Source: Halorubrum vacuolatum
GTDB lineage: Archaea > Halobacteriota > Halobacteria > Halobacteriales > Haloferacaceae
DNA: 64,000 nucleotides
Direction of reading: 5' to 3'
NCBI RefSeq assembly: GCF_900188065.1
Contig: NZ_FZNQ01000009.1
Coordinates: forward strand, 1-64,000
The notes below the pieces were generated by a model. It saw only the letters and a list, made by a program, of their open reading frames with translations. It had not been told where the DNA came from and made no database searches. This document shows, one piece after another, positions 1 through 64,000 of this stretch (position 1 is its first letter; each line of letters begins with the position of its first letter). Made by a program: the position numbers and the translations under genes.

Positions 1-441
1 TTCGGTTGCTCTGTTCTCAAGATTGCTCGGTGCGAGATACGCGCGTTGTATTCAGTACCGACCTCGTATCAGCCTTGAAGGATTTCAACAGAGCCTCATT
101 AGCTGTTAAGTCGCTCCCCGGAGATCGGGGACCCGCTGTCCTCGAAGTCACCCGTAACTGTTACTCCGTCTTGGACAAAGGTGCGTTTCCAGACGTTATC
201 GGTTCTAATTTGACGCATCCCTTGGATGATCATTGCTCATGTCGTGGCGGTGATTAGAATCGGGCGTGGATCCTAGATTTCACATTCTAAACAGTCAAGA
301 TGTCCGCATTGAGGCGTTAATTGACTGTGAGAACAAAGATGCGTCGACGATTCCACTATTGAGGCGCTGTTGTCGCAGCTTCCGAGTAACTGGCGGAAGA
401 CGAGTGAACAGAAACGACAGTTGATTTCTGTTGCAACTACC
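1..441. other. Non-coding or decayed stretch at the left edge
   Basis: I see no gene here that I can defend. The stretch has the low G+C of the accessory region. Around 75-100 it contains a motif of the form gatttcaacagagcc, which I associate with ends of haloarchaeal insertion sequences; this is recollection, not proof. Between about 340 and 440 the plus strand reads as a protein-like stretch (STIEALLSQLPSNWRK) with no good start, which runs antisense into the end of the next gene and could be a gene fragment. Confidence 0.3.
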
Positions 442-1647
442 CTATGGCTCGCTTTCATCCTCTATCACGCGAGAAATGAGCGATGCGATGTCGTCTTCAA
501 GACGTTCTGGTTCAGCAATCACATTGTATATCCAGTTCGTAGAGTAATACTCAATCCGAGTTTTGTACAGGATTTGACCGTAAGGAGTTAGTGTCCAGTT
601 CGCATTCGAGTCCTCTTGGGTAACAGGGCGATTCACTACGGTGGAATCCGTGTAGGAAAGGATTCGAAGGGCACGCGTCTTGCTATGCCTATTGGCTTTT
701 GTTTCGTTCAAATCCTGAATACTCGTCTTTCCATTCTTTCCCAAGAAGCAGACAAGTTCATCCAAGTCAACACTCCAAATTTCACGGTTCTGTATGTGGA
801 ACACGTCCTCTCTCAAATCCTTAGAAAGACGATCAATACTTCGGAGCTGTGTTTGGTTTACCAGTCTGGACACAATAGACTCTAAACCGGTCCGGTGAAT
901 GTCTTCTGAGGATGGACTTACAGCCGGTGGATCAGGATGTTCTGCTGGGTTCGGATCAGTTGATGATGATTTTGTTGGAGATTCAAGGTTAGTGGCAGTC
1001 TCCCCTCTCGTATATTCTTGCAAAACAGTGTCAACGATGGGTGGTGCGGGATCAAATCCTTGTTCACGTAGTAATTCTCGGATTTGACTTCGTTCCTCTC
1101 GGAAACCATCATCTTCGCGGGCTGCTCTACCTGCAGATACCAGTCGAGTCTCGTAGTAGTCTTCCAGTTCTCCAAACAACTCGGCCATGTTCCGCGCTTC
1201 GTTTTCCCAGTCACGGTCAGACTCTCCAATAAGCCCGATAATGATTCCCCAAACGAACTCTGCCGGTACCGGGTCGTAGTGAATGAACCGGATGAGACTC
1301 CCGATCTCAAAGCCGAGCTCTAACTCTGGGCCTGAGTGTTGATGTGCTGTTCGAGCGATCGGTGACTGTCGAACTACTTGTGAGCGGTTCGTGATAGAAA
1401 GAAGATCTTCCCAGAGGTCGTCATCAGCATTGTCTAGATAACCGTGGAAGTAAAGTAGCGAGATGTCGTCAACCAATTGCTGAAATCGGTCGGGGAGTTT
1501 TTTCGCTTTGGCATGAATCCGATCTTCCATATCAGAGACGGGAGCTGTACCTGAATCACCGGTCAAGAGAAATTGTTGTTCCTTCTCGGCTAAACTTCGA
1601 TGCTCATCAGGGTCTGTTTCGATCGCATTCCAGAGGGGGTCGTCCAT
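442..1647 (-). CDS. Two-domain protein of unknown function, divergent from the GHKL-NOV protein
   Basis: A 401-aa protein that I cannot assign to a named family. Residues about 40-200 form a helix-rich domain (KKLPDRFQQLVDDI, FHGYLDNADDDLWEDLL, EFVWGIIIGLIGE). Residues about 215-255 are a Ser/Pro/Asp-rich linker, and residues about 255-400 look like a small alpha/beta or winged-helix module ending in LTPYGQILYKTRIEYY. No catalytic motif or membrane segment is visible. A TATA-like stretch near 1669-1681 lies about 25 bases before the start, so the transcript is probably leaderless. It is transcribed away from the 2036-aa GHKL-NOV gene across a shared 306-bp region, which suggests a functional pair; that link is inference. 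Confidence 0.8.
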   Translation of the reverse strand: MDDPLWNAIETDPDEHRSLAEKEQQFLLTGDSGTAPVSDMEDRIHAKAKKLPDRFQQLVDDISLLYFHGYLDNADDDLWEDLLSITNRSQVVRQSPIARTAHQHSGPELELGFEIGSLIRFIHYDPVPAEFVWGIIIGLIGESDRDWENEARNMAELFGELEDYYETRLVSAGRAAREDDGFREERSQIRELLREQGFDPAPPIVDTVLQEYTRGETATNLESPTKSSSTDPNPAEHPDPPAVSPSSEDIHRTGLESIVSRLVNQTQLRSIDRLSKDLREDVFHIQNREIWSVDLDELVCFLGKNGKTSIQDLNETKANRHSKTRALRILSYTDSTVVNRPVTQEDSNANWTLTPYGQILYKTRIEYYSTNWIYNVIAEPERLEDDIASLISRVIEDESEP

Positions 1648-1953
1648 GTGAGGGGTGAATAAAACACGGGAAATATAGTTTGGGGGCTGTCCGAATCATG
1701 TTTCACCACGCACTAGAACCCTTCTCGCTCGGTCACACAGTTCAGAAATTTCTGAGAAACAAACAGGTAGAGGTGGATACCTCTAACATGCGGTCCCTGA
1801 CGGATCGCTCAGTTAGTCAAAGCGTACCGAGTCTGAATCGCACGTATACTGAGTACTTCTACGAGATCACGGTCGAGACGGGTGGGTAGTGATAGCATCG
1901 TCGATAATGAGAGCGACAAAACATACTTATCAGATACTTTCGTAGTTCGGTGA
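1648..1953. promoter_or_regulatory. Divergent promoter region with a perfect palindrome
   Basis: This gene-free 306-bp region separates two divergent genes. A TATA-like tract near 1669-1681 (read on the minus strand) fits the left gene. Another near 1923-1932 fits the right gene, with the predicted transcript start falling at or next to the GTG at 1954. A perfect 14-bp palindrome, TCAGAAATTTCTGA, sits at 1742-1755 and could bind a dimeric regulator. Confidence 0.45.
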
Positions 1954-4900
1954 GTGCCCATTACCCATCCGATGCGTTATGCGACGTGGCTTGAGCAGCG
2001 TGTGAATTCTCGGCTCAATGCTCTTGCAGATGCGGCTGAGGGAAATCAAAGTCTTCGTGATGCGTATGACGCTGAATTAACTAGCCATGGAAATAGCGAG
2101 GAGAAGATCGCTCGAAGTCATGAAGGAAGAGAGCTGATTGAATTAATACAAAATGCTCGGGATGCCATTCAACCGTCCGGGCCGGGCCAAGTCTATGTCG
2201 GAATCCTTGACGAAGGGATCCTAGTAGCGAACACTGGCAAGCCGTTCGATCTACTCGACGAAGATACGGAGCGAGCGGTGAAAATGATTGGTGAGTCCAA
2301 TAAGACGGATCAAAAAGATGATGAAACAGCCGGCGTCGATTTGGACTCTGATTCTGTCGGTCACATTGGCGTCGGTCTCAAATCGACCGTTGCCGTCGGG
2401 GACGACTTTGAAGTCTGGTCAAGACGCGCCGAGGATTCGGATACCCTACGCGTTAGGTACAGTCGAGCTTACATCACTGCAGCGGTCGCAGCACGGTTCG
2501 GCCATGAACTACCAGCTGAACTAAATCTCGATGATGGACTAATAGGACCCTATTATGAAGCCGCTGAGAACGGTTTGTTTGATCCGCATGAACAGTTCAG
2601 CAGTGATCCCGTCCCCCTGAATGATGATCTCGGGAAAGCGCCTTTATTCTGGTTTCCGTGGCCGCTTGACCCGTCGTCACCTGGCCCATCGAATGCGACG
2701 CTTGCAGACCGAGCGAATAAGCTGCTGACTGCACCGCAGGAAGCTCTTTCTCAATTCGCAGAACCGCCCTCGGAACCGTTCCGAACGGCAGTCTTTATCG
2801 AATACAGGGACGATATGTGGCGGAAGTTGTTATCCGCGTTTGATATTCCGACTCCGATTGAGCCACCAAACGACCCAGCTGCGAGAGCCGATGAGCTTTG
2901 GGGTAAACTGTCGTATCACGGTGATCGGGCAGAAGGATTCGATCCAGAGACACTCATCAATCTCGGTAAAATAGATGATCTGTATCTTGAGCGAATTCCT
3001 CAAGAAGCGACTAATGAAACGGAGCACTGGCACGCCACTGAGACGACGCCCCAACATACAATTCCAGATGCGGGCATAAAGCATCGTAAATTCAAAGTCC
3101 AAATAACAACTGATGGTGGGGCTCAGTCGTTGACTTACGACAGTTACACAGCAGAATGGAATGGGACTGAAACGACACGACCACGAATCATTATTGAGCG
3201 CCCACGTACGGATGCAGATGGAACCGCGCGAGCAAGCTATCCGTTACATCTCTATTATCCTATTTCATCTACAGATGATGCACTCCCAGTCTGTTTCCAC
3301 GGTCGGTTTCGAGTTACGACAGAGCGGAAAGATCTGAGCAGGAGTAGCGCTGAACACAACCAACGTGTCCTCAAGCACGGAGCAGAACTTTTCGGGCGGG
3401 TTGCGGGCGGAACAGCCATGCTCGCGTGTGATCCCGATACAGTAAATCACTGGAACCGGTATCCGTGGCTGTTGCTACCTGATACAGGCCCGGATCTGGA
3501 TAGCGCGCCCCAATCACTAAAAGACACACCTGATCTCATTGCTCACTTTCATCGACAAATTGTCGAAGAACTACGCGAAGCGGTTGCAGTTCCAACAATA
3601 AACGGGCCTGAAAAGGTTGATAACATCATATTATATCCGTCGGGATCTGTTTTCAAATCGATCGCGGCATCTGTTGAGCTCGCAGAAAAGTCTGGAACTA
3701 CAGCGATAACGACGGGAACAGATCCGGTTCCGACATCGGAGACACTCCGGGCTGCATTGACGCTGCAATCAAAACGAGACAACCCAGAGCGCCAGTCTCA
3801 GCGGTGGGAAGCATTCGTTGGGACAGAGCGAGCAACGACAGCGCTGAAAGAGTGGGCACAATGGCTGAGTTTCAATCTCACCGTCAACGAATCATCTGCA
3901 TCGGAAACGTATGTGCAAACTCGAACTGTTAATCAACGCCACGGACAAGAACTCTTCGGGGGGCTGATAGAACTTGTCGAAGAAACAGCCGCTGAGCTGG
4001 ATATATCGATTGCAACTCTGTTGAAGAAAGATTGGTTGGCGGACACGCTTCCGGGAGTGTATTTACTCCCCTGTGAGCAGGCTGGAAGCGATGAAACGGT
4101 TGAACTCGTGCCAATCGAACCGAGTCCCAGTGGTCAGATTGAGCGGGGAACCCAATCAACGCGAACCGTACTCTGGGGATTAGACCGCGAGTCACTGCCC
4201 TTTTTTTACCCCCCAGAACACGGGGAGTTCGATGTCTTCTTTTTTGATCAGGAGTCCCAACGCGGAGCGACAGATGTACTGAGCAAGGCTGGTAAGACTC
4301 GTACATGGGGTGTTCGTGAATACAATGACCTTCCGAATCTGTTCGAGGCCTTACTGCAGACATTCAAATCATCGAAGCGTGATCTTGATCTCGGGAGCGT
4401 TGCAGCTCTCGCTACGCTTGTCCCAAATCTAGAAGTCGATTCTAAAGGACTGGGTCAAACCGAGCTTTCCGTCGGCAGTCGCTCACACTTCGTCAGCGCA
4501 TTATCCAATACAGATCGTCGATCACTGCTTCGACTCCGACTCGGGGTCCGTCGATCGGCGATTCGCGGAGCGGCTTTCCCCGACACGAAGCTATCTGATT
4601 TCTCACTACCTGATTCTTGGCAGCAGCTCCGTCATGAAGCGCTTCAGGCAGCTACAACAGATTCAGGGGCCGGCTCGAACACGCCAGAGGAGCCAGAATG
4701 GCAGGCTACCGGCGAATTCGGTCCAACCTCATTCCCCGATCCAACAGGAGATGCCGATGCTTGGGCTGGGTTTCCAGAAGACTTGACAGAGACTGAAACT
4801 CGTCGTGGACTTGCTCGCGCGATCTCGTTACTCGGCGTCAGTAGTCTCCCTGGCATTCGGTATCTTCCGCTACATGGGGAAACACATCCGCCACTCGACG

Positions 4901-7900
4901 AGGGAGTTCCTCACTGGCATCCCTCAGAATGGAGTGATGATACCCTGCCTGCTTGGGCAATGACTCACCGGGAAAGTCTTCGCTCAGCAATCGAAGCTAC
5001 TGATTACACACAATATATTACGAGCTATAACTACCATCCCAAGACGACGATCAATCATCTCGGGTGCGAAAGGGCTCCGACAACTGCAGACTCATCGCAC
5101 CAAGAATCGTATCTTATCGGTTGGACATGGTTCGACCCAGCCCAGTTAGCGACACTCAAAGCGAGTCCGGAACGGGTTCGGGCACTTCTTGATAGGTATA
5201 GCAACGAGTACCGTCAGAATCTGCTCACAACGAAGTGGTATTGCCGTCGGTATCATGGATGCTCGATGAGAGATACAACCGTCCCAACGGTCGCAAACCT
5301 ACAGCTACGACAACTGCCGATTTGGGACTCCATCGTGAAGATAACCGACTCGCTTGAGGATCAGCAATCCTGGGAGTCACAGCGATCTCAGCTTAGTTGC
5401 GCTGTTATTCAGACAGAAAGTGGCGGTAGGGCAGGATGGCGACTATTCCCACATGTTGATCCTGACGATGAAAATGTGATTATAAGTGAGTCACTTCTCG
5501 CTGAATTTGGTGTTGTTCCGCTTGGTGAACTGAACGTTACGGGCGCAGAGCATCGGCTGCAGCAGGTACAAGCGGTACTAGCTGATGTTGATACAGATGA
5601 GTTGCAAGAAATAGACGAGCCAGTTCAGCTCTCAATTCCGTCCTCACAGGTAGAAAATTGGAAGCGGGCGTACTCACAGCTACTTCGCCCGATCCTTGAT
5701 GCGTGGGATTCACCAGATGACGCTAATGCAGTTGAGGCGAAATTGGATGAGCTATTATCCACGCTCACGCATATTCCACTAAAACGAGAAGAAGAGTGGT
5801 ATACGGCATCTATCGAGTGGATTCGTGACCACGGCGGATCAGCTGTCTGGCGGTACCCGCGTGAAAACCCTACCCGGTGGGTGCAAACAGCACTCTCGAC
5901 TGCCTATGACGACCGACCAGGGTACCGGTTTGAACATCCAGTTCAACAGGCAGGGTTTGCTGAGTTCGCTGGTACGGCACTTGACATTCCATCGATTTCG
6001 GCCACGGAACCGCAACTGTCCGCTGAGGAATTTACTTCCCGAAAACGTCCTACAGGCGAGTTTGTAAGCCGGTCAAAACTAGAGGAGTGGACTGATAAGC
6101 TCGAAACACGTCTACCGCTTCTTTTGGCTATTATTTCGGCACGAAGTCACGACCGTCTTCAGTCTGCTGCAGAAACGCTTCAAGTTGGAATTAACAACAT
6201 AGCTGTTATAGAGCAGTTACCGGCCGATATTCGCGCTGATCTTTCTGATCCCAAATCCGTCACGTATCTACTTCCAGATGAGAACGGGCCAAACTCTCAC
6301 GACGAGCAGCGGAAAGGGATCGCTATCGTTGCTTCCGAGGTCGGCACGCCAGCCATCGGAGACCTTACTCAGGCAATTGCACTCCTTACGAAGCAGTTCG
6401 GACACCTGGGAACGATTCAGCATGTATTAGAGGCGGATGAGTATACCCAAGCACGTCGCCGACTTGAAGGAACATACCCTGTTGAGGATGCCGAACTATT
6501 CCTTGAGGAACAGCGCCGAACCAATCTTCGAAACCGCCTCGAACTTGCTGCTGATCTGCTTGATTGGCTCGAATACCAGCGACCACCGGTCGAGGGGGCA
6601 GCAAAGCAGTTGCAGGAGAGATCAAACGAAGAGACTGATCTCTTTGAGCGACTGAGTATTGATGTCCGAATCGACAGTGACCTTTCTGAACTACCGGATG
6701 AGCTTCAAACGTATCTCAACTGTTGCCGCAGTGCTGACCAGGCGGTTCAAGAGATAATTGCACTACTTTTCAACCCTGGACCTGAGGGGGCTACGGCGAT
6801 TCGTGAACGAATCATAGAACTCCCACCAGGGAACCGTAAACAAGACCTCATCGAATGGTTCGCCGTTCATTCGCGTGAACTACCCGGTGATTTTGTTCCC
6901 TTGGCGCTCACTAACCAGTGTCGTCGGTTATCACACATCGACGCTGTGTGGATCGAGACGGATGCGGATTTCGTCCAATCACCGACTGATTGGCATGAGG
7001 CAGTAGAAAGCAAGGAGACGACGCTAACTTGGCACAAGGAACTACCAGGATACGCTTCCACCCAGGAATTCGGGACGTACTGGCTCGATCTCTGCAAAGG
7101 CGATCGCGTTACTGCACTACTCGACTGTCTTAAGTCTCAACTCACGAGTGAGATTCCGGATCAGACAGCAGCCGCTGTCTGCGATTACGTTATTGACGGC
7201 AAGCAGCTACCATCGCCGACTGAAGCGTCAGCCGATCATAAAGAACGAGCCTTTGCGTCTGCAACAAACTATCTCCGTAACAATGAGATCCATTCGCTAG
7301 ATATTATCGATGATAAGTCAGTACCTGATACTGTTTCCCCTGAACCTTCTGATTCAACTAAACCCACCGGTGGTCCTGGCGGACAACCTCAATCTTTTAC
7401 TGGCAGAGGAGAACTTGCTGAGGTTGCTGTCACACTCGAAATCCTAACTCGCACTGCTGCTTGGTTAGAAGAAGAATCGGGACGCGGAGAGATACTTATT
7501 GAGCAATTTAACAACTTGTATCAGACACAAACTAAAGACGGGAATAATGCTGTTAATTATAAATGGCATACTGAACGTCGCTGGGACCGCGATCTTCTCC
7601 AGCTACTCAATCAAGATTCAGAACGGCTTTTGAACGAGTTCATTAACTGGCAATCATCAATTTCAACCGACAGCTCCCTTGCTGATCTCGCGTCGGTTGC
7701 GTTGCTTGACGTATCAGAAGAACGAGGCCCAGGATTCGATATTATCGATCCAGTAACACGAGATGGTACCTCGTTTTCGCCACGCCCGGTCGAGATTAAA
7801 TCCGTTGCAACTACTAACCCACCATTTAGCATCCGTTTATCTACCAACGAATATCAACAGTGTAAGCTCCACGTGAGTCAGTCAGATCACCCGTATATAT

Positions 7901-8064
7901 TACGTATTGTCTACGTCCCATCTGATAATCCAACGATCGCTGCCTCAAAAGACGTTGCAACATATCAGATCACGAGTGTTGACGAACTCAATGCCGTCGT
8001 CGGAGAGCCATTTGATATGCAGGTACGTAGCGGCTATCTCCGACCCACACTTGACAAAAAGTAA
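1954..8064 (+). CDS. Giant sacsin-like GHKL ATPase with C-terminal NOV/DUF3883-like domain
   Basis: A 2036-aa protein. The N terminus holds a GHKL (Hsp90/sacsin-type) nucleotide-binding fold: the N box ELIQNARDA (Asn67), an altered G1 box VANTGKPF (about 91-98) and the G2 box GHIGVGLKS (about 136-144). A middle of about 1700 residues has no recognisable domain and no membrane segments. The C terminus (about 1850-2010) resembles the NOV/DUF3883 domain, with GFDII (Asp1929) followed by VEIKS (Glu1947, Lys1949), a D-x(17)-ExK spacing like that of PD-(D/E)xK nucleases. The GTG start at 1954 fits a leaderless transcript; an ATG at 1972 is the alternative and removes six residues. Known relatives with this layout occur in mobile and defence contexts. 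I infer a large ATP-gated sensor or effector. Its function is unproven. Confidence 0.85.
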   Translation: MPITHPMRYATWLEQRVNSRLNALADAAEGNQSLRDAYDAELTSHGNSEEKIARSHEGRELIELIQNARDAIQPSGPGQVYVGILDEGILVANTGKPFDLLDEDTERAVKMIGESNKTDQKDDETAGVDLDSDSVGHIGVGLKSTVAVGDDFEVWSRRAEDSDTLRVRYSRAYITAAVAARFGHELPAELNLDDGLIGPYYEAAENGLFDPHEQFSSDPVPLNDDLGKAPLFWFPWPLDPSSPGPSNATLADRANKLLTAPQEALSQFAEPPSEPFRTAVFIEYRDDMWRKLLSAFDIPTPIEPPNDPAARADELWGKLSYHGDRAEGFDPETLINLGKIDDLYLERIPQEATNETEHWHATETTPQHTIPDAGIKHRKFKVQITTDGGAQSLTYDSYTAEWNGTETTRPRIIIERPRTDADGTARASYPLHLYYPISSTDDALPVCFHGRFRVTTERKDLSRSSAEHNQRVLKHGAELFGRVAGGTAMLACDPDTVNHWNRYPWLLLPDTGPDLDSAPQSLKDTPDLIAHFHRQIVEELREAVAVPTINGPEKVDNIILYPSGSVFKSIAASVELAEKSGTTAITTGTDPVPTSETLRAALTLQSKRDNPERQSQRWEAFVGTERATTALKEWAQWLSFNLTVNESSASETYVQTRTVNQRHGQELFGGLIELVEETAAELDISIATLLKKDWLADTLPGVYLLPCEQAGSDETVELVPIEPSPSGQIERGTQSTRTVLWGLDRESLPFFYPPEHGEFDVFFFDQESQRGATDVLSKAGKTRTWGVREYNDLPNLFEALLQTFKSSKRDLDLGSVAALATLVPNLEVDSKGLGQTELSVGSRSHFVSALSNTDRRSLLRLRLGVRRSAIRGAAFPDTKLSDFSLPDSWQQLRHEALQAATTDSGAGSNTPEEPEWQATGEFGPTSFPDPTGDADAWAGFPEDLTETETRRGLARAISLLGVSSLPGIRYLPLHGETHPPLDEGVPHWHPSEWSDDTLPAWAMTHRESLRSAIEATDYTQYITSYNYHPKTTINHLGCERAPTTADSSHQESYLIGWTWFDPAQLATLKASPERVRALLDRYSNEYRQNLLTTKWYCRRYHGCSMRDTTVPTVANLQLRQLPIWDSIVKITDSLEDQQSWESQRSQLSCAVIQTESGGRAGWRLFPHVDPDDENVIISESLLAEFGVVPLGELNVTGAEHRLQQVQAVLADVDTDELQEIDEPVQLSIPSSQVENWKRAYSQLLRPILDAWDSPDDANAVEAKLDELLSTLTHIPLKREEEWYTASIEWIRDHGGSAVWRYPRENPTRWVQTALSTAYDDRPGYRFEHPVQQAGFAEFAGTALDIPSISATEPQLSAEEFTSRKRPTGEFVSRSKLEEWTDKLETRLPLLLAIISARSHDRLQSAAETLQVGINNIAVIEQLPADIRADLSDPKSVTYLLPDENGPNSHDEQRKGIAIVASEVGTPAIGDLTQAIALLTKQFGHLGTIQHVLEADEYTQARRRLEGTYPVEDAELFLEEQRRTNLRNRLELAADLLDWLEYQRPPVEGAAKQLQERSNEETDLFERLSIDVRIDSDLSELPDELQTYLNCCRSADQAVQEIIALLFNPGPEGATAIRERIIELPPGNRKQDLIEWFAVHSRELPGDFVPLALTNQCRRLSHIDAVWIETDADFVQSPTDWHEAVESKETTLTWHKELPGYASTQEFGTYWLDLCKGDRVTALLDCLKSQLTSEIPDQTAAAVCDYVIDGKQLPSPTEASADHKERAFASATNYLRNNEIHSLDIIDDKSVPDTVSPEPSDSTKPTGGPGGQPQSFTGRGELAEVAVTLEILTRTAAWLEEESGRGEILIEQFNNLYQTQTKDGNNAVNYKWHTERRWDRDLLQLLNQDSERLLNEFINWQSSISTDSSLADLASVALLDVSEERGPGFDIIDPVTRDGTSFSPRPVEIKSVATTNPPFSIRLSTNEYQQCKLHVSQSDHPYILRIVYVPSDNPTIAASKDVATYQITSVDELNAVVGEPFDMQVRSGYLRPTLDKK

Positions 8065-8095
8065 ATAAACCACAATTACTTCCGTTCCGAACCCT

Positions 8096-8278
8096 ATGCC
8101 GCCGTATCTCCAAAATTCAGAAACCCAACACCAAGTCAGTCTCATAGTCCAGCAATCTCATCCAGATCTACTGGAGCCTGACGACCAAGAGATACGTCAA
8201 CTAGTGCGTGCTAGAATCGAGCCGTGGGACGAACCGAGTCACCGCGTTGGATTCGCCGTCAAAGACCCTGTCTACTAA
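8096..8278 (+). pseudogene. Truncated paralogue of the 114-aa element protein at 15566-15910
   Basis: A 60-codon frame. Its end (IEPWDEPSHRVGFAVKDP) resembles the start of the 114-aa protein encoded at 15566-15910 (VEPWDPSHHSGKRHDVVLDHP), but a stop codon arrives where the longer protein continues. The similarity is short and judged by eye. I read it as a remnant of a second copy of an element gene; it could also be a small functional ORF. Confidence 0.4.
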
Positions 8279-8321
8279 CTGGGGAACTCTTATTGCCGGG
8301 TGACCAGTAGTTCAAGATGAG

Positions 8322-8603
8322 ATGAGTACCACGGTTCGCATCGTAAAAACGCCCGACGTGCTTCACGGAAAGCCCCGAATTGAAGGGACGCGCGTCGGCG
8401 TCTTCCAGATCGGCACTCTCGTACGGGAGCGAGAGTGGTCCGTCGAAGATGCGGCTGCGCAGTTTGATATTGATGTCAGTCAGATTCAAGCTGCCGTTGA
8501 ATACTATGACGAGCATCCAGAACTGATGGAAACCCTGCAGGCACAAGAAGAAGCCCGGCAGCAGGCCATGCAAGCGGAGAGTAGGTGTGCAGATCTCAAG
8601 TAG
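8322..8603 (+). CDS. DUF433-family antitoxin
   Basis: A 93-aa protein with the DUF433 core HGKPRIEGTRVGVFQIG followed by WSVEDAAAQFDID and AAVEYYDEHPEL, the usual helix-turn-helix-like layout of this family. DUF433 proteins are typically the antitoxin and autoregulator paired with a PIN-like toxin. The stop codon touches the ATG of the next gene with no gap, so the two are translationally coupled. A TATA-like tract near 8284-8294 places the transcript start about 5 bases before the ATG. The C-terminal helix (QEEARQQAMQAE) is probably the toxin-binding segment, by analogy. Confidence 0.88.
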   Translation: MSTTVRIVKTPDVLHGKPRIEGTRVGVFQIGTLVREREWSVEDAAAQFDIDVSQIQAAVEYYDEHPELMETLQAQEEARQQAMQAESRCADLK

Positions 8604-8930
8604 ATGCAAATCCTCTGCGATCAGAACGTCCCGCAGAAGTACGTAGATGCGCTGAGTGATACTGGTGGCATCACTGTTTCCACGGTCCGGGAGAAACTTT
8701 CTGCCGACGCTTCAGATCAAGAGATCGCCATGTATGCTGCAGACAATGACTGGGTGATCCTCACGAACGATAGCGACTTCTTTGGTGACGGCCGCGAGTT
8801 CGGACTGCTCGTGTACAGCCAACTTGAGGACCCACGTCCCGGCGAAATTATCGATGCAGTTCAGGCTATCGACTCCGCTTACGAAACAAATTCCGAAGTC
8901 GTAGAAGTAGTACCTGATGGCTGGGTATAG
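8604..8930 (+). CDS. DUF5615 PIN-like toxin
   Basis: A 108-aa protein of the DUF5615/Mut7-C type PIN-like family. It begins MQILCDQNVPQKYVDAL with the first acidic residue (Asp6), continues with SDQEIAMYAADNDW, and has the central ILTNDSDFF motif that supplies further acidic metal ligands. PIN-like toxins are Mg-dependent ribonucleases. The gene is directly downstream of and abutting the DUF433 antitoxin, the standard order for this TA type. Size and motifs are intact, so the pair is probably functional and may stabilise the mobile element. Confidence 0.87.
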   Translation: MQILCDQNVPQKYVDALSDTGGITVSTVREKLSADASDQEIAMYAADNDWVILTNDSDFFGDGREFGLLVYSQLEDPRPGEIIDAVQAIDSAYETNSEVVEVVPDGWV

Positions 8931-9121
8931 TTACCCCTTAATAAAACAGGTGAACCACCTGAAATTCGAACAGTTAGAGCCACGTACGGGCCTTTCTTGA
9001 GGATCTGTATACCCTGATCTGAAGCACTGATGAGTACCTCGTTGAGAAGTAGCCGGCTTGTGTTCTTGGAGAGTCCTAACTGACAGATAATCAGCCTCAA
9101 GACCCTGCCGATTTTGAGCAC

Positions 9122-9183
9122 GATCTTCGTCAAGTAGCACGTACTATGTATCTATACGTGGGAGTTGACGAACCACCAGAGTA
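9122..9183 (+). pseudogene. Relic of the C-terminus of a primase/helicase gene
   Basis: The bases closely match 14822-14880, the 3' end of the large primase/helicase gene: shared runs include GCACGTACTA and CTATACGTGGGAGTT. One extra base between these runs shifts the frame, so the product would not read through. The surrounding 8931-9263 interval (333 bp) holds no other gene that I can support; weak protein-like text between 9030 and 9090 may be further decayed sequence of the same kind. Confidence 0.6.
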
Positions 9184-9263
9184 GATCCGTGTTGCAGCGC
9201 TCAAACAGAGCGTACGCTGTCAGAAAATAATAATCGAATGAAAATTAGATGTGGAGTCGCTGA

Positions 9264-11483
9264 CTACCGGAGTTCACTTAGTCGGCGCTGATCAGCGTCG
9301 GTAAGCAGTTGGACATCGTATTCGTCCTCAAGTCGGGCAATTTCTTCGAAGCAGTCGTGGGCTTCTGCCTCGTCTCCCTCGGCGAGATGCTGCTTGCCCT
9401 GCTGTCGTTTGACTTTCGCTAAGCCCTGTTTCCCAGCGTATCGAGGCAAGGTTCGACGGTAGTACTGAGCTGCCTGGTTAAGATGCTCCCACCACTCATC
9501 TGTCACGCCCACTTCCTGTTTAGTCGTCTTGGCGAGCTTCCAGTGTGTTTCCGCGAGTTGCCCTGCGACGTTCCGTTCTTCATAGTCTTTTGAGGCTAGT
9601 TCCATCGCCTCTTCCAAGAGACTCACTGCTTCGTGGATATCTGTCTCTGTGCTATCCTCAAGGAGTGTCTCCAACCGGGCTTGGCGTTGCAGTCCCTCGC
9701 TTTTCCAGATGACGTGGCCGCCGAGGTCAATACCGTATGCTGAGTCATCGTCGGGTGCACCGAGTTGAAGCATCCAAGTGCCGTTACGATCGATGAATTT
9801 GAGCTGCTGGACGTTTCCGTGCTGGTTTTCATGCCGAAGTAGCTGTTCACCAGCGGAAACGTCAAACAGATAGGTACTGCAGTCAGGATTGAACGTACTA
9901 GTGGCAGCGTATTTTCCATCGGGCGTGATTGCAACCGGCCCGATGTTCGAGTCGAACTCGTGTTTTACGAACTGGTGGCCAGACTCGTTGAAGATGTGGA
10001 AGGTACCGGAAAGTGTGTCACCCCAGTCAGTCCAATCGACGACCGCGACAGTTCCGTCGTTGGCAACAGCACAAGCGTTCGGCCGGTCGATCTCGGTCGT
10101 GAATCGGAGTTCGTCGTCCTCGAAGAGGAACACACGGCCGGATTCGAGGTTTTTGTCTCCAGTTCCGGACCGCCCATCTTGATACGCTGCAATGTATTCA
10201 CCATTCGGGGCTGTGGTGGTCCGAGCGTAGTACCGGTTGTCGCCGTATTCAAATTCCATGCGATTGATACCCCGATCAGTCGTTGAGATAGCATCATCAT
10301 CGTGCTGTGAGGCATCTCCCAGGTCAGGTACACTCTCAGTCTGCGTGTCTGATGCGTAGGACGAGGTGGCTGATGCTGTTTGAGACTGTGAATTGGTCTC
10401 GGAATCAGAGTATGTTTCCGCAGTCGTCGCGGTATCCGGAGCAGAAGAGGAGTCTGTTTCTGGATCATTATTCGCCGACCCGTCGATTGAGCGGCGTCGC
10501 CACAGATACAGACCAGCAGGGATGATCGCAAGCAGCCAGATGAGTGACGTGACGACGTATGCCCACCAGTACTGCGGCCAGTCATAGGATTCTCGGACGT
10601 GTCTCGCGTCAAGAAAGAGTGCTACTGGGAGTCCGAACCAGACGGTGAGGAAGGTGATGGCCCACAGTGTTTCAGGTAGCGTTTCGACGCCGAAGAACGC
10701 GACGATCCAGCCTGGAATCGCTACTATGATGACTTTCTCCCAGAGTGTGGACGGAACTGGTCCCGAGCGTGTTTCGGTCCCTAGTTCTGATTCAGGTTGC
10801 GCCGTCGGTTCAGCTGTCTCTTCTTGAGAATCGTTTACCGCATCTGTTTGCTTCTGTGGATGCTCATTACTATGTTCAGACTCAACTGTCGTCACGAACT
10901 CAAGGTAGTTATCCACGAGATCGAGTGCGTCGTACTCAATGACGAGGGATACGAGGTTATCGCCATTGATGAGTTTCACGTTGAGCCGGTCCGCCAGATC
11001 ACGGGCTTGGCTGGTAAATTCGTTTGTCGTCACCAGGACAACCTTATCGACGCCACTGTATTGCTGGCCGAGACTCGCATACTGCTGAATATCAGGAGAT
11101 CCAACAGTCGTGTTGGGTCCATACCGCTTTGCCTGAATCAGCGTCGTCTGCTCGTACGGGTGTTGTTTGCGAGCGGTAACGTCAACCCCTTCGTCCATTG
11201 CTGCCGAAGAAACCTCTGTTTGCCAGCCCATGCGGTCCCAGAGATCCGCGATGAAGTGCTCGAAATCGTACGGATCCATCTGCTGCAGAACCGTTTTCAA
11301 CTCATTAGCGTTTTCAATCGGACCGTCATCAAGCGGGAGTTCGTCAAGGCGGTGCTGTGTGGACTGGGGTGACGGCTCATTTGAGTCGCCTGCGCGTGAG
11401 GAGTTTGAGTTATCGTCTTTCCCAGCGTTTCGAATAAATCGGTACAGTTCTCGGTAGAGGAAGTAGCGTAGAAATCGTTTCAT
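9264..11483 (-). CDS. Membrane-anchored Mrr-type restriction endonuclease fused to propeller-like and helical repeats
   Basis: A 739-aa protein. Residues about 60-195 are an Mrr-like nuclease: DPYDFEHFIADLW, then EGVDVTARK (Asp101) and LIQAKRYG (Gln117, Lys119), the D...QxK form of the PD-(D/E)xK site, then the Mrr-type KVVLVTTNEFTSQA. Hydrophobic segments at about 250-265, 272-292 and 305-327 anchor it in the membrane. After a Ser/Thr-rich linker, residues about 410-595 contain repeated beta units (GPVAITPDGKYAATS and similar) resembling a beta-propeller, and residues about 600-735 are helical TPR-like repeats. Mrr enzymes cut modified foreign DNA. The membrane and sensor parts are unusual and suggest action on incoming DNA at the envelope, which is inference. 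Confidence 0.85.
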   Translation of the reverse strand: MKRFLRYFLYRELYRFIRNAGKDDNSNSSRAGDSNEPSPQSTQHRLDELPLDDGPIENANELKTVLQQMDPYDFEHFIADLWDRMGWQTEVSSAAMDEGVDVTARKQHPYEQTTLIQAKRYGPNTTVGSPDIQQYASLGQQYSGVDKVVLVTTNEFTSQARDLADRLNVKLINGDNLVSLVIEYDALDLVDNYLEFVTTVESEHSNEHPQKQTDAVNDSQEETAEPTAQPESELGTETRSGPVPSTLWEKVIIVAIPGWIVAFFGVETLPETLWAITFLTVWFGLPVALFLDARHVRESYDWPQYWWAYVVTSLIWLLAIIPAGLYLWRRRSIDGSANNDPETDSSSAPDTATTAETYSDSETNSQSQTASATSSYASDTQTESVPDLGDASQHDDDAISTTDRGINRMEFEYGDNRYYARTTTAPNGEYIAAYQDGRSGTGDKNLESGRVFLFEDDELRFTTEIDRPNACAVANDGTVAVVDWTDWGDTLSGTFHIFNESGHQFVKHEFDSNIGPVAITPDGKYAATSTFNPDCSTYLFDVSAGEQLLRHENQHGNVQQLKFIDRNGTWMLQLGAPDDDSAYGIDLGGHVIWKSEGLQRQARLETLLEDSTETDIHEAVSLLEEAMELASKDYEERNVAGQLAETHWKLAKTTKQEVGVTDEWWEHLNQAAQYYRRTLPRYAGKQGLAKVKRQQGKQHLAEGDEAEAHDCFEEIARLEDEYDVQLLTDADQRRLSELR

Positions 11484-11740
11484 TCTGATCTATCCTCGCG
11501 TTGAACTCGCGCCCCTTCCTGTTGGTATTTCATACCGGCACGTTGGCTGTTTCTTGGGACGTAAACATAATAATGAATCCGGGAGTCAAAATAAATCGTT
11601 TGAGACCTGAGAGTGATCCTGATGATAGATTCCTCATTCTTAAGAAGTATTTAAAAGCGCGAGGAAATATACAATTGAATCGATTGAAATGTATAATTGA
11701 CGTAACTTCCAGATACTAATTGGATTTTTTGACGAATGCG

Positions 11741-14700
11741 ATGAGTAGCGATCAGCACGATAGTAAGACGAACAGCGACAAAAGTAACGGAACGTCACGC
11801 CAGCCCTCGGTTCGGACAGGAGCTTGGAACGAGGTAGACTTTACCAACCCAGAAACCGACACGTATCCGTCAGCGTGGCTCGAACGCGAACAATGGATGG
11901 GGCACCGCGACAAGCGCCCCTTCGCACCGTGGGGGGACCAAGATCACCCTGAAGCTGCCCCTGGCGTAGATGCGCGATACAAGTGGAGCTTATCGGAGAA
12001 CTACCTCGATGGTGAAGAGATTGCAGTGGTTGAGGATCACCCGTCACTTGATGGCCGCGTGTTCATACAGCACGAAGAAGATCCCTTTGCATTCATCGAC
12101 GGTGATAATATCCGCGATCCCGAGACTGGTGAGGTCCATCCAACGTTCATAGCTATCCTTGAACATCTCGGCCTCACCTACGCAGACGTATCCATCTCAG
12201 GGACAGGCATTCACGCACCTTATCTCGCACCCGACGGACTCCCAATCGACGGGAAGGAACAGGCATCTTTTCCGATCGATACTGAGCCCTGGGGCACGAA
12301 CGATGAGCTCCCTAGCATCGAAATTTACGCGAACACGCACGTCTGCGTAACGACTGGCCTTCATGTACCAGGAACCCCAGGTGACATCCGTGAATGGAAC
12401 GCCGACGCGCTGGAATCGATTTTACGAGCGAATGGCTACGACGATACGCCCGAGGTCAACCACGATACGAACCGTGACTGGAGCGATCTCGATGAATACG
12501 AACCCGATGCCACGGCAGTTGACGAAACTACCGAAGATGTCCGAGACGTGCTTGCGGCCATCGACCGTCTTCGACCGCAAGATGTTCCGCTAGAAACTCA
12601 TCCAGTCGGTACCGACTCAACCGGATGGGAAACCTGGGATCCCAGCACGTACCGGTACTCAAGCGGAAAGGATTCACTCCATACCCCTGACCGTAAAACA
12701 TTCTATGACCACAAGCAAGGTGAAACGTTCGGGGTGCTCAAACTGTTCGCACTTGAGCAAGGTATCCTGTCACGCCCCGGTGAGCGCCTTGCCGGCGAGA
12801 AGTGGTGGGAAGCCATCGAGAAGGCCCGGGAAGCTGGCGCGCCGATCCCGAGGTATGTCGGTGAACCGGAACCAGTCGGAGTGTTACCACCTGCTAAACG
12901 TGACCTTACGATCGCCGCTAGTGGATGGGATTGGAGACAGGCAGCCAAGCAAGATGAAGAAACACTCACGGTCTCAGAGGCACGGCAACGTACGACTGAC
13001 GCGATCGCTAAAGCGTACACGTCGTATCAGCGTGTGCTGGTCGAAGCACTTCCAACGATGGGGAAGTCCTACGGTGCGGTGAAAGCCGCTGCCGAGACTG
13101 AAACACCAGTCACGATTCTCACCGGCCGAGGACACAAAGAGCAGTACGATCAGTTCACGAAGTGGTGCGATGAGTTCGACCTGAAGTACTACACACTCCC
13201 AAGTTTCACTCGTCACTGTAGTACCGCCAACGGCACGCATGGCGACGACTGGGCTGACACGGTTCTTAACTGGTACGTACGCGGTGCAACCCCGAAGAAG
13301 ATCCACAAGACCGCCGAGTACGTTCTTGATCGCCCGCTCCCCTGTCATGAGCACGAACACCAACGCTGCCCGTACTCCGATAAATGGGACTTTGAGCCGG
13401 ACGAATTCGATGTCCTCATCGGCCACTACGCACACGCCTACAAACCAAAGGTAACTATTGGACGAGCCGTCGTGTTCGATGAGTTCACCGATACATACGA
13501 AACGACGCTTGATTCGAACCTGCAACGCGCTGTCTCATACTGGCTTGAAGCCACGCCTGAGGTACCCTTTGACAGCTACACGGATCTCATCGAAAACCGC
13601 GACGATCAGGACCGGCGAGGACAGGCACTCCACTGGTTCATACACAATGGTATCGAACCTGACGAAATGTCCGTATTCGACGACGACAGCGCACATGCTG
13701 CAGCTCCGATCGCAGTATACACACTACTTGCCAGTGACGACCTGGGCAATGGATTCGAGCATGCCGAAATTGACGACGGTGGGGTTGCAGTCTTCAATCG
13801 GGAAGTCGGAGAAGTCTCGATTCTACACACGCCTGGGTTGGACTACGCCAGCAGCGTCGTTGCCCTTGACGGTACCCCTACGAAGCGTATGTGGGAGCTC
13901 GCACTCGGTGAATCACTCACATACCGACCCGTACTCGAAAAAGAAGAACGGGCAGAGTATATCCGAGATGCCCTCAACCTGAATCTTGTGCGTACGACGG
14001 AGTACATCAAGCCCTACAATCCAAGACCCGAGTACGCGGAAGATCGCATCGCCATCGAGAAAGATGCTGCACTGCTCGATGCAATCGTCGAGAAACACGA
14101 TCAGCGTCCCGCCCTGATCACGACTACGACCGCGCTCAGAGAATACGACAGAGCAGGGGTGATTGATTTTGATCTTACCGCTGCAACCGGCGACCGCGTT
14201 AAGGACGGTCCTGTTGACTGCGTGAAGTGGTACGGAGATGTACTCGGTAGTAACGAATTTGACGAGACTCGTCTTGGTGTCGTGATCGGGTCAAACCATT
14301 ACGGCGACGAGTTCATTAAAAAATGGGGAGCTTACGCTGGGCAAGCCGTCGAACGAAACGGTGAGAAAGGCAGTGAACTCTCGTACGGTCGATTTGGCGA
14401 CCAAGTGCTCCAGCACATGCGCGAGCACGACACGCTTCAAGCAGCGATGCGATTCGGTCGTGACGGCAGGGGCGCAGTCGTCTACGTCCATACGGATACG
14501 CTTCCCGAGTGGGTACCACTCGTCGGTGAAGGGCGAGTCGTGACGACTTGGAGCGACGGAATGAAAGCCGTCGTCCACGCGCTCGAAGAGCTTGGCGAGG
14601 CGACGACCGCCGCGATCGTCGAGCATCCGGCTGTCGATCTTTCCCGACAACAAGTCTTCAACCATCTCGAAACACTCCGTGAACGTGGCGTGCTTACCCG

Positions 14701-14965
14701 GGAACAAGACGAGGAAGATGGGCGTCGAGTCGTATGGCGTGATGAAGGCCTTCATTGCCTCGGCGAGCACGGCGATGTAGACCTCGATTCCGTCGAACTG
14801 GAAGAGCTTGATGACGATGAGGAGATTCGTCAACTGGCACGTACTAGCACCTATACGTGGGAGTTTACGAACCTGCCCGGAGAAAAACCGAGCCCCAGTA
14901 CTCAATCCGATCACTCGCCATCAGCTGGTGACGGTCAGCGGGGGATCGAAGGTAATCCTACGTGA
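11741..14965 (+). CDS. Primase-polymerase-like / helicase replication protein of the element
   Basis: A 1074-aa protein from the ATG at 11741; a TTG at 11720 would add seven residues. Residues about 85-215 show the archaeo-eukaryotic primase pattern: FIDGDNIRDPETG (about 118-130), SGTGIH (about 153-158) and SIEIYA (about 193-198) followed by VTTG. A P-loop-like VEALPTMGKSYG lies near residue 435 and a DExx-type AVVFDEFTD near 575, indicating a helicase or ATPase core. CHEHEHQRCPY near 535-545 may bind metal. The C terminus (about 935-1000) is a winged helix. The long AT-rich region upstream has a TATA-like tract near 11692-11699. It is the likely replication initiator or primase of the integrated element. 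Confidence 0.82.
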   Translation: MSSDQHDSKTNSDKSNGTSRQPSVRTGAWNEVDFTNPETDTYPSAWLEREQWMGHRDKRPFAPWGDQDHPEAAPGVDARYKWSLSENYLDGEEIAVVEDHPSLDGRVFIQHEEDPFAFIDGDNIRDPETGEVHPTFIAILEHLGLTYADVSISGTGIHAPYLAPDGLPIDGKEQASFPIDTEPWGTNDELPSIEIYANTHVCVTTGLHVPGTPGDIREWNADALESILRANGYDDTPEVNHDTNRDWSDLDEYEPDATAVDETTEDVRDVLAAIDRLRPQDVPLETHPVGTDSTGWETWDPSTYRYSSGKDSLHTPDRKTFYDHKQGETFGVLKLFALEQGILSRPGERLAGEKWWEAIEKAREAGAPIPRYVGEPEPVGVLPPAKRDLTIAASGWDWRQAAKQDEETLTVSEARQRTTDAIAKAYTSYQRVLVEALPTMGKSYGAVKAAAETETPVTILTGRGHKEQYDQFTKWCDEFDLKYYTLPSFTRHCSTANGTHGDDWADTVLNWYVRGATPKKIHKTAEYVLDRPLPCHEHEHQRCPYSDKWDFEPDEFDVLIGHYAHAYKPKVTIGRAVVFDEFTDTYETTLDSNLQRAVSYWLEATPEVPFDSYTDLIENRDDQDRRGQALHWFIHNGIEPDEMSVFDDDSAHAAAPIAVYTLLASDDLGNGFEHAEIDDGGVAVFNREVGEVSILHTPGLDYASSVVALDGTPTKRMWELALGESLTYRPVLEKEERAEYIRDALNLNLVRTTEYIKPYNPRPEYAEDRIAIEKDAALLDAIVEKHDQRPALITTTTALREYDRAGVIDFDLTAATGDRVKDGPVDCVKWYGDVLGSNEFDETRLGVVIGSNHYGDEFIKKWGAYAGQAVERNGEKGSELSYGRFGDQVLQHMREHDTLQAAMRFGRDGRGAVVYVHTDTLPEWVPLVGEGRVVTTWSDGMKAVVHALEELGEATTAAIVEHPAVDLSRQQVFNHLETLRERGVLTREQDEEDGRRVVWRDEGLHCLGEHGDVDLDSVELEELDDDEEIRQLARTSTYTWEFTNLPGEKPSPSTQSDHSPSAGDGQRGIEGNPT

Positions 14966-15118
14966 TACGGCCGTTAGCTCCGGAGCAGGAACTGAGTAGT
15001 CGCTTGATCATAGGAGTTAGCAGAGACACTCGATAGTTTTGCTCCATCCATTTTCAACGGCTGAGGGAGAGATGCGGTAATGGATACAAGATGTGCGTTG
15101 CACGAATTACGGAGCTAT

Positions 15119-15427
15119 TCACTGTAGTTGTTTGCGCACCTCGTCGATATATTCTGGCTTGAGCCGGTGCGAGACGTGTCTGGTATTATTTTCAATCTCA
15201 CTATCATCGACCCACTTGATGACCACCATATGTCTGGGGTATCTTGACGTTCGACGTATCACAGCGTTCATCCCGTTCTTTGTGAGTTCAATGCCGTAAT
15301 CTTCTTTCAGTCGCCGACGTACCTCGACACCCCAGAGGGCTTCCCCGTCAGCATCAGCCAGTACCTTCAGTATCGCTTGTTGGTATTCCGTCAGGCTAGT
15401 CAAGTCCATTTCAGTATTACTGGTCAT
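15119..15427 (-). CDS. PadR-like winged-helix transcriptional regulator
   Basis: A 102-aa protein consisting of one winged helix-turn-helix: LTEYQQAILKVLADADGEAL, the recognition region IELTKNGMNAVIRR, and a wing RHMVVIKWVDD, with a short C-terminal helix. It resembles PadR-type regulators, many of which are encoded on haloarchaeal elements. A TATA-like tract (GATATTATATC) at about 15448-15460 lies the right distance for a near-leaderless transcript. It probably controls element genes. No cofactor site is visible. Confidence 0.8.
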   Translation of the reverse strand: MTSNTEMDLTSLTEYQQAILKVLADADGEALWGVEVRRRLKEDYGIELTKNGMNAVIRRTSRYPRHMVVIKWVDDSEIENNTRHVSHRLKPEYIDEVRKQLQ

Positions 15428-15565
15428 CTCTTATCGACTTCAGACAGATATAATATCAAACTTTCTATAAGATAAATCAGACGGAGTGTGTAGCCTCGAC
15501 ATCTTGCACGGTTGATTTCAATATGTCCGCTGCGCTAGTTGGCGTCTAGGTCGTCACTAAGCCAA

Positions 15566-15910
15566 TCAGTCAATACAGAGTGTGACTTCATCAGGTTGAT
15601 CTGGATGCCCATCTAATCCGAGATTCCATAGCTCGGTCAGATCGACGAGCATCCCGACGGTCATTAACTGTTCAGTCGCTCTCTGCAGATCAGAAACGTG
15701 CCGTTCTCGAAGTCCCCAGTAATCATCAGTCCGTCTCCGACACGAGATGCGTTTTCGGGCACTATCGATTCGAATCTGACGCCCTTCTGGATGGTCGAGA
15801 ACTACATCATGCCGCTTACCGGAGTGATGTGATGGATCCCAGGGTTCAACGATGCACTCTACAAACGACTCGTATTCGGAAGTCGTGAAAGGTTGGGGAT
15901 GACTGGGCAT
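15566..15910 (-). CDS. Small protein of unknown function (element gene)
   Basis: A 114-aa soluble protein that I do not recognise. It starts MPSHPQPFTTSEYESF, has a conserved-looking IVEPWDPSHHSG motif near residue 20-32, a basic middle (ARKRISCRRR) and an acidic end. A shortened relative of its first half lies at 8096-8278, so the gene belongs to a small family present twice in this element. It stands between the winged-helix regulator and the integrase on the same strand. Confidence 0.65.
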   Translation of the reverse strand: MPSHPQPFTTSEYESFVECIVEPWDPSHHSGKRHDVVLDHPEGRQIRIDSARKRISCRRRTDDYWGLRERHVSDLQRATEQLMTVGMLVDLTELWNLGLDGHPDQPDEVTLCID

Positions 15911-15974
15911 TTGTATCCGTACTAGTGGATATGCGTGCTTGAAAAGATATGTATATCAAAACCTCATCAACAAA

Positions 15975-17099
15975 TTACTGCATAGCTTTCTGATAGTCCC
16001 TCGCTATTTGGGCGTCATCGTCTTCCACGTATGCCATCGTCTGCTGTATACGGGCATGACCGGCGATCCGCCGCACCTGATGCAGATCTAATGACTCACA
16101 ATCGTTCACCCAATGCGAGATCGCTGAGCGGCGAATCCGATGAGTGGTCACAAACCACTCTTTAACCTCGTCATCGGGGGTGGGATTAGGTGGCCGTAAC
16201 GGACGCTGCACTCCGGCATTCCTAGCAGCCTGTTTAACCACATTATTGATCTGCGGTCCCGGCATCTCGTTCTTATGTGTGGTGACCAGAATACGTCCGG
16301 AGTTGGGTTCCGCTGCTGAAGAAAACGAATGCCTAACCCGAGTACACCATCGTTTGAGCTGGAAACGGAACTCTTCGGGAAAGTAGACATCCCGTCGGAT
16401 CTGTCCGCTGTGTTCTTTTACGTTCAGCTTCGCGCTCCGAACGTTGATGCTACACTCATCCCAGTCAATATTCTCGATTCGTAGCCTCGATAGTTCGACG
16501 CTCCGACAACCAGTGTACCAATTCAGACGGACCGCAATCTCGTTGCGTTCTTTGGTCGGTCGTGTTTTTCCCGGCACCGAATCGAAGAGGCGTTCTACCT
16601 GTTCCGGTTTAAGAGCCAAAATCTCCCCTGCACCATCCCGAACACCCTCAATATCGCCTGCAGAAAGATCGTGTTGTAGCTTGTACTCAGCTTTGTTCTC
16701 GAAAATATCGTAATCCTGCTTGAGGTCGATCGTACGCTTGTCCGGGCACGGATGTCCATTAGCGAGTTCAAGCCGATCGTCTGCAGCATCATTCTCAACG
16801 ATGCTGTAGAACGACTGTACTGAGCGGTAATACGAGCCAATAGTCGTATCGGCCAAATGCGTGTTTACTTGGATGTATCCTTTAACATCCTCTGTGGTAG
16901 CCGCAAGGGGATCAATATCGTTTGACTCACAAAACGCCAGCCAGTAGCGGACCTCACGTCGCCGTGTATCGATCGTTGACTCTTTTGTACGCTCTTTCTG
17001 CTGTTGTAGACTGGAGAGATACCGTCCAAGCAACTCTTCCATCTCTCCCGAAATCTGTTTGTCTTCGGGACTAGCGTACTGACCTTTGGTATTTCTCAT
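15975..17099 (-). CDS. Tyrosine recombinase / integrase
   Basis: A 374-aa integrase of the XerC/D superfamily. The N-terminal SAM-like DNA-binding domain (about 20-105) includes ESTIDTRRREVRYWLAF. The catalytic domain carries all six expected residues: Arg199 (TGCRSVEL), Lys224 (SAKLN), His320 and Arg323 (THRIRRSA), His348 (AGHARI) and Tyr357 (TMAYVEDD). I chose the ATG at 17099 because it overlaps the upstream stop as ATGA; a start at 17111 would add four residues. It is coupled to the RHH gene and is probably intact, catalysing integration and excision of the accessory region. Confidence 0.92.
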   Translation of the reverse strand: MRNTKGQYASPEDKQISGEMEELLGRYLSSLQQQKERTKESTIDTRRREVRYWLAFCESNDIDPLAATTEDVKGYIQVNTHLADTTIGSYYRSVQSFYSIVENDAADDRLELANGHPCPDKRTIDLKQDYDIFENKAEYKLQHDLSAGDIEGVRDGAGEILALKPEQVERLFDSVPGKTRPTKERNEIAVRLNWYTGCRSVELSRLRIENIDWDECSINVRSAKLNVKEHSGQIRRDVYFPEEFRFQLKRWCTRVRHSFSSAAEPNSGRILVTTHKNEMPGPQINNVVKQAARNAGVQRPLRPPNPTPDDEVKEWFVTTHRIRRSAISHWVNDCESLDLHQVRRIAGHARIQQTMAYVEDDDAQIARDYQKAMQ

Positions 17100-17716
17100 A
17101 GTCGCATCCAATGTCGTTTACCGCTCACAAGCCCACTGTGGACGTTCTCTGTCGTTTCATTTTCGAGGTAGCAGAGCGCTTCTCTGACGAGGTAGGTGTG
17201 TTCTTTCATTTCGGTTGAGAATCGTTGCGCACGCCCATCGATCGATAACTGCGGATCAGCACGGCTGGCCTCAACGATGTAAGAGATGTACTCTTGTGGT
17301 TCTCTACCCCCCATACCATCCATTTCTCTGAGTACACGGTCAGGGATGTCGTTTGGATAGGTCGGTAGACGTGGGAGAAGGTCCATGGCGAGGTCCTCGA
17401 TGTCCCTGTCAGAAATTTCACCTGCTTGAGGAGCGGACATTGTATCGACCTTATGCTCAACAGAGGTCAAAGACTGACGAAGGTTCTCAAGCTGATCAAG
17501 GACTGGAGAGAGGTCCGCGTCGCCATCACCAGCGGTCACAGCGAAATCGTCGATCGCTTGTGTCGGAACGTATTCGTCATTAACTTCTCTGTCAACTGCC
17601 CTACGGACGAGTGACGAGAGTGTCTCGTCGTCATCAAGGGCGTCTTGCCACTCCTTTTTCTTACTGGGAGTGACCCGGACGTTGAGTTTGACTTTCCTGT
17701 GGGCACCGTCAGGCAT
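17096..17716 (-). CDS. RHH-like DNA-binding protein coupled to the integrase
   Basis: A 206-aa protein. Residues about 8-48 look like a ribbon-helix-helix module (KVKLNVRVTPSKKKEWQ, then ETLSSLVRRAVDREV). Residues about 65-95 form a short coiled coil (DQLENLRQSLTSVEHKVDTM), and the rest is helical with PNDIPDRVLREM. Its stop codon overlaps the integrase ATG by four bases. This layout suits a regulator of integrase expression or a recombination directionality factor. The promoter is probably the TTTATT tract at about 17735-17746, which also serves as the T-rich tail behind secY. Confidence 0.8.
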   Translation of the reverse strand: MPDGAHRKVKLNVRVTPSKKKEWQDALDDDETLSSLVRRAVDREVNDEYVPTQAIDDFAVTAGDGDADLSPVLDQLENLRQSLTSVEHKVDTMSAPQAGEISDRDIEDLAMDLLPRLPTYPNDIPDRVLREMDGMGGREPQEYISYIVEASRADPQLSIDGRAQRFSTEMKEHTYLVREALCYLENETTENVHSGLVSGKRHWMRL

Positions 17717-17734
17717 GCCCCCGGCTACGCAGAC

Positions 17735-17768
17735 TCAATAAATAAAGACTGGGACCCCAATGGGGTTA
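17735..17768 (-). terminator. Terminator-like hairpin behind secY, overlapping an element promoter
   Basis: On the minus strand the secY stop codon runs straight into a hairpin with stem ACCCC/GGGGT (17754-17766), followed by TCTTTATTTATT. The same T-rich tract is placed about 25 bases before the RHH gene start, so it may also be that gene's TATA box. Confidence 0.55.
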
Positions 17769-19241
17769 CTCTCGGCCGAACATCTGGCGCATCATCGGAT
17801 GCATCTCCATCAGCTGTTCTTCGGCGATCTCCTCGTACAGCTTGTACGTGATCGAGACCGCTAGCAGCAGTCCAGTTCCCTCGACACCGCCGATAGTGCC
17901 GAGCATGTTCGCCATGACGGCGAGCACGCCGACGAGCGCACCACCGATGACGGTCACCTGCGGGATGTACCGCTCCATGACCTTCTCGACGACCTGTGGA
18001 TTACGCCGGAAGCCGGGGATCTGCATCCCGGAGTTCTGGATCTGCCGCGCGGTCGCCTCCGGGCCCATGCCGGTCGTCTCGACCCAGAAGATCGCGAAGA
18101 TCGCGCCGCCGATGACCATGAACGTCAAGTCGACGGTGATCCGGACGGCGATCATCCACGGCTCAACACCTGCCGGAAGCTCCCCGAGGAACCACATCCA
18201 ATCGGTCGGCTGATGGATGGGGTTCAAAAAGTAAAACAGGCCGTCGATAGGCTGCCCCTGCTCGCCGTAGACGCCGAGCCATGCGGGCATTCCCGCCCAC
18301 TGTGAGTGGAGGATCTGCCCGAAGAACTGGATGTTCGCCTGCAGCGCACGCACGAGGATCATCGGCAGGACCGACGCGTAGATGAGCTTCACCGGGAACC
18401 GACCCCGAGCACCCTTCACGCGGGCGTGGGAGAGCGGGATCTCGACACGAACCGACTCCGCGTAGACGACGACGGCGAAGATAAACACCGTCGTGAACAG
18501 GGCGAGCACCTGCCCGGGATCGAAAAGCAGCTGTTCGAGCCCAGCCGGCGTGAGCGGCGATTCGAGCGGTACGTCGCCGAGGATGATCCCGAACCAGCTC
18601 GCGAAGAAGCCGGTCTCACCGAGCGCCGAGAAGCTGAAGAAGCCGCCGATGATCTGCTGGCTCACCGCGGCGATAATGAACAGCCCGACGCCGGATCCGA
18701 CGCCCCACTTGCTCACGATTTCGTCCATGAACAGGATGAGGACCCCGCCGATGAACACCTGCGTGAATATCAGCAGCTCGACCCCGAACTCGCCGATCCC
18801 TAATGCGGCCGCGACGGCCGGATCGGATGGAAGGAACTCGCCGGTAAACACCATCGGTGCCGCCGTCAAGGCGGTGACGATGATGACGAGCAGCTTCTGG
18901 AGGCCCTGATAGAGGACCTGGTCACGTGGGTCGTTCGTATCGAGCCCGAGCAAGTTGGCACCGCCGAGCAGCTGCAGCACGATGGATGCCGTGACGATCG
19001 GGCCGATCCCGACCTGCAACAGCGAGCCGTGTTCGCCCGCAAGCACCGAGCGGAACTGCCCGAAGAAGTCCGTCCCCTGACCGGCCGCCAACCCGAACGG
19101 GTTGATGTTGGTCAGGAAGAAGTAGACGATCAAGATACCGGCCGTCCACGCGAGCTTCCGCTTGAACGGAACGTGACCCGCCGGACGCTCCACGACGGGG
19201 AGCCGCGTGAGCACCGGTTCGGCGACCTCCTTCCAGCTCAT
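17766..19241 (-). CDS. secY: Protein translocase subunit SecY
   Basis: A 491-aa Sec61-alpha/SecY channel subunit with about ten membrane segments. The cytosolic N terminus MSWKEVAEPVLTRLP leads into TM1; a plug-region sequence GTDFFGQFRSVLAGEHG follows, then GIGPIVTASIVLQLL (TM2a) and the loop DPRDQVLYQG. The cytosolic loop ESVRVEIPLSHARVKGARG (between TM6 and TM7) is basic and contacts the ribosome. It is the last gene of the spc operon, two bases after L15. The element's RHH-integrase genes follow after about 50 bases, where other haloarchaea continue with backbone genes. Confidence 0.97.
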   Translation of the reverse strand: MSWKEVAEPVLTRLPVVERPAGHVPFKRKLAWTAGILIVYFFLTNINPFGLAAGQGTDFFGQFRSVLAGEHGSLLQVGIGPIVTASIVLQLLGGANLLGLDTNDPRDQVLYQGLQKLLVIIVTALTAAPMVFTGEFLPSDPAVAAALGIGEFGVELLIFTQVFIGGVLILFMDEIVSKWGVGSGVGLFIIAAVSQQIIGGFFSFSALGETGFFASWFGIILGDVPLESPLTPAGLEQLLFDPGQVLALFTTVFIFAVVVYAESVRVEIPLSHARVKGARGRFPVKLIYASVLPMILVRALQANIQFFGQILHSQWAGMPAWLGVYGEQGQPIDGLFYFLNPIHQPTDWMWFLGELPAGVEPWMIAVRITVDLTFMVIGGAIFAIFWVETTGMGPEATARQIQNSGMQIPGFRRNPQVVEKVMERYIPQVTVIGGALVGVLAVMANMLGTIGGVEGTGLLLAVSITYKLYEEIAEEQLMEMHPMMRQMFGRE

Positions 19242-19243
19242 AC

Positions 19244-19738
19244 TTACGCCTCGTCAGCCTCGTCGTCTGAAGTGTCTTCTGGTTCGTCGGCGGATTCGGC
19301 ACGTTCCGAGAGGACGGCCGCACCGCCCGCCTCCTCGATGAGCTCGACCGCGCTCGCGGTGAACGCGTCGGCCGTCACGTGCAGTTCACGACGAACCTGT
19401 CCGGAACCGAGCACCTTGACGACGTCGGCCTCGTAGCCATCCTCAACGATATCGCGTGCGTCGATAACGTAGCCATCCCCGTCGGTCTCGGCGAGATCCT
19501 CCGCGACGTACAGCGCCGCGTCCTCATCGAGCTTCTGGACGGTGACCTCGACGACGTCGGCGACCGAGTCCTCGGGTCGTTTGAACCCGTGTTTGCCGAG
19601 CGGGCCGTAGTTGTGGAACTCGTGTTTCGAGCGGCCGGCCGCACCGCGACCACCGCGGTGACCGGCACCGCGCCGATTCTTGTGCGTACCGCCGCCGTGC
19701 GTGCGGGAACCGCGTTGTCTCCGTTTCTTGTTCGTCAT
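19244..19738 (-). CDS. rpl15: Ribosomal protein L15 (uL15)
   Basis: A 164-aa large-subunit protein. It starts at the ATG at 19738 that forms ATGA with the L30 stop. The Gly/Arg-rich N-terminal extension (RGSRTHGGGTHKNRRG) threads into 23S rRNA in known structures, followed by the globular domain with DVVKVLGSGQVRRELHV. The tail is strongly acidic (ADEPEDTSDDEADEA), a haloarchaeal trait. Longer upstream frames are open but lie within L30. Confidence 0.96.
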   Translation of the reverse strand: MTNKKRRQRGSRTHGGGTHKNRRGAGHRGGRGAAGRSKHEFHNYGPLGKHGFKRPEDSVADVVEVTVQKLDEDAALYVAEDLAETDGDGYVIDARDIVEDGYEADVVKVLGSGQVRRELHVTADAFTASAVELIEEAGGAAVLSERAESADEPEDTSDDEADEA

Positions 19739-20199
19739 CGCATGGCCTCCAGAAGTGCGTCGATCTCCTCGGTCGTGTGACGGCCGAGTTCGCCGCCCTC
19801 GACGACCGGGTGTTTGATCCCGTCGTGACCGCCGCGGGGAGCGTGCAGCCGCAGTGTCGGGGAGAGTCCCTGCTCGCGCAGGGTCGTCTCCTCGTCCACG
19901 AGTGCGGCAGCGAGCGCGTCGACGTCGTCGTAGTCGGTGTGTTCGCTCACCCACTCGTCGTCGATATCAGCGGCGCCTTCGAGCGGCTCGCCGCGGCGAC
20001 TGATGAGCAGCGCAACCGTCTCGGCGCTCGGTTCGCCGAACGCCACGAGGTCGTTCACCTTCGTGATCATCCCGCGGTAGGAATCGGTCTCCGGAACCAG
20101 CGTGGCGTGATTGACCCGCCCGATGTTGAGCATATCGAGCGTGTCGGTTACCTCGTAATTCACGTTAACCTCGCCGCGGAGCTGGACGATCGCCTGCAT
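19735..20199 (-). CDS. rpl30: Ribosomal protein L30 (uL30)
   Basis: A 154-aa archaeal-length L30 starting [13 protein letters not shown], with LNIGRVNHATLVPET and SYRGMITKVND typical of the family and a C-terminal archaeal extension containing SPTLRLHAPRGGHDG. The ATG at 20199 overlaps the S5 stop as TGATG; a GTG one codon earlier is also possible. It binds 23S and 5S rRNA regions of the large subunit. Confidence 0.96.
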   Translation of the reverse strand: MQAIVQLRGEVNVNYEVTDTLDMLNIGRVNHATLVPETDSYRGMITKVNDLVAFGEPSAETVALLISRRGEPLEGAADIDDEWVSEHTDYDDVDALAAALVDEETTLREQGLSPTLRLHAPRGGHDGIKHPVVEGGELGRHTTEEIDALLEAMR

Positions 20200-20846
20200 C
20201 ACTCGCTCACCCCATCATAGTGCACGCGACGGGCGTGCTCGGGCGTACGCGACTGTGCGGCGTTCTCCAACGCGTTGAACGTCGCCTTCGCGAGGTTCAC
20301 CGTCGTGCGGGTGTTGCCATCGGAGTTCGTCCAGGCGTCCTCGACGCCGGCGAGCTCCAGGATGTTTCGAACCGTCTCTGCGGCGGCCAGCCCGAGCCCC
20401 TGTGGGGCGGGCTTGATCTCGACGGTGACGGAACCGGCCTTGCCGGTCGCCTTCCGCGTCAACGAGTTCGTGCCGCCGGGCTGGTCCTCCCAGGATCCCG
20501 AGCCGCGGTCGACTTTGATGATGTTCAGCTTCGCGACGTCGATCGCCTTCTGGATCGCGCCGCCGACCTGATCGTCTCGCGCCTGAGCGAATCCGAGGTA
20601 GCCGTCGCGGTTGCCCACGGCGACCACACAGCGGAACTTCACCCGCCGCCCGGAGTCGGTCATTCGCTGGACCATGTTGATGTCCAGCACTTCGTCTTCG
20701 AGCCCCGGGAGGAGCTGGTCGACGATCTCGGCCTCCTTCAGCGGGAGTCCGGAGTCGAGCGCCTGCTCCATCGACGTGATGTCGCCGTCCTGTACCTTGC
20801 GGCCGAGCCGCGTTCGCGGTTCCCAGCCGTCGTTATGTCTACTCAT
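20199..20846 (-). CDS. rps5: Ribosomal protein S5 (uS5)
   Basis: A 215-aa small-subunit protein. It contains the N-terminal dsRNA-binding fold ([19 protein letters not shown]) and the C-terminal domain with [18 protein letters not shown]. It contributes to decoding fidelity and mRNA entry. It starts at the ATG at 20846 ([12 protein letters not shown]), which overlaps the L18 end by eight bases. Confidence 0.97.
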
Positions 20847-21396
20847 GGTCCTCCTGTAGGGTGGAGAGCACCTCATCGAAGTGCTCGGGTAACGCGGTCG
20901 CGTCGAACTCCCCAGCGTAGAGCGGCTCGTCGAGCTGCTCGGCGTACGCAGCGATATGCTCGCCACGCGTGCGCGACCAGTCGGCCAGCACGTCGTCGTT
21001 GTGGGGGATCTCGAGGCCCGCGTCGATCGCTCCTTCCTGTACTGCAAACGTCTTGTTGCCGGGGGTCGCCGTGTTGAGCCCGATGTCGAGGACGGCCTCC
21101 TCGAGGCCGGCATCGACGGCGCGAGCGCCCGCGAGGTAGCCCGTCAGGTACGCGCTGGGAAGGTTACCCGTTGGGGCTTCCCAGCCGTACGCCGCGAGGT
21201 CCTCGCTGGAGGCGGCCGCATGGGTCTCATCGCCGTTCGGTCCGGGAGTCACCAGCTGCGCCCTGACGTGAGCGTTGCTCACCCGGGCGACCAGGCGAGG
21301 CTTGCCCGATTTCAACAGGCGCAACCGCTGATGGTAATCCGTCCGGACCTCTCGGCGGCGCCGCATCGGCACCTTGTATCGTGGTCCTGTTGCCAT
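20839..21396 (-). CDS. rpl18: Ribosomal protein L18 (uL18)
   Basis: A 185-aa archaeal L18, the 5S rRNA-binding protein of the central protuberance. Visible family sequence: [22 protein letters not shown], then [12 protein letters not shown], the GYLAGARA helix and the archaeal C-terminal extension. Its start overlaps the L19e stop by one base. Confidence 0.97.
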
Positions 21397-21857
21397 TAGT
21401 CCGTCACCTCATAGCCGTACTGCGTCCGGATGTACGCCTCCAGACGCGCGACGTCCTCGAACTCGCCACCGCTCGCTTTGTTGTAGAGCTCACGGTATTC
21501 GGACGGGTCAAGGACGTCCTCCTCATCACGAAGTTCGCGAAGGCGGCGTCGCTGTGCGCGAATGCGCGCCTTCCAGTCGTCCTTCGTGTTCTGTCGAGCG
21601 CCGGCTTTCCCTTTGCGGGTCCCGGCACCCGAGCGATGCCCGTACGAGCGCTTTTCGGCGCGCTCACGGGCACGGCCGCGCGAGTTCGTCTTCGCGTCCT
21701 TCGCGCGGATCGTCCCTCGGTCGATCAGATCGCGAATGTCTTCACGCGTGATGGCGTCCGCGATCTCCTCCTGTGCGTCGGGGTCGAGCCACACGCGGCC
21801 CTTGCCGACATCGAGTTCGTCGGCCGCGAGCCGCTTTTGTGCCTTCAGGTCACTCAT
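21396..21857 (-). CDS. rpl19e: Ribosomal protein L19e (eL19)
   Basis: A 153-aa archaeal/eukaryotic large-subunit protein with no bacterial orthologue. It starts [15 protein letters not shown] and carries the conserved GKGRVWLDP, the basic central linker ([17 protein letters not shown]) and [15 protein letters not shown]. It overlaps the end of L32e by eight bases. Confidence 0.97.
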
Positions 21858-22560
21858 CGTCCACCTCCACCTCGATGTAGGTCGGGTTGAGCACGCGGAT
21901 CTCGCGTTCTTCGGCCTCGTCTTCGATCAGCTCGCGCTTTCGCGCGCCGACCTTCGAGGCGATGCGAACCGCCTGCGTGTCGCCGTCGACGCCTTCGAGG
22001 TCGTCCACGTTGTGTACGCGAACCTCCTCGAAGCCGCTCGGATGCAGGCCGCGCGCCGGCTTCGGCGAGCGGAAGCCCGCCTCGACGACGTCGCCTTTGC
22101 CCTTCATCCGACGGCGCTGTTTCGAGAGCCCGCCCCGCGGCTTCCGCCACGAGGTCGGGACGCGTTTCTTCTTGTGGTAGTCCTGCCGGTTGAACTGCGG
22201 TTTGCCCTCGCGATGCTTCTGTGCGAGCGCGCGAGCGGTCTCATCCGACAGCGTCGGCGTGCGGTCAGCGTGACCGCGGGGACGAAGCTCCGTCTCGACG
22301 TCCGACTCCTCGTCGTCCGCGTCGGCTTCGTCCTCCTCGTCGCTCTCGTCTTCGATCTCCGCGTCGGCCTCCTCGTCGACCTCGAGGCCGCCGACATCGG
22401 CTTTAATACGCGCGGCGAGCGCGTTGCCGATGCCGTCGACGTCGGAGAGTTCCGACTGGGAGGCCGCCTTCACGTCCTCGACCGTCTCGTAGCCGGCCGC
22501 CCGAAGGGCGTCCGCCTTCGACGGGCCGACACCGCTGATGTCTTCGAGTTCCTCGGACAT
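21850..22560 (-). CDS. rpl32e: Ribosomal protein L32e (eL32) with haloarchaeal N-terminal extension
   Basis: A 236-aa protein, long for L32e. Residues about 1-55 hold a helix-hairpin-helix pair ([17 protein letters not shown] and [13 protein letters not shown]) followed by a strongly acidic linker ([18 protein letters not shown]). The canonical L32e domain begins near residue 115 ([20 protein letters not shown]). The N-terminal extension is known from haloarchaeal homologues; its role is unclear but the fold binds nucleic acid. Confidence 0.95.
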
Positions 22561-22562
22561 GG

Positions 22563-23096
22563 TTAGGCACCTCCAGTGGGTTTCTCGACGATGTACACGC
22601 CGTCCTGGAAGACGCGCGTGTCCTTGTCGGTCACTTTCGTCAGCTGTTCGATGTCGGCTGCGGTCTGCCCGACGGCCTCCTTGTCGGAGCCCGAGAGCGT
22701 GACCGTCTCGCCGTCGACCTGTACGTCGGTGTCGCCGCGGATCGGTGTCCGGCGTGCCGCTCGTTCACCGAGGAAGTTCTCGATGACGACCTCATCGCCC
22801 TGCACGGAGACCTGCATCGGGAAGTGAGCGTAGTACACCTCCATGGTGTACTCCCATCCCTCGGTGACACCGTGGATCATGTTGGCGATGTGGCTCTCGA
22901 AGGTGCCGACGGTGGCGTTCGTCTTCGCGTCCTCGTTTTCGGTCGCGATGACGATGGCGTCGCCGTCGACGCTCACGTCGATATCGGGGTACCAGAGGCG
23001 TCGCGTGACGCTCCCGTTTGGCCCCTCGACGGTGAGCTCGAGGTGGTCGACCTCGGCTGAGACGTCGTCCGGAATGTCGATTTCGATTCTGTTCAT
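22563..23096 (-). CDS. rpl6: Ribosomal protein L6 (uL6)
   Basis: A 177-aa protein with the two-repeat L6 fold: [20 protein letters not shown] at the start, [19 protein letters not shown] in the middle, and [11 protein letters not shown]. It sits at the base of the stalk near the sarcin-ricin loop. Two bases separate it from both S8 and L32e in the operon. Confidence 0.97.
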
Positions 23097-23098
23097 TG

Positions 23099-23491
23099 TT
23101 AGTAGACGTATGCGATCACTTGGCCACCGATGCCCGCCTCGCGGGCCTCGTAGTGGCTCATGATGCCGTGGCTCGTCGTGACGATGAGCGTCCCGTAGTC
23201 ACGGGCGGGGAGGAACCGCTTCTCCCACTTTTCGAACTCATCCGCGCCCGCCGAGTAGCGGGGTTTGACGGCGCCACACTCGTTGATCGCGCCTTTTAAT
23301 TCGACCTCGAACTTCCCGGCTTTCCCGTCGTCGACGAACTCGAAGCCGTCGACGTACCCGCGGTCATAAAAGACCTCGAGGACGGAGCCGATGATGTTTG
23401 AGGCGGGCTCTACCGTGAACGACAGGTGGCCAACGCTCTCGGCATTGTCCATGCCGGCGAGCGCGTTGGCGAACGGATCGTTTCCTGCCAT
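23099..23491 (-). CDS. rps8: Ribosomal protein S8 (uS8)
   Basis: A 130-aa small-subunit assembly protein that starts [18 protein letters not shown]. The C-terminal family signature is clear: [19 protein letters not shown] placed the start at the ATG at 23491; upstream open sequence belongs to the S14 gene, which ends two bases before. Confidence 0.97.
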
Positions 23492-23493
23492 GA

Positions 23494-23667
23494 TTAGCTG
23501 TACTTCTCGAATCCCATGTCTCGGGCGACCTCGCGGAAACACTGCCGGCAGAGGTTGATGTCGTACTTCCCGACGAGCCCCTGCTTGCGGCCACAGCGCC
23601 GGCACTCGTTCAGCTGGCCGGTCCGTTTCGCCGCGTGTTCACCCGTCTCTTCGTTTGCTTCGCTCAT
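23494..23667 (-). CDS. rps14: Ribosomal protein S14 (uS14), zinc-binding form
   Basis: A 57-aa protein beginning [17 protein letters not shown]. It carries the zinc ribbon [10 protein letters not shown] (Cys22, Cys25) and [15 protein letters not shown] (Cys40, Cys43), the four-Cys S14 type usual in archaea. Its ATG at 23667 overlaps the L5 stop as ATGA. Confidence 0.96.
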
Positions 23668-24188
23668 TCGGTAACCTCGACGTCGAAGTTCGCTTCGAGG
23701 AACGCGATCGCGTCCTCGGCGGTCATCCGGTGATTCGACGGGATCGACCGGCTCGCCTTGTCGCGTTTGGCGACGCGATAGCCCGGACGGACGATCGTCG
23801 TCGTCACGTCGAGCCCGTAGATCCCGACGTTCGGGTCGTACTCCTGGCTCGGGAAGTCCGTGTGATCGGCGATCCCGAAGCTCAGGTTCCCCGTCTCATC
23901 GAACTGGCCCTTCGTGACGTCCACGAGCGACAGCGCGGTCTCGAGGAACGCGTGGGCGTCCTCGCCGCGCAGCGTCACCTTGACGCCGATCGGGTCGCCC
24001 TTGCGGATGCCGAACTCGCCGACGGTCCGCTTCGCGGTCGTCCGAACCGACTGCTGGCCCGTGATCGCCTCGATGATCTCCTCGGCGTCCGCGAGCGGGT
24101 CACCGCCGCGGCCGACGCCCATGTGGACGACGACCTTCTCCAGATACGCCTCACGCATCTCGTGGGAGGCGGTCTCGGCTTCACTCAT
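23664..24188 (-). CDS. rpl5: Ribosomal protein L5 (uL5)
   Basis: A 174-aa 5S rRNA-binding protein. It starts [19 protein letters not shown], with [18 protein letters not shown], the P-site tRNA-facing loop region and [18 protein letters not shown] toward the end. The ATG at 24188 lies inside the last codons of S4e (eight-base overlap). Confidence 0.97.
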
Positions 24189-24936
24189 CGGAATCACCCG
24201 CCTCGTCGGCGTCGACCTCCTCGGTCGTCGCATCCGGCGCGTCGTCGTCCGTGAAGTTCTCGTCGATGACGACGAGGTACTCCTCGACCGTCTCGTAGCC
24301 GCCGTCGTCATCGCTGACGACGACGCCGTTCGAACCCGAACCGAGCGTGACGTCGATCGACTCGATCTCGCCGATTCGACCGGCGTGCTGGCCGGCGACG
24401 GCGGTCACGAGCGCGCCCTCCCCGTACTCGAAGTGGGCGACGATCTCCTTCGACTCGTTGTCGATGACGATCGAGTCCTTCGTGGCGTAGTCCGTGTCGG
24501 CGTCGACGCGGACGTTCGTCCCGTCATGGAGCGTCAACTGGATCTCGCCGCCGGGAACGACCGTCTTGTTCATCACCTTGCCGAGCCGACCGTCCGCGGC
24601 GGACGCGTCGATGGGCGTCAGCGCGAGTCGGCCACCCTCGTCGGGGAAGACCCGGAAGTACTCCTCACGCGACGGGAACGACAGGATGTCGAACATCCCG
24701 ATCGGCCGTCGTTCGTTGGAGACCGGATCCCCGTTCACGAGGACCGCGTCGTTGTTCAGCGCATAGCGCGCCTCCTTTTTCGAGTCGACGTAGCCGAGCA
24801 CGTCACGCAGCAACACAACGAGGGGGACCCCGGCTTCGCCGTGGGGGCCCGCACCCGCCTTCACCGTGAACGTGTTCGTCTTCCGTTCGACCGGCCAGGA
24901 GTTCGGTACCGCCAGTCGTTTCTGATGTCGCGTCAT
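24181..24936 (-). CDS. rps4e: Ribosomal protein S4e (eS4)
   Basis: A 251-aa archaeal/eukaryotic small-subunit protein with an S4-like domain ([19 protein letters not shown]) and a central and KOW-like region ([18 protein letters not shown]). The acidic tail ([19 protein letters not shown]) is an adaptation to high intracellular salt. It overlaps the L24 stop by four bases. Confidence 0.97.
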
Positions 24937-25289
24937 TCGTCGTCCTCCTGGAGCCGCGCCGCACGGCGCTCGTCCTCGAGGTCCAGTTCGGTCACGCGGA
25001 CGTTGCTCGCCGGGAGCGGACGGGGAACCTCCTCCCCGTCCGCCTTCTCGACGGTGACGTCCTCGACGGTGATCCGTCGTGAGGACAGATCCACGGCGAT
25101 GACCTCGCCTTCCGTACCGGCGTGGTCGCCGCGGAGCACCTCGACGGTGTCGCCCGCGTTGACGCGGACGTTCCGCTGACCGTACTCCTCACGGAGGTCG
25201 TCCGTGAGCGTGGCCCGGACCCGCTTCTGTCGCTCGTGCAGCGACGCGGTCTCCGACCGTTTTCGTTGTTTACGTGGCTGTTTCGTCAT
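24933..25289 (-). CDS. rpl24: Ribosomal protein L24 (uL24)
   Basis: A 118-aa protein. The KOW motif is visible as [20 protein letters not shown] at about residues 45-64, after a basic N-terminal segment ([19 protein letters not shown]). L24 is an early assembly protein near the exit tunnel. Two bases separate it from L14. Confidence 0.97.
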
Positions 25290-25291
25290 GG

Positions 25292-25690
25292 TTATACGAT
25301 CATCGTCGCGGTGGACGCGATGCTCCCGTAGCGCTCGGCGACCTCGCGGGCGACGGGACCTTTGATCTCCGTGCCGCGTGGTTCATCGAGGTCATCGATG
25401 ATGACGGCCGCGTTGTCCTCGAAGCGGACGCGCAGGCCGTCGGGACGGCGGATCGGCTTGCGCTGGCGGACGACGACCGCCTCCAGCACCTGCCGCCGCA
25501 TCTCCGGGGTTCCCTTCGTCACCGAGACGGTCACCTTGTCGCCGATCCCCGCCTTCGGGTGGCGGCTCTTCACGCCGGAGTAGCCGGCGACGGAGATGAC
25601 CTTCAGCTCACGCGCGCCGGTGTTATCCGCACACGTGATGAGCGACCCCTTCGAGAGACCCTGCGTGATGTCGGCTTTGAGCGCCTCCAT
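25292..25690 (-). CDS. rpl14: Ribosomal protein L14 (uL14)
   Basis: A 132-aa protein starting [12 protein letters not shown], with the family signature [14 protein letters not shown] and a C-terminal [18 protein letters not shown]. The ATG at 25690 overlaps the S17 stop as TGATG; a GTG just before it would add one residue. It forms an intersubunit bridge and is the archaeal aIF6 contact. Confidence 0.97.
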
Positions 25691-26034
25691 CACCGATCAC
25701 CCGAGAGGTTCTCGACGACGACGTGTGATTTCGTCTTCGAGAGCGGTCGCGTCTCCGCGATTCGTACTTCATCACCGACTGCGAGCGGCTCGAGCACGCC
25801 CGGCACGTGGGCCGGGATGCGCGAGCGACGTTTCATGTACCGGTCGTATTTCGGCACGAAGACGTCGTATTCCCGCTCGACGATGACGGTCTTTTCCATG
25901 TCCGTCGACACGACCGTCCCCTCTCGGAGCTGGCCGCGGACGGGAAGCTCCCCATAAAAGGGACACTTCTCATAATCGTAATCCTCCGGGTCGTCTGGTT
26001 CCGGAGGCGTGGGTACGTCGATTCCTATCGCCAT
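25690..26034 (-). CDS. rps17: Ribosomal protein S17 (uS17)
   Basis: A 114-aa OB-fold protein that binds 16S rRNA. It starts [20 protein letters not shown]; the archaeal N terminus contains [12 protein letters not shown], followed by [19 protein letters not shown]. The start at 26034 overlaps the end of the Rnp1 gene by ten bases. Confidence 0.96.
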
Positions 26035-26471
26035 TGTGTAACACCTCGTTCGGTGCGTTCGGCGGGCCGGTCCCGCAACCGCGTGCCATCCACCGTCACG
26101 TAGACCGCGTCTTTGCACTCGCCTCGCTGGCTCGCCGGATCGGCGTCGGTGACGCCGCCTCCGGACGGGCCAGACTGACGGGGGCGGACCCCCGCAGTAT
26201 CCGACCCGAGTTGGGACGCGGACCCCGACGACTGGCCGTCGTCGGCGGCTTCATCTGTGCGGACGGTCGCCTCCTCGACGACCATAAACTCGAACGTCGT
26301 GCCCGATTTGGGCACCCGTTTGTCCCCCGAGCCCGTGCGGATCACGAGCGTCCGCTGTGTCTCACCCGACGTTCGACCGGCGAGCCCGACGTGGGCGTCG
26401 CTGTCGGCGTCGACCACCCGAACCGGGAGGCCGATGAGTTCGTGTCGTGTGAGGGTTTCGGGGGAGATCAT
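26025..26471 (-). CDS. rnp1: RNase P protein component 1 (Rnp1/Pop4/Rpp29)
   Basis: A 148-aa subunit of archaeal RNase P, which matures tRNA 5' ends. It starts MISPETLTRHELIGLPVRVV; the Sm-like barrel follows with TLVIRTGSGDKRVPKSGTTF and closes with VYVTVDGTRLRDRPAERTE. Between about residues 72 and 117 there is a Ser/Gly/Asp-rich insertion (DDGQSSGSASQLGSD) that looks like a disordered loop between strands. Its place between L29 and S17 is typical of archaea. Confidence 0.93.
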   Translation of the reverse strand: MISPETLTRHELIGLPVRVVDADSDAHVGLAGRTSGETQRTLVIRTGSGDKRVPKSGTTFEFMVVEEATVRTDEAADDGQSSGSASQLGSDTAGVRPRQSGPSGGGVTDADPASQRGECKDAVYVTVDGTRLRDRPAERTERGVTQWR

Positions 26472-26476
26472 TCGTA

Positions 26477-26689
26477 TTACTCGTCGTCGAAGTCGCCTTC
26501 TTCCGCCTGGATCGTCTTGATCCGAGCGATGGTCTTTTTCAGCTCGTTCATGCGCCCCGGGCTCTCCGGCATGCCGCCGGCGGCCTGCTGGGCTTTCATA
26601 TTGAGGAGCTCCGTTTCGAGTTCCTCCAGTTCGACCTCGCGCTCCGCGGCGGTCATGTCGCGGATCTCTTCGGTGTAGAGGATCGCCAT
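26477..26689 (-). CDS. rpl29: Ribosomal protein L29 (uL29)
   Basis: A 70-aa helical-hairpin protein starting [18 protein letters not shown], with the second-helix signature [15 protein letters not shown]. It lies near the tunnel exit, where SRP docks. The ATG overlaps the S3 stop as TGATG. Confidence 0.97.
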
Positions 26690-27630
26690 CAGTTGTCCTC
26701 CTCCGTCTCCTCGTCGGCGGCTTCCATCTCGGCGACGAGGTCAGCCGCCTCCGCTTCGATCTCCTCGTCGAGGTCATCGAACTCGGCGTCGTCCGTCTCG
26801 CCGGTCTCGACCGGCTCCTCGGGCGCGGCGTCGGTCGCCTCCTCGCCCGTCGAGTGGGTCTCCTCGACGACCTCCTCGACGATCTCCTCGTCGATGACGT
26901 CGGGGTCGACGGAATCGTCGGCGGCGTCGTCATCCTCGTCGCTTTCGACCTCGGGCACCTCGTCCGGCTCCTCCTCCAGGAGGGCCTCGACACCCTCATC
27001 GTCGCCGGCGGCCTGCTCGACTTCCGGCACCTCGGCATCCTCACGGACGTCGAAGTCGTCGGGGAGCTTCGCGCCCGGCGGGATGATCTTCACCGTCACG
27101 CCGATCGTGCCGAGTTTCATCACCGCGACACCCTGACCGGAGTCGACGACGGTCTGTGCGGGCTCGCCGTTGTGCTTGATGTAGCCGCGGTTGAACTTCT
27201 CCACGCGCGAGCGGGCGCCGGTGACCTTCCCGGAGAGGACGATCTCGGCGCCGAGTGCGCCCGCGTCCATGATCCGGTCGATCGTCGTGTGGCCCGCCTT
27301 CCGGAAGTACCAGCCGCGCTCGAGGGCGTTCGCGAGCCGATCCGCAACGATCTGTGCGTTCAGATCCGGTTCGTCGACCTCCTGGACATCGATCTGCGGG
27401 TCGTCCATGTCGAACCGGGTCTCCAGCTCGCTCGTGATCTTTCGGATGTTCTTTCCGCCCTTGCCGATGACCATCCCGGGCTTTTCGGCCTTCAAAACGA
27501 TCTGGGTGCCCATCGGCGTCTTGGCGACGTCCATGCCGCCGTACCCAGCGCGGCCGAGCTCCTCCGCGAAGAACTCGTCTATCTGTGCGCGCCGGAGCCC
27601 GCTCTCGATGAATTCGTGTTCGTCAGCCAT
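26689..27630 (-). CDS. rps3: Ribosomal protein S3 (uS3) with long acidic tail
   Basis: A 313-aa protein. The KH domain is clear ([18 protein letters not shown], about residues 52-69), followed by the S3 C-terminal domain ([35 protein letters not shown]). From about residue 205 it becomes a roughly 110-residue Asp/Glu-rich tail. S3 lines the mRNA entry channel. The tail is usual in haloarchaea and probably disordered. It overlaps L22 by one base. Confidence 0.97.
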
Positions 27631-28094
27631 TAGTTATCCGCCTCCGGGTCCTCGATGATCAGTTCGACGTCCGCGAGCGTGGTGTTCCACTTCGTCGCGC
27701 CGGCCGCGCGTGGGTTGCGACCCGGGCGCTCGCCGACCTTGTGTGGGGCGACGTGTTTGATCACCATCTCCTCGCCGTCGAAGCCCTGTTCGTTCGCGTT
27801 GTTGCGCACGTTCTCTAGGAGCTTCAGGAAGTCCTTGGCGGCCTTCTCGGGGTAGCGACCCGCGTCCCACCCGTCGATGTCCGAGCGGTGGCCCGCGCCG
27901 GCGTTGTGCTGGCGCATCGGGACCGAACGCTCGCCGTCGATGACCGCGCGGAGGAACGCCTCCGCGTCGGCGACGGTCTCGCCTTTGATCTCCCGGGAGA
28001 TCTCCTTGCTGTCCTTCACGCTGATGGGCCGGTCACGGAGCATCCCCTTGGCGGTGGTCTCCGGGTCGGCCTCGACGCTGTAGTTGATTCCCAT
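27630..28094 (-). CDS. rpl22: Ribosomal protein L22 (uL22)
   Basis: A 154-aa archaeal L22 starting [18 protein letters not shown]. Visible signatures are [21 protein letters not shown] and the tunnel-lining hairpin [16 protein letters not shown]. It sits three bases downstream of S19. Confidence 0.97.
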
Positions 28095-28097
28095 GGA

Positions 28098-28523
28098 TTA
28101 TTTGAGGGGCACGAACTTCGAGGACCGGGTCGCGCCGATGCCGGCCTGTCCGTGTTCGACGGTGCTTCGGGTCAGGTGGAACTCGCCGAGATAGTGACCG
28201 ATCATCTCGGGCTCGATCTTTACGCGCTCGAAGCTGTGTCCGTTGTACACGGCAAAGGTGAGGCCGACGAACTCCGGCAGGATCGGCATGTCGCGCAGAT
28301 GCGTCCGGATGGGGTTTTTCGCCGTCCCCTCCTCCTCGCGGCTCCGGGCCTTTTCGAGCAACTTCCGCTGCTCGACGCCCAGCCCCCGCGTAATGGTTCG
28401 CCGCTGTCGTGCGGGCAACAGTTCCGCGACCTCCTCTACGTCCATCTCCTGCAACTCCTCGAGCGAGTGACCACGGTAGGTGAACGCCTCACCCTCGCGG
28501 CCGATACGGTATTCGGAACTCAT
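28098..28523 (-). CDS. rps19: Ribosomal protein S19 (uS19)
   Basis: A 141-aa small-subunit head protein. The C-terminal family block is intact: [20 protein letters not shown] and [13 protein letters not shown]. The N-terminal archaeal extension contains [18 protein letters not shown]. Its start overlaps the L2 stop by four bases (ATGA). Confidence 0.97.
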
Positions 28524-29242
28524 TTGTTTCCACCTCGTCCGGTCCGCTTCGATGCGATGTCACCGACCTTCCGGCCCGGCGGTGCGTTCCGCGAGACCGA
28601 CTTCGGCTTGCCGGGATGTTGTCGGCCGCCACCACCGAACGGATGGTCGACGGCGTTCATCGCGACACCGCGGACGCGCGGGTACTTCGTCCCGCGGGCA
28701 CGCAGTTTGTGATGCTTCTTTCCGGCCTTGACGTACGGCTTTTCGGTCCGACCGCCGCCGGCGACCACGCCGATCGTGGCGCGGCATTTGGGGTCCAGTC
28801 GTTTCACTTCACCGCTCGGCAGCTGGACGACCGCGACGTCGCGGTCGTGGGTCAACAGGGTCGCCGAGACGCCGGAGGCGCGGGCGAACTTGCCGCCGTC
28901 GCCACGGTTGCTTTCGACGTTACAGACCGGGACCCCCTCGGGGATCTCGGCCAGCGGCAGCGTGTTCCCGGGTTTGATCTCCGCGCTCACACCGACCTGG
29001 ATCGTCTCGCCCACGCGCACGCCCTCGGGGGCGAGCACGAGGCGACGGTCGCCGTCCTCGAACTCGACGTCCGCGAGCGGGGCCGAGCGGGCCGGGTCGT
29101 GTTCGATCCCGACGATCTCGCCGGTGATCGTGTCGTGGTCTTCGAGCGTGCGGTGCGACAGCTCCGCCTTGTAGCGGTGGGAGGGGGCCCGGAACGTCGG
29201 GCCGCCGCGTCCACGCCGCTGTCCTTGAATTCGTCGTCCCAT
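28520..29242 (-). CDS. rpl2: Ribosomal protein L2 (uL2)
   Basis: A 240-aa large-subunit protein near the peptidyl transferase centre. It starts [20 protein letters not shown] and has the universally conserved [20 protein letters not shown] with the catalytic-centre-facing His, plus the basic C terminus. Two bases separate it from L23. Confidence 0.98.
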
Positions 29243-29244
29243 GG

Positions 29245-29499
29245 TCAGAACACCCCGATTCTGGAGGCGATCTCGGTGGCGTCGTCGTCATCCGACAGCG
29301 TGACGATCGCCTTCTTTTTGCCCTGCGGGGTCACCTGCGTGTTCACGTCGTCGACGACGACGTCGTACCGGCTCTCCACCTCATCGCGGATCTCCGGTTT
29401 CGTCGCGTCGACGTGGACGAGGAACAACAGCTTGTTCTTGAAGTCCATCTCGTTCATCGCCTGCTCGGTAACGAGTGGGTGTTCGAGGATGGAGCTCAT
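29245..29499 (-). CDS. rpl23: Ribosomal protein L23 (uL23)
   Basis: An 84-aa protein starting MSSILEHPLVTEQAMNEMD at the ATG at 29499, which forms ATGA with the L4 stop. LLFLVHVDATKPEIRDEVE and VNTQVTPQGKKKAIVTL are family signatures. It docks SRP and other factors at the tunnel exit. Confidence 0.97.
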   Translation of the reverse strand: MSSILEHPLVTEQAMNEMDFKNKLLFLVHVDATKPEIRDEVESRYDVVVDDVNTQVTPQGKKKAIVTLSDDDDATEIASRIGVF

Positions 29500-30242
29500 C
29501 GGTCGGCCACCTCCTCGAGGGCGCTTTCGGTCCACAGCGTCAGTCGGCCCGGGTGTGCACCCGGCGCGAGGTCCTCCGCGTTGACCTCCGAGGCCGTCGC
29601 GACGTCGACGCCCGCGAGGTTGCGGGCGGCACGCGAGGGCTCCTCGCTCGTCACGACGAGCAGCGACTTCGGCTGGCGGTACTTCCGTCCGCGGGTCTTG
29701 CCGCGGCCGGCACGGACGGAGCGACCGTCCTCGGCGCGCGTGATGTCGTCGGCGACACCGAGCGCCTCCAAGGTGGCGAGCGCCTCCTTGGTCTTGACGA
29801 GTTCCTCGAACTCGTCGGAAACGACGAGCGGTAAGTCGAGGTCGTCATCGAAGACGTGCCCGCGTTCGGCGACGAGCGCCGGATCCGCCGTGGCCGCGAT
29901 GGCCGAGCGGGTCGCGAGCTGTCGCTCCTTGTCGTTCAGGTTCTTCGATTGGTCCTTCTCGGCCTTCGGTGGGTGTGCGCGGCGTCCCGACACGGCGTGG
30001 GGAACGCGCCGGGCGACGTTCTCCTGACGGGGAACGTGTGCGAGCCCGCGCCCGGAGCCGAACGACTCCGCGGGGGTTCGCATCCCGGCGAACGGGTCGG
30101 CACCGTAGGCCTGTTTCCGGTTTGCCTGTGCGGCGGCGACCGCGCGACCGATGAGGTCCGGTCGGAACGCGGTTTCGAAGACGGCCGGCAGCTCGACGCT
30201 GCCCGCCTCGCCGCCGTCCAGGTCGTGTACTGGTGTATTCAT
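29496..30242 (-). CDS. rpl4: Ribosomal protein L4 (uL4)
   Basis: A 248-aa archaeal L4 starting MNTPVHDLDGGEAGSVELP. The tunnel loop region (GSGRGLAHVPRQENVARRVP) and AGRGKTRGRKYRQPKSLLVV are clear. It lines the peptide exit tunnel. Three bases separate it from the end of L3. Confidence 0.97.
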   Translation of the reverse strand: MNTPVHDLDGGEAGSVELPAVFETAFRPDLIGRAVAAAQANRKQAYGADPFAGMRTPAESFGSGRGLAHVPRQENVARRVPHAVSGRRAHPPKAEKDQSKNLNDKERQLATRSAIAATADPALVAERGHVFDDDLDLPLVVSDEFEELVKTKEALATLEALGVADDITRAEDGRSVRAGRGKTRGRKYRQPKSLLVVTSEEPSRAARNLAGVDVATASEVNAEDLAPGAHPGRLTLWTESALEEVADR

Positions 30243-30245
30243 GGA

Positions 30246-31262
30246 TTAGCCCTGGTTGGATGCGGTGGATACGTACCGAACCTCGGGATCGAGGCGCGGC
30301 TGGTCGTTCGGCCGGACGGCCGGGCGGAAGCGCAGCAGGCGCTTGTTCGGCCCCGGCAGCGAACCCTTGATGAGCGCGTAGTCGCCGTCGACCTCGCCGT
30401 AGTTGACGAAGCCGCCGTCGACGCTCGCGTCGTCCCCGTCGCCGAAGGCGATGAGGCGCTTGTTGAGTTCGGTTCGCTGGTGGTAGCCGGTCTGCCCCTG
30501 CTGGGGCACGGTGGAACGCACGCGGGAGGGGTTCCACGGACCGAGGTTGCCGATCCGACGCCGCCATCCCTGGCGGGCGTGTTTACCCTTCCGCTTCTGG
30601 ACGCCCCATCGCTTGACGGGACCCTGCGTCCCTTTGCCCTTCGTGACGCCGGAGACGTCGGTGTACTGTCCGGCACGGAAGACGTCGCCGAACTCGTGTG
30701 CGCCGCCCTCCTCAAGCAGGTCGAGGGCGAACTCGGCGCGCTCCGCGAGGGAGCCGCCGCCGACGCGCGTCTCCATGACGTCGGGCTTCTTTTTGGGCAC
30801 GTTCGCGAGCGCCGAGGGGGCCGTGTGCGTGATGACCCGAAGGTCATCGACGGCGCCGGCATCGAGCAGCTCGTGCAGCTCGTCGGCGTCCTCCTCGAAC
30901 GTGTCGTCGGTCGGCAGGTCGAGGGTGCGGTCGAGTTCGTCGTGGAACTCGGTTCCCCAGACCTCCGCGACCGGCTGTTGTCCGTATGGCGTTTCCTCGT
31001 AGGCGCGCAGGGCGACCGCGTACATCGGTGGCGTCTCCACCACCGTCACGGGGACGGACTCCTCCATCCCCTCACGCGGCGAGTTGGCCTCGTCGTTGAC
31101 CATGACGACGTGGGTCATTCCGGCCTTGTAGCCGGCAAAGCCCTGCAGTGCGGGTGCACCGTCGTCGTCTGGCCACGAACGGATCCGTGGCACCTCGCTC
31201 GTTGCGCGGGTGCGCGGGCCGTAGCCCAGCGAGCCTCTTCGTGGTCGGCTTGGTTGTGGCAT
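30246..31262 (-). CDS. rpl3: Ribosomal protein L3 (uL3)
   Basis: A 338-aa archaeal L3 starting MPQPSRPRRGSLGYGPRTR. It includes GFAGYKAGMTHVVMVNDEA, the basic core KGKGTQGPVKRWGVQKRKGK and the QQGQTGYHQRTELNKR block that reaches the peptidyl transferase centre. It is an early assembly initiator. It is four bases from the upstream methyltransferase gene. Confidence 0.98.
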   Translation of the reverse strand: MPQPSRPRRGSLGYGPRTRATSEVPRIRSWPDDDGAPALQGFAGYKAGMTHVVMVNDEANSPREGMEESVPVTVVETPPMYAVALRAYEETPYGQQPVAEVWGTEFHDELDRTLDLPTDDTFEEDADELHELLDAGAVDDLRVITHTAPSALANVPKKKPDVMETRVGGGSLAERAEFALDLLEEGGAHEFGDVFRAGQYTDVSGVTKGKGTQGPVKRWGVQKRKGKHARQGWRRRIGNLGPWNPSRVRSTVPQQGQTGYHQRTELNKRLIAFGDGDDASVDGGFVNYGEVDGDYALIKGSLPGPNKRLLRFRPAVRPNDQPRLDPEVRYVSTASNQG

Positions 31263-31266
31263 GTGT

Positions 31267-32130
31267 TTACTCCGTGAGTGTGAGCGAGCCGAGGGTCGCG
31301 AACAGCGCCTCCTCCGTTCGGACTACCCCGCTGCCCTGTGCCGGGATCGTGTTCAGCCAGAGGTCGAACCCCGGATCGGGTTCGACCGGGCGGCCGTCGG
31401 CGACGGCCGCGCGGAGCTCCTCGGGCGACAGCCCGAGCATTTCCGGCAGCCCTCGACCGGGCGCACCGAAGGCGACGACGTAGCCGCCAGCCTCCTGTGC
31501 GTCCACGACGATCTCACCGAGCCGCGAGACGGAGAGCGATTCTCCGTGTCGCGACGTAGCGACGGCGAGTCCGTCATCGAGCGCTGCCGACAGGTCCGCG
31601 GACACGACCTGAAAGCCGTCCGCCGGCTTTCCGGTGATGCGGGCGCGGACCGGTTCTCTCGAAGAGACCCTGATGGTGACGCGCTCCCCCGGCTCGACCG
31701 ACAGATCGTCGGGAACGAGCAGGGAGATCGGGTGTTCCCGCAGCGGGGAATTGACCCGGACGCGGCCTTCAGGTCCGACCTCGGTCACGAGTCCCTGTGT
31801 TGTCGACTCGTCCCCGTCGGGGGGCGAGCCGGTCCGCCAAGACACGCGAAGCGGCGGGAGGATCCCCGCGTACCGGAGCGCGTCGCGTTCACCCCAGAGG
31901 TCCTTTCGGAGCTCCGGTGGCGTCGCGGCGTACCCCAGTACGGCGCGGACGAACTCCCCGCCGAGTCGCCGTTCGCCCTCCCTGTCGGGGAAGACGAGCA
32001 GTCGTTCCGCCCGGAAGACCGCCGCCGCGCGGGCGACGGTGCCGAGTTTGCGAGTCGCCTCGCGGACGTCCTCGGCCTCCCGGACGATGGAGGACGGAAC
32101 ACAGATCGTGAGTCCATCCTCGGTGCGCAT
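31267..32130 (-). CDS. SPOUT-type RNA methyltransferase (Methyltrn_RNA_3 / DUF171 family)
   Basis: A 287-aa protein starting MRTEDGLTICVPSSIVREAE. It has RKLGTVARAAAVFRAERLLVF at the N terminus, an OB-like insertion in the middle and a C-terminal AdoMet-binding knot region (VVAFGAPGRGLPEMLG, then FDLWLNTIPAQGSGVVRTEEA). The family (PF02598) methylates rRNA in related organisms. I prefer the ATG at 32130 to the one at 32166 because a TATA box at 32166-32174 would overlap the longer start. It is the first gene of the ribosomal supra-operon. Confidence 0.9.
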   Translation of the reverse strand: MRTEDGLTICVPSSIVREAEDVREATRKLGTVARAAAVFRAERLLVFPDREGERRLGGEFVRAVLGYAATPPELRKDLWGERDALRYAGILPPLRVSWRTGSPPDGDESTTQGLVTEVGPEGRVRVNSPLREHPISLLVPDDLSVEPGERVTIRVSSREPVRARITGKPADGFQVVSADLSAALDDGLAVATSRHGESLSVSRLGEIVVDAQEAGGYVVAFGAPGRGLPEMLGLSPEELRAAVADGRPVEPDPGFDLWLNTIPAQGSGVVRTEEALFATLGSLTLTE

Positions 32131-32165
32131 CGTGGCGAGACTGTACCCCGACTTCCGTACGAGCA

Positions 32166-32174
32166 CCTAAAAGG
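32166..32174 (-). promoter_or_regulatory. TATA-box promoter of the S10/spc supra-operon
   Basis: The minus strand reads CCTTTTAGG, an archaeal TATA-like element. A transcript starting 25-27 bases downstream would begin near 32143, about 13 bases before the methyltransferase ATG. It is the only convincing promoter that I see upstream of this 25-gene cluster. Confidence 0.6.
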
Positions 32175-32291
32175 ATGGCGGTACTGATTCGTGGCTGAGA
32201 GGCGTTCACACGGGCCCTGAGGGCGGTTTCGGTGTGGTGTGCGTGACAGCACGCGGCATGCGAGGCGTGACGAAAGAGTGACGGAGAGATG

Positions 32292-32828
32292 TTATCGATC
32301 GGAGGAGGCCGTTTCGGCAGCGTCATCGATCAGTGAGTAGGCCGTATCCCGAAGGCTCCCCGTCAGATGGAGGCCATGGGAGTCGATCCGATCGACGAGC
32401 GTGTACGCATCCTCGCGATCGAATCCCTCCTCTACAGCCCGGACAACGACGCCGATCGTCCCGGTGACGACGGCTCCGAGTCCACGAGCCGTCGTGCGGA
32501 CACGACGATCATCGGAGACGATGCCGACCGACAGCTCATCTGCAGTGTAGCCGAGGACCGCACCGATCAGATAGACATCGCCATTTATCTCGTCCTCGCC
32601 AAGGACCGCTTTTGCTTGCGTAAGGTAGTCGTCAACGACGGCATCCGTCGTCTCAATCTCGTACCGATCGATGAACCGATCCACATTTGTCCGGGCAGGT
32701 TCCGTCGTGACCTCATCGTGCACTGCCGGAAGGACGACAAGATCGCCCGAAAAGTTCTGCAGGTGGTCGAGTTCGCCGACGGTTCCGAGCGCGATGAGGG
32801 TCGTTGCATCGACGAAGAGACGCGTCAT
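32292..32828 (-). CDS. PIN-domain toxin-like protein (DUF3368-like)
   Basis: A 178-aa PIN-like protein. It begins MTRLFVDATTLIALGTVGEL with the first acidic ligand (Asp7), has the PAVHDEVTTEPAR segment, the central acidic motif GEDEINGDVYLIGAV and VGIVSDDRRVRTTAR with the late acidic pair. It resembles predicted nucleic-acid-binding PIN proteins that pair with UPF0175 partners. It overlaps the upstream antitoxin gene by four bases. The pair lies directly upstream of the ribosomal operon promoter, on the same strand. Confidence 0.82.
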   Translation of the reverse strand: MTRLFVDATTLIALGTVGELDHLQNFSGDLVVLPAVHDEVTTEPARTNVDRFIDRYEIETTDAVVDDYLTQAKAVLGEDEINGDVYLIGAVLGYTADELSVGIVSDDRRVRTTARGLGAVVTGTIGVVVRAVEEGFDREDAYTLVDRIDSHGLHLTGSLRDTAYSLIDDAAETASSDR

Positions 32829-33127
32829 AGCTCCCGTGCAGCCGCAGCGTCGGAATCGAGATCCTCCGGGGTGAGTTGGGTCGTAAGGTTATGTTCACGG
32901 GCAATTTCAAGCCACTCGGCAAGGCTTACGTCGGCAATTCGGGCCGCCTCGTTGACTGAAACCTCGCCGCTCTGGTAGCGTTCGATCGCGATCCGCCGAC
33001 GGATCGATGAGAGGCCCTCCGAGAGTGCTTTTCGAATAACGGTGCTTTTGTCCTCGTCGAGGAGTTCACTGACCGCGTCGATCTCGGCTTCGTCATCGTC
33101 GGGGACGCGGGCACTGATCGAGGGCAT
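32825..33127 (-). CDS. UPF0175/RHH-type antitoxin
   Basis: A 100-aa protein starting MPSISARVPDDDEAEIDAV. Residues about 1-45 are ribbon-helix-helix-like, and the second half (IERYQSGEVSVNEAARIADVS, then LAEWLEIAREH) matches the UPF0175 helix-turn-helix pattern. I use the ATG at 33127, since only this start begins with the typical beta strand; an upstream start at 33178 would add an untypical Cys/Tyr-rich peptide. It is coupled to the PIN gene and likely its antitoxin and repressor. Confidence 0.82.
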   Translation of the reverse strand: MPSISARVPDDDEAEIDAVSELLDEDKSTVIRKALSEGLSSIRRRIAIERYQSGEVSVNEAARIADVSLAEWLEIAREHNLTTQLTPEDLDSDAAAAREL

Positions 33128-33289
33128 GTATACATAGTAGTACATCGTGTTACATAAGCGTGTCTCACACCGGTTCAAGACGGAGTTTCTCGATTCCTGT
33201 CAGTCATGGTTGGTGAAATATCGGTGACGGCGGTCGAGGTTATTTAAAAAGGCTTCGTGGCAAATTATAAAGAAATCGCCGACACCGAC

Positions 33290-33604
33290 TCACTCGTACG
33301 TCAGTTTCGTCAGCCCGTACCGATCGGTGCTTCCGCCGCGCTCGACGGTGAGTCCGTAGCCGTCGGCGTCCTCCGTGAGCGTGCAGGTGAACTCGCCGAG
33401 GTTGCCGGGATTGAGCGAGGCGGGTGGCGTATCGAGCGTGAAGATGAACCGGCCGCCCGAGCCACGAACCCGCTCCGGCTTCTTCGCGTGCGCCTTGATC
33501 AGCTCGCCGTTGCGTTTCACCTCCAGCGTCCCGGTCAGCTCCCACGTGTCGCCATTGTACCTGAGGCGTTCGCCTTCGAGTTCGGAGACCTCGGTTTCGA
33601 CCAT
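33290..33604 (-). CDS. Conserved haloarchaeal beta-rich protein of unknown function
   Basis: A 104-aa soluble protein, predicted to be mostly beta strand (LRYNGDTWELTGTLEVKRNG, then GGRFIFTLDTPPASLNPG). No signal peptide, membrane segment or metal motif is visible. A TATA-like CCCTTTTGTACC at about 33628-33638 predicts a leaderless transcript from the ATG at 33604. It faces the tRNA-Gly gene. I do not recognise the family. Confidence 0.72.
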   Translation of the reverse strand: MVETEVSELEGERLRYNGDTWELTGTLEVKRNGELIKAHAKKPERVRGSGGRFIFTLDTPPASLNPGNLGEFTCTLTEDADGYGLTVERGGSTDRYGLTKLTYE

Positions 33605-33711
33605 GGACGACCCTACTCCCGCGGGGTACAAAAGGGATGAGGCGACCCCCATTCTGGACAGCGTTCGCAACCCTTATGTTTCAGAGTGGGCCTAGAGTGA
33701 GATGCGGACAG

Positions 33712-33782
33712 GCACCGGTAGTGTAGTGGTATCACGCAACCTTGCCATGGTTGCAACCCGAGTTCAAATCTCGGCCGGTGCA
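33712..33782 (+). tRNA. tRNA-Gly (anticodon GCC)
   Basis: A 71-nt cloverleaf: acceptor stem GCACCGG/CCGGTGC (33712-33718 with 33775-33781), anticodon stem CAACC/GGTTG enclosing TTGCCAT with anticodon GCC, T arm with GAGTTCAAATCTC, and discriminator A at 33782. No intron and no encoded CCA. A TATA-like CTTATG tract lies near 33672-33678. Confidence 0.95.
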
Positions 33783-33924
33783 TTCTTCGAACATCGTGAG
33801 AAGAATCGCCGATGATTTGAACCCTACCGGACGCGCGCAGCGGAGCGAGCACGTTCGGTTCCGGTTCAGAATCTCGGCCGGTGCATTCTTCGAACATCGT
33901 GAGAAGAATCGCCGATGATTTGAA
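33767..33924 (+). repeat. 55-bp direct repeat including the 3' end of tRNA-Gly
   Basis: Bases 33767-33821 (last part of the tRNA plus 39 downstream bases) recur exactly at 33870-33924. The 48-bp spacer ends in GGTTCAG, so the second copy also resembles the T arm. Integrase target duplications take this form, but too little lies between the copies to hold an element. Confidence 0.9.
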
Positions 33925-34120
33925 TCAGGAAGCTTTGTTGAAATCCGCTTCTGCAGACACATTCTCATCTGAAACACCCGGTTGCTGAAGGGGCGAACTG
34001 ACCGCTGAGAATCTTCTCGGCTCGAAACGAGGGTCAGAGCGTTGTGCAGGACGGACAACGCGGGTCGGTCAGTACAACACCAGCCAAACGTTATTACAAT
34101 GATTGAATTATCAACGCTGT
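33925..34120. other. Gene-free stretch with an insertion-sequence-like end
   Basis: Behind the tRNA-Gly repeat there is no supportable gene up to the small membrane protein. The run TTTGTTGAAATCC near 33934-33946 resembles the ends of some haloarchaeal insertion sequences, which I offer as a weak hint only. Confidence 0.3.
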
Positions 34121-34387
34121 ATGACGACACTCGCTGGCGTTGGTGCCCTCCCGATGCTGGGGTTACTAATTCTTGGGACAACACTCGTGACCGCGATGCT
34201 TCAGTCGCGCAACCGCCTCCCGTTCACGCCCTCTGAAAGGGCGTATATCGGCGTCTCGGTCGGTGCGGTGTTCCTCGTTGCGAGTTTCCTTGTCGATTCG
34301 ACATGGGAGACGATCGTGATCCTCTGTGTCGGCTGCTTTGCGTGGGGTGCTGGGTACGAGGTTGGGCAAATATCAGAGGAGCGATAA
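34121..34387 (+). CDS. Small membrane protein, three hydrophobic segments
   Basis: An 88-aa protein starting MTTLAGVGALPMLGLL with hydrophobic stretches at about residues 5-25, 40-58 and 64-80, and a polar loop QSRNRLPFTPSER. The function is unknown. A TATA-like TTATTACAAT at about 34091-34100 supports transcription from just before the ATG at 34121. It stands alone between the tRNA-Gly region and a structured intergenic region. Confidence 0.65.
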   Translation: MTTLAGVGALPMLGLLILGTTLVTAMLQSRNRLPFTPSERAYIGVSVGAVFLVASFLVDSTWETIVILCVGCFAWGAGYEVGQISEER

Positions 34388-34944
34388 ACACTCAGGTCCG
34401 GAAAAGAAATGACCGGCTCCGTCGAAATCCCTCTCCTGTCGCCGTGCTTCCACTGAAACGGCCGGTCGACAAGGAGTGCGAATCAAGCGGTCGGTTGCCC
34501 GGGTTGTTGATAAACGGTCGTGAGGGACCGTGGGGCTGTTTATAAAGAGCGACGGTGATCAAGGGGCGCTGTAGCGACGAACGAGGATCGACCGCCGCCG
34601 TACCCGTACCGCAGCCTCACGCCTCCCCAGCCTCGCCACGGCTGGCGTTCCCGCCAGCCGTGGGCTCCCTCGCGCTCGGCTTCGCGCCCTCCGGGCGCTC
34701 ACCGGAGCGCGCCGACTGCAATGGCCCGTTTATAAACGTCCCCGTCCCCAGGTCGGCGGCTTTTATAAACGAACGGGCGGGTTCGGGCCCGCTCGCTGCG
34801 TCCCCTAAACTGAACACGGTGGTGCAGCATCTCCCACTTGCTGGGCAGTTCCACGGAGCCGGATGGACACAGCCCAGCGCAGCGAACGGAGTGAGGGAGA
34901 TCGCCGGGCGGCTGTATATAAACCGCGTCCGCGTCGGGTCGACC
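34388..34944. other. Structured intergenic region with repeated TTTATAAA motifs
   Basis: A 557-bp stretch without a gene. TTTATAAA occurs exactly at 34539-34546, 34729-34736 and 34762-34769, with a related TGTATATAAAC at 34913-34923; the second lies in the perfect palindrome CGTTTATAAACG (34727-34738). An 11-bp perfect hairpin with a 4-base loop sits at 34637-34662, followed by further G+C-rich inverted repeats. Candidates are small RNA genes with their own promoters. I find no tRNA, RNase P RNA or SRP RNA signature. Confidence 0.5.
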
Positions 34945-36618
34945 TCACTCCTCGCGTCGCTTCTTCATCCCCTGCCGGGTGAACTGCGGTTTCGCGTGCA
35001 GGACGCGTTTCTTCCGGAAGGATCGGTAAAGCGCGATCGCGAGGGGAAACGCGAGCGCCAGGACGACGAGCGCCAGCCGTGGCTCCTCGGCGAATGAGTA
35101 GAGGATCGTCGCGGAGAGGACGCCGACGGCGAGCAACACGGAATAGGCGATCCGCATCGCGAGTTTATCAAGCACGTTCGTATCGTCCTCGATGGTGACG
35201 TTGACGTGAAGGTCGCCGCGGTTGGCCCGGTCGAGGAACTGGTCGGCCTTCGGCGGGACGGTAAACAGCGCCTCGGTGGTTCGCTGTATCTGTCGCCCCG
35301 CGTCCTCGGCGAGTCCACGGGCCGTCCGCTCGTAGTAGCCCTGCTCGCGGAGATAGTCGGTCGCCGTCGAGATGAAATCGAACTCGGGATCGAGGGTGAC
35401 ACAGACCCCCTCAACGACGGTGGCGACCCGCAACACGAGCGCGAGGTTCCGCGGGAGCCGCAGCGGGAACTCGTACATCGTCGATTCGACCTGCTCGATG
35501 ATCTGGTTCACCCGATACTGCTCGATGTCCTCGCCGCTGGCGTCCGCGATCGCGAGCTCCATCACCTCGCCCATCACGTCGCGGTCGGCCTCCGGCGAGA
35601 GCGTCCCCATGGCGATCAGCGTATCGAGGATCCCGTCGATGTCCTGCCGCGCGACCGCGACGTAGAACTCGACGATCTTCTCCTGAATGTAGGGGTCGAC
35701 GCGGCCGGACATCCCGAAGTCATAAAAGATGACCGCGCCGTCGTCGTCGACCGCGAGGTTCCCCGGGTGTGGGTCGGCGTGGAAGACGCCGTCGTCGACG
35801 ATCATCTGCAGGTAGACCCGCTGGAGCGTCATCGCGATCTCTGTGCGGTCTAAGCCTGCGGCGTCGAGGTCGTCGATCCGGCTGATCTTCGTCCCCCCGA
35901 TATACTCCATCGTGAGCACGCGCGGGCCGGAGGCCTCCTCGTAGGCGGTCGGGATCCGGATCCGATCGTTGTCCGCGAAGTTCGCGCGGATCTCCTCCAG
36001 CATCTCGCGCTCGCGGCGGTAGTTCATCTCCTCGCGGATCGTCTTGGCGAACTCATCGGAGAGGTTCTCGAGCGAGAACGCCCGGCCGCCGCCGATGAAC
36101 CGGCGAACGAGCGGCAACGACCAGCGGATCGCCTTCAGGTCGGCCTCGACCAGCTCCTCGATCCCGGGCCGTCTGATCTTCACGGCGACGTCATCGCCAC
36201 GATACCGGGCGGTGTACACCTGCCCGAGGCTGGCCCCGCTTATCGACTCCGTAGAGAAGTCGTCGAACGTCTCCTCGACCGGGCCCAACTCCTCCTCCAA
36301 CACCTGCCGTGATTCCTCCCACGGGGCGGGCGGAACGTCGTCCTGGAGGTCCTCCAACACCTCGATATAGGCGGGCGGGAGGATGTCCGGCCGTGTCGAG
36401 AGCAGTTGGCCGAGCTTGATGAACGTCGGGCCGAGCGTGAGCAGGATGTTCAACAGGACGTCGGCACGCTCACGCTGGGTAGCCGCGTCGACGTCGCGTG
36501 AGCCGCCGAAGAGGAGAAATCGTCGGCGGTCCCGCCAGTAGGCGATGATCAGCGGCGAGAACCGCCGAATGACGACCAGAAACCGCCAGTAGGAGCGAAG
36601 ATGGACCAGCGTGACCAC
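34945..36618 (-). CDS. ABC1/AarF/UbiB-family protein kinase-like protein
   Basis: A 557-aa member of the ABC1/UbiB family of atypical kinases linked to isoprenoid lipid or quinone metabolism. The diagnostic KxGQ motif is FIKLGQ (Lys68-Gln71), followed by RPDILPPAYIEVLEDLQ. The nucleotide loop is SGASLGQVYTARY, the ATP lysine lies in VAVKIRRPG, the catalytic loop is HADPHPGNLAV and the metal motif FYDFGMSGR. Two hydrophobic segments near the C terminus anchor it. The GTG start lies three bases after the end of the Hsp20 gene, so the two form an operon. Confidence 0.93.
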   Translation of the reverse strand: MVTLVHLRSYWRFLVVIRRFSPLIIAYWRDRRRFLLFGGSRDVDAATQRERADVLLNILLTLGPTFIKLGQLLSTRPDILPPAYIEVLEDLQDDVPPAPWEESRQVLEEELGPVEETFDDFSTESISGASLGQVYTARYRGDDVAVKIRRPGIEELVEADLKAIRWSLPLVRRFIGGGRAFSLENLSDEFAKTIREEMNYRREREMLEEIRANFADNDRIRIPTAYEEASGPRVLTMEYIGGTKISRIDDLDAAGLDRTEIAMTLQRVYLQMIVDDGVFHADPHPGNLAVDDDGAVIFYDFGMSGRVDPYIQEKIVEFYVAVARQDIDGILDTLIAMGTLSPEADRDVMGEVMELAIADASGEDIEQYRVNQIIEQVESTMYEFPLRLPRNLALVLRVATVVEGVCVTLDPEFDFISTATDYLREQGYYERTARGLAEDAGRQIQRTTEALFTVPPKADQFLDRANRGDLHVNVTIEDDTNVLDKLAMRIAYSVLLAVGVLSATILYSFAEEPRLALVVLALAFPLAIALYRSFRKKRVLHAKPQFTRQGMKKRREE

Positions 36619-36621
36619 CCG

Positions 36622-36987
36622 TCAGGCCGGATCGGCGTCGTCGATCGGGATGGATGTCGAGTCCCCGTCAAGCCATTTGGGGAGGGTCACTTCGAGCACA
36701 CCGCGGTCCATTTCGGCTTCGGCCGCGGTGCCGTCGGCGTCCGACGGGAGGGGTAACTCGGCATCGAGGAACAACGGCCGGTCCTCACGGATGTATCGGA
36801 ATCCCTCCGACGTCGTCTTCTCGCGGCGGGCTTCGATGGAGAGCCGGCCGTCCTCGGCGACCACGTCGGTCGTTTCGGCGGTCGCACCGGGGAGGTCGAC
36901 GACGAGCACGTACGCGTCGTCGGATTCGAGCAGGTCCGCAAACACCGCGTCCGGGAGATCCCGAAGCGCATCGCGCAGCGCTGTCAT
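36622..36987 (-). CDS. hsp20: Hsp20/alpha-crystallin-family small heat shock protein
   Basis: A 121-aa protein. It has an alpha-crystallin domain: DAYVLVVDLPGATAETTDV, RLSIEARREKT and GVLEVTLPKW, with a C-terminal STSIPI resembling the IxI oligomerisation motif. A TATA-like CCCTTTTTTGC at about 37006-37016 gives a leaderless transcript from the ATG at 36987. It is upstream of and probably cotranscribed with the UbiB-family gene, suggesting a membrane or stress connection. Confidence 0.9.
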   Translation of the reverse strand: MTALRDALRDLPDAVFADLLESDDAYVLVVDLPGATAETTDVVAEDGRLSIEARREKTTSEGFRYIREDRPLFLDAELPLPSDADGTAAEAEMDRGVLEVTLPKWLDGDSTSIPIDDADPA

Positions 36988-37159
36988 ATACGATGTACGG
37001 GTCCCGGAGCAAAAAAGGGTGGTGAACCGACATCGCAAACTCCCGGAGTGGCTGGGTTTATCAGCGATCAGCGCTGGTGAATCGTGGTCCACAGCCGCTC
37101 CCGGTCGTACGAGCGCTCGGAGCACGAAGATTCAATATCGCTCACGCGACGAGAGGGAC

Positions 37160-37882
37160 ATGGTCAGGGGCGAGGAACACGCCGGGACACAGCGAGACGT
37201 GAGCGTCGTGTGGATCGGTGTCGTCGGTGTCTTCCTGATCGTCGGCGTGAGTCTGGTCACCACGCTCTGGCCGCTACTGCCCCTGTTGAGCGGCGGTTCC
37301 GCGGGGATGACACCCGGGTTCGTCTTCTGGCTTCCCTTCCTCATACCGGTGTTGATCGTCGTGAGCATCCTCGCCATCGTCCTGTCGGCGGTACGGGCGG
37401 ACGAAGGCGACACGGGGACGACGCCGGATCCGCTCGACGTGCTCGAGCACCGGTACACGAACGGGGAGATCGACCTCGATGAGTACGAGCGACGGCTGGA
37501 GCAGCTCTTCGAGATCGAAGGCGACGTCGACATCGATCCGCGCGTCGAGCGGCTGGCGATCCGGTACGCCCGCGGCGATCTCAACGGGAGGTCGCTCGAT
37601 CGCGAGATGGAGCGGCTGAGTGCCGCCAACCCCGACGTCAGTCCGGACGATGTCGACCGGTTCCTCCGGGTCGCGTTCGCGGTCGACGGACGGGATGAGC
37701 TCGAGCAAGATGTCGGTACGGAGTCGGGAACCGGGCACGAGTGGCCCACGACCGTCGATCCGCAACTGTCGACGACGGCGGACGTGGATGCCGTGGAGCG
37801 CCTGCGCCGCCGATACGCTGAGGGTGAACTCACCGACGAGGAGTACCAACGGCGCCTCGCCGTCCTGCGGGAGACCGCGTGA
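37160..37882 (+). CDS. Membrane protein with SHOCT-like repeats
   Basis: A 240-aa protein. Hydrophobic segments at about 17-40 and 53-78 are followed by a cytosolic part with SHOCT-type short helical repeats: DVLEHRYTNGEIDLDEYERR, a diverged middle copy (RLAIRYARGDLNGRSLDREM) and a C-terminal copy ERLRRRYAEGELTDEEYQRR. SHOCT modules mediate oligomerisation. I start it at the ATG at 37160 because TTCAATATC about 25 bases upstream fits a leaderless promoter. Confidence 0.85.
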   Translation: MVRGEEHAGTQRDVSVVWIGVVGVFLIVGVSLVTTLWPLLPLLSGGSAGMTPGFVFWLPFLIPVLIVVSILAIVLSAVRADEGDTGTTPDPLDVLEHRYTNGEIDLDEYERRLEQLFEIEGDVDIDPRVERLAIRYARGDLNGRSLDREMERLSAANPDVSPDDVDRFLRVAFAVDGRDELEQDVGTESGTGHEWPTTVDPQLSTTADVDAVERLRRRYAEGELTDEEYQRRLAVLRETA

Positions 37883-37963
37883 TCACGCCGTCCCGATTCG
37901 GACCGTCCGGTGTGTCCGTCCCGGTCCGGTAGGTTTACCGGCGACGCCCGCCCTCGCTCGCAT

Positions 37964-38419
37964 ATGAGTCTGGAGGTCACCGTCGCGACGCCGTTTAAGC
38001 TGCGGGCGACGGACCGGCTCGGGGAGGGCGAGTTCGTCGTCGCGCTCTCGCTCGAACGCGAGTGGTTCTCACCCGATCAGGCGAAGCGGCTCGTCGACGT
38101 CGCCATCGGCCGGGGGCTCCTCGCCGAGGAGGAAGGTGCGCTCGTTCCACAGTTCGACCCCACGGCGGTCGAGCTGCCGGAGGGGTTCTCCCCCGATGAG
38201 TCGATCCTCCGCGAGCAGTCCACCTTCGAGGCCGCCCTCGACGCCATCGTCGCCGCGGACGTCGACAAGCAGGCGGCCGTCGCCGCGATCAACGAACGAC
38301 AGCGGACGCTCGGGATCACCATCGAGGCGGCCGCCGTCCTCCACGCGAAAAGTCACGACATCGACGTGGAACGGATCGCCGGGAAGGCCCGCCGGAACCT
38401 GCTGAATGGAGGCGAATAG
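37964..38419 (+). CDS. DUF2240-family protein
   Basis: A 151-aa protein starting MSLEVTVATPFKLRATDRLG. It matches the archaeal DUF2240 family as I remember it: FVVALSLEREWFSPDQAKRL (winged-helix-like) followed by a helical domain with KQAAVAAINERQRTLGI. The biochemical role is unknown. It overlaps the next gene by 14 bases if that gene uses its first ATG. Confidence 0.8.
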   Translation: MSLEVTVATPFKLRATDRLGEGEFVVALSLEREWFSPDQAKRLVDVAIGRGLLAEEEGALVPQFDPTAVELPEGFSPDESILREQSTFEAALDAIVAADVDKQAAVAAINERQRTLGITIEAAAVLHAKSHDIDVERIAGKARRNLLNGGE

Positions 38420-38843
38420 CGATGCAGGGAGGGGAGTGATGGTGCAGGACCGCCTCCGCGACGGCGTGCGGATCGCCCAACTGCTCGCGAGCGAGGTGAC
38501 CGGCGACACGGCGTGGCTCACCGACCTCACGGTGACCGATGCCGACCCGGACGTGGAGCCGACCGTCGACGGGGCGCTCGCGTACACCCTCACACGCGGG
38601 AAGGGGAGGAAAGGGGAGGGTGGCGACCGCCTCGCGGAGGTGTTCGTCCAGCCGGACCGCGTCCGTGTCGAGTTCATCGACCGCCCCGACGTCGCCGCCG
38701 AGGCGGCACGGGAGGCCTCCCTTCGGGTCCGGCCGAAGGCGGTCCGACCGCCGCGGACGCTCGTCTTCGTGGAGGACGGCGCACAGGTGAAGTGGCTGCT
38801 CCCGGTCTTAGAGGCCGTATTGGAGGAACACACGGGCGAGTGA
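38406..38843 (+). CDS. Conserved haloarchaeal protein of unknown function
   Basis: A 145-aa protein from the first ATG. The likelier start is an ATG eleven codons later (38439), giving MVQDRLRDGVRIAQLLASEV. The body is alpha/beta with LTDLTVTDADPDVEPTVDGA and VRPPRTLVFVEDGAQVKWLL. No catalytic motif is visible. It is translationally linked to the DUF2240 gene. Confidence 0.75.
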   Translation: MEANSDAGRGVMVQDRLRDGVRIAQLLASEVTGDTAWLTDLTVTDADPDVEPTVDGALAYTLTRGKGRKGEGGDRLAEVFVQPDRVRVEFIDRPDVAAEAAREASLRVRPKAVRPPRTLVFVEDGAQVKWLLPVLEAVLEEHTGE

Positions 38844-38870
38844 ACGGCGGTCGCAGTCGAGGCGTCCGGC

Positions 38871-39170
38871 TCACTTTCGGTTCGGCAGGGTTCCGGGCTC
38901 GACCGACTCCTCCTCCGGTTCGCTGTTGATCTCCCGTTCGAAGCCATAGAGGACGAGCCCGGTGTTCGCGGTGACGATGATCCCGGTCATCGGCACCGGC
39001 GCGAGGAGGTACATCGCGAAGCCGATCGAGATCGGGACCGCGGCGACCGTCGCCCACAGGACCGGCCGGGACAGCTCGATCCGGGTGGCGTCCCAGCGGA
39101 TCACCGCAAACACCGCAAGCGTCGAGATAACGCCGAGGAGAACGATCCCGGGCGATTCGGCGATAACCAT
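38871..39170 (-). CDS. Small membrane protein, three hydrophobic segments
   Basis: A 99-aa protein with hydrophobic stretches at about residues 6-24, 36-55 and 58-76 and an acidic cytosolic tail (EREINSEPEEESVEPG). No known domain is visible. It converges with the gene at 38406 and is separated by 86 bases from the end of ThiD. Confidence 0.72.
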   Translation of the reverse strand: MVIAESPGIVLLGVISTLAVFAVIRWDATRIELSRPVLWATVAAVPISIGFAMYLLAPVPMTGIIVTANTGLVLYGFEREINSEPEEESVEPGTLPNRK

Positions 39171-39256
39171 ACCTCCTCTTGGTCGACCGGCTGAAAAAGG
39201 GTTCCGTGCCGGAGGCGGTCGATGCCGAAATAAGTGACAGTTCGACAGCAGCCCGG

Positions 39257-40102
39257 CTACCGATCGAGGGTCGTCGGGTTTACGGCCCCGGGACCACCGC
39301 CGACGTCGTAGCCGCGTCGGATCGCCCCGCTCATCTCCCCGACCGCGGCCTCGACGGCCGACGCAAGCGGCTCCCCGCGGGCGAGTCGCGCCGCGATCGC
39401 ACTCGACAGGGTACAGCCGGAGCCGTGGGTCGCGTCCGTATCGATCCGCGGGTTCTCGAACCGTCGAACGGTCACGTCGTCGATCGCGAGGACGAGGGTG
39501 TCGTGGACCATCGGGTCGCCGGCGTCGTCCATTGACGACCCAGCGCCGTCGAGATGGCCGCCCTTGATGAGTGCCGCGTCGGCTCCCCGGTCGACGAGCG
39601 TCCGGCCCGCCGCCTCGGCGTCCGCGAGCGACTCGATCGGGTCCCCGACGAGCACCGCGGCCTCGTCGGCGTTCGGGGTGACGAGCGTCGCCTCACGGAT
39701 GAGCGCGTCGTAGGCGTCCTCGGCGTCCGGCGAGAGGAGCCGATCCCCCGTCGCCGCGACCATCACGGGATCGACGACGGTCGGAACCGTGGCGTCCGCG
39801 AGCCGATCGGCGACCGTCTCGACGACCTCGGCGGTCGCGAGCATCCCGGTCTTGACCGCGGTCACCGGAAAGTCCTCGAGAACCGCGTCGTACTGGGCGG
39901 CGACGTGATCCGCCGGCAGCGCGTGAACGTCGTGGACCCCCCGGGTGTTCTGGGCGGTCGTCGCCGTCACGACCGACGTGCCGAAGACCCCGTGTGCCGT
40001 CATCGTTTTCAGGTCCGCCTGGATCCCCGCACCCCCGCCTGAGTCGCTGCCGGCGACCGTCAACGCGACCGGGGGCGTAACCGGATCGTAGGTGTGGGAC
40101 AT
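39257..40102 (-). CDS. thiD: Hydroxymethylpyrimidine/phosphomethylpyrimidine kinase ThiD
   Basis: A 281-aa ribokinase-fold kinase that phosphorylates HMP and HMP-P for thiamine synthesis. Family features: [20 protein letters not shown] at the N terminus, [25 protein letters not shown] and the anion hole and catalytic base in [15 protein letters not shown] start it at the ATG at 40102 ([11 protein letters not shown]). It lacks the C-terminal ThiN domain fused to ThiD in many haloarchaea. Confidence 0.93.
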
Positions 40103-40202
40103 ACGCGAGTGGTACCGCCGAGTGAATATAAACGGTGCCGACCCGGGCGTACCCGAGCGTATCCCGGAGCCGACCGCTTCGAGGCGCAGCCGTGCCGCAA
40201 CC

Positions 40203-41087
40203 TCAGTCGCCGCCGTCACCGACGGCCGGATGGCCACCGCCGGGGTCGGCGGTCGCCTCCTCCGGTTGCTCGTCGGAGCCATCCGCGGGTTCTTCGTCCT
40301 CGATGAACCGGTAGGAGAGGTAGACACAGCCGAACGCGAGCCCGATCCCCGCGATCACGTCGACGAGCCAGTGGATCCCGAGGTACATCGTCGAGATCAT
40401 CACCGACACCGCGAGCCATATCGAAAGCCCCGCCCAGATCGGGTACTCCCGCCGGGTCAGATAGCCGAAGACCCCGGCCGTCACCGCGAGCGACGTATGG
40501 AGCGAGGGGAAGACGTTGGTGTTCTCGTTCACCTCGCTCGTGAGCGCCTGGAAGTCTGGATTGAACGTATATAAAAGCGACGTGACCGCATCCGGCATCA
40601 CGTTCCGGGGACCGTGTGCGAAGATGATCGTGTAGATCAGCAAGCCGATGGCGTAGTTGAGCGTGTACGCGACGATGAGCCGTTTAAACGTCGTCGTCTT
40701 CGGGAGCGCGGCGTACGCGATGAACGGGAAGACGAGCAGGAAGACGTACCCGTAGACGTAGATCCACGAGAAGTAGATGGTGGCCTCCGGCGTGACGAAG
40801 GTCGCCTGCAGCCACGCGACGAACCCCCCCTCCAGCGCGTATATCGTGCCGGTTAGCGGGATCCCGACCAGTCGCGAGAGCGTCTCAAGCGCGCTCCGGC
40901 CGACCGCGCTCACGATCAGCACAACCAGCAGCCCGGCGATCGGGACCTTGGCATCGCGGAGGATCGGGACGACCTCATGTCCGAGTTCGTAGAGCCGCCG
41001 TGGGCCGATGAGCGCGATGCCGGCGATGAAACACAGCACCCCGACCCAGAAGACGAGCCGGAGGACGACCGAAAGGAGGACGCTCAT
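40203..41087 (-). CDS. PAP2-superfamily membrane phosphatase / phosphatidylinositol- or ceramide-synthase-like
   Basis: A 294-aa integral membrane protein with about six segments. The PAP2 core is visible in the second half: NVFPSLHTSLAVTAG (PSxxH motif) and YLGIHWLVDVIAG (HxxxD). The first motif (KxxxxxxRP) is not clear, the nearest candidate being FAHGPRNVMPD. These enzymes hydrolyse or transfer lipid-phosphate groups at the outer face. Its stop overlaps the start side of the downstream lipoprotein gene by four bases. Confidence 0.88.
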   Translation of the reverse strand: MSVLLSVVLRLVFWVGVLCFIAGIALIGPRRLYELGHEVVPILRDAKVPIAGLLVVLIVSAVGRSALETLSRLVGIPLTGTIYALEGGFVAWLQATFVTPEATIYFSWIYVYGYVFLLVFPFIAYAALPKTTTFKRLIVAYTLNYAIGLLIYTIIFAHGPRNVMPDAVTSLLYTFNPDFQALTSEVNENTNVFPSLHTSLAVTAGVFGYLTRREYPIWAGLSIWLAVSVMISTMYLGIHWLVDVIAGIGLAFGCVYLSYRFIEDEEPADGSDEQPEEATADPGGGHPAVGDGGD

Positions 41088-42976
41088 TGGTCCCGGGCGA
41101 GCAGTTCGCCCGCCTCATTGTAGCGGTAGCCGGCATCGCGGAACGCATCGCGCACCGCGTCCGTATCGAGCGCTCCGTTGCTCCCGTAAAACGGATGGAC
41201 GGGGTCGGTTCCCCGATCGTCGTCCCATCGAAGCTCCTCCGGAACCAGTTCCGGCGACGCCGCGAGCATCGAGGTGGCGGGAGCGGCGTATCCCTCGAAC
41301 GCGTCGTCGACGATCGTCGTCTTATCGAGCATCGACGCGATGATCGCCCTGAACCGTGGGTTCGAAAGCGGCGCCCGCCTGACGTTGTAACCGACGTGAT
41401 AGAACGCGGCCGACCGCACGCTCACGAGCCTCGCGTCCGCCTCGCGACCGACCCGCGGCACCGCATCGGGGCCGAGGTTCGAGAGGGTCCCGTCCGCAAG
41501 CCCGTCGCCGACCTGCTGGACGGCCGCGATGTCCGACGGAACGACCTCGATGACGATCCGCTCGAAGCTCGGCTTCCCGCGGTAGGCGTTCGGGATGGGT
41601 CGGGCGTCCGTCACCGGATCGGTGTCCGTCTCCCCAGTCGACGGGTTCGGATCGTCGTCGACCTCCTCCAGAGGATCGAGCGTCCGGAGGAAGTGATCCG
41701 GGTTCCGCTCGAAGATCACCTCGGTTTCGGCGGTCGACTCGACGAGCCTGATCGGGCCGCTGCCGACCGGGTCGTCGTTGGGCGACACGAGCGCTTCGGT
41801 GATCTCCTCGTCGACGGCGATCCCCGCGATGCTCACGAGTTCCGTCCGGTCGCTCCAGATGTGCTCCGGGAGAACGGGGATCTCGAGCGCCCGGGCTCCG
41901 ACATCGGGGTTGACAGAGCCCACGTCCAGCTCCACGGTCGACCGGTCGACCGCGGTGACTGACTCGGGGATGGTGCTCCGACCGCGGAAGATCGGGGTCG
42001 GAATCGGCGTCTCGGCTTCCCCCATCGAGGTGTCCTCGAGGAACTCGTAGGTGAACGCGACGTCGTCGGCCGTCAGCGGCTCCCCGTCGTGCCATTCGAC
42101 CTCCCGTAGGTCGATGCGAATCGTCTCCGAATCCAGCCATTCCCATCCCTCCGCGAGCCACGGCAGCGGCCCGTCATCGTGACGACGGACGAGCGGATCA
42201 TACAGCATCGAGGTGAACGTGCCGTGACGCCGATACTCGACCGCGATGGGGTTCCAGTTCTCCGTGATCCGGTCGTCGGTCGTCGTGAGCCGGAGCGTGT
42301 TCGACTCGTCCGCGTCGGCATCTTCCTCGGTGTCGGTATCGGTCCCCTCACGCTCCTCCGGAGGCACGTATGAAAGTCGGAGCAGCCCCTGCGCCGACGT
42401 CGGATGCCCGAATTCCCACCCGTCGAACCGCTCGTCGCGGTAGGCGGTCACCGCGTCCGGGAACGCGACGACGGAGAACGGCTGGAGCTCACAGACGGTT
42501 TCCTGCAGCTCCGCGAGCACCGCGTCCCGGTCCTCCGCCCCCGCGGATCGCTGCTCCGAGAGGAGGTCGTCGACGGCGAGTTCGGTGAATCCGAACGGGT
42601 TTTGCCAGCCCGATTCGGCGGCGAACCGCGAGTTGGCGAACGAGTAGAGCGCGTCGGGTTCGAACGGCATCGCCTCGGGGAACTGTCCGACGTAGATGTC
42701 GAAGTCGTGGTTGAGCAGGCTTCGCCGCAGGAGGTCGTCCAGATTCACCGTGTCGATACGCGTGTCGATCCCGGCCTCGTTCATGTGTTCGGAGAGATGT
42801 CTGGCGATCCGGACGGCGTTCGGGTCCGTGTCCGCGGGGACCGTGACGATCTCGAGCATGAGCTGGTCGGAGGGCTCCCGGCTCACGATGTTTCGGACGC
42901 GACCGACACAGCCGGCGCTCGCGACGGCGAGACCCGTTCCCGCCAGCACCGATCGTCGGCTCGTCGTTCGCGTCAT
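41084..42976 (-). CDS. Tat lipoprotein, SBP_bac_5-type substrate-binding protein with permuted domain order
   Basis: A 630-aa secreted lipoprotein. The Tat motif TSRRSVLAG precedes a lipobox with Cys23 (ASAGC). The body belongs to the SBP_bac_5 (DppA/OppA) family, but in an unusual order. Residues about 38-205 match what is normally the last third (LEIVTVPADTDPNAVRIA, LLNHDFDIYVGQFP). After an acidic linker (about 206-226) come the normally N-terminal parts (MLYDPLVRRHDDG, REVEWHDGEPLTADDVAF). The protein ends at AFRDAGYRYNEAGELLA, exactly before the point where residue 38 would normally follow. No permease genes are adjacent. Confidence 0.88.
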   Translation of the reverse strand: MTRTTSRRSVLAGTGLAVASAGCVGRVRNIVSREPSDQLMLEIVTVPADTDPNAVRIARHLSEHMNEAGIDTRIDTVNLDDLLRRSLLNHDFDIYVGQFPEAMPFEPDALYSFANSRFAAESGWQNPFGFTELAVDDLLSEQRSAGAEDRDAVLAELQETVCELQPFSVVAFPDAVTAYRDERFDGWEFGHPTSAQGLLRLSYVPPEEREGTDTDTEEDADADESNTLRLTTTDDRITENWNPIAVEYRRHGTFTSMLYDPLVRRHDDGPLPWLAEGWEWLDSETIRIDLREVEWHDGEPLTADDVAFTYEFLEDTSMGEAETPIPTPIFRGRSTIPESVTAVDRSTVELDVGSVNPDVGARALEIPVLPEHIWSDRTELVSIAGIAVDEEITEALVSPNDDPVGSGPIRLVESTAETEVIFERNPDHFLRTLDPLEEVDDDPNPSTGETDTDPVTDARPIPNAYRGKPSFERIVIEVVPSDIAAVQQVGDGLADGTLSNLGPDAVPRVGREADARLVSVRSAAFYHVGYNVRRAPLSNPRFRAIIASMLDKTTIVDDAFEGYAAPATSMLAASPELVPEELRWDDDRGTDPVHPFYGSNGALDTDAVRDAFRDAGYRYNEAGELLARDQ

Positions 42977-43092
42977 TCCTTCATCTACCTTCGTCACCGA
43001 GGATATAACAGTTCTGTGGTCGGAGACCCCCAATTCGTGGACGGTGAAACGATCGCGGCGGGCCAGCGTGTCGGCGACGGTCGGACACGGAT

Positions 43093-44277
43093 TTAGATCA
43101 CGTCCGCGAGCGGAAGGACGAGGCCGACGGCCCACGCGATCAGCCCGGCGGCAAGCACGCCCCGTTCGGCGGCGGCGCGACCGACCGCGACGAGCCCGAG
43201 CGCGGCGAGCATCGCCACGCGATGGACGATAAGCTCCGGAGGGACCGCGACGCCGAGACCGGCGAAATCGAGGACGAACGCCGTTCCGAGGCCGAAGACG
43301 ATGCCGAGGAAGGCGGCTGTCCGCTCACACTGCCCCGCCGCGACGAGGACGAGCGCCGGAAGGCCCGCCGCGATGACGAGATACAATGGGGCCGCGATCA
43401 CCTTCGGCGGGACCCCCGGATAGGCGACCTCGAGGCCGATCCCGGCGGCCCGGACGCCGAGATAGACCGCCGCGAGCGCGGCCCCGAGGATCGCCGCGTC
43501 CGCGTGTCGCCCCGCCTCGCCGCGAAGCCGACGGGCCGCCTCGAGACCCGCCCGTCGCGTGCGGCGGTGGAGGAACGTGCCGAGAACCGGGAGCAGGACC
43601 GCGAGCTCGATGATCGTCAGCCAGCCGTCGCTCCAGCCGCCGTCGAGACCACGGTGCTCACGGGAGACCGTCGCCGCGCCCGACTCGATGAACTCGTCCT
43701 CCAGCCGGACCGCGGGATCGTCGATGTCGGTCACCGTGTGCCGGAGCCGGAACCAGTCGTAGTACTCCTCGTGGACTTGGATCGCAGTATAGGCCCCGTC
43801 CGGCGATTCGTAGGCCCGGATGTGATCGCGTGAGCCGAGGTACTCGCCGTCGTGGAGTTCGAAGCTCTCGGCCGCCCAGCCACTCTGGTCCGGCCCCTCG
43901 AAGTACGAGTACCGGACCGATCCGTGGGCGTCCTCCCAGTCGGTTTCGGTCACCGCTTCGGCAACGAGATCGGGATCGGCATCCGTCTCCAGCTCGTCGG
44001 TCTCCTCCCAGTCGGTCTCGGGCTGTGCGGTGAGCGCCTCCAGAACGGCGTCGCCGTCGTCGTGAAACACGACGTTGATCGCGAGCGTCCGTCCCTCGAC
44101 CGACTCGCTCCGGCTCGTGTACGGCCACAGCTCGTACTCGCCGTCGACCTCGATGAGCGTGTCGGCCGGCACGGCGCCCTCGACGGGCTCGTCGGCCGTC
44201 CCACCGAGCAGTCCCGACAGCGAGAGGCCGACGGCGACGACGACGAGCAGCCCGACGAGCAGCGCCTTGTTTCGCAT
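43093..44277 (-). CDS. Membrane protein with extracellular N-terminal domain, unknown function
   Basis: A 394-aa protein. A signal-anchor-like segment (about residues 6-24) is followed by an outside domain of about 190 residues (TLAINVVFHDDGDAVLEAL, SVRYSYFEGPDQSGWAAES) and then about six hydrophobic segments from residue 215 to the end. The outside domain is acidic and Trp/Tyr-rich. I do not recognise the family. It ends shortly after the upstream border of the lipoprotein gene, on the same strand. Confidence 0.8.
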   Translation of the reverse strand: MRNKALLVGLLVVVAVGLSLSGLLGGTADEPVEGAVPADTLIEVDGEYELWPYTSRSESVEGRTLAINVVFHDDGDAVLEALTAQPETDWEETDELETDADPDLVAEAVTETDWEDAHGSVRYSYFEGPDQSGWAAESFELHDGEYLGSRDHIRAYESPDGAYTAIQVHEEYYDWFRLRHTVTDIDDPAVRLEDEFIESGAATVSREHRGLDGGWSDGWLTIIELAVLLPVLGTFLHRRTRRAGLEAARRLRGEAGRHADAAILGAALAAVYLGVRAAGIGLEVAYPGVPPKVIAAPLYLVIAAGLPALVLVAAGQCERTAAFLGIVFGLGTAFVLDFAGLGVAVPPELIVHRVAMLAALGLVAVGRAAAERGVLAAGLIAWAVGLVLPLADVI

Positions 44278-44326
44278 TCGTGTCGGCCCTCTTGCGACCG
44301 ATAGTTAAAAGGGTATCACTCGATGC

Positions 44327-44395
44327 ATCGAGGAAGCTCCAGAGGAACCATCGAGGAAGCTCCAGAGGAACCATCGAGGAAGCTCCGGAGGAACT
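44327..44395 (+). repeat. Tandem repeat, three copies of 23 bp
   Basis: The unit starts ATCGAGGAAGCTCCAGAGG and is present at 44327-44349, 44350-44372 and 44373-44395, the third copy with single-base changes. It lies in the 218-bp gap between the membrane protein and the AGE-family gene, which holds nothing else that I can support. Confidence 0.95.
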
Positions 44396-44495
44396 GCGGG
44401 CAGGCGGGCGCAGCGATCGGGCGGGGATCACCGTCCGGATGCGGCGGAAGCAATACCGTCGGAGCCATCCCCGCCGGGGTAGCTGAAAGGAGGCG

Positions 44496-45689
44496 CTAAG
44501 CCCCCTTCCTCAGCGAACGCCAGCTTTCGAAGTAGGCCCCGGCCGGATGGTAGTCCGGTTCGACTCCCGGGGGCTCCGGGACGACCGGGCCCCCGCCCTC
44601 GGACGCCGAGCGTCGCTCGTACCAGAGGCCGGCCGGCCCCCGAAACGCGTCCGTGTGGTCGATGAGCCGGGCTTCCCAGCGGCGGAACCGGTCGGCCGCG
44701 TCGCCGTCGCCGTGTGCGTCGGCCCGCTCGGCGAGCACCGCCGCGGCGCCGATCGCCTCCGCGAGCGCCCACCCGTAGCGGTCGGAGACGATCGGGTCGC
44801 CGTTCCGATCGACGGTGTACAGAAAGCCGTCGTCGGTCCACCCGAGTTCGACGGCGGCGTCGAACAGCTCGTGAGCGCGGGTGTAGAGCCCGTCCCCCTC
44901 GCCCGCGCCGTACCGGTCGAGCAGGCCGAGGAACTTCGCCCATTCGACGTGGTGTCCGGGCTGGTATCCCGGCGGTCTGAACTGATGACGGGGGTCGTCC
45001 TCGTTGTACGTGAAATCGTGCTCCCAGTTCGGGGTGTAGTGTTCCCACAACGGGCCGTCCGTCTCAGTCGCGAGGTCGACCGCGATCGTTTCGGCGAGCT
45101 GGCGAGCACGCTCGAGATAGCGGGCCCCCTCGGTCGCCTCGTAGGCGGCGAGGTACGCCTCGCAGGCGTGCATGTTGGCGTTCTGCCCGCGGTACGCCTC
45201 GAGCTCCGTCCAGTCCGGCCCGCAGTCGCTACGGAGCATGCCGGCGGTATCCCGGAACCGCTCCTCAATGAGGTGGTGGGTCCGCTCCAAGTCGGCCTCG
45301 GCGCCGTCGACGCCGGCCGCGGCCGCCCGCGCGTACGCCAAGAGGACGAACGCGTGTCCGTACGCCGACCGGGTTCGGTCGACCGGCTCACCCGCGGCGT
45401 CGACGACGAGGTCGTAGCCGCCGTCCGCGCGTCGGTGACCCGCACGCAGGAACTGCAACCCGTGATCGACCGCATCGAGGCACCACTCGGGCCCGTCCAC
45501 GAGCGCACCCAGCGCGAAGTTCGATATCGATCGGCAGGTCGCGACCAGGTGCCGCCGGCCGTTCGAGTACGGCTCCCCCGAGACGGGATCGAGGAGCTGA
45601 AAGCCGTGGTCGGCGAGCGCGTCCGGATACTGAACCCGCAGGACCGAAAGGAGCCGTGCCCGCCGGTCGGTCGTGAGGTGCGATCCCAT
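44496..45689 (-). CDS. AGE-family (N-acylglucosamine 2-epimerase / cellobiose epimerase-like) protein
   Basis: A 397-aa (alpha/alpha)6-barrel protein starting MGSHLTTDRRARLL; an upstream start at 45707 adds six residues. Family landmarks are ATCRSISNFALGAL, SAYGHAFVLLAYARA, QNANMHACEAYLAAYEA (with conserved Asn, His and Glu) and YQPGHHVEWAKFLGLL (active-site His pair). AGE enzymes epimerise or isomerise sugars such as mannose, glucose or N-acylated hexosamines; the substrate cannot be told from sequence. Confidence 0.9.
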   Translation of the reverse strand: MGSHLTTDRRARLLSVLRVQYPDALADHGFQLLDPVSGEPYSNGRRHLVATCRSISNFALGALVDGPEWCLDAVDHGLQFLRAGHRRADGGYDLVVDAAGEPVDRTRSAYGHAFVLLAYARAAAAGVDGAEADLERTHHLIEERFRDTAGMLRSDCGPDWTELEAYRGQNANMHACEAYLAAYEATEGARYLERARQLAETIAVDLATETDGPLWEHYTPNWEHDFTYNEDDPRHQFRPPGYQPGHHVEWAKFLGLLDRYGAGEGDGLYTRAHELFDAAVELGWTDDGFLYTVDRNGDPIVSDRYGWALAEAIGAAAVLAERADAHGDGDAADRFRRWEARLIDHTDAFRGPAGLWYERRSASEGGGPVVPEPPGVEPDYHPAGAYFESWRSLRKGA

Positions 45690-45818
45690 ACGGGAGAGGG
45701 ACAACATGACGAATAAAAACTATCGACCCGGTTCGAGACACGGCGGGGGACCGGCGCTTGCATCGCACGGTGATGGTCCCCGAACCGTCTGGAACGCCGC
45801 CGTGACCGTTGTGACGGT

Positions 45819-46121
45819 TCACCACGTCTCGACACAGCCCGCACGAACGTCCTCGGCACAGCCCTCACAGTCGGGATGCCCGGACTCGAAACAGGCCGGT
45901 CGTCCCTCCGTATCCACGGGACGGGCACGTCGTTCGGCGTATCGCCGACAGACGATCCGGGCACGTCCCTCGTCGTCGGCCGGGAGGTCATACAACACGG
46001 CCCCAGCGTTCGAGCCGTCGGGATCGAGTTTTCCCTCTCGATAGGCGCGTCTCGCCTCCTCGAACTCCCTGCCGGCTTTGCGGAGCTGTTGGCGGAGCAC
46101 GCGTTCGAGCCGGTCGTCCAT
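45819..46121 (-). CDS. Small Cys-rich haloarchaeal protein of unknown function
   Basis: A 100-aa protein with an N-terminal basic helix (DRLERVLRQQLRKAGREFEE) and a C-terminal cluster of cysteines (PACFESGHPDCEGCAEDV, then GCVETW) that could bind zinc. RARIVCRRYAERRA in the middle is basic. I know similar proteins from haloarchaea without a function. Confidence 0.75.
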   Translation of the reverse strand: MDDRLERVLRQQLRKAGREFEEARRAYREGKLDPDGSNAGAVLYDLPADDEGRARIVCRRYAERRARPVDTEGRPACFESGHPDCEGCAEDVRAGCVETW

Positions 46122-46323
46122 GACGGCGCTTCGGCCGCCGGAAACATAGGTCCATTGGCGGCCCCGACATGCGGGGGCGTGGAGCGCGTCAGGAGTGAAT
46201 CACAGGCGGGTTCCAGTCGAAACGGCGCCCGCGCATGGCTGACGTGCGTCCGACGTCCGGCTGACACCCTCGACGGATGCGTCGAGCGGGATGTGGGGTC
46301 GGCCACGGCACGGTACGAGAGGA

Positions 46324-47004
46324 TCACCCCGACGAGTTCGCGTCTTCGCGGTCGTCGCTGACCGTCCAGCGGGCGGCACCCGGCAGGATCCCGACCAATC
46401 GCGTCACGTAGCCGAACTTGAAGAGCCCGAACTGCGAGAGAACGCCCAGAACGAAGATCGCGAGGAACGCCGGCGACGTGACGTCGAAGAGGATCGGCTC
46501 GACCGTGACCCCCTCAACGGCCGCCTCGAACGACTCGGCGGTGAGCGCCCGCGAGGCGAGCGCCCCGCCGAGAAAGGCCGTGGAGACGACGAGCGTGGTG
46601 CGGCTGAGCACGAATCCGAACAGCGCGCCGACCGCCAGCCCCGCGAGCGTCGCCCCGACGAGAAGGAGGGTCCCCTCTACCCCGGCGGCGTCGGCCGCGT
46701 AGAGCGGACCCACCGCGAAGCGGCCGAGGAACGCGCCGATGAGGCCGCCAATGGCGACGACCGCAAACGAGAGGCCCGCGTACGCGAGAAACCCGCCCAC
46801 GGCGGCGCCCGCGATGACGACGCCGCCGGTGAGCGCGACCGCATCCACCGTGACGAGGCCGACGAGGGTCGGCGAGAGGAGGTAGCCCGCGCCGGCGCCG
46901 ATGAGCACGCCGGTCAGCGTGACGGCGTAGACGGAGACCGCCGCGCCGATGAACGCGAGCAGCACCCCCACGAGGACGAGCCCGGCATCGAGTGGCGTGA
47001 CCAT
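46324..47004 (-). CDS. Polytopic membrane protein (DUF4203/TMEM198-like)
   Basis: A 226-aa protein of about seven hydrophobic segments rich in Gly and Ala, with repeated small-residue motifs (GVLIGAGAGYLLSP, GGLIGAFLGRFAVGP, GALFGFVLSRTT). This resembles DUF4203-type proteins. The C terminus is short and polar (VSDDREDANSSG). The function is unknown. Confidence 0.78.
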   Translation of the reverse strand: MVTPLDAGLVLVGVLLAFIGAAVSVYAVTLTGVLIGAGAGYLLSPTLVGLVTVDAVALTGGVVIAGAAVGGFLAYAGLSFAVVAIGGLIGAFLGRFAVGPLYAADAAGVEGTLLLVGATLAGLAVGALFGFVLSRTTLVVSTAFLGGALASRALTAESFEAAVEGVTVEPILFDVTSPAFLAIFVLGVLSQFGLFKFGYVTRLVGILPGAARWTVSDDREDANSSG

Positions 47005-47105
47005 GGACAGTCTGTGCCGCGATCCGACTTAAAACGTCGTCACGTCAGTTCGTGTGACCCCGTGGTTCGCCGGCTCTATATAAAAGGCCGTTCGATCGGT
47101 CGTAT

Positions 47106-47687
47106 TTAACGGGCCGACCCGTCACGATCGTCGTCATCCGAATCCTGCTCGGCGCCTCCGCCGTCCCCGTGTTGTGGCTCGGGAGTCGAACGGGCCCGAC
47201 CGCCGTACTCGGCCGGATCGACGGTGTCAGCGACGTCGGCGTCGGGGGCATGGACGTCGATCGGATGGCCGGTATGTCTCGCATGCGTTCGGGCAAAGCG
47301 GTTCGCCGGTCGCTCCGCGAGAAACTGTTCGCCGGCCGGACAGATCCGGCAGGTGACTATCCAAGGGGTCACCCCGTCGGGATAGTGGCCCGTGTGGCGC
47401 TCGTGGTCCATCGCGAACCGTTCGACCGCACGGTTGCCGGCGAGGAGGTCGTCGAGTTCGTACGCGAGGTCCCACTCGTGGTCGCAGATGGAACACCGAA
47501 CCGTGGGGACGTCGTCGACCGCGTCCGGATCGGTGACGCCGCTCCCGGAGGGATCGGCGGGGTCGCGGGACGGGGGGACGTCCGGGACGTCCGAGCGGTC
47601 CGGTCGCCCCGGGTACGCCGGAAGGTCGTCACTCGATGCGTCCGTCTTTCCGTCGCGGGGGCCGTCATCCGCCGGTTCCTCGGACAC
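47106..47687 (-). CDS. Protein with two tandem CxxC...HxxHTGH zinc-finger-like modules
   Basis: A 193-aa protein. Residues 1-60 are Asp/Pro-rich and disordered. Two similar modules follow: CSICDHEWDLAYELDD ending in FAMDHERHTGH, and CRICPAGEQFLAERPA ending in FARTHARHTGH, each with Cys2 and His2 in C2H2-like order. The C terminus is an acidic tail. The duplication suggests paired nucleic-acid or protein-binding fingers. No known domain name comes to mind. Confidence 0.8.
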   Translation of the reverse strand: MSEEPADDGPRDGKTDASSDDLPAYPGRPDRSDVPDVPPSRDPADPSGSGVTDPDAVDDVPTVRCSICDHEWDLAYELDDLLAGNRAVERFAMDHERHTGHYPDGVTPWIVTCRICPAGEQFLAERPANRFARTHARHTGHPIDVHAPDADVADTVDPAEYGGRARSTPEPQHGDGGGAEQDSDDDDRDGSAR

Positions 47688-47743
47688 GATGAACGCTCCG
47701 TCGGGCCGATATGTTAACGTTGCGGCGGCCCGGGGGGGCCCGT

Positions 47744-48022
47744 TCAGCGTGACCGGCGTTTGTCCTGTCGGTCGAGATATCGCGTGTAGCCGCCGACGAC
47801 GAGCCCGAACCCCGAAACCAGGAGGGTGAAGCCGACGAGTCGGCTCGTCCCGAGCGTCATAACGGTCAGGATGAGCCCGAAAAGGAACGCGAAGACGCCG
47901 CCGCCGACCAGCACCGCATCGAGCAGCGGTGATGGCTGGAGCGCCGAACAGTGCGGACAGAGACGCGCGTCGCTCGGGATCGGCTCCAAGCAGTCGACAC
48001 AGCGGACGCGATCGCGGGACAC
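47744..48022 (-). CDS. Zinc-ribbon membrane protein
   Basis: A 92-aa protein from a GTG at 48022. A zinc ribbon (CVDCLEPIPSDARLCPHCS) at the N terminus is followed by two hydrophobic segments (about residues 33-55 and 60-80) and a basic end (DRQDKRRSR). The GTG is supported by a TATA-like AATATAAA at 48047-48054 on this strand, which predicts a leaderless transcript. The role is unknown. Confidence 0.8.
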   Translation of the reverse strand: MSRDRVRCVDCLEPIPSDARLCPHCSALQPSPLLDAVLVGGGVFAFLFGLILTVMTLGTSRLVGFTLLVSGFGLVVGGYTRYLDRQDKRRSR

Positions 48023-48071
48023 GCCCGTCGATTCGAGCCCCGGCGGTTTATATTGGCCGCCGGAAGCGAAA

Positions 48072-48113
48072 AGGCGTCGTCCGGCCGTCGGAAGACGTCG
48101 TCCGGCCGCCGGA
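48072..48113 (+). repeat. Tandem repeat, two copies of 21 bp
   Basis: Two copies of a unit containing CGTCGTCCGGCCG lie at 48072-48092 and 48093-48113, directly behind the stop codon of the histidine kinase gene. Confidence 0.9.
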
Positions 48114-49955
48114 TCACTCGACCGCCTCGACGGTCCTCGGACGGTCGACACCGGTAAACTCGAAGCGTGCGCCGCCCGATTCCGAGTCGGTCACCGTCAC
48201 CGCCCAGCCGTGTGCGGTGGCGATCTCGCGGACGATCGACAGCCCGAACCCGGTCCCGTCGGACGTCCCGCTGTAGCCCGGATCGAAGATCGCCTCGCGC
48301 CGCGTCGGATCGATCCCGGGGCCGTCGTCGGCGACATAAAAGCCGTTCTCGAGGTCGCCGACGTGGATCGTCACCCCGTCGGGGCCGTGTTCGATGGCGT
48401 TGCGCAACAGGTTCTCGAAGAGGTTACGGAGGCGGTCGGGGTCGGCCAGGACGTCGCCCTCGGCGAGAATGTCGATGGAAGGTCCCTCGCCGTTCTCCAT
48501 ACCCCTGTCGCCACCGACGGAGGCCTGCGGAGCGACGGCCCGCCAACTCTTCTCGACGTTCGAGGCGAGATCGACCGGCTCCGGATCCCCGACGGTCTGT
48601 CCCTCCCGGGCGAGCGTCAGGGTGTGGTCGATGATCGACTCCATCCGATCGAGCGCCTCGATAGCGGGGTCGAGATGCGGATCGCCGTTCGGATCGCGGG
48701 CGAGTTCGGCCCGACCGCGGGCGACGTTGAGGGGGTTTCGGAGGTCATGCGAGACGATGCTCGCGAAGGAATCGAGCCGTTCGTTCTGGCGTTCGAGCGC
48801 CTGCTCGCGCTCCACGAACTCGGTGATATCCTCCTGGAAGCCGACCCAGTTTTTCACCTCGCCGTCGGGCCCACGGATCGGCGCCATACTGACGCGGTTC
48901 CAGAACTCGGTGCCGTCCTTCCGATAGTTCAGCAGTTCGACGGTCACCGGCTCGCCCGCGTCGACCGCCTCGCGCATCCGACGGACGGGTTCGGGATCGG
49001 TTTCGGGCCCCTGGAGGAAGCGACAGTTGACCCCAACGGCCTCCTCTCGGTCGTAGCCGGTCATCTCGACGAACCGGTCGTTGACGTAGGTCATCGGGTT
49101 GTCCGGGCGGGTCGGGTCCGTGATCGTGATCCCGACCGGGGCCTCGTCCATCGCCCGCCGTTTCGTCTCCAGCTCCTCGCGACGGCGCTGCTCGTCGGAG
49201 ATGTCACGGAGGATACCGACGCTCCCCTCGAACTCCTCGCCCTCGTAGGGCAGGACGGCCATGTGGTCCCGGCAGGGGATCGGATCGCCCGCCTTCGGGA
49301 TGATGTCGACGGTGAACCGCTGGACGTCCGGTCCCGAACTGGAGAGGATCGTGCCGAGCCGGTCCTCCGCCTCCGTGACCGCCGCGTCGTCCTTGATGAT
49401 CCCCGGTTTGCTCCCGACGATCTCCTCGACATCGTAGCCGGTGAGGTCGGCGAAGGCGTCGTTGACGAACTGGAACGTGCCGGTCTCATCGACGACGTAG
49501 ATCGGGTAGCCGAGCGCCTCCATGACCGTCGAGTAGCGGTCGGCGATGGCCTTCGTTCTGGACTCCTCGACCGCGTCGCCGACGCGGTGGGCGAGCCGCT
49601 GCTGCTGTTCGGGACCGCCCTTTTGAAAGTAGCCGGTGACGCCCGCGTTGAGCGCCTGGCTGGCGATCTCCTCGGAGCCCTTGCCGGTAAAGAGGATAAA
49701 CGGGACGTGGTGAAACTCCTCCCGGAGGGACTCGAAGAACTCAAGCCCGTTCATCCCGGGCATGTCGTAGTCGCTGACGATACAGTCGAACGGGAGGTCG
49801 TGTTCCGTTCCGGCGCCGAGCCGGTCGAGCGCCTCCTGCGGATCGGTGACGCTCGTCACCTCGACGGCGTCGAGTTCACGCGCGAGGTACGCCGCCGTCA
49901 GATCGGCCATCGCGGGATCGTCGTCGACGTGGAGAACGTCGATCCGTTCGGTCAT
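48114..49955 (-). CDS. REC-PAS-LOV sensor histidine kinase
   Basis: A 613-aa soluble kinase starting MTERIDVLHVDDDPAMADL. Order: response-regulator receiver domain (about 1-125; Asp62 in SDYDMPG), a PAS domain (about 140-255), a second PAS domain of the LOV class (about 270-380), HisKA (about 392-455; His403 in SHDLRNPL) and HATPase (NLLRNAIEHG, VADDGPGID, GTGFGLSI). The LOV core has the flavin-reactive Cys311 in VGVNCRFLQG, with Asn343, Asn353 and Gln374 at flavin-contact positions. It is probably a blue-light-sensing phosphorelay protein. No partner regulator is adjacent. Confidence 0.93.
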   Translation of the reverse strand: MTERIDVLHVDDDPAMADLTAAYLARELDAVEVTSVTDPQEALDRLGAGTEHDLPFDCIVSDYDMPGMNGLEFFESLREEFHHVPFILFTGKGSEEIASQALNAGVTGYFQKGGPEQQQRLAHRVGDAVEESRTKAIADRYSTVMEALGYPIYVVDETGTFQFVNDAFADLTGYDVEEIVGSKPGIIKDDAAVTEAEDRLGTILSSSGPDVQRFTVDIIPKAGDPIPCRDHMAVLPYEGEEFEGSVGILRDISDEQRRREELETKRRAMDEAPVGITITDPTRPDNPMTYVNDRFVEMTGYDREEAVGVNCRFLQGPETDPEPVRRMREAVDAGEPVTVELLNYRKDGTEFWNRVSMAPIRGPDGEVKNWVGFQEDITEFVEREQALERQNERLDSFASIVSHDLRNPLNVARGRAELARDPNGDPHLDPAIEALDRMESIIDHTLTLAREGQTVGDPEPVDLASNVEKSWRAVAPQASVGGDRGMENGEGPSIDILAEGDVLADPDRLRNLFENLLRNAIEHGPDGVTIHVGDLENGFYVADDGPGIDPTRREAIFDPGYSGTSDGTGFGLSIVREIATAHGWAVTVTDSESGGARFEFTGVDRPRTVEAVE

Positions 49956-50100
49956 ACGGGGATTATGGGATCGAGGAATATACAGACTTCGCCCCAAGTA
50001 TCAGCGGTGAATTTCCGGCGCTGTGCGGGACCGGTCCGTCCGGGGCCGAGACACCCGAGGTGGGTGTCGTTTAAGTCCGCGCGAGGCCGACCGACCGACG

Positions 50101-51552
50101 ATGGACGACGGGACGCTCCCGGGCGTCGGCGTGGACGAGGATGCGACCGACCGCATCATCTGTCACGTCGACATGGACTGCTTTTATGCCTCCTGTGAGC
50201 GGCTTCGCCGACCCGACCTTCGTGGGGAGCCCGTCGTCGTCGGAATGGGCTATGAGCCCGGCGAGACCGTCGGCGCGGTCGCGACCGCGAGCTACGAGGC
50301 TCGGGCGTTCGGCGTCGGGAGCGCGATGCCCATCTCCGAGGCGCTCGACCGGCTGCCCCGGCGGGCCGACGCGGAGTCGGACGATGGTGACACCCCCGAC
50401 CCATCGGAAACGGGCCACTACGTGCCGGTCGACCTCGATTTTTATAAGGAGATCGCGAGCGACGTGAAAGCCATCCTCCACGACTGTGCGGGCGTCGTCC
50501 GCGAGGTCAGCGTCGACGAGGCCTACCTCGACGTGACGGATCGGACCACGTGGGCGGTCGCCGGCGACCCGGACGACCCGGCGACGAGCGCGGCGGCCGG
50601 TCCGACGGACGCCCGTACGCTCGCGGAGGGCTATGCGAGACACATCAAAGAGCGGATCGCCCGTGAGGTGGGCGTCCCCGCGAGCGTCGGCGTCGCGCCG
50701 AACATGTCGACGGCGAAGGTCGCGAGCGACGCCGACAAACCCGACGGGCTCGTCGTCGTCCCGCCGGGCGCGGTGAGCGAGTTCCTCGCACCGCTCCCGA
50801 CCGCGGAGCTGCACGGCGTCGGCCCGGTCACCGAGGAACGGCTCGCGGAGCGGGGGATCGAGACCGCGGGCGACCTCGCACGGGCGGACCCCGAAGCCCT
50901 CTCCGAGGACTTCGGCGAGCGCGGGCGCGAGCTGTGGGCGCGTGCCCGCGGCGAGGACGACCGCGAGGTCACCCCCACCGGACTGCCGAAGAGCCTCTCG
51001 CGGGAGTCGTCGCTGTCGACGACGGGCGACGCGGAGCGAAAGCGCGAGACGGTCAGCGCGCTCGCGGCTGACGTGGCCCGTCGAGCCCGCGAGCGTGGCT
51101 GTCGCTACCGCACCATCGGGATCAAAGTCATCGAGCCGCCCTACGAGGTCAACACGCGGGCGAAGAGTCTCCCCGGGCCGGTCGACGATCCCGCGGTCGT
51201 CGAACGGGTCGCACTCGACCTCCTCGCGGAGTTTACGGACGCGCGGGTCCGAAAGCTCGGCGTCCGGGTCTCGAAGCTCGATTTCGGCGGCGGCGATCAG
51301 GCGACCCTCGGCGGGTTCGAGTCGGAGGGGGACGCGGGTGGTGCACGAACGAACCCCGGATCGCGGACGGCGACCCGGGGGCCGCCCGGCTCGACGCTCA
51401 CCGACTGGGCGGCGGGTGCGGCGATGGACTCGACGGACGGGGAAGCGACGGGCGGATCGAACGGATCGGAGGACCCGGACGCGCGCGCGTTCGGTCGGGA
51501 GGAGCCGGAGGAGGGGCAGGCCTCCCTCGGGGAGTGGACCGAGGACGGGTGA
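50101..51552 (+). CDS. dinB: DNA polymerase IV (Y-family, DinB/Dbh)
   Basis: A 483-aa translesion polymerase. Catalytic motifs: HVDMDCFYASCE (Asp24, Asp26) and EVSVDEAYLDV, plus VGVAPNMSTAKVASD and the HhH segment ELHGVGPVTEERLAERG. The little-finger domain follows. After a long acidic linker the end QASLGEW resembles a PCNA-interacting peptide. The ATG at 50101 is preceded by a TTTAAG tract at about 50070-50075, in register with a leaderless start. Confidence 0.95.
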   Translation: MDDGTLPGVGVDEDATDRIICHVDMDCFYASCERLRRPDLRGEPVVVGMGYEPGETVGAVATASYEARAFGVGSAMPISEALDRLPRRADAESDDGDTPDPSETGHYVPVDLDFYKEIASDVKAILHDCAGVVREVSVDEAYLDVTDRTTWAVAGDPDDPATSAAAGPTDARTLAEGYARHIKERIAREVGVPASVGVAPNMSTAKVASDADKPDGLVVVPPGAVSEFLAPLPTAELHGVGPVTEERLAERGIETAGDLARADPEALSEDFGERGRELWARARGEDDREVTPTGLPKSLSRESSLSTTGDAERKRETVSALAADVARRARERGCRYRTIGIKVIEPPYEVNTRAKSLPGPVDDPAVVERVALDLLAEFTDARVRKLGVRVSKLDFGGGDQATLGGFESEGDAGGARTNPGSRTATRGPPGSTLTDWAAGAAMDSTDGEATGGSNGSEDPDARAFGREEPEEGQASLGEWTEDG

Positions 51553-51623
51553 CGTTCCCCGTCGCCGTCGAACGCCGGATATGGAGGCGAAGCTCTTTGT
51601 CACCCGGCTCACCTGTATCACCT

Positions 51624-53561
51624 ATGAGCGAAGCACAGACGATCCACGTCGCGGACGTGAGCGATGGGATCGGGGGCGACGCGACCGCCGAGGCGGGTAG
51701 CCCGGTCGAGCTCCCGGTCGTCGACGTCCTCACCGGCCGCTCGTTTATTACGGGTAAAAGCGGCTCCGGCAAGTCGAACACGGCGAGCGTCGTCATCGAG
51801 AACCTGCTCTCGAACGGCTTTCCGGTGATGATCGTCGACACCGACGGCGAGTACTACGGGTTAAAAGAGGAGTACGAGATCCTCCACGCGGGTGCCGACG
51901 ACGAGTGTGACATCGTCGTCTCCCCGGAACACGCCGAGAAGATCGCGTCGCTGGCGCTCGAACAGAACGTCCCGATCATCCTCGACGTCTCCGGCTACCT
52001 GGAGGAGTCGACCGCGAACGAGCTCCTCTTGAAAGTCGTCAGACAGCTCTTCGCGAAGGAGAAGAAGCTGAAAAAGCCCTTCCTGCTCGTCGTCGAGGAG
52101 TGTCACGAGTACATCCCGGAGGGCGGCGGGATGGACGAGACCGGCCGGATGCTCATCAAGGTCGGCAAACGCGGGCGAAAACACGGCCTCGGGATCGTCG
52201 GGATCAGCCAGCGCCCCGCCGACGTCAAAAAGGACTTCATCACCCAGTGTGACTGGCTCTGCTGGCATCGACTCACGTGGGACAACGACACAAAAGTCGT
52301 CGGACGGATCCTCGGCTCGAAGTACGCCGACGCCGTCGAGGAGTTGGGGGACGGCGAGGCCTTCTTGATGACCGACTGGGACGAGTCGATCCGGCGGATC
52401 CAGTTTCACCGCAAACAAACGTTCGACGCGGGCGCGACCCCCGGGCTCGACGACTTCGAGCGACCGGAGCTGAAGTCCGTCTCCGGCGACCTCGTCAGCG
52501 AGCTCCAGTCCATCTCCGATGAACGCGCCCGCCGGGAATCCGAGCTCGCCGACCTCAGGCAGGAGCTCGATAAAAAGCGTGCGCGGATCAACCAGCTCGA
52601 ACGGGAACTGGAGGAGGCGCGCGACCTGAAGAACATGGCCGACAAGTTCGCGCAGGCGATGCTCGGCCGGGCGGAAGCGCCCTATCGCGGCGGGGAGGGG
52701 CGGAACCTCCGGGATCCTGCGGCCGGAAAGGCCGAGCGCGACGGGCAGGCCGACCTCGATGCGTACGGCGACGGGGACACGAGCGACGGGACCGAGGGGG
52801 TCTCGATCGACAGCGGCGTGGATGCGGTCACGGTATCCGATACGGCTTCGGCGTCCGAGGCGACGCCGGCGGCCGAGGCGACGCCGGCGGCCGAGGCGAC
52901 TCCAGCGCAGGCGGCGGACGCCGATGGGATGACTGCCGACGCCGGTCCGGACGCCGGATCGACGGATACCGATCCGACCGCCAAATCCGTGACCCGGGAG
53001 GACGTCGCGGCGGGCGTGCTGGAACTCGACGCGAAGGCCAACTTCGGCACACGCGAGGCGGTCATCGAGGAGCTTCAGTCCCGGGTCGCCACCCTCGAAC
53101 CGCTCTCGATCGGAATGCTCCGCCACTACCGCCGGGAGGGGGTGAGCGAGCCGGTCGCCGCACACATCGACGCCGGCGGCGACGCCGACCGCGAGCACGC
53201 CTACGCCCGACACCGACCGATCCGGACACAGGGGCTCGTCCGACACGTCGGAAAGGGGCGATACGCGTACGCCATCCCCGACCTGATCCGCGAGGCGTAC
53301 GCCGACCGACTGCGCGAGGACGCCGTCGACGAGATGGTACGGGAGGTGGAAGCCGCGTTCGTCCCGACCGCCGAGGACGACGCCGACGATGAGGGTGAGG
53401 ATGGCGCCGACACGGACGAGGAGCCCGAGGTCGATCCGGATATCGACCCGGATACCGAGTCCGAGTCGGAGACCCGTCCGTCACCGCCCGGGCTCAGCGA
53501 GGACGCCAAACGGTTCGCGGAACGGGCAACCGGAAGCGACGGGAGCGAGTTCGGGGGGTGA
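51624..53561 (+). CDS. HerA/VirB4-like ATPase with coiled coil and C-terminal helical domain
   Basis: A 645-aa ATPase of the HerA-FtsK superfamily. Walker A is GKSGSGKS (44-51), Walker B FLLVVEECHEY (Glu158, Glu159), then KVGKRGRKHGLGIVGISQRP and WHRLTWDNDTKVVG. A coiled coil covers about 295-350, followed by a low-complexity region with short Ala/Glu/Thr/Pro repeats (EATPAAEATPAAEATP) and a winged-helix-like domain at about 455-590. The acidic tail is long. HerA-type motors translocate DNA or act on complexes. It is 71 bases behind the polymerase IV gene, on the same strand. Confidence 0.9.
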   Translation: MSEAQTIHVADVSDGIGGDATAEAGSPVELPVVDVLTGRSFITGKSGSGKSNTASVVIENLLSNGFPVMIVDTDGEYYGLKEEYEILHAGADDECDIVVSPEHAEKIASLALEQNVPIILDVSGYLEESTANELLLKVVRQLFAKEKKLKKPFLLVVEECHEYIPEGGGMDETGRMLIKVGKRGRKHGLGIVGISQRPADVKKDFITQCDWLCWHRLTWDNDTKVVGRILGSKYADAVEELGDGEAFLMTDWDESIRRIQFHRKQTFDAGATPGLDDFERPELKSVSGDLVSELQSISDERARRESELADLRQELDKKRARINQLERELEEARDLKNMADKFAQAMLGRAEAPYRGGEGRNLRDPAAGKAERDGQADLDAYGDGDTSDGTEGVSIDSGVDAVTVSDTASASEATPAAEATPAAEATPAQAADADGMTADAGPDAGSTDTDPTAKSVTREDVAAGVLELDAKANFGTREAVIEELQSRVATLEPLSIGMLRHYRREGVSEPVAAHIDAGGDADREHAYARHRPIRTQGLVRHVGKGRYAYAIPDLIREAYADRLREDAVDEMVREVEAAFVPTAEDDADDEGEDGADTDEEPEVDPDIDPDTESESETRPSPPGLSEDAKRFAERATGSDGSEFGG

Positions 53562-53575
53562 GGAGATAACGGGAC

Positions 53576-54388
53576 TCAAAACAGCACGATGAGGGCCGTC
53601 GAGGTCACGACGAGCGCGACGTGAAACGCCGCATGGGCGATCATCGCGGTTTCGAGCGACCGTTTCCAGAACAGCCAACCGAGGACGATCCCAGCGAGCG
53701 CGTTCAAAAGGACGGTGCGGAGGATAAGCGGGGTCGTGAGTTCGAAGGTCGTCGCGAGCGCGGGAAGATGACCGACGCCGAACATGATGGCGCTCACAAC
53801 GATGGCGATCCAGAAGATCGGCTCCGAGGGGGCATCGGTCGCCTCGCCGGCCCGGTTCCCGACCCACCAGAGGCCGTACGCGACCGGGGCCATGAACCCC
53901 CATCGGAGCAACAGCTCCTCGGTGATCCCGCCGTACAGCAGCCGCATCGGGATCGAAGCGAGGAGGTCGGCCAGCGCGTCCGCATCCCCCGGCGGCTCAC
54001 CGGTGGGGACCCCGGTAAACTGGGCGAATACGACGTCAAGAACGACGATGAGGACGAACAATCCCGTACCGAGCGCCAGCGCGAGCGGCAGGGAGTCACG
54101 GATCTCACCCCACTCGGGGGTGCCATCGGCGGCCCACGTGAACACGTGAGAGGTGAGATCGATCCGTGGAGCGGTGGCCGCCCCAAGGAGGACGAAGACG
54201 ACGAGCAGAAGGAGCGAGTTGATCGACGCGAGCAGCACCAGCGTCGGGTAGGAAAGCGCCGAGAGTTCCGGGATCTCACGCAACGCGGGAACCGTGTAAA
54301 CCGCAAGCGCGAGGACGCCGAGCAGGCCGAGGGCGAACAGCGCGGCCGCCCCACGGACGGACGCCTTCCAGCCGTACGGCGAACTCAT
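53576..54388 (-). CDS. CPBP-family intramembrane metalloprotease
   Basis: A 270-aa polytopic membrane protein starting MSSPYGWKASVRGAAAL. Motif 1 is GGITEELLLRWGF (EExxxR with the usual Glu pair), motif 2 AIMFGVGHLP (FxxxH) and a later His-rich segment MIAHAAFHVAL. These are the CPBP (Rce1-type) signatures of intramembrane CAAX-like proteases. It converges with the HerA-like gene. Substrates are unknown. Confidence 0.92.
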   Translation of the reverse strand: MSSPYGWKASVRGAAALFALGLLGVLALAVYTVPALREIPELSALSYPTLVLLASINSLLLLVVFVLLGAATAPRIDLTSHVFTWAADGTPEWGEIRDSLPLALALGTGLFVLIVVLDVVFAQFTGVPTGEPPGDADALADLLASIPMRLLYGGITEELLLRWGFMAPVAYGLWWVGNRAGEATDAPSEPIFWIAIVVSAIMFGVGHLPALATTFELTTPLILRTVLLNALAGIVLGWLFWKRSLETAMIAHAAFHVALVVTSTALIVLF

Positions 54389-54445
54389 TGAGCGGGATGA
54401 CGCCGGCAAGCATATAAATAATGAGCGCGGGCCGTCGGGACCACC

Positions 54446-55081
54446 TTACGATCCTTCGCGGTCGGTCAGCGCGTCGACGACCGATTCGGCGACCCCCGAG
54501 AGATGTGCCTGTCCGAACGTCGCGACGACGACCGCCCCGAGCGTGTTGAACATCATGTCACGAACCGTGTCGTCGAGTCCGTGTTGCGCGAGCGGCATCG
54601 CGATCCCGGTCACGTCGGCGATGATGTCGAGCCCGAACTCGAACAGCTCCCAGATCACGCCGAAGGCCATCACGACGATGAGGATGTAGACGAACGCGAA
54701 CTTCGCGGGGAGGTGGATCCCGTCGTGGTGGACGTCGAGCGCGCGGGCGAACGTGTAGCCGATCCCGGCGACGACCGAGGCGGACATCGCGTGGGTGAGA
54801 TGATCCCACCAGCCGATCGCCGCGTACAACCCGGCCGACCCCATCGTGTGTAAAAAGACCGCAAGGGTGATCCAGAGGCCGAGCCACGGGTCGAGGGGAA
54901 CGTCGTAGTTGCGCTCGAACACCGCCGGGGCGAAGGTGATCACCAGCGCGAGCGTCCCGTTCGTGATCGCCTTCGGCTCCGCGAAGACGATCCCGAACGT
55001 GATGATCCCGACGAGCGTGAGTTGCATCCCCCGCGTGAGCCGACGCTGGGTGCGGACGGACGGCCGTGGCAGCAGCGTCAT
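54446..55081 (-). CDS. Polytopic membrane protein (YjdF/DUF2238-like)
   Basis: A 211-aa protein starting MTLLPRPSVRTQRRLTRG, with about six hydrophobic segments. GWWDHLTHAMSASVVAGIGY and VIWELFEFGLDIIADV are typical of the DUF2238/YjdF group, with conserved His and acidic residues within the membrane. The start overlaps the stop of the next upstream gene by four bases (ATGA), so the pair is coupled. Confidence 0.82.
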   Translation of the reverse strand: MTLLPRPSVRTQRRLTRGMQLTLVGIITFGIVFAEPKAITNGTLALVITFAPAVFERNYDVPLDPWLGLWITLAVFLHTMGSAGLYAAIGWWDHLTHAMSASVVAGIGYTFARALDVHHDGIHLPAKFAFVYILIVVMAFGVIWELFEFGLDIIADVTGIAMPLAQHGLDDTVRDMMFNTLGAVVVATFGQAHLSGVAESVVDALTDREGS

Positions 55082-55767
55082 CGGGCGATCACCCGCCGGA
55101 GATGGCGACGGAGGCGTCGACCACGACGTCTGAAGTACGCATCGAAGAGGAGGCCGGCCGCGAGCCCGGCGAGCGTGACGTAGCCGAACTCGACCATCAA
55201 CGCGGCGTTCGCGGCGTCCTGTGACTGTCCCGGCTCGATGAGGAAGGTCGTGCCGAGCAGCCGGTCGGCGTTCCAGCGGACGATCGACCACGCCGCGACC
55301 GATGCGAGGGTCGTGAGCGTCACGAAGAACACCGCGAACCAGTGGGTGAGCCGGAGCTCGGTCATCATGTGCAGCTCGACGGTGATGATGAGCGCCAGCG
55401 CCGCGACCGAGAGGTAGTAGCCGAACGTCCCGAGCTCGCCGCCGAAAAGCGCCCGGACGAGGATCGGAAGCAGCGCCAGGACGAGCAGCTCCCACGGGAG
55501 CATCATCCGCCAGTCGCGGCGGCTTATGGGCGGTGCGAGAACGACGAGCCCGACGCAGGCCACAAAGAGCGTCCAGAGCCAGTCGGCATCAAGCACGCTC
55601 TCGATGAACACGCCGACGAGGACGGCGACGAGGAGCCAGGAGATCAGCGCGTTGTATCGACCGTTTCGAAACAACCGCGCGAGGGTGTCATCACGCTCGC
55701 CGGAGCCGGCCGTGGAGTCGTCTGCAGCCTTCTCGCTAACATCACCCGCCGCGCTCCTATCGCCCAT
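55078..55767 (-). CDS. Polytopic membrane protein of unknown function
   Basis: A 229-aa protein starting MGDRSAAGDVSEKAADDST. After a charged N terminus of about 30 residues come about six hydrophobic segments and a very basic C terminus (RRRGRRLRRHLRRV). LHMMTELRLTHWFAVFFVTL resembles segments of the DUF2238-like neighbour, so the two may be distant relatives or partners. It is coupled to that gene by ATGA. Confidence 0.78.
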   Translation of the reverse strand: MGDRSAAGDVSEKAADDSTAGSGERDDTLARLFRNGRYNALISWLLVAVLVGVFIESVLDADWLWTLFVACVGLVVLAPPISRRDWRMMLPWELLVLALLPILVRALFGGELGTFGYYLSVAALALIITVELHMMTELRLTHWFAVFFVTLTTLASVAAWSIVRWNADRLLGTTFLIEPGQSQDAANAALMVEFGYVTLAGLAAGLLFDAYFRRRGRRLRRHLRRVIAR

Positions 55768-55876
55768 CGTAGTCACCGCAGACCGTCGTGCGTAATAAGA
55801 ATGGCTCACCACGCTCGCGGCGACAGCATACGTTCGCGTGGCCGCGTCACCGCGGCAGCCACGAGCGTCCCGACCG

Positions 55877-56479
55877 TCAGGGCCGATATCGCTCGGGGAC
55901 GTATCGAGCCAGCCGGTCCGGAACGTATGCGAAGACCGTGGGGGCGATCGCGGCGAGGCGGCGGCGCAGAACGACATAGATCGTTCCGACGGCGAGACAG
56001 ACGACGACGACGAGCCGGAAGGGGCCCTCGAGGACGAACAAAAGCGGAACGCCGAGCGAGGCGAGCAGCAGGAGGTCGCCGGGCGAGCCGTCGTATTCGA
56101 TCCAGCGTTTCGGTCGTCGCCATCGCCCCCGGACGTGGTCGTACACCGCCTTCTCGGAGGTGCCCTCCCACGGACGGAGTTCGAGCCCGCCGCCGTAGCG
56201 GTCCATTCGGCAGTGGACGGCCGCGCCGACCAGAAACGCGGCGATACCGACGACGAGCGGGCTCGCGATGACGAACGCGGCGACGGCCGCGGGCACCGCC
56301 AGCGCCGTGTAGATGACTGGATAGTGGAGCGTCCGGCGATGGCCGGCGTACAGATCGAGGTCGGGAAAGACGCTACCGAGAAGCGCCCCCGTGAGCGCGG
56401 CCGTCGAGAGGTCCGGCGCGAGGACGAGAAGCGGCGCTGCGAGCGCCAGACCGACGACGGCGTGTGTTGGAAGCATCAT
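55877..56479 (-). CDS. Membrane-bound metal-dependent hydrolase (YdjM family)
   Basis: A 200-aa membrane protein starting MMLPTHAVVGLALAAPLLV. The family motifs are LGSVFPDLDLYAGHRRTLHYP (Asp and His ligands) and AAVHCRMDRYGGGLELRP. The YdjM/DUF457 family is predicted to be a membrane hydrolase; the substrate is unknown. The basic C terminus ends DRLARYVPERYRP. Confidence 0.87.
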   Translation of the reverse strand: MMLPTHAVVGLALAAPLLVLAPDLSTAALTGALLGSVFPDLDLYAGHRRTLHYPVIYTALAVPAAVAAFVIASPLVVGIAAFLVGAAVHCRMDRYGGGLELRPWEGTSEKAVYDHVRGRWRRPKRWIEYDGSPGDLLLLASLGVPLLFVLEGPFRLVVVVCLAVGTIYVVLRRRLAAIAPTVFAYVPDRLARYVPERYRP

Positions 56480-56581
56480 GGACGGACCGTTCTCACCGGT
56501 GGAAGAGGCCGCCCGCTTTTATAAGGATCGAGGATGCTCGGCCGCCGATGCGACGGATAACCGGCCGTATCCGGTAACGGT

Positions 56582-56644
56582 CGGCTACGGGTTGTCAACG
56601 GGCGGCTACGGGTTGTCAACGGGCGGCTACGGGTCGTCGCCGGC
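56582..56644 (+). repeat. Tandem repeat, about three copies of 21 bp
   Basis: The unit CGGCTACGGGTTGTCAACGG plus G occurs at 56582-56602 and 56603-56623, with a diverged third copy from 56624. The third copy covers the stop codon and last residues (DAGDDP) of the following membrane protein gene. Confidence 0.95.
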
Positions 56645-56869
56645 GTCTGTTCGCTTCGCATAGAGCGCGACGGCGATGGCCGTGAGGAACCAGATCGGCG
56701 CGCCGACGCGGATCGCGAATCCCGCGCGGGCGCCCCACGTATCGAGCGTCACGAACGTCGAGAGGACCGCGACGATCGGCGCGCCGACGACGATCGTCAC
56801 CACGAACGTCGTCTGCATCACCCAGCCGTAGTCGATCCCCTCGACCTCGGTTCGCTCGACGGGTTGCAC
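56627..56869 (-). CDS. Small membrane protein, two hydrophobic segments
   Basis: An 80-aa protein from a GTG at 56869, beginning MQPVERTEVEGIDYGWVMQ. Hydrophobic segments lie at about residues 18-40 and 50-70. No ATG is present before the second segment's Met, so the GTG is preferred. Similar short membrane proteins are common in haloarchaea. It is divergent from panB. Confidence 0.75.
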   Translation of the reverse strand: MQPVERTEVEGIDYGWVMQTTFVVTIVVGAPIVAVLSTFVTLDTWGARAGFAIRVGAPIWFLTAIAVALYAKRTDAGDDP

Positions 56870-57017
56870 GGGTCGCCCTCGGCGGGCGAGCGACAAATCG
56901 GTGCCGGTCCGGTGTCGGCGGCGGTCCAGCGCCGCGGGCGACGGTCCGCCCACCCGGACGCCATGGACGCCGCCGATCCCATCGAGTTTAACCGAGTGCG
57001 GCGGCGACCTGTCGCGC

Positions 57018-57824
57018 ATGACCACGACGCGCGGACTGCGGGACCGCGACGAGCCGTTCACCATGCTGACCGCCTACGACGCGCCCACCGCGGCCATCGT
57101 CGACGAGGCCGGGATCGACGTGATCCTCGTCGGCGACAGCATGGGGAACGCGACGCTCGGCTACGAGTCGACGCTCCCGGTGACGATGGCCGACGTGAAG
57201 AGCCGGACCGCGGCGGTCGCCCGGGCGGTCGAGGACGCGCTCGTCGTCGCCGACCTCCCGTTCCTCGCGTTCGGCGTCGACGAGGCCGAATCGATCCACA
57301 ACGCCGGGACGTTGTTGAAGGAAGCCGACGCCGACGCGGTGAAGATCGAAAGCGGCCCGCACACCGTCGAGACCACCCGCCGGATGACGGAACTCGGCAT
57401 TCCGGTGATGGCACATCTGGGGCTCACCCCGCAGCACCTCAACCGGCTTGGCGGCTACACGCGGCAGGGAACCGATCGGGAGGCCGCCGAGGAGATCCGC
57501 GAGCTCGCACGCGCCCACGAGGAGGCGGGCGCGTTCGCGCTCGTGCTGGAACACGTCCCCGCAAATCTGGCGGCGGCCGTCACCGACGACCTCGAGATCC
57601 CGACGGTCGGGATCGGTGCCGGCGGCGACTGCGACGGCCAAGTGCTCGTGATCACCGACGTGGTCGGCCTCGGCGACTGGTCGCCGCCGTTCGCGGAGCG
57701 GTTCGGCGACGTCCGCGGGGAGATGCGCCGGGCGGTCGATGAGTATAAAAAGGCCGTCGAGAGTGGCGCCTTTCCGGCCGAGGAACACCAACACGTCGAG
57801 GAGGACTTGGAAGAACGGTACTGA
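57018..57824 (+). CDS. panB: 3-methyl-2-oxobutanoate hydroxymethyltransferase PanB
   Basis: A 268-aa (beta/alpha)8 enzyme that makes ketopantoate for pantothenate and CoA. Family motifs: FTMLTAYDAPTAAIVDEAG, ILVGDSMGNATLGYESTLPV (Mg-binding Asp), DAVKIESGP, the GIPVMAHLGLTPQ block and the catalytic Glu in LVLEHVP. The ATG at 57018 follows a GAGTTTAACC tract at about 56984-56993, in leaderless register. Confidence 0.96.
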   Translation: MTTTRGLRDRDEPFTMLTAYDAPTAAIVDEAGIDVILVGDSMGNATLGYESTLPVTMADVKSRTAAVARAVEDALVVADLPFLAFGVDEAESIHNAGTLLKEADADAVKIESGPHTVETTRRMTELGIPVMAHLGLTPQHLNRLGGYTRQGTDREAAEEIRELARAHEEAGAFALVLEHVPANLAAAVTDDLEIPTVGIGAGGDCDGQVLVITDVVGLGDWSPPFAERFGDVRGEMRRAVDEYKKAVESGAFPAEEHQHVEEDLEERY

Positions 57825-57908
57825 ACCCGCCGGAAGCGACGGTCGAGCGGTTCGCCCGCGGTCGGTTCGGCCGTGATCGATTCGGCCGTGATCGGTTACC
57901 CGCCCGGC

Positions 57909-58100
57909 CTACCGCGAAAGATAGGTGATGTCCCGGCGCAGTTTGTAGCCACGCGGGACGCCGACGGCGCCGAGACACTCCCCGCAGAGCACCTTCTCGT
58001 ACGCCCTGTTCGTGTGTTTTTCTAAAAGCGAGACGTCCTCCAGCGCGAATATCTCCTCACATCGGTCGCACTCGGCCTTGTCGCCATCGACGATCTTCAT
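57909..58100 (-). CDS. Small zinc-finger protein with two CxxC pairs
   Basis: A 63-aa protein starting MKIVDGDKAECDRCEEIF. Cysteine pairs CDRC and LCGEC form a probable zinc ribbon, and the basic end (GYKLRRDITYLSR) could contact nucleic acid. The TATA-like ATTATATAG at about 58129-58137 lies 21-29 bases upstream; a GTG at 58109 would add three residues and is nearly at the predicted transcript start. Confidence 0.82.
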   Translation of the reverse strand: MKIVDGDKAECDRCEEIFALEDVSLLEKHTNRAYEKVLCGECLGAVGVPRGYKLRRDITYLSR

Positions 58101-58172
58101 CTCGGTCACCCGAGATTGCTCGGCACCCTATATAATCCTCCGCACAGCGTTATCACTCGGGATAGTTGGAAT

Positions 58173-58178
58173 AAAAAT
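58173..58178 (-). terminator. Oligo-T terminator behind the L12 gene
   Basis: On the minus strand GATTTTTATTCC lies about 40 bases after the L12 stop codon, matching the short T-runs that end archaeal transcription. Confidence 0.5.
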
Positions 58179-58218
58179 CAGAGTTCAGTCCGCTGGTCGT
58201 GAAGGGGACGCGCCGGGA

Positions 58219-58545
58219 TTACCCGAACAGCTCGCCGAGGCCCTCGCCACCGGCGCTGTCGTCCTCGTCGTCCTCCTCCTCTTCGGCGGCCTCTTCCTCC
58301 TCGTCGTCGTCATCGTCGTCGTCGTCGTCGGCCGCGGCGGCGCCGGCGGCGGCACCCGCGGCGGGCGCGGCGGCGGCGGTCTCGATGGCTTCCTCGATGT
58401 CGACGTCCTCCAGCGCGGCGACGAGCGCCTTCACGCGGGATTCCTCGACATCGACGCCGGCGGCCTCGAGCACGGCCGTGACGTTGTCTTCGTTGATCTC
58501 TTCGCCAGTCTCGTTCAGGATGAGCGCAGCGTAAACGTATTCCAT
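58219..58545 (-). CDS. rpl12: Ribosomal protein L12 (P1-type stalk protein)
   Basis: A 108-aa acidic stalk protein. It starts [20 protein letters not shown] and has an Ala-rich hinge ([14 protein letters not shown]), then a run of Asp/Glu and the end GEGLGELFG, which resembles the L10 C terminus. Multiple copies recruit translation GTPases to the ribosome. It is the last gene of the L1-L10-L12 operon. Confidence 0.97.
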
Positions 58546-58563
58546 TGGTGTATCCTCGTTGTA

Positions 58564-59592
58564 TTATCCGAACATCGCGCCGAGGCCTGCCCCACCGTCG
58601 TCATCGTCATCGTCGTCATCGTCGTCGGCGGCCTCCGCGGCTTCGTCTTCAGTTGCCTGTTCCTCCTCGTCCTCGGTCGACGCCTCCGGTGCCGCGGGGG
58701 CTTCGACCCCACGCAGCTCCTCGGGCAGCGCCTCGTCGTCGTCGATCGCGGCGGCGAGCGCGCGAAGCTGGGCGTCGGCCCGACCGATGAGGTCGGGGAT
58801 GACGTCCGGGCTCTCGATCTCCGCGTGTAACGCGACGGATTTGGCCTCGCCGGACGCCTTCGCGAGAAGGGTGCCGGCGGTGCGGGCCGTCGGGTACGCG
58901 GCGTTGACCGAGAGGTTGCGCGCGGCGGCGGCGGCGGACCGGACGTCCGCCGCGTACTCGTCGACGTCGATGGCGAGTTCGTCGGGCTCGAAGAGGATGC
59001 CCTCGGAGTGGACACCCTTCAGGTCGAGACCGACCTCCTTCGGCTCGATGCCGAGTTCGGAGAGCACGCCGGCGAGGTCGTCGTCGACGACGCCACCCTC
59101 CTCGAGCACGGTCGAGTCCTCGGTGACCTTGATCGACCCGTCCATGATCCGCGCGGACGCGCCGACGGTCTGGAGTTCGCCGACGAACGGGCCGGGATCG
59201 ACGCCGGTGTCACCCTCGGGGATGACGATGTCGTTCGGGGCGACCTCGCCCGCGTTGATCGGGGCGGGGGTCTTCGAGGCTTCGAGCTGTTTGTACAGGC
59301 CGAACGGGTTGTCGTTCGTCCCGATGAGCGCGACCTGTCCGTCGACGTAGTCGACGAGCTCCTCCAAGCCGTCGTCGACCGACTCCAACGCCCGGGTCGT
59401 GAGCGTGTTGCGGCTCATCCGGACCTCCGCGGAGCCGTGCAGCTCGCGGCGCATGGCCTGCAGCTGGCGGCTCGGGATGCCGGTGACGCCGACGATCCCG
59501 ACCGAAGTGTACGACTCGAGGAAGTCGACGAGTTCGTCGACCTCCTCGCGTTTCCACTGCGGGATCGTCTCGGTCTTTCGGACGGAGCTCAT
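58564..59592 (-). CDS. rpl10: Ribosomal protein L10 (P0)
   Basis: A 342-aa archaeal P0. The rRNA-binding part starts [40 protein letters not shown] and [19 protein letters not shown] follow, then the spine helices that bind L12 dimers. The C terminus carries an acidic run and the GLGAMFG motif. It overlaps L1 by four bases and is 18 bases from L12. Confidence 0.97.
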
Positions 59593-60227
59593 ACGGGCAC
59601 CTCCTGTGCGGGACCCATCGTGGTCTTCACGTAGATCCCGTCGATGTTGAGCGGGCCCTTCTCGAGGTCGGCCTCGAGTCGGCGGATGATAACGTCGATG
59701 TTGTCCGCGATCTCCTCGGCGGACATATCGTCCGCGCCGACGCGCGTGTGGAACGTGCGGCGGTCACGGGAGCGGAGTTGCACCGTGTTTTTCATCCGGT
59801 TGACGGTCTCGACGACGTCGTCGTCCGGCTGGAGTGGGGTAGGCATCTTCCCGCGCGGACCGAGGACGGTACCGAGGTACCGACCGATGTCCTGCATGAG
59901 GTTGGCCTCGGCGACGAAGAAATCGGTCTCGCCGGCGAGGTCCTTTGCGCGGTCGTTGTCGTCTCCTAAGTCCTCGAGGTCGTCGCTGTCGAACACTTCG
60001 TCAGCGACGTCCCGGGCGCGGACGGCGGTTTCACCCTCCGCGAAGACGACGATTCGGGTATCCTGCCCCGTTCCAGCCGGCAGCACGACGGACTCGTCGA
60101 CACGATTCGACGGATCGTTGAGGTCGAGGTCTCGCAGGTTGATCGCGAGGTCCACCGTCTCACGGAAATTCCGTTCGGGGGCCTCATCGAGCGCGAGCGT
60201 CACGGCCTCTTCTATTGTGTCTGCCAT
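59589..60227 (-). CDS. rpl1: Ribosomal protein L1 (uL1)
   Basis: A 212-aa protein of the L1 stalk, which assists tRNA exit. It starts [19 protein letters not shown]. Family signatures are [38 protein letters not shown] and the [19 protein letters not shown] block. In archaea L1 also represses translation of its own mRNA by binding a structure in the leader or early coding region. A suitable structured leader lies directly upstream. No L11 gene precedes it here. Confidence 0.97.
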
Positions 60228-60230
60228 TTT

Positions 60231-60292
60231 TCACCTCCGTAGTACGCAGGTATGCTCCTACGGGTCAGTGAAACAGGCGAAGCCTGTCTCAC
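60231..60292 (-). promoter_or_regulatory. Structured 5' leader of the L1-L10-L12 mRNA, candidate L1 autoregulatory site
   Basis: On the minus strand the leader holds a hairpin of 11 pairs (one G-U) with loop TTC (60268-60292), then a hairpin with stem CCGTAG/CTACGG (60237-60263), whose 3' side overlaps the ribosome binding site GGAGGTGA (60231-60238). The start codon follows three bases later. Confidence 0.6.
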
Positions 60293-60312
60293 CGGAGAGT
60301 GGCCCATGAACC

Positions 60313-60320
60313 GTTTAAAC
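60313..60320 (-). promoter_or_regulatory. TATA-like promoter of the L1-L10-L12 operon
   Basis: GTTTAAAC, palindromic, lies so that a start 25-27 bases downstream would be near 60290, the outer end of the first leader hairpin. Confidence 0.55.
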
Positions 60321-60515
60321 CCGTCGAAGGACGCTTGCGCGTGTGAACGGCCGACAGGGCGGCACCGGGTTTCGCCGCGGTGAGGGAGAAACCGCGCTCG
60401 TGGCGACCGATCCGACCCCGGAGTACGACGTTCGTCGAACCGCGTATCGTCGGATAGGGGAACCCTTTTGCCGTCGCTTGCCGACCCACGAGATAATGAT
60501 GCAGGGTGGTCCGGC

Positions 60516-62066
60516 GTGACGATGGAGGATCGCATCGAGGACCTCCGGAACCGGCGCGAACGAGCCGCGAAGGGCGGCGGCGAGGACCGTATCGAGTCAC
60601 AACACGAGAAGGGGAAGATGACCGCACGCGAGCGGATCGACTACTTCCTCGATGACGGGACGTTCCACGAGTTCGACCGGTTCCGGACCCACCGAAACCA
60701 TCGGTTCGGGATGGAGGAGCGGCAGATCCCGGGCGACGGCGTGGTGACGGGATACGGCGAGGTGAATGGGAGAAAAACGTTCGTCTTCGCACACGACTTC
60801 ACCGTCTTCGGCGGCTCGCTCGGGGAGGTGTTCGCCGAGAAGGTCTGTAAGATGATGGATAAAGCGATGGACGTCGGCGCGCCGGTCGTCGGGCTCAACG
60901 ACTCGGCGGGCGCGCGCATCCAGGAGGGGGTCGCCTCCCTCGGCGGCTTCGCGGAGATCTTCCGGCGCAACACCGAGGCCTCCGGCGTGATCCCACAGAT
61001 CTCGGCGATCATGGGCCCGTGTGCCGGCGGCGCGGTCTACTCGCCGGCCATCACGGACTTCACGTTCATGGTGAAAGATACCTCCCACATGTTCATCACC
61101 GGCCCGGACGTCATCGAGACGGTGACGGGCGAGCAGGTGAGCTTCGAGGAACTCGGCGGCGCGGTAACGCACTCGGCGACCTCCGGGGTCGCCCACTTCG
61201 CCGCTGATTCCGAGGAGCAAGCCCTCGATGACATCGCGCGGCTGCTCTCGTATCTGCCAGCGAACAACGTCGAGGACCCGCCGCGGGTCGATCCGTGGGA
61301 CGACCCCGAACGCGAAGCCGACGAGCTGGAGGAGATCGTCCCCAACGCGCCGCGAAAGCCCTACGACATGCACGACGTCATCGGCGGCGTCGTCGACGAG
61401 GGCTCCTTTTTCGAGGTCCACGAGCGCTTCGCGAAGAACGTGATCGTCGGCTTCGCGCGACTCGACGGCCACGCGATCGGCGTCGTCGCCAACAACCCCC
61501 GGGTGAACGCCGGCACCCTCGACATCGAGGCGAGCCAGAAAGGGGCCCGATTCGTGCGGTTCTGTGATGCGTTCAACATCCCGATCCTCACCTTCGAGGA
61601 CGTGCCCGGGTTCATGCCCGGCACCGATCAGGAACACGGCGGGATCATCCGCCACGGCGCGAAGCTACTCTACGCCTTCTCGGAGGCGACCGTGCCGCTT
61701 CTCACCGTCATCACCCGAAAGGCGTACGGCGGGGCCTACTGCGTGATGTCCTCGAAACATATCGGCGGCGACGTGAACTACGCGTGGCCGACCGCCGAGA
61801 TCGCCGTCATGGGTCCGAAGGGGGCGGTCAACGTCCTCTATCGCGAGGAGCTGTCCGAGGCGGAGGATCCGGACGCCCGCAGACAGGAGCTCATCGACGA
61901 GTACCGCGAGGAGTTCGCGAACCCGTACATCGCCGCCGACCGCGGCTTCGTCGACGACGTGATCGAACCGGCCGAGACCCGCGCCCGGCTCGTCGACGAC
62001 CTCCACATGCTGAAGGGGAAACGGACGGACCAGCCGCCGAAGAAACACGGCAACATCCCGATCTGA
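60516..62066 (+). CDS. pccB: Propionyl/acetyl-CoA carboxylase carboxyltransferase subunit PccB
   Basis: A 516-aa biotin-dependent carboxyltransferase. It forms methylmalonyl-CoA or malonyl-CoA with a biotin-carrying partner. Visible: [57 protein letters not shown], and the C-terminal-domain [19 protein letters not shown] with [14 protein letters not shown] use the GTG at 60516, which gives [10 protein letters not shown]; the ATG at 60522 is equally possible. The next gene overlaps as TGATG. The biotin carboxylase subunit is not in the window. Confidence 0.94.
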
Positions 62067-62356
62067 TGGCCGAGAACACGGAGACCGAAGGGGGTGCGCA
62101 TCGGCTCCCCACCGGACTCGTCATCCCCGACGACGCCGACGACGCGGAGGCCGCCGCCATCGCGGTCGCGGTCGCCGCACACCTCCGGGATCGGGAGGCT
62201 GCAGCGGCCGCCGCGCGCGACACGGAGCCCACGTGGAACGGGAAGCGGTGGGCGTTCGCGGGGCGGGTGGAGTCGCTCACGCGCCGTCGCGTTCGCGTGT
62301 CCGAGGGAACGCCGACGGACGCGTGGGCGGCGGCTGGCAGGACCGATCGGTTATAA
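62066..62356 (+). CDS. pccX: Small carboxylase-operon protein (PccX/epsilon-like)
   Basis: A 96-aa protein starting [17 protein letters not shown]. The body is an Ala-rich helix ([21 protein letters not shown]) followed by [15 protein letters not shown]. Its coupling to PccB and this layout match the small third subunit PccX described for haloarchaeal propionyl-CoA carboxylase. The gene symbol rests on this context and the overall pattern. Confidence 0.8.
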
Positions 62357-62561
62357 TCGACCCCCCGCTTGGTCCTGCGACCTCACCCTTCGGGTCCGAG
62401 GCGTCGCCTGGAAGCCGTCGACTTTTTCGATCGCTCGTTCGTGCTCGCAGCGATCGCGTCCTCGCACGTCCGAGGGACGATGGAGCGAGTGGCGCCTGAA
62501 GACAGCGACGATCGGCACGTGAAGGGTTGCCTTTATCAACGCGCCGGGCCACTATTCGGTA

Positions 62562-63293
62562 ATGCGAACACCGACAGGCGATCTCTCGGGAGGGCTGGCC
62601 GGCGAACTGGGTCACGACCGACCCATCTTCGGGCCCGAACTCGGCGAGTTCGATGCCGCCGAACGTCGAAACGCGGCCGCGGACGATGACAAAGGCGTCA
62701 AGACGGGAACGACGACCGTCGGGCTCAAGACCGACGACGGCGTCGTGCTCGCGACCGACATGCGCGCCTCGCTCGGCCGGATGGTCTCCTCGAAGGACGT
62801 CCAGAAGGTCGAACAGATCCACCCGACCGGCGCGTTGACCATCGCCGGCGGCGTCTCGGCCGCACAGAACCTCATCTCGACGCTGCGTGCGGAGACGAAC
62901 CTCTACGAGGCCCGCCGCGGTAAGGACATGTCGATGCAGGCGCTCTCGACGCTCACGGGCAACCTGCTTCGGACCGGCGCGTTCTTCATCGTCCAGCCGA
63001 TCCTCGGCGGCGTCGACGAGACGGGCGCGTACATCTACTCCATCGACCCGCTCGGCTCCGTCATCGAGGAGGAGTACACCGTCACCGGCTCCGGAAGCCA
63101 GTACGCACTCGGTGTGCTCGAACAGGAGTACCGCGACGACCTCACCGTCGAGGAGGCGAAGACGGCCGCCGCGAGGGCGATCAAATCCGCCGTCGAGCGC
63201 GACGTCGCCTCCGGGAACGGGATCAACGTCGCCGTCGTCACCGAAGACGGCGTCGAGATCACCCGTCACAAGGAGTTCGACGACCTCCTCTGA
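62562..63293 (+). CDS. psmB: Proteasome beta subunit PsmB
   Basis: A 243-aa 20S proteasome beta subunit. A 49-residue propeptide is followed by the autocleavage site KTG|TTTVGLK, making Thr50 the N-terminal nucleophile. Catalytic partners are visible as ATDMRASLGRMVSSKDVQKV (Asp and Lys) and GSGSQYALGVLEQEYRDD. The TATA-like CTTTATC at 62531-62537 is in leaderless register with the ATG. It assembles with alpha subunits encoded elsewhere. Confidence 0.96.
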   Translation: MRTPTGDLSGGLAGELGHDRPIFGPELGEFDAAERRNAAADDDKGVKTGTTTVGLKTDDGVVLATDMRASLGRMVSSKDVQKVEQIHPTGALTIAGGVSAAQNLISTLRAETNLYEARRGKDMSMQALSTLTGNLLRTGAFFIVQPILGGVDETGAYIYSIDPLGSVIEEEYTVTGSGSQYALGVLEQEYRDDLTVEEAKTAAARAIKSAVERDVASGNGINVAVVTEDGVEITRHKEFDDLL

Positions 63294-63404
63294 GGGGTCC
63301 GGAAACGCGCCGGACCGATCGGGCAGCCGCCGGGAGCGGTCTGCCGGCCCGCCGGGAGCGACCCTTTTTAAGTCCCGCCACGCTCGTGAATGACGTACCG
63401 ACCG

Positions 63405-64000
63405 ATGGCGACGCCGATACTCAAATGGGCGGGCGGAAAGCGACAGCTCCTCGATGAGCTGTACGCGCGGTTTCCAGCCGCCTACGACCCCGGTGAACAC
63501 GCCTATCACGAACCGTTTCTCGGCAGCGGCGCGCTCTGTTTCGACCACGAACCACGGCGGGGGACGGTCAACGACCGAAACCCGCGGCTCGTCAACTTCT
63601 ATCGGCAGGTCCGCGACCGTCCCGAGGAGCTGATCGAGCGCTGCCGGACGTTTCCGGACCCGAACGACGAGCCCGATCCGGCACTGGCGTTCACGGAGAC
63701 GGACCGGAAGGGCCGATCGATCGACGCCGCCTACTACCAGCAACGCGCGCTGTTCAACCGCCGGCCGAACGGCGAGTCCTTCGACCCCCTCGATGAGGCC
63801 GCCCGGCTGCTGTATTTAAACCGGACGGGGTTCAACGGCCTCTATCGCGAGAACGCCGACGGCGAGTTCAACGTCCCGATCGGCCGCTACGTCGACCCCG
63901 ACTGGGTCCGTGCCGAACAGGTCCGCGGGGTGAGTCGGGTGCTCCGCGGGCTCGGCGAGGGCGCGGTTCACCACGGCGAGTACGACTACGTTCTCGACGT
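63405..64000 (+). CDS. D12-class DNA adenine methyltransferase (Dam-like), 5' part
   Basis: The gene runs off the window; 198 codons are visible. The AdoMet motif is ILKWAGGKRQLLDEL at the N terminus, followed by YHEPFLGSGALCFDHE, NDRNPRLVNFYRQVRD and YLNRTGFNGLYREN, all typical of D12-class N6-adenine methyltransferases (GATC-type Dam and relatives). The DPPY motif should lie just beyond the end. I use the ATG at 63405 because a TATA-like CTTTTTA at 63364-63370 predicts a transcript start near 63393; an ATG at 63390 is in frame. No restriction gene is visible next to it. Confidence 0.9.
   Translation, partial: MATPILKWAGGKRQLLDELYARFPAAYDPGEHAYHEPFLGSGALCFDHEPRRGTVNDRNPRLVNFYRQVRDRPEELIERCRTFPDPNDEPDPALAFTETDRKGRSIDAAYYQQRALFNRRPNGESFDPLDEAARLLYLNRTGFNGLYRENADGEFNVPIGRYVDPDWVRAEQVRGVSRVLRGLGEGAVHHGEYDYVLD

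Follow-up and report, generated by a model that had tools for sequence, protein, structure and literature searches.

Canonical Mrr, a type IV restriction endonuclease found in Escherichia coli and Haloferax volcanii, is a protein of ~300 residues in which an N-terminal winged-helix DNA-binding domain accompanies the Mrr_cat domain with its D...QxK motif. To our knowledge, the Mrr-type restriction enzymes known so far have been taken as soluble proteins. In H. volcanii, GATC-methylated plasmids were found to be restricted by Mrr (PMC6471742). Haloarchaeal genomes also harbor genes annotated as "restriction endonuclease" whose products are predicted to be membrane-anchored, with the same order of Mrr domain and transmembrane (TM) segments as the protein described here; these genes lack its propeller-TPR tail and some of them carry other N-terminal parts, e.g., a zinc ribbon (L054) or an extra domain (L055).

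A comparable layout is found in the beta-propeller vWA-MoxR ternary systems, ternary conflict systems in whose third component TPR and a propeller are joined to a membrane segment and to an effector-like part that varies (PMC7159879); the protein described here resembles this component in its layout. The Pbe system (PbeABCD, CxC-ATPase-DndE) was published as a four-gene system (PMC6459918), and a word search of a later re-analysis revealed no mention of a propeller or TPR (PMC10853773). In some of these operons, the gene after PbeD encodes a protein distantly related to the tail. The gene described here lies outside any such operon. The literature search yielded no paper that describes this chain.

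Domain architecture of the fusion protein

The window, a stretch of 64,000 nt at the start of a Halorubrum vacuolatum contig (NZ_FZNQ01000009.1), contains an intact open reading frame of 739 aa on the minus strand (9264-11483) that begins with ATG and is free of internal stop codons. A preliminary description had proposed that this single chain unites an Mrr nuclease with membrane, propeller-like and helical-repeat parts, and Pfam, hydropathy analysis, AlphaFold2 and Foldseek agree on this composition: an Mrr nuclease is followed by three predicted TM segments, a beta domain resembling WD40 and helices resembling TPR. AlphaFold2 was run on six sequences, and the tail was additionally modelled separately.

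The Mrr-type PD-(D/E)xK nuclease domain comprises residues ~59-193 (10905-11309, minus strand) and matches the Pfam profile Mrr_cat (PF04471) at residues 66-180 with an E-value of 5.9e-28 and a score of 97.7 bits, well above the gathering score of 21; a second match is to Mrr_cat_2 (PF13156, E 7.8e-15). It is modelled with moderate confidence as an alpha/beta fold, which in a Foldseek search also matches MspJI, while a sequence search found no solved structure related by sequence. The D...QxK motif is represented by D101 (11181-11183) and Q117-A-K119 (11127-11135), which are predicted to be catalytic. A weaker profile match (E 8.4e-8) was obtained to NA-iREase1, which is an inactive relative, and would fit a degenerate domain that serves DNA binding only. 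E75, D101, Q117 and K119 are, however, identical in all eleven fusions identified, which renders such a loss of activity very improbable.

No Pfam match to an N-terminal winged-helix domain was found, and the short segment formed by residues 1-58 is modelled as a helix and disorder. As the canonical N-terminal DNA-binding domain of Mrr is absent, the protein of ~740 residues is not simply an Mrr with additional parts. Its most suitable place is among the Mrr-type restriction nucleases, as a new variant. A conserved N-terminal helix (MKRFLRYxxYRExYR) was considered as an amphipathic anchor and dismissed, since 37% of shuffled sequences reached its hydrophobic moment.

The C-terminal tail follows a linker (residues 336-405) that is disordered in the AlphaFold2 model. 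Its first part, residues 407-594 (9702-10265), forms a beta domain of ~190 residues and 17 strands with a pLDDT of ~84. Foldseek aligns ~180 residues of it with ~four blades of WD40 propellers at E-values of ~1e-6, and the superposition on a G-beta5 chain of 186 residues has a TM score of 0.59. The earlier label of a propeller-like region is thus borne out with regard to the WD40-type blades, and has to be narrowed with regard to size, as the domain is short and comprises only ~four blades vs. the usual seven of a closed WD40 ring. The existence of free-standing proteins of 230-250 aa that consist of the beta part alone suggests that the four-blade domain may be complete as such.

The second part of the tail, residues 596-738 (9270-9698), is all helical and consists of seven helices modelled at a pLDDT of ~93. 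These helices had been described as TPR-like, in agreement with the model and with a TPR_12 match in a homologue (E 9e-4) that lies below the threshold; no TPR match above the Pfam cut-off was found. For the whole tail, propeller-plus-solenoid chains of COPI ranked first in the Foldseek search, with poor superposition. The tail modelled alone gave the same picture as in the context of the whole chain.

The hydrophobic part and its topology

Three stretches between nuclease and tail, on the minus strand like all parts of the gene, are modelled as hydrophobic helices: residues 246-268 (10680-10748), 271-298 (10590-10673) and 302-335 (10479-10580). Their pLDDT is only 50-60. The corresponding peaks of 19 residues are located at positions 251-269, 273-291 and 310-328, with mean Kyte-Doolittle values of 2.12, 2.04 and 1.99. 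With a mean hydropathy of ~2, conservation among the fusions and a length sufficient to cross a membrane, they are the probable counterparts of the three membrane segments noted initially. The designation as an envelope-tethered nuclease was retained with respect to the conserved membrane segment and reworded: the protein is better termed membrane-anchored, with a nuclease that is presumed to be cytoplasmic.

The distribution of basic residues around these helices is not uniform. The loop between helices 1 and 2 is almost devoid of them, the loop between helices 2 and 3 is basic, and helix 3 ends in a conserved RR(S) motif in which R330 and R331 are invariant. Under the positive-inside rule, the basic loop and the basic end of helix 3 are in conflict with each other in a plain three-pass topology. 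If the chain crossed the membrane three times with the nuclease inside, the tail would be located outside, while the arginine pair and the tail relatives that lack a membrane part suggest an inside location. A cytoplasmic tail is favored, because free tails show no evident export signal or membrane part and are encoded together with intracellular DNA enzymes. In that case, one of the hydrophobic segments would have to be re-entrant or peripheral.

The opposite arrangement would turn the protein into a transmembrane receptor with three true passes, whose outside tail binds a virus or a surface partner and whose nuclease responds inside. Three hydrophobic segments are indeed present, and the scarcity of basic residues in the first loop together with the basic second loop is what would be expected for a nuclease on the inside. 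However, the invariant arginine pair after helix 3 disfavors an outside tail, as does the lack of a clear TM segment in the stand-alone tails encoded beside enzymes that act on DNA inside the cell, and a receptor of this kind appears improbable.

Relatives of the hydrophobic part form the C-terminal portion of zinc-ribbon proteins of haloarchaea and the beginning of polytopic proteins. In particular, the three helices resemble a haloarchaeal membrane module (L122-L124) that is located C-terminally, after zinc ribbons, and ends in YLYRRH or YLWRRR.

Stand-alone tails and a candidate shared module

Both halves of the fusion also occur separately. The nuclease-membrane half alone was found in a few genomes (e.g., G000 on contig C27, G163 and the B1-Br10 MAG), and some genes of this type are located among housekeeping genes. 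Free tails are proteins of 336-409 aa that lack a membrane segment comparable to the one in the fusion. Weaker relatives of the tail extend to further archaeal families and, among bacteria, to Salinibacter and Sphingobium.

Analysis of the genomic context of free tails, which is more informative than that of the fused genes, revealed a recurrent location in DNA-defence settings. In four haloarchaeal Pbe (CxC-DndE) operons, located in G431 and G154 and on plasmids of Halobaculum rubrum and Halococcus dombrowskii, a distant tail relative is the fifth gene (L097 7101-8210; L098 7560-8666; L130 8986-10119; L133 8899-10080). The order is pbeA, (pbeB), pbeC, pbeD and tail, with the tail gene on the same strand and separated by gaps of ~6 to 80 bases. 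Neither the window nor any other locus with a fused gene gave a match to pbeA or pbeC. A free tail follows a Mre11/Rad50-like gene pair on the same strand in G069 (L051 6349-11004), and in G056 (L050 6117-10775) such a pair is divergent from the free tail, with a TmtA homologue on the other side. In G086, the tail is located after a methyltransferase gene, with a pAgo gene further on. On a Sphingobium plasmid (L132 8869-9984), the gene of a tail relative adjoins a CBASS gene and has an overlap with the end of an AbiEii gene. Other free tails adjoin UvrD or AddAB-like genes; as one of 20 arbitrary 16-kb stretches used as a control also contained an AddAB-like pair, this neighborhood is weak evidence of function. 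For plasmid-borne tails in Halosimplex and Natrinema, no recognised defence neighbor was found.

The proposal that the tail acts as a sensor or scaffold fits these relatives in Pbe/CxC-DndE, Mre11/Rad50-like and AbiE operons, and is kept here as a plausible role. Somewhat more tentatively, with chances that we place a little below even, the WD40/TPR-like module might represent a previously undescribed adaptor or sensor shared by several unrelated DNA-defence machines of haloarchaea and some bacteria, including a fifth component of Pbe/CxC-DndE. In the window, this module would then be fused to a membrane-anchored Mrr nuclease, yielding a one-gene defence system at the membrane. A concrete lead is offered by the tail, since this module turns up repeatedly in defence operons, several of which contain it as an additional gene.

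Distribution, neighborhood and proposed function of the fused genes

The search covered the family and the order of the host as well as GTDB contigs. The full order of domains without a stop codon is present in eleven haloarchaeal species of three families (f1, f7 and f9), i.e., in the window copy and in ten further genomes (G118, G098, G162, G226, G323, G464, G440, G203 and the MAGs LUM.70, G157, and A07HR60, G156). These eleven full-length copies rule out a chimeric assembly and also a single-genome artefact, the latter being a concern attached to the first reading of the locus. Identity to the window copy ranges from 76% (G226, which belongs to another family) to 37% (G203). Compared by region with the other ten fusions, the window copy is 67-88% identical in the nuclease, 39-79% in the hydrophobic part, 30-81% in the beta domain and 36-84% in the helices, whereas the three linkers are only 3-52% identical. 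As the parts and the catalytic residues have been kept while the linkers diverged, all parts, including the hydrophobic ones, are under joint constraint within a single chain.

Fusions occur patchily, in 11 of the ~560 genomes examined. Among the 392 genomes of the order sample, seven contain the fusion and 36 some form of the tail, and broken remnants were found in G139 and G107. The location of the best relative in another family, together with the lower similarity of the copy from the same genus (G118), suggests gene transfer. A simple origin from a single fusion event was not upheld: because the tail tree requires one or two changes between fused and free states and the tree of the nuclease half is poorly resolved, one fusion with subsequent losses and two fusions are both possible. 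No relative was confirmed in viral contigs, and the single match in a phage collection spans the Mrr domain only.

Since this build has been kept in at least 11 species and tail relatives are often found in antiviral gene clusters, a membrane-bound defence nuclease is probable. The specific reading that we prefer, a membrane-anchored Mrr-type defence nuclease with a cytoplasmic tail that docks on partners or senses infection, is given a probability of roughly 0.5. In this model, the Mrr-type domain would act as a cytoplasmic PD-(D/E)xK endonuclease, as suggested by the invariant D101, Q117 and K119, and the three-helix hydrophobic part would hold it at the membrane. The flexible, acidic linker would carry the WD40-like and TPR-like module available for docking or sensing, and this module may either recruit an infection signal or partner protein or be gated by it. 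Once allowed, the tethered nuclease would cleave DNA of foreign origin, which is possibly modified, in a manner resembling type IV restriction, with DNA that enters or replicates close to the membrane as its presumed substrate. The gene travels with mobile islands. A conserved membrane-tethered form of Mrr would suggest that restriction is placed at the membrane in some archaea.

Abortive infection would be a different outcome of a similar build. Here, the tail would sense infection or be restrained by a partner, and the freed nuclease would cut the DNA of the host itself, not just incoming DNA. Some plausibility is lent to this idea by beta-propeller ternary conflict systems, for which chains have been described that join TPR and a propeller to a membrane segment and an effector-like part (PMC7159879), and by the tail relative directly after AbiE genes and next to CBASS. 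In contrast, no gene for a cognate inhibitor or switch was found to be conserved beside the fusions, and a Pfam scan of the window neighbors detected none of the MoxR and vWA genes that define the ternary systems. An abortive effector is regarded as rather unlikely.

The preferred assignment to DNA defence can also be viewed in the light of the genes surrounding the fusions. In the window, the order is a TmtA-type gene, a DUF433/DUF5615 pair, the Mrr fusion, a primase-like gene, an integrase gene and secY; the designation of the gene between fusion and integrase as primase-like is our reading of its sequence. The first gene (1954-8064, plus strand) encodes a sacsin-type ATPase of 2036 aa, assigned to TmtA by PADLOC (E 0) and matching P_loop_sacsin of NCBIfam (E 1e-13). 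The DUF433 and DUF5615/PIN-like genes recognized by Pfam (8322-8930, plus strand) form a toxin-antitoxin-like pair. The tyrosine integrase of the island (15975-17111, minus strand; PF00589, E 2.1e-16) adjoins secY (17766-19241). A homologue of this integrase accompanies the fused gene in G440 (L091), a member of another family, which also contains a homologue of the 401-aa gene of the window. Located beside the fused gene of G440 are a DrmD/BrxHII-type helicase and a GmrSD-like protein, the latter named Orf5 and mREase_IV by PADLOC and presumably a DUF262 protein. McrBC is found near the fused gene of G118 and a type IIG/DrmMI-like enzyme near that of G323, while no defence gene was present in the stretches seen for three of the eleven fusions (G156, G157 and G203).

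The same context bears on the possibility that the protein serves DNA maintenance and not defence, as a membrane-associated nuclease that processes DNA ends or resolves plasmids. UvrD, AddAB-like and Mre11/Rad50-like enzymes near free tails function in repair too, and several free tails are plasmid-borne. The patchy occurrence, the decaying copies and the location together with McrBC, type IIG, TmtA and Pbe genes, however, argue against this function, which we regard as quite improbable.

Two further features of the window were observed. The 401-aa gene belongs to an unknown family (442-1647), and its homologue at L091 (8025-9257) is 31% identical. A direct repeat of 49 bases with 88% identity is present at positions 9126-9174 and 14826-14873; it corresponds to the end of the primase-like gene, a fragment of which recurs immediately downstream of the Mrr fusion, and is a trace of rearrangement.
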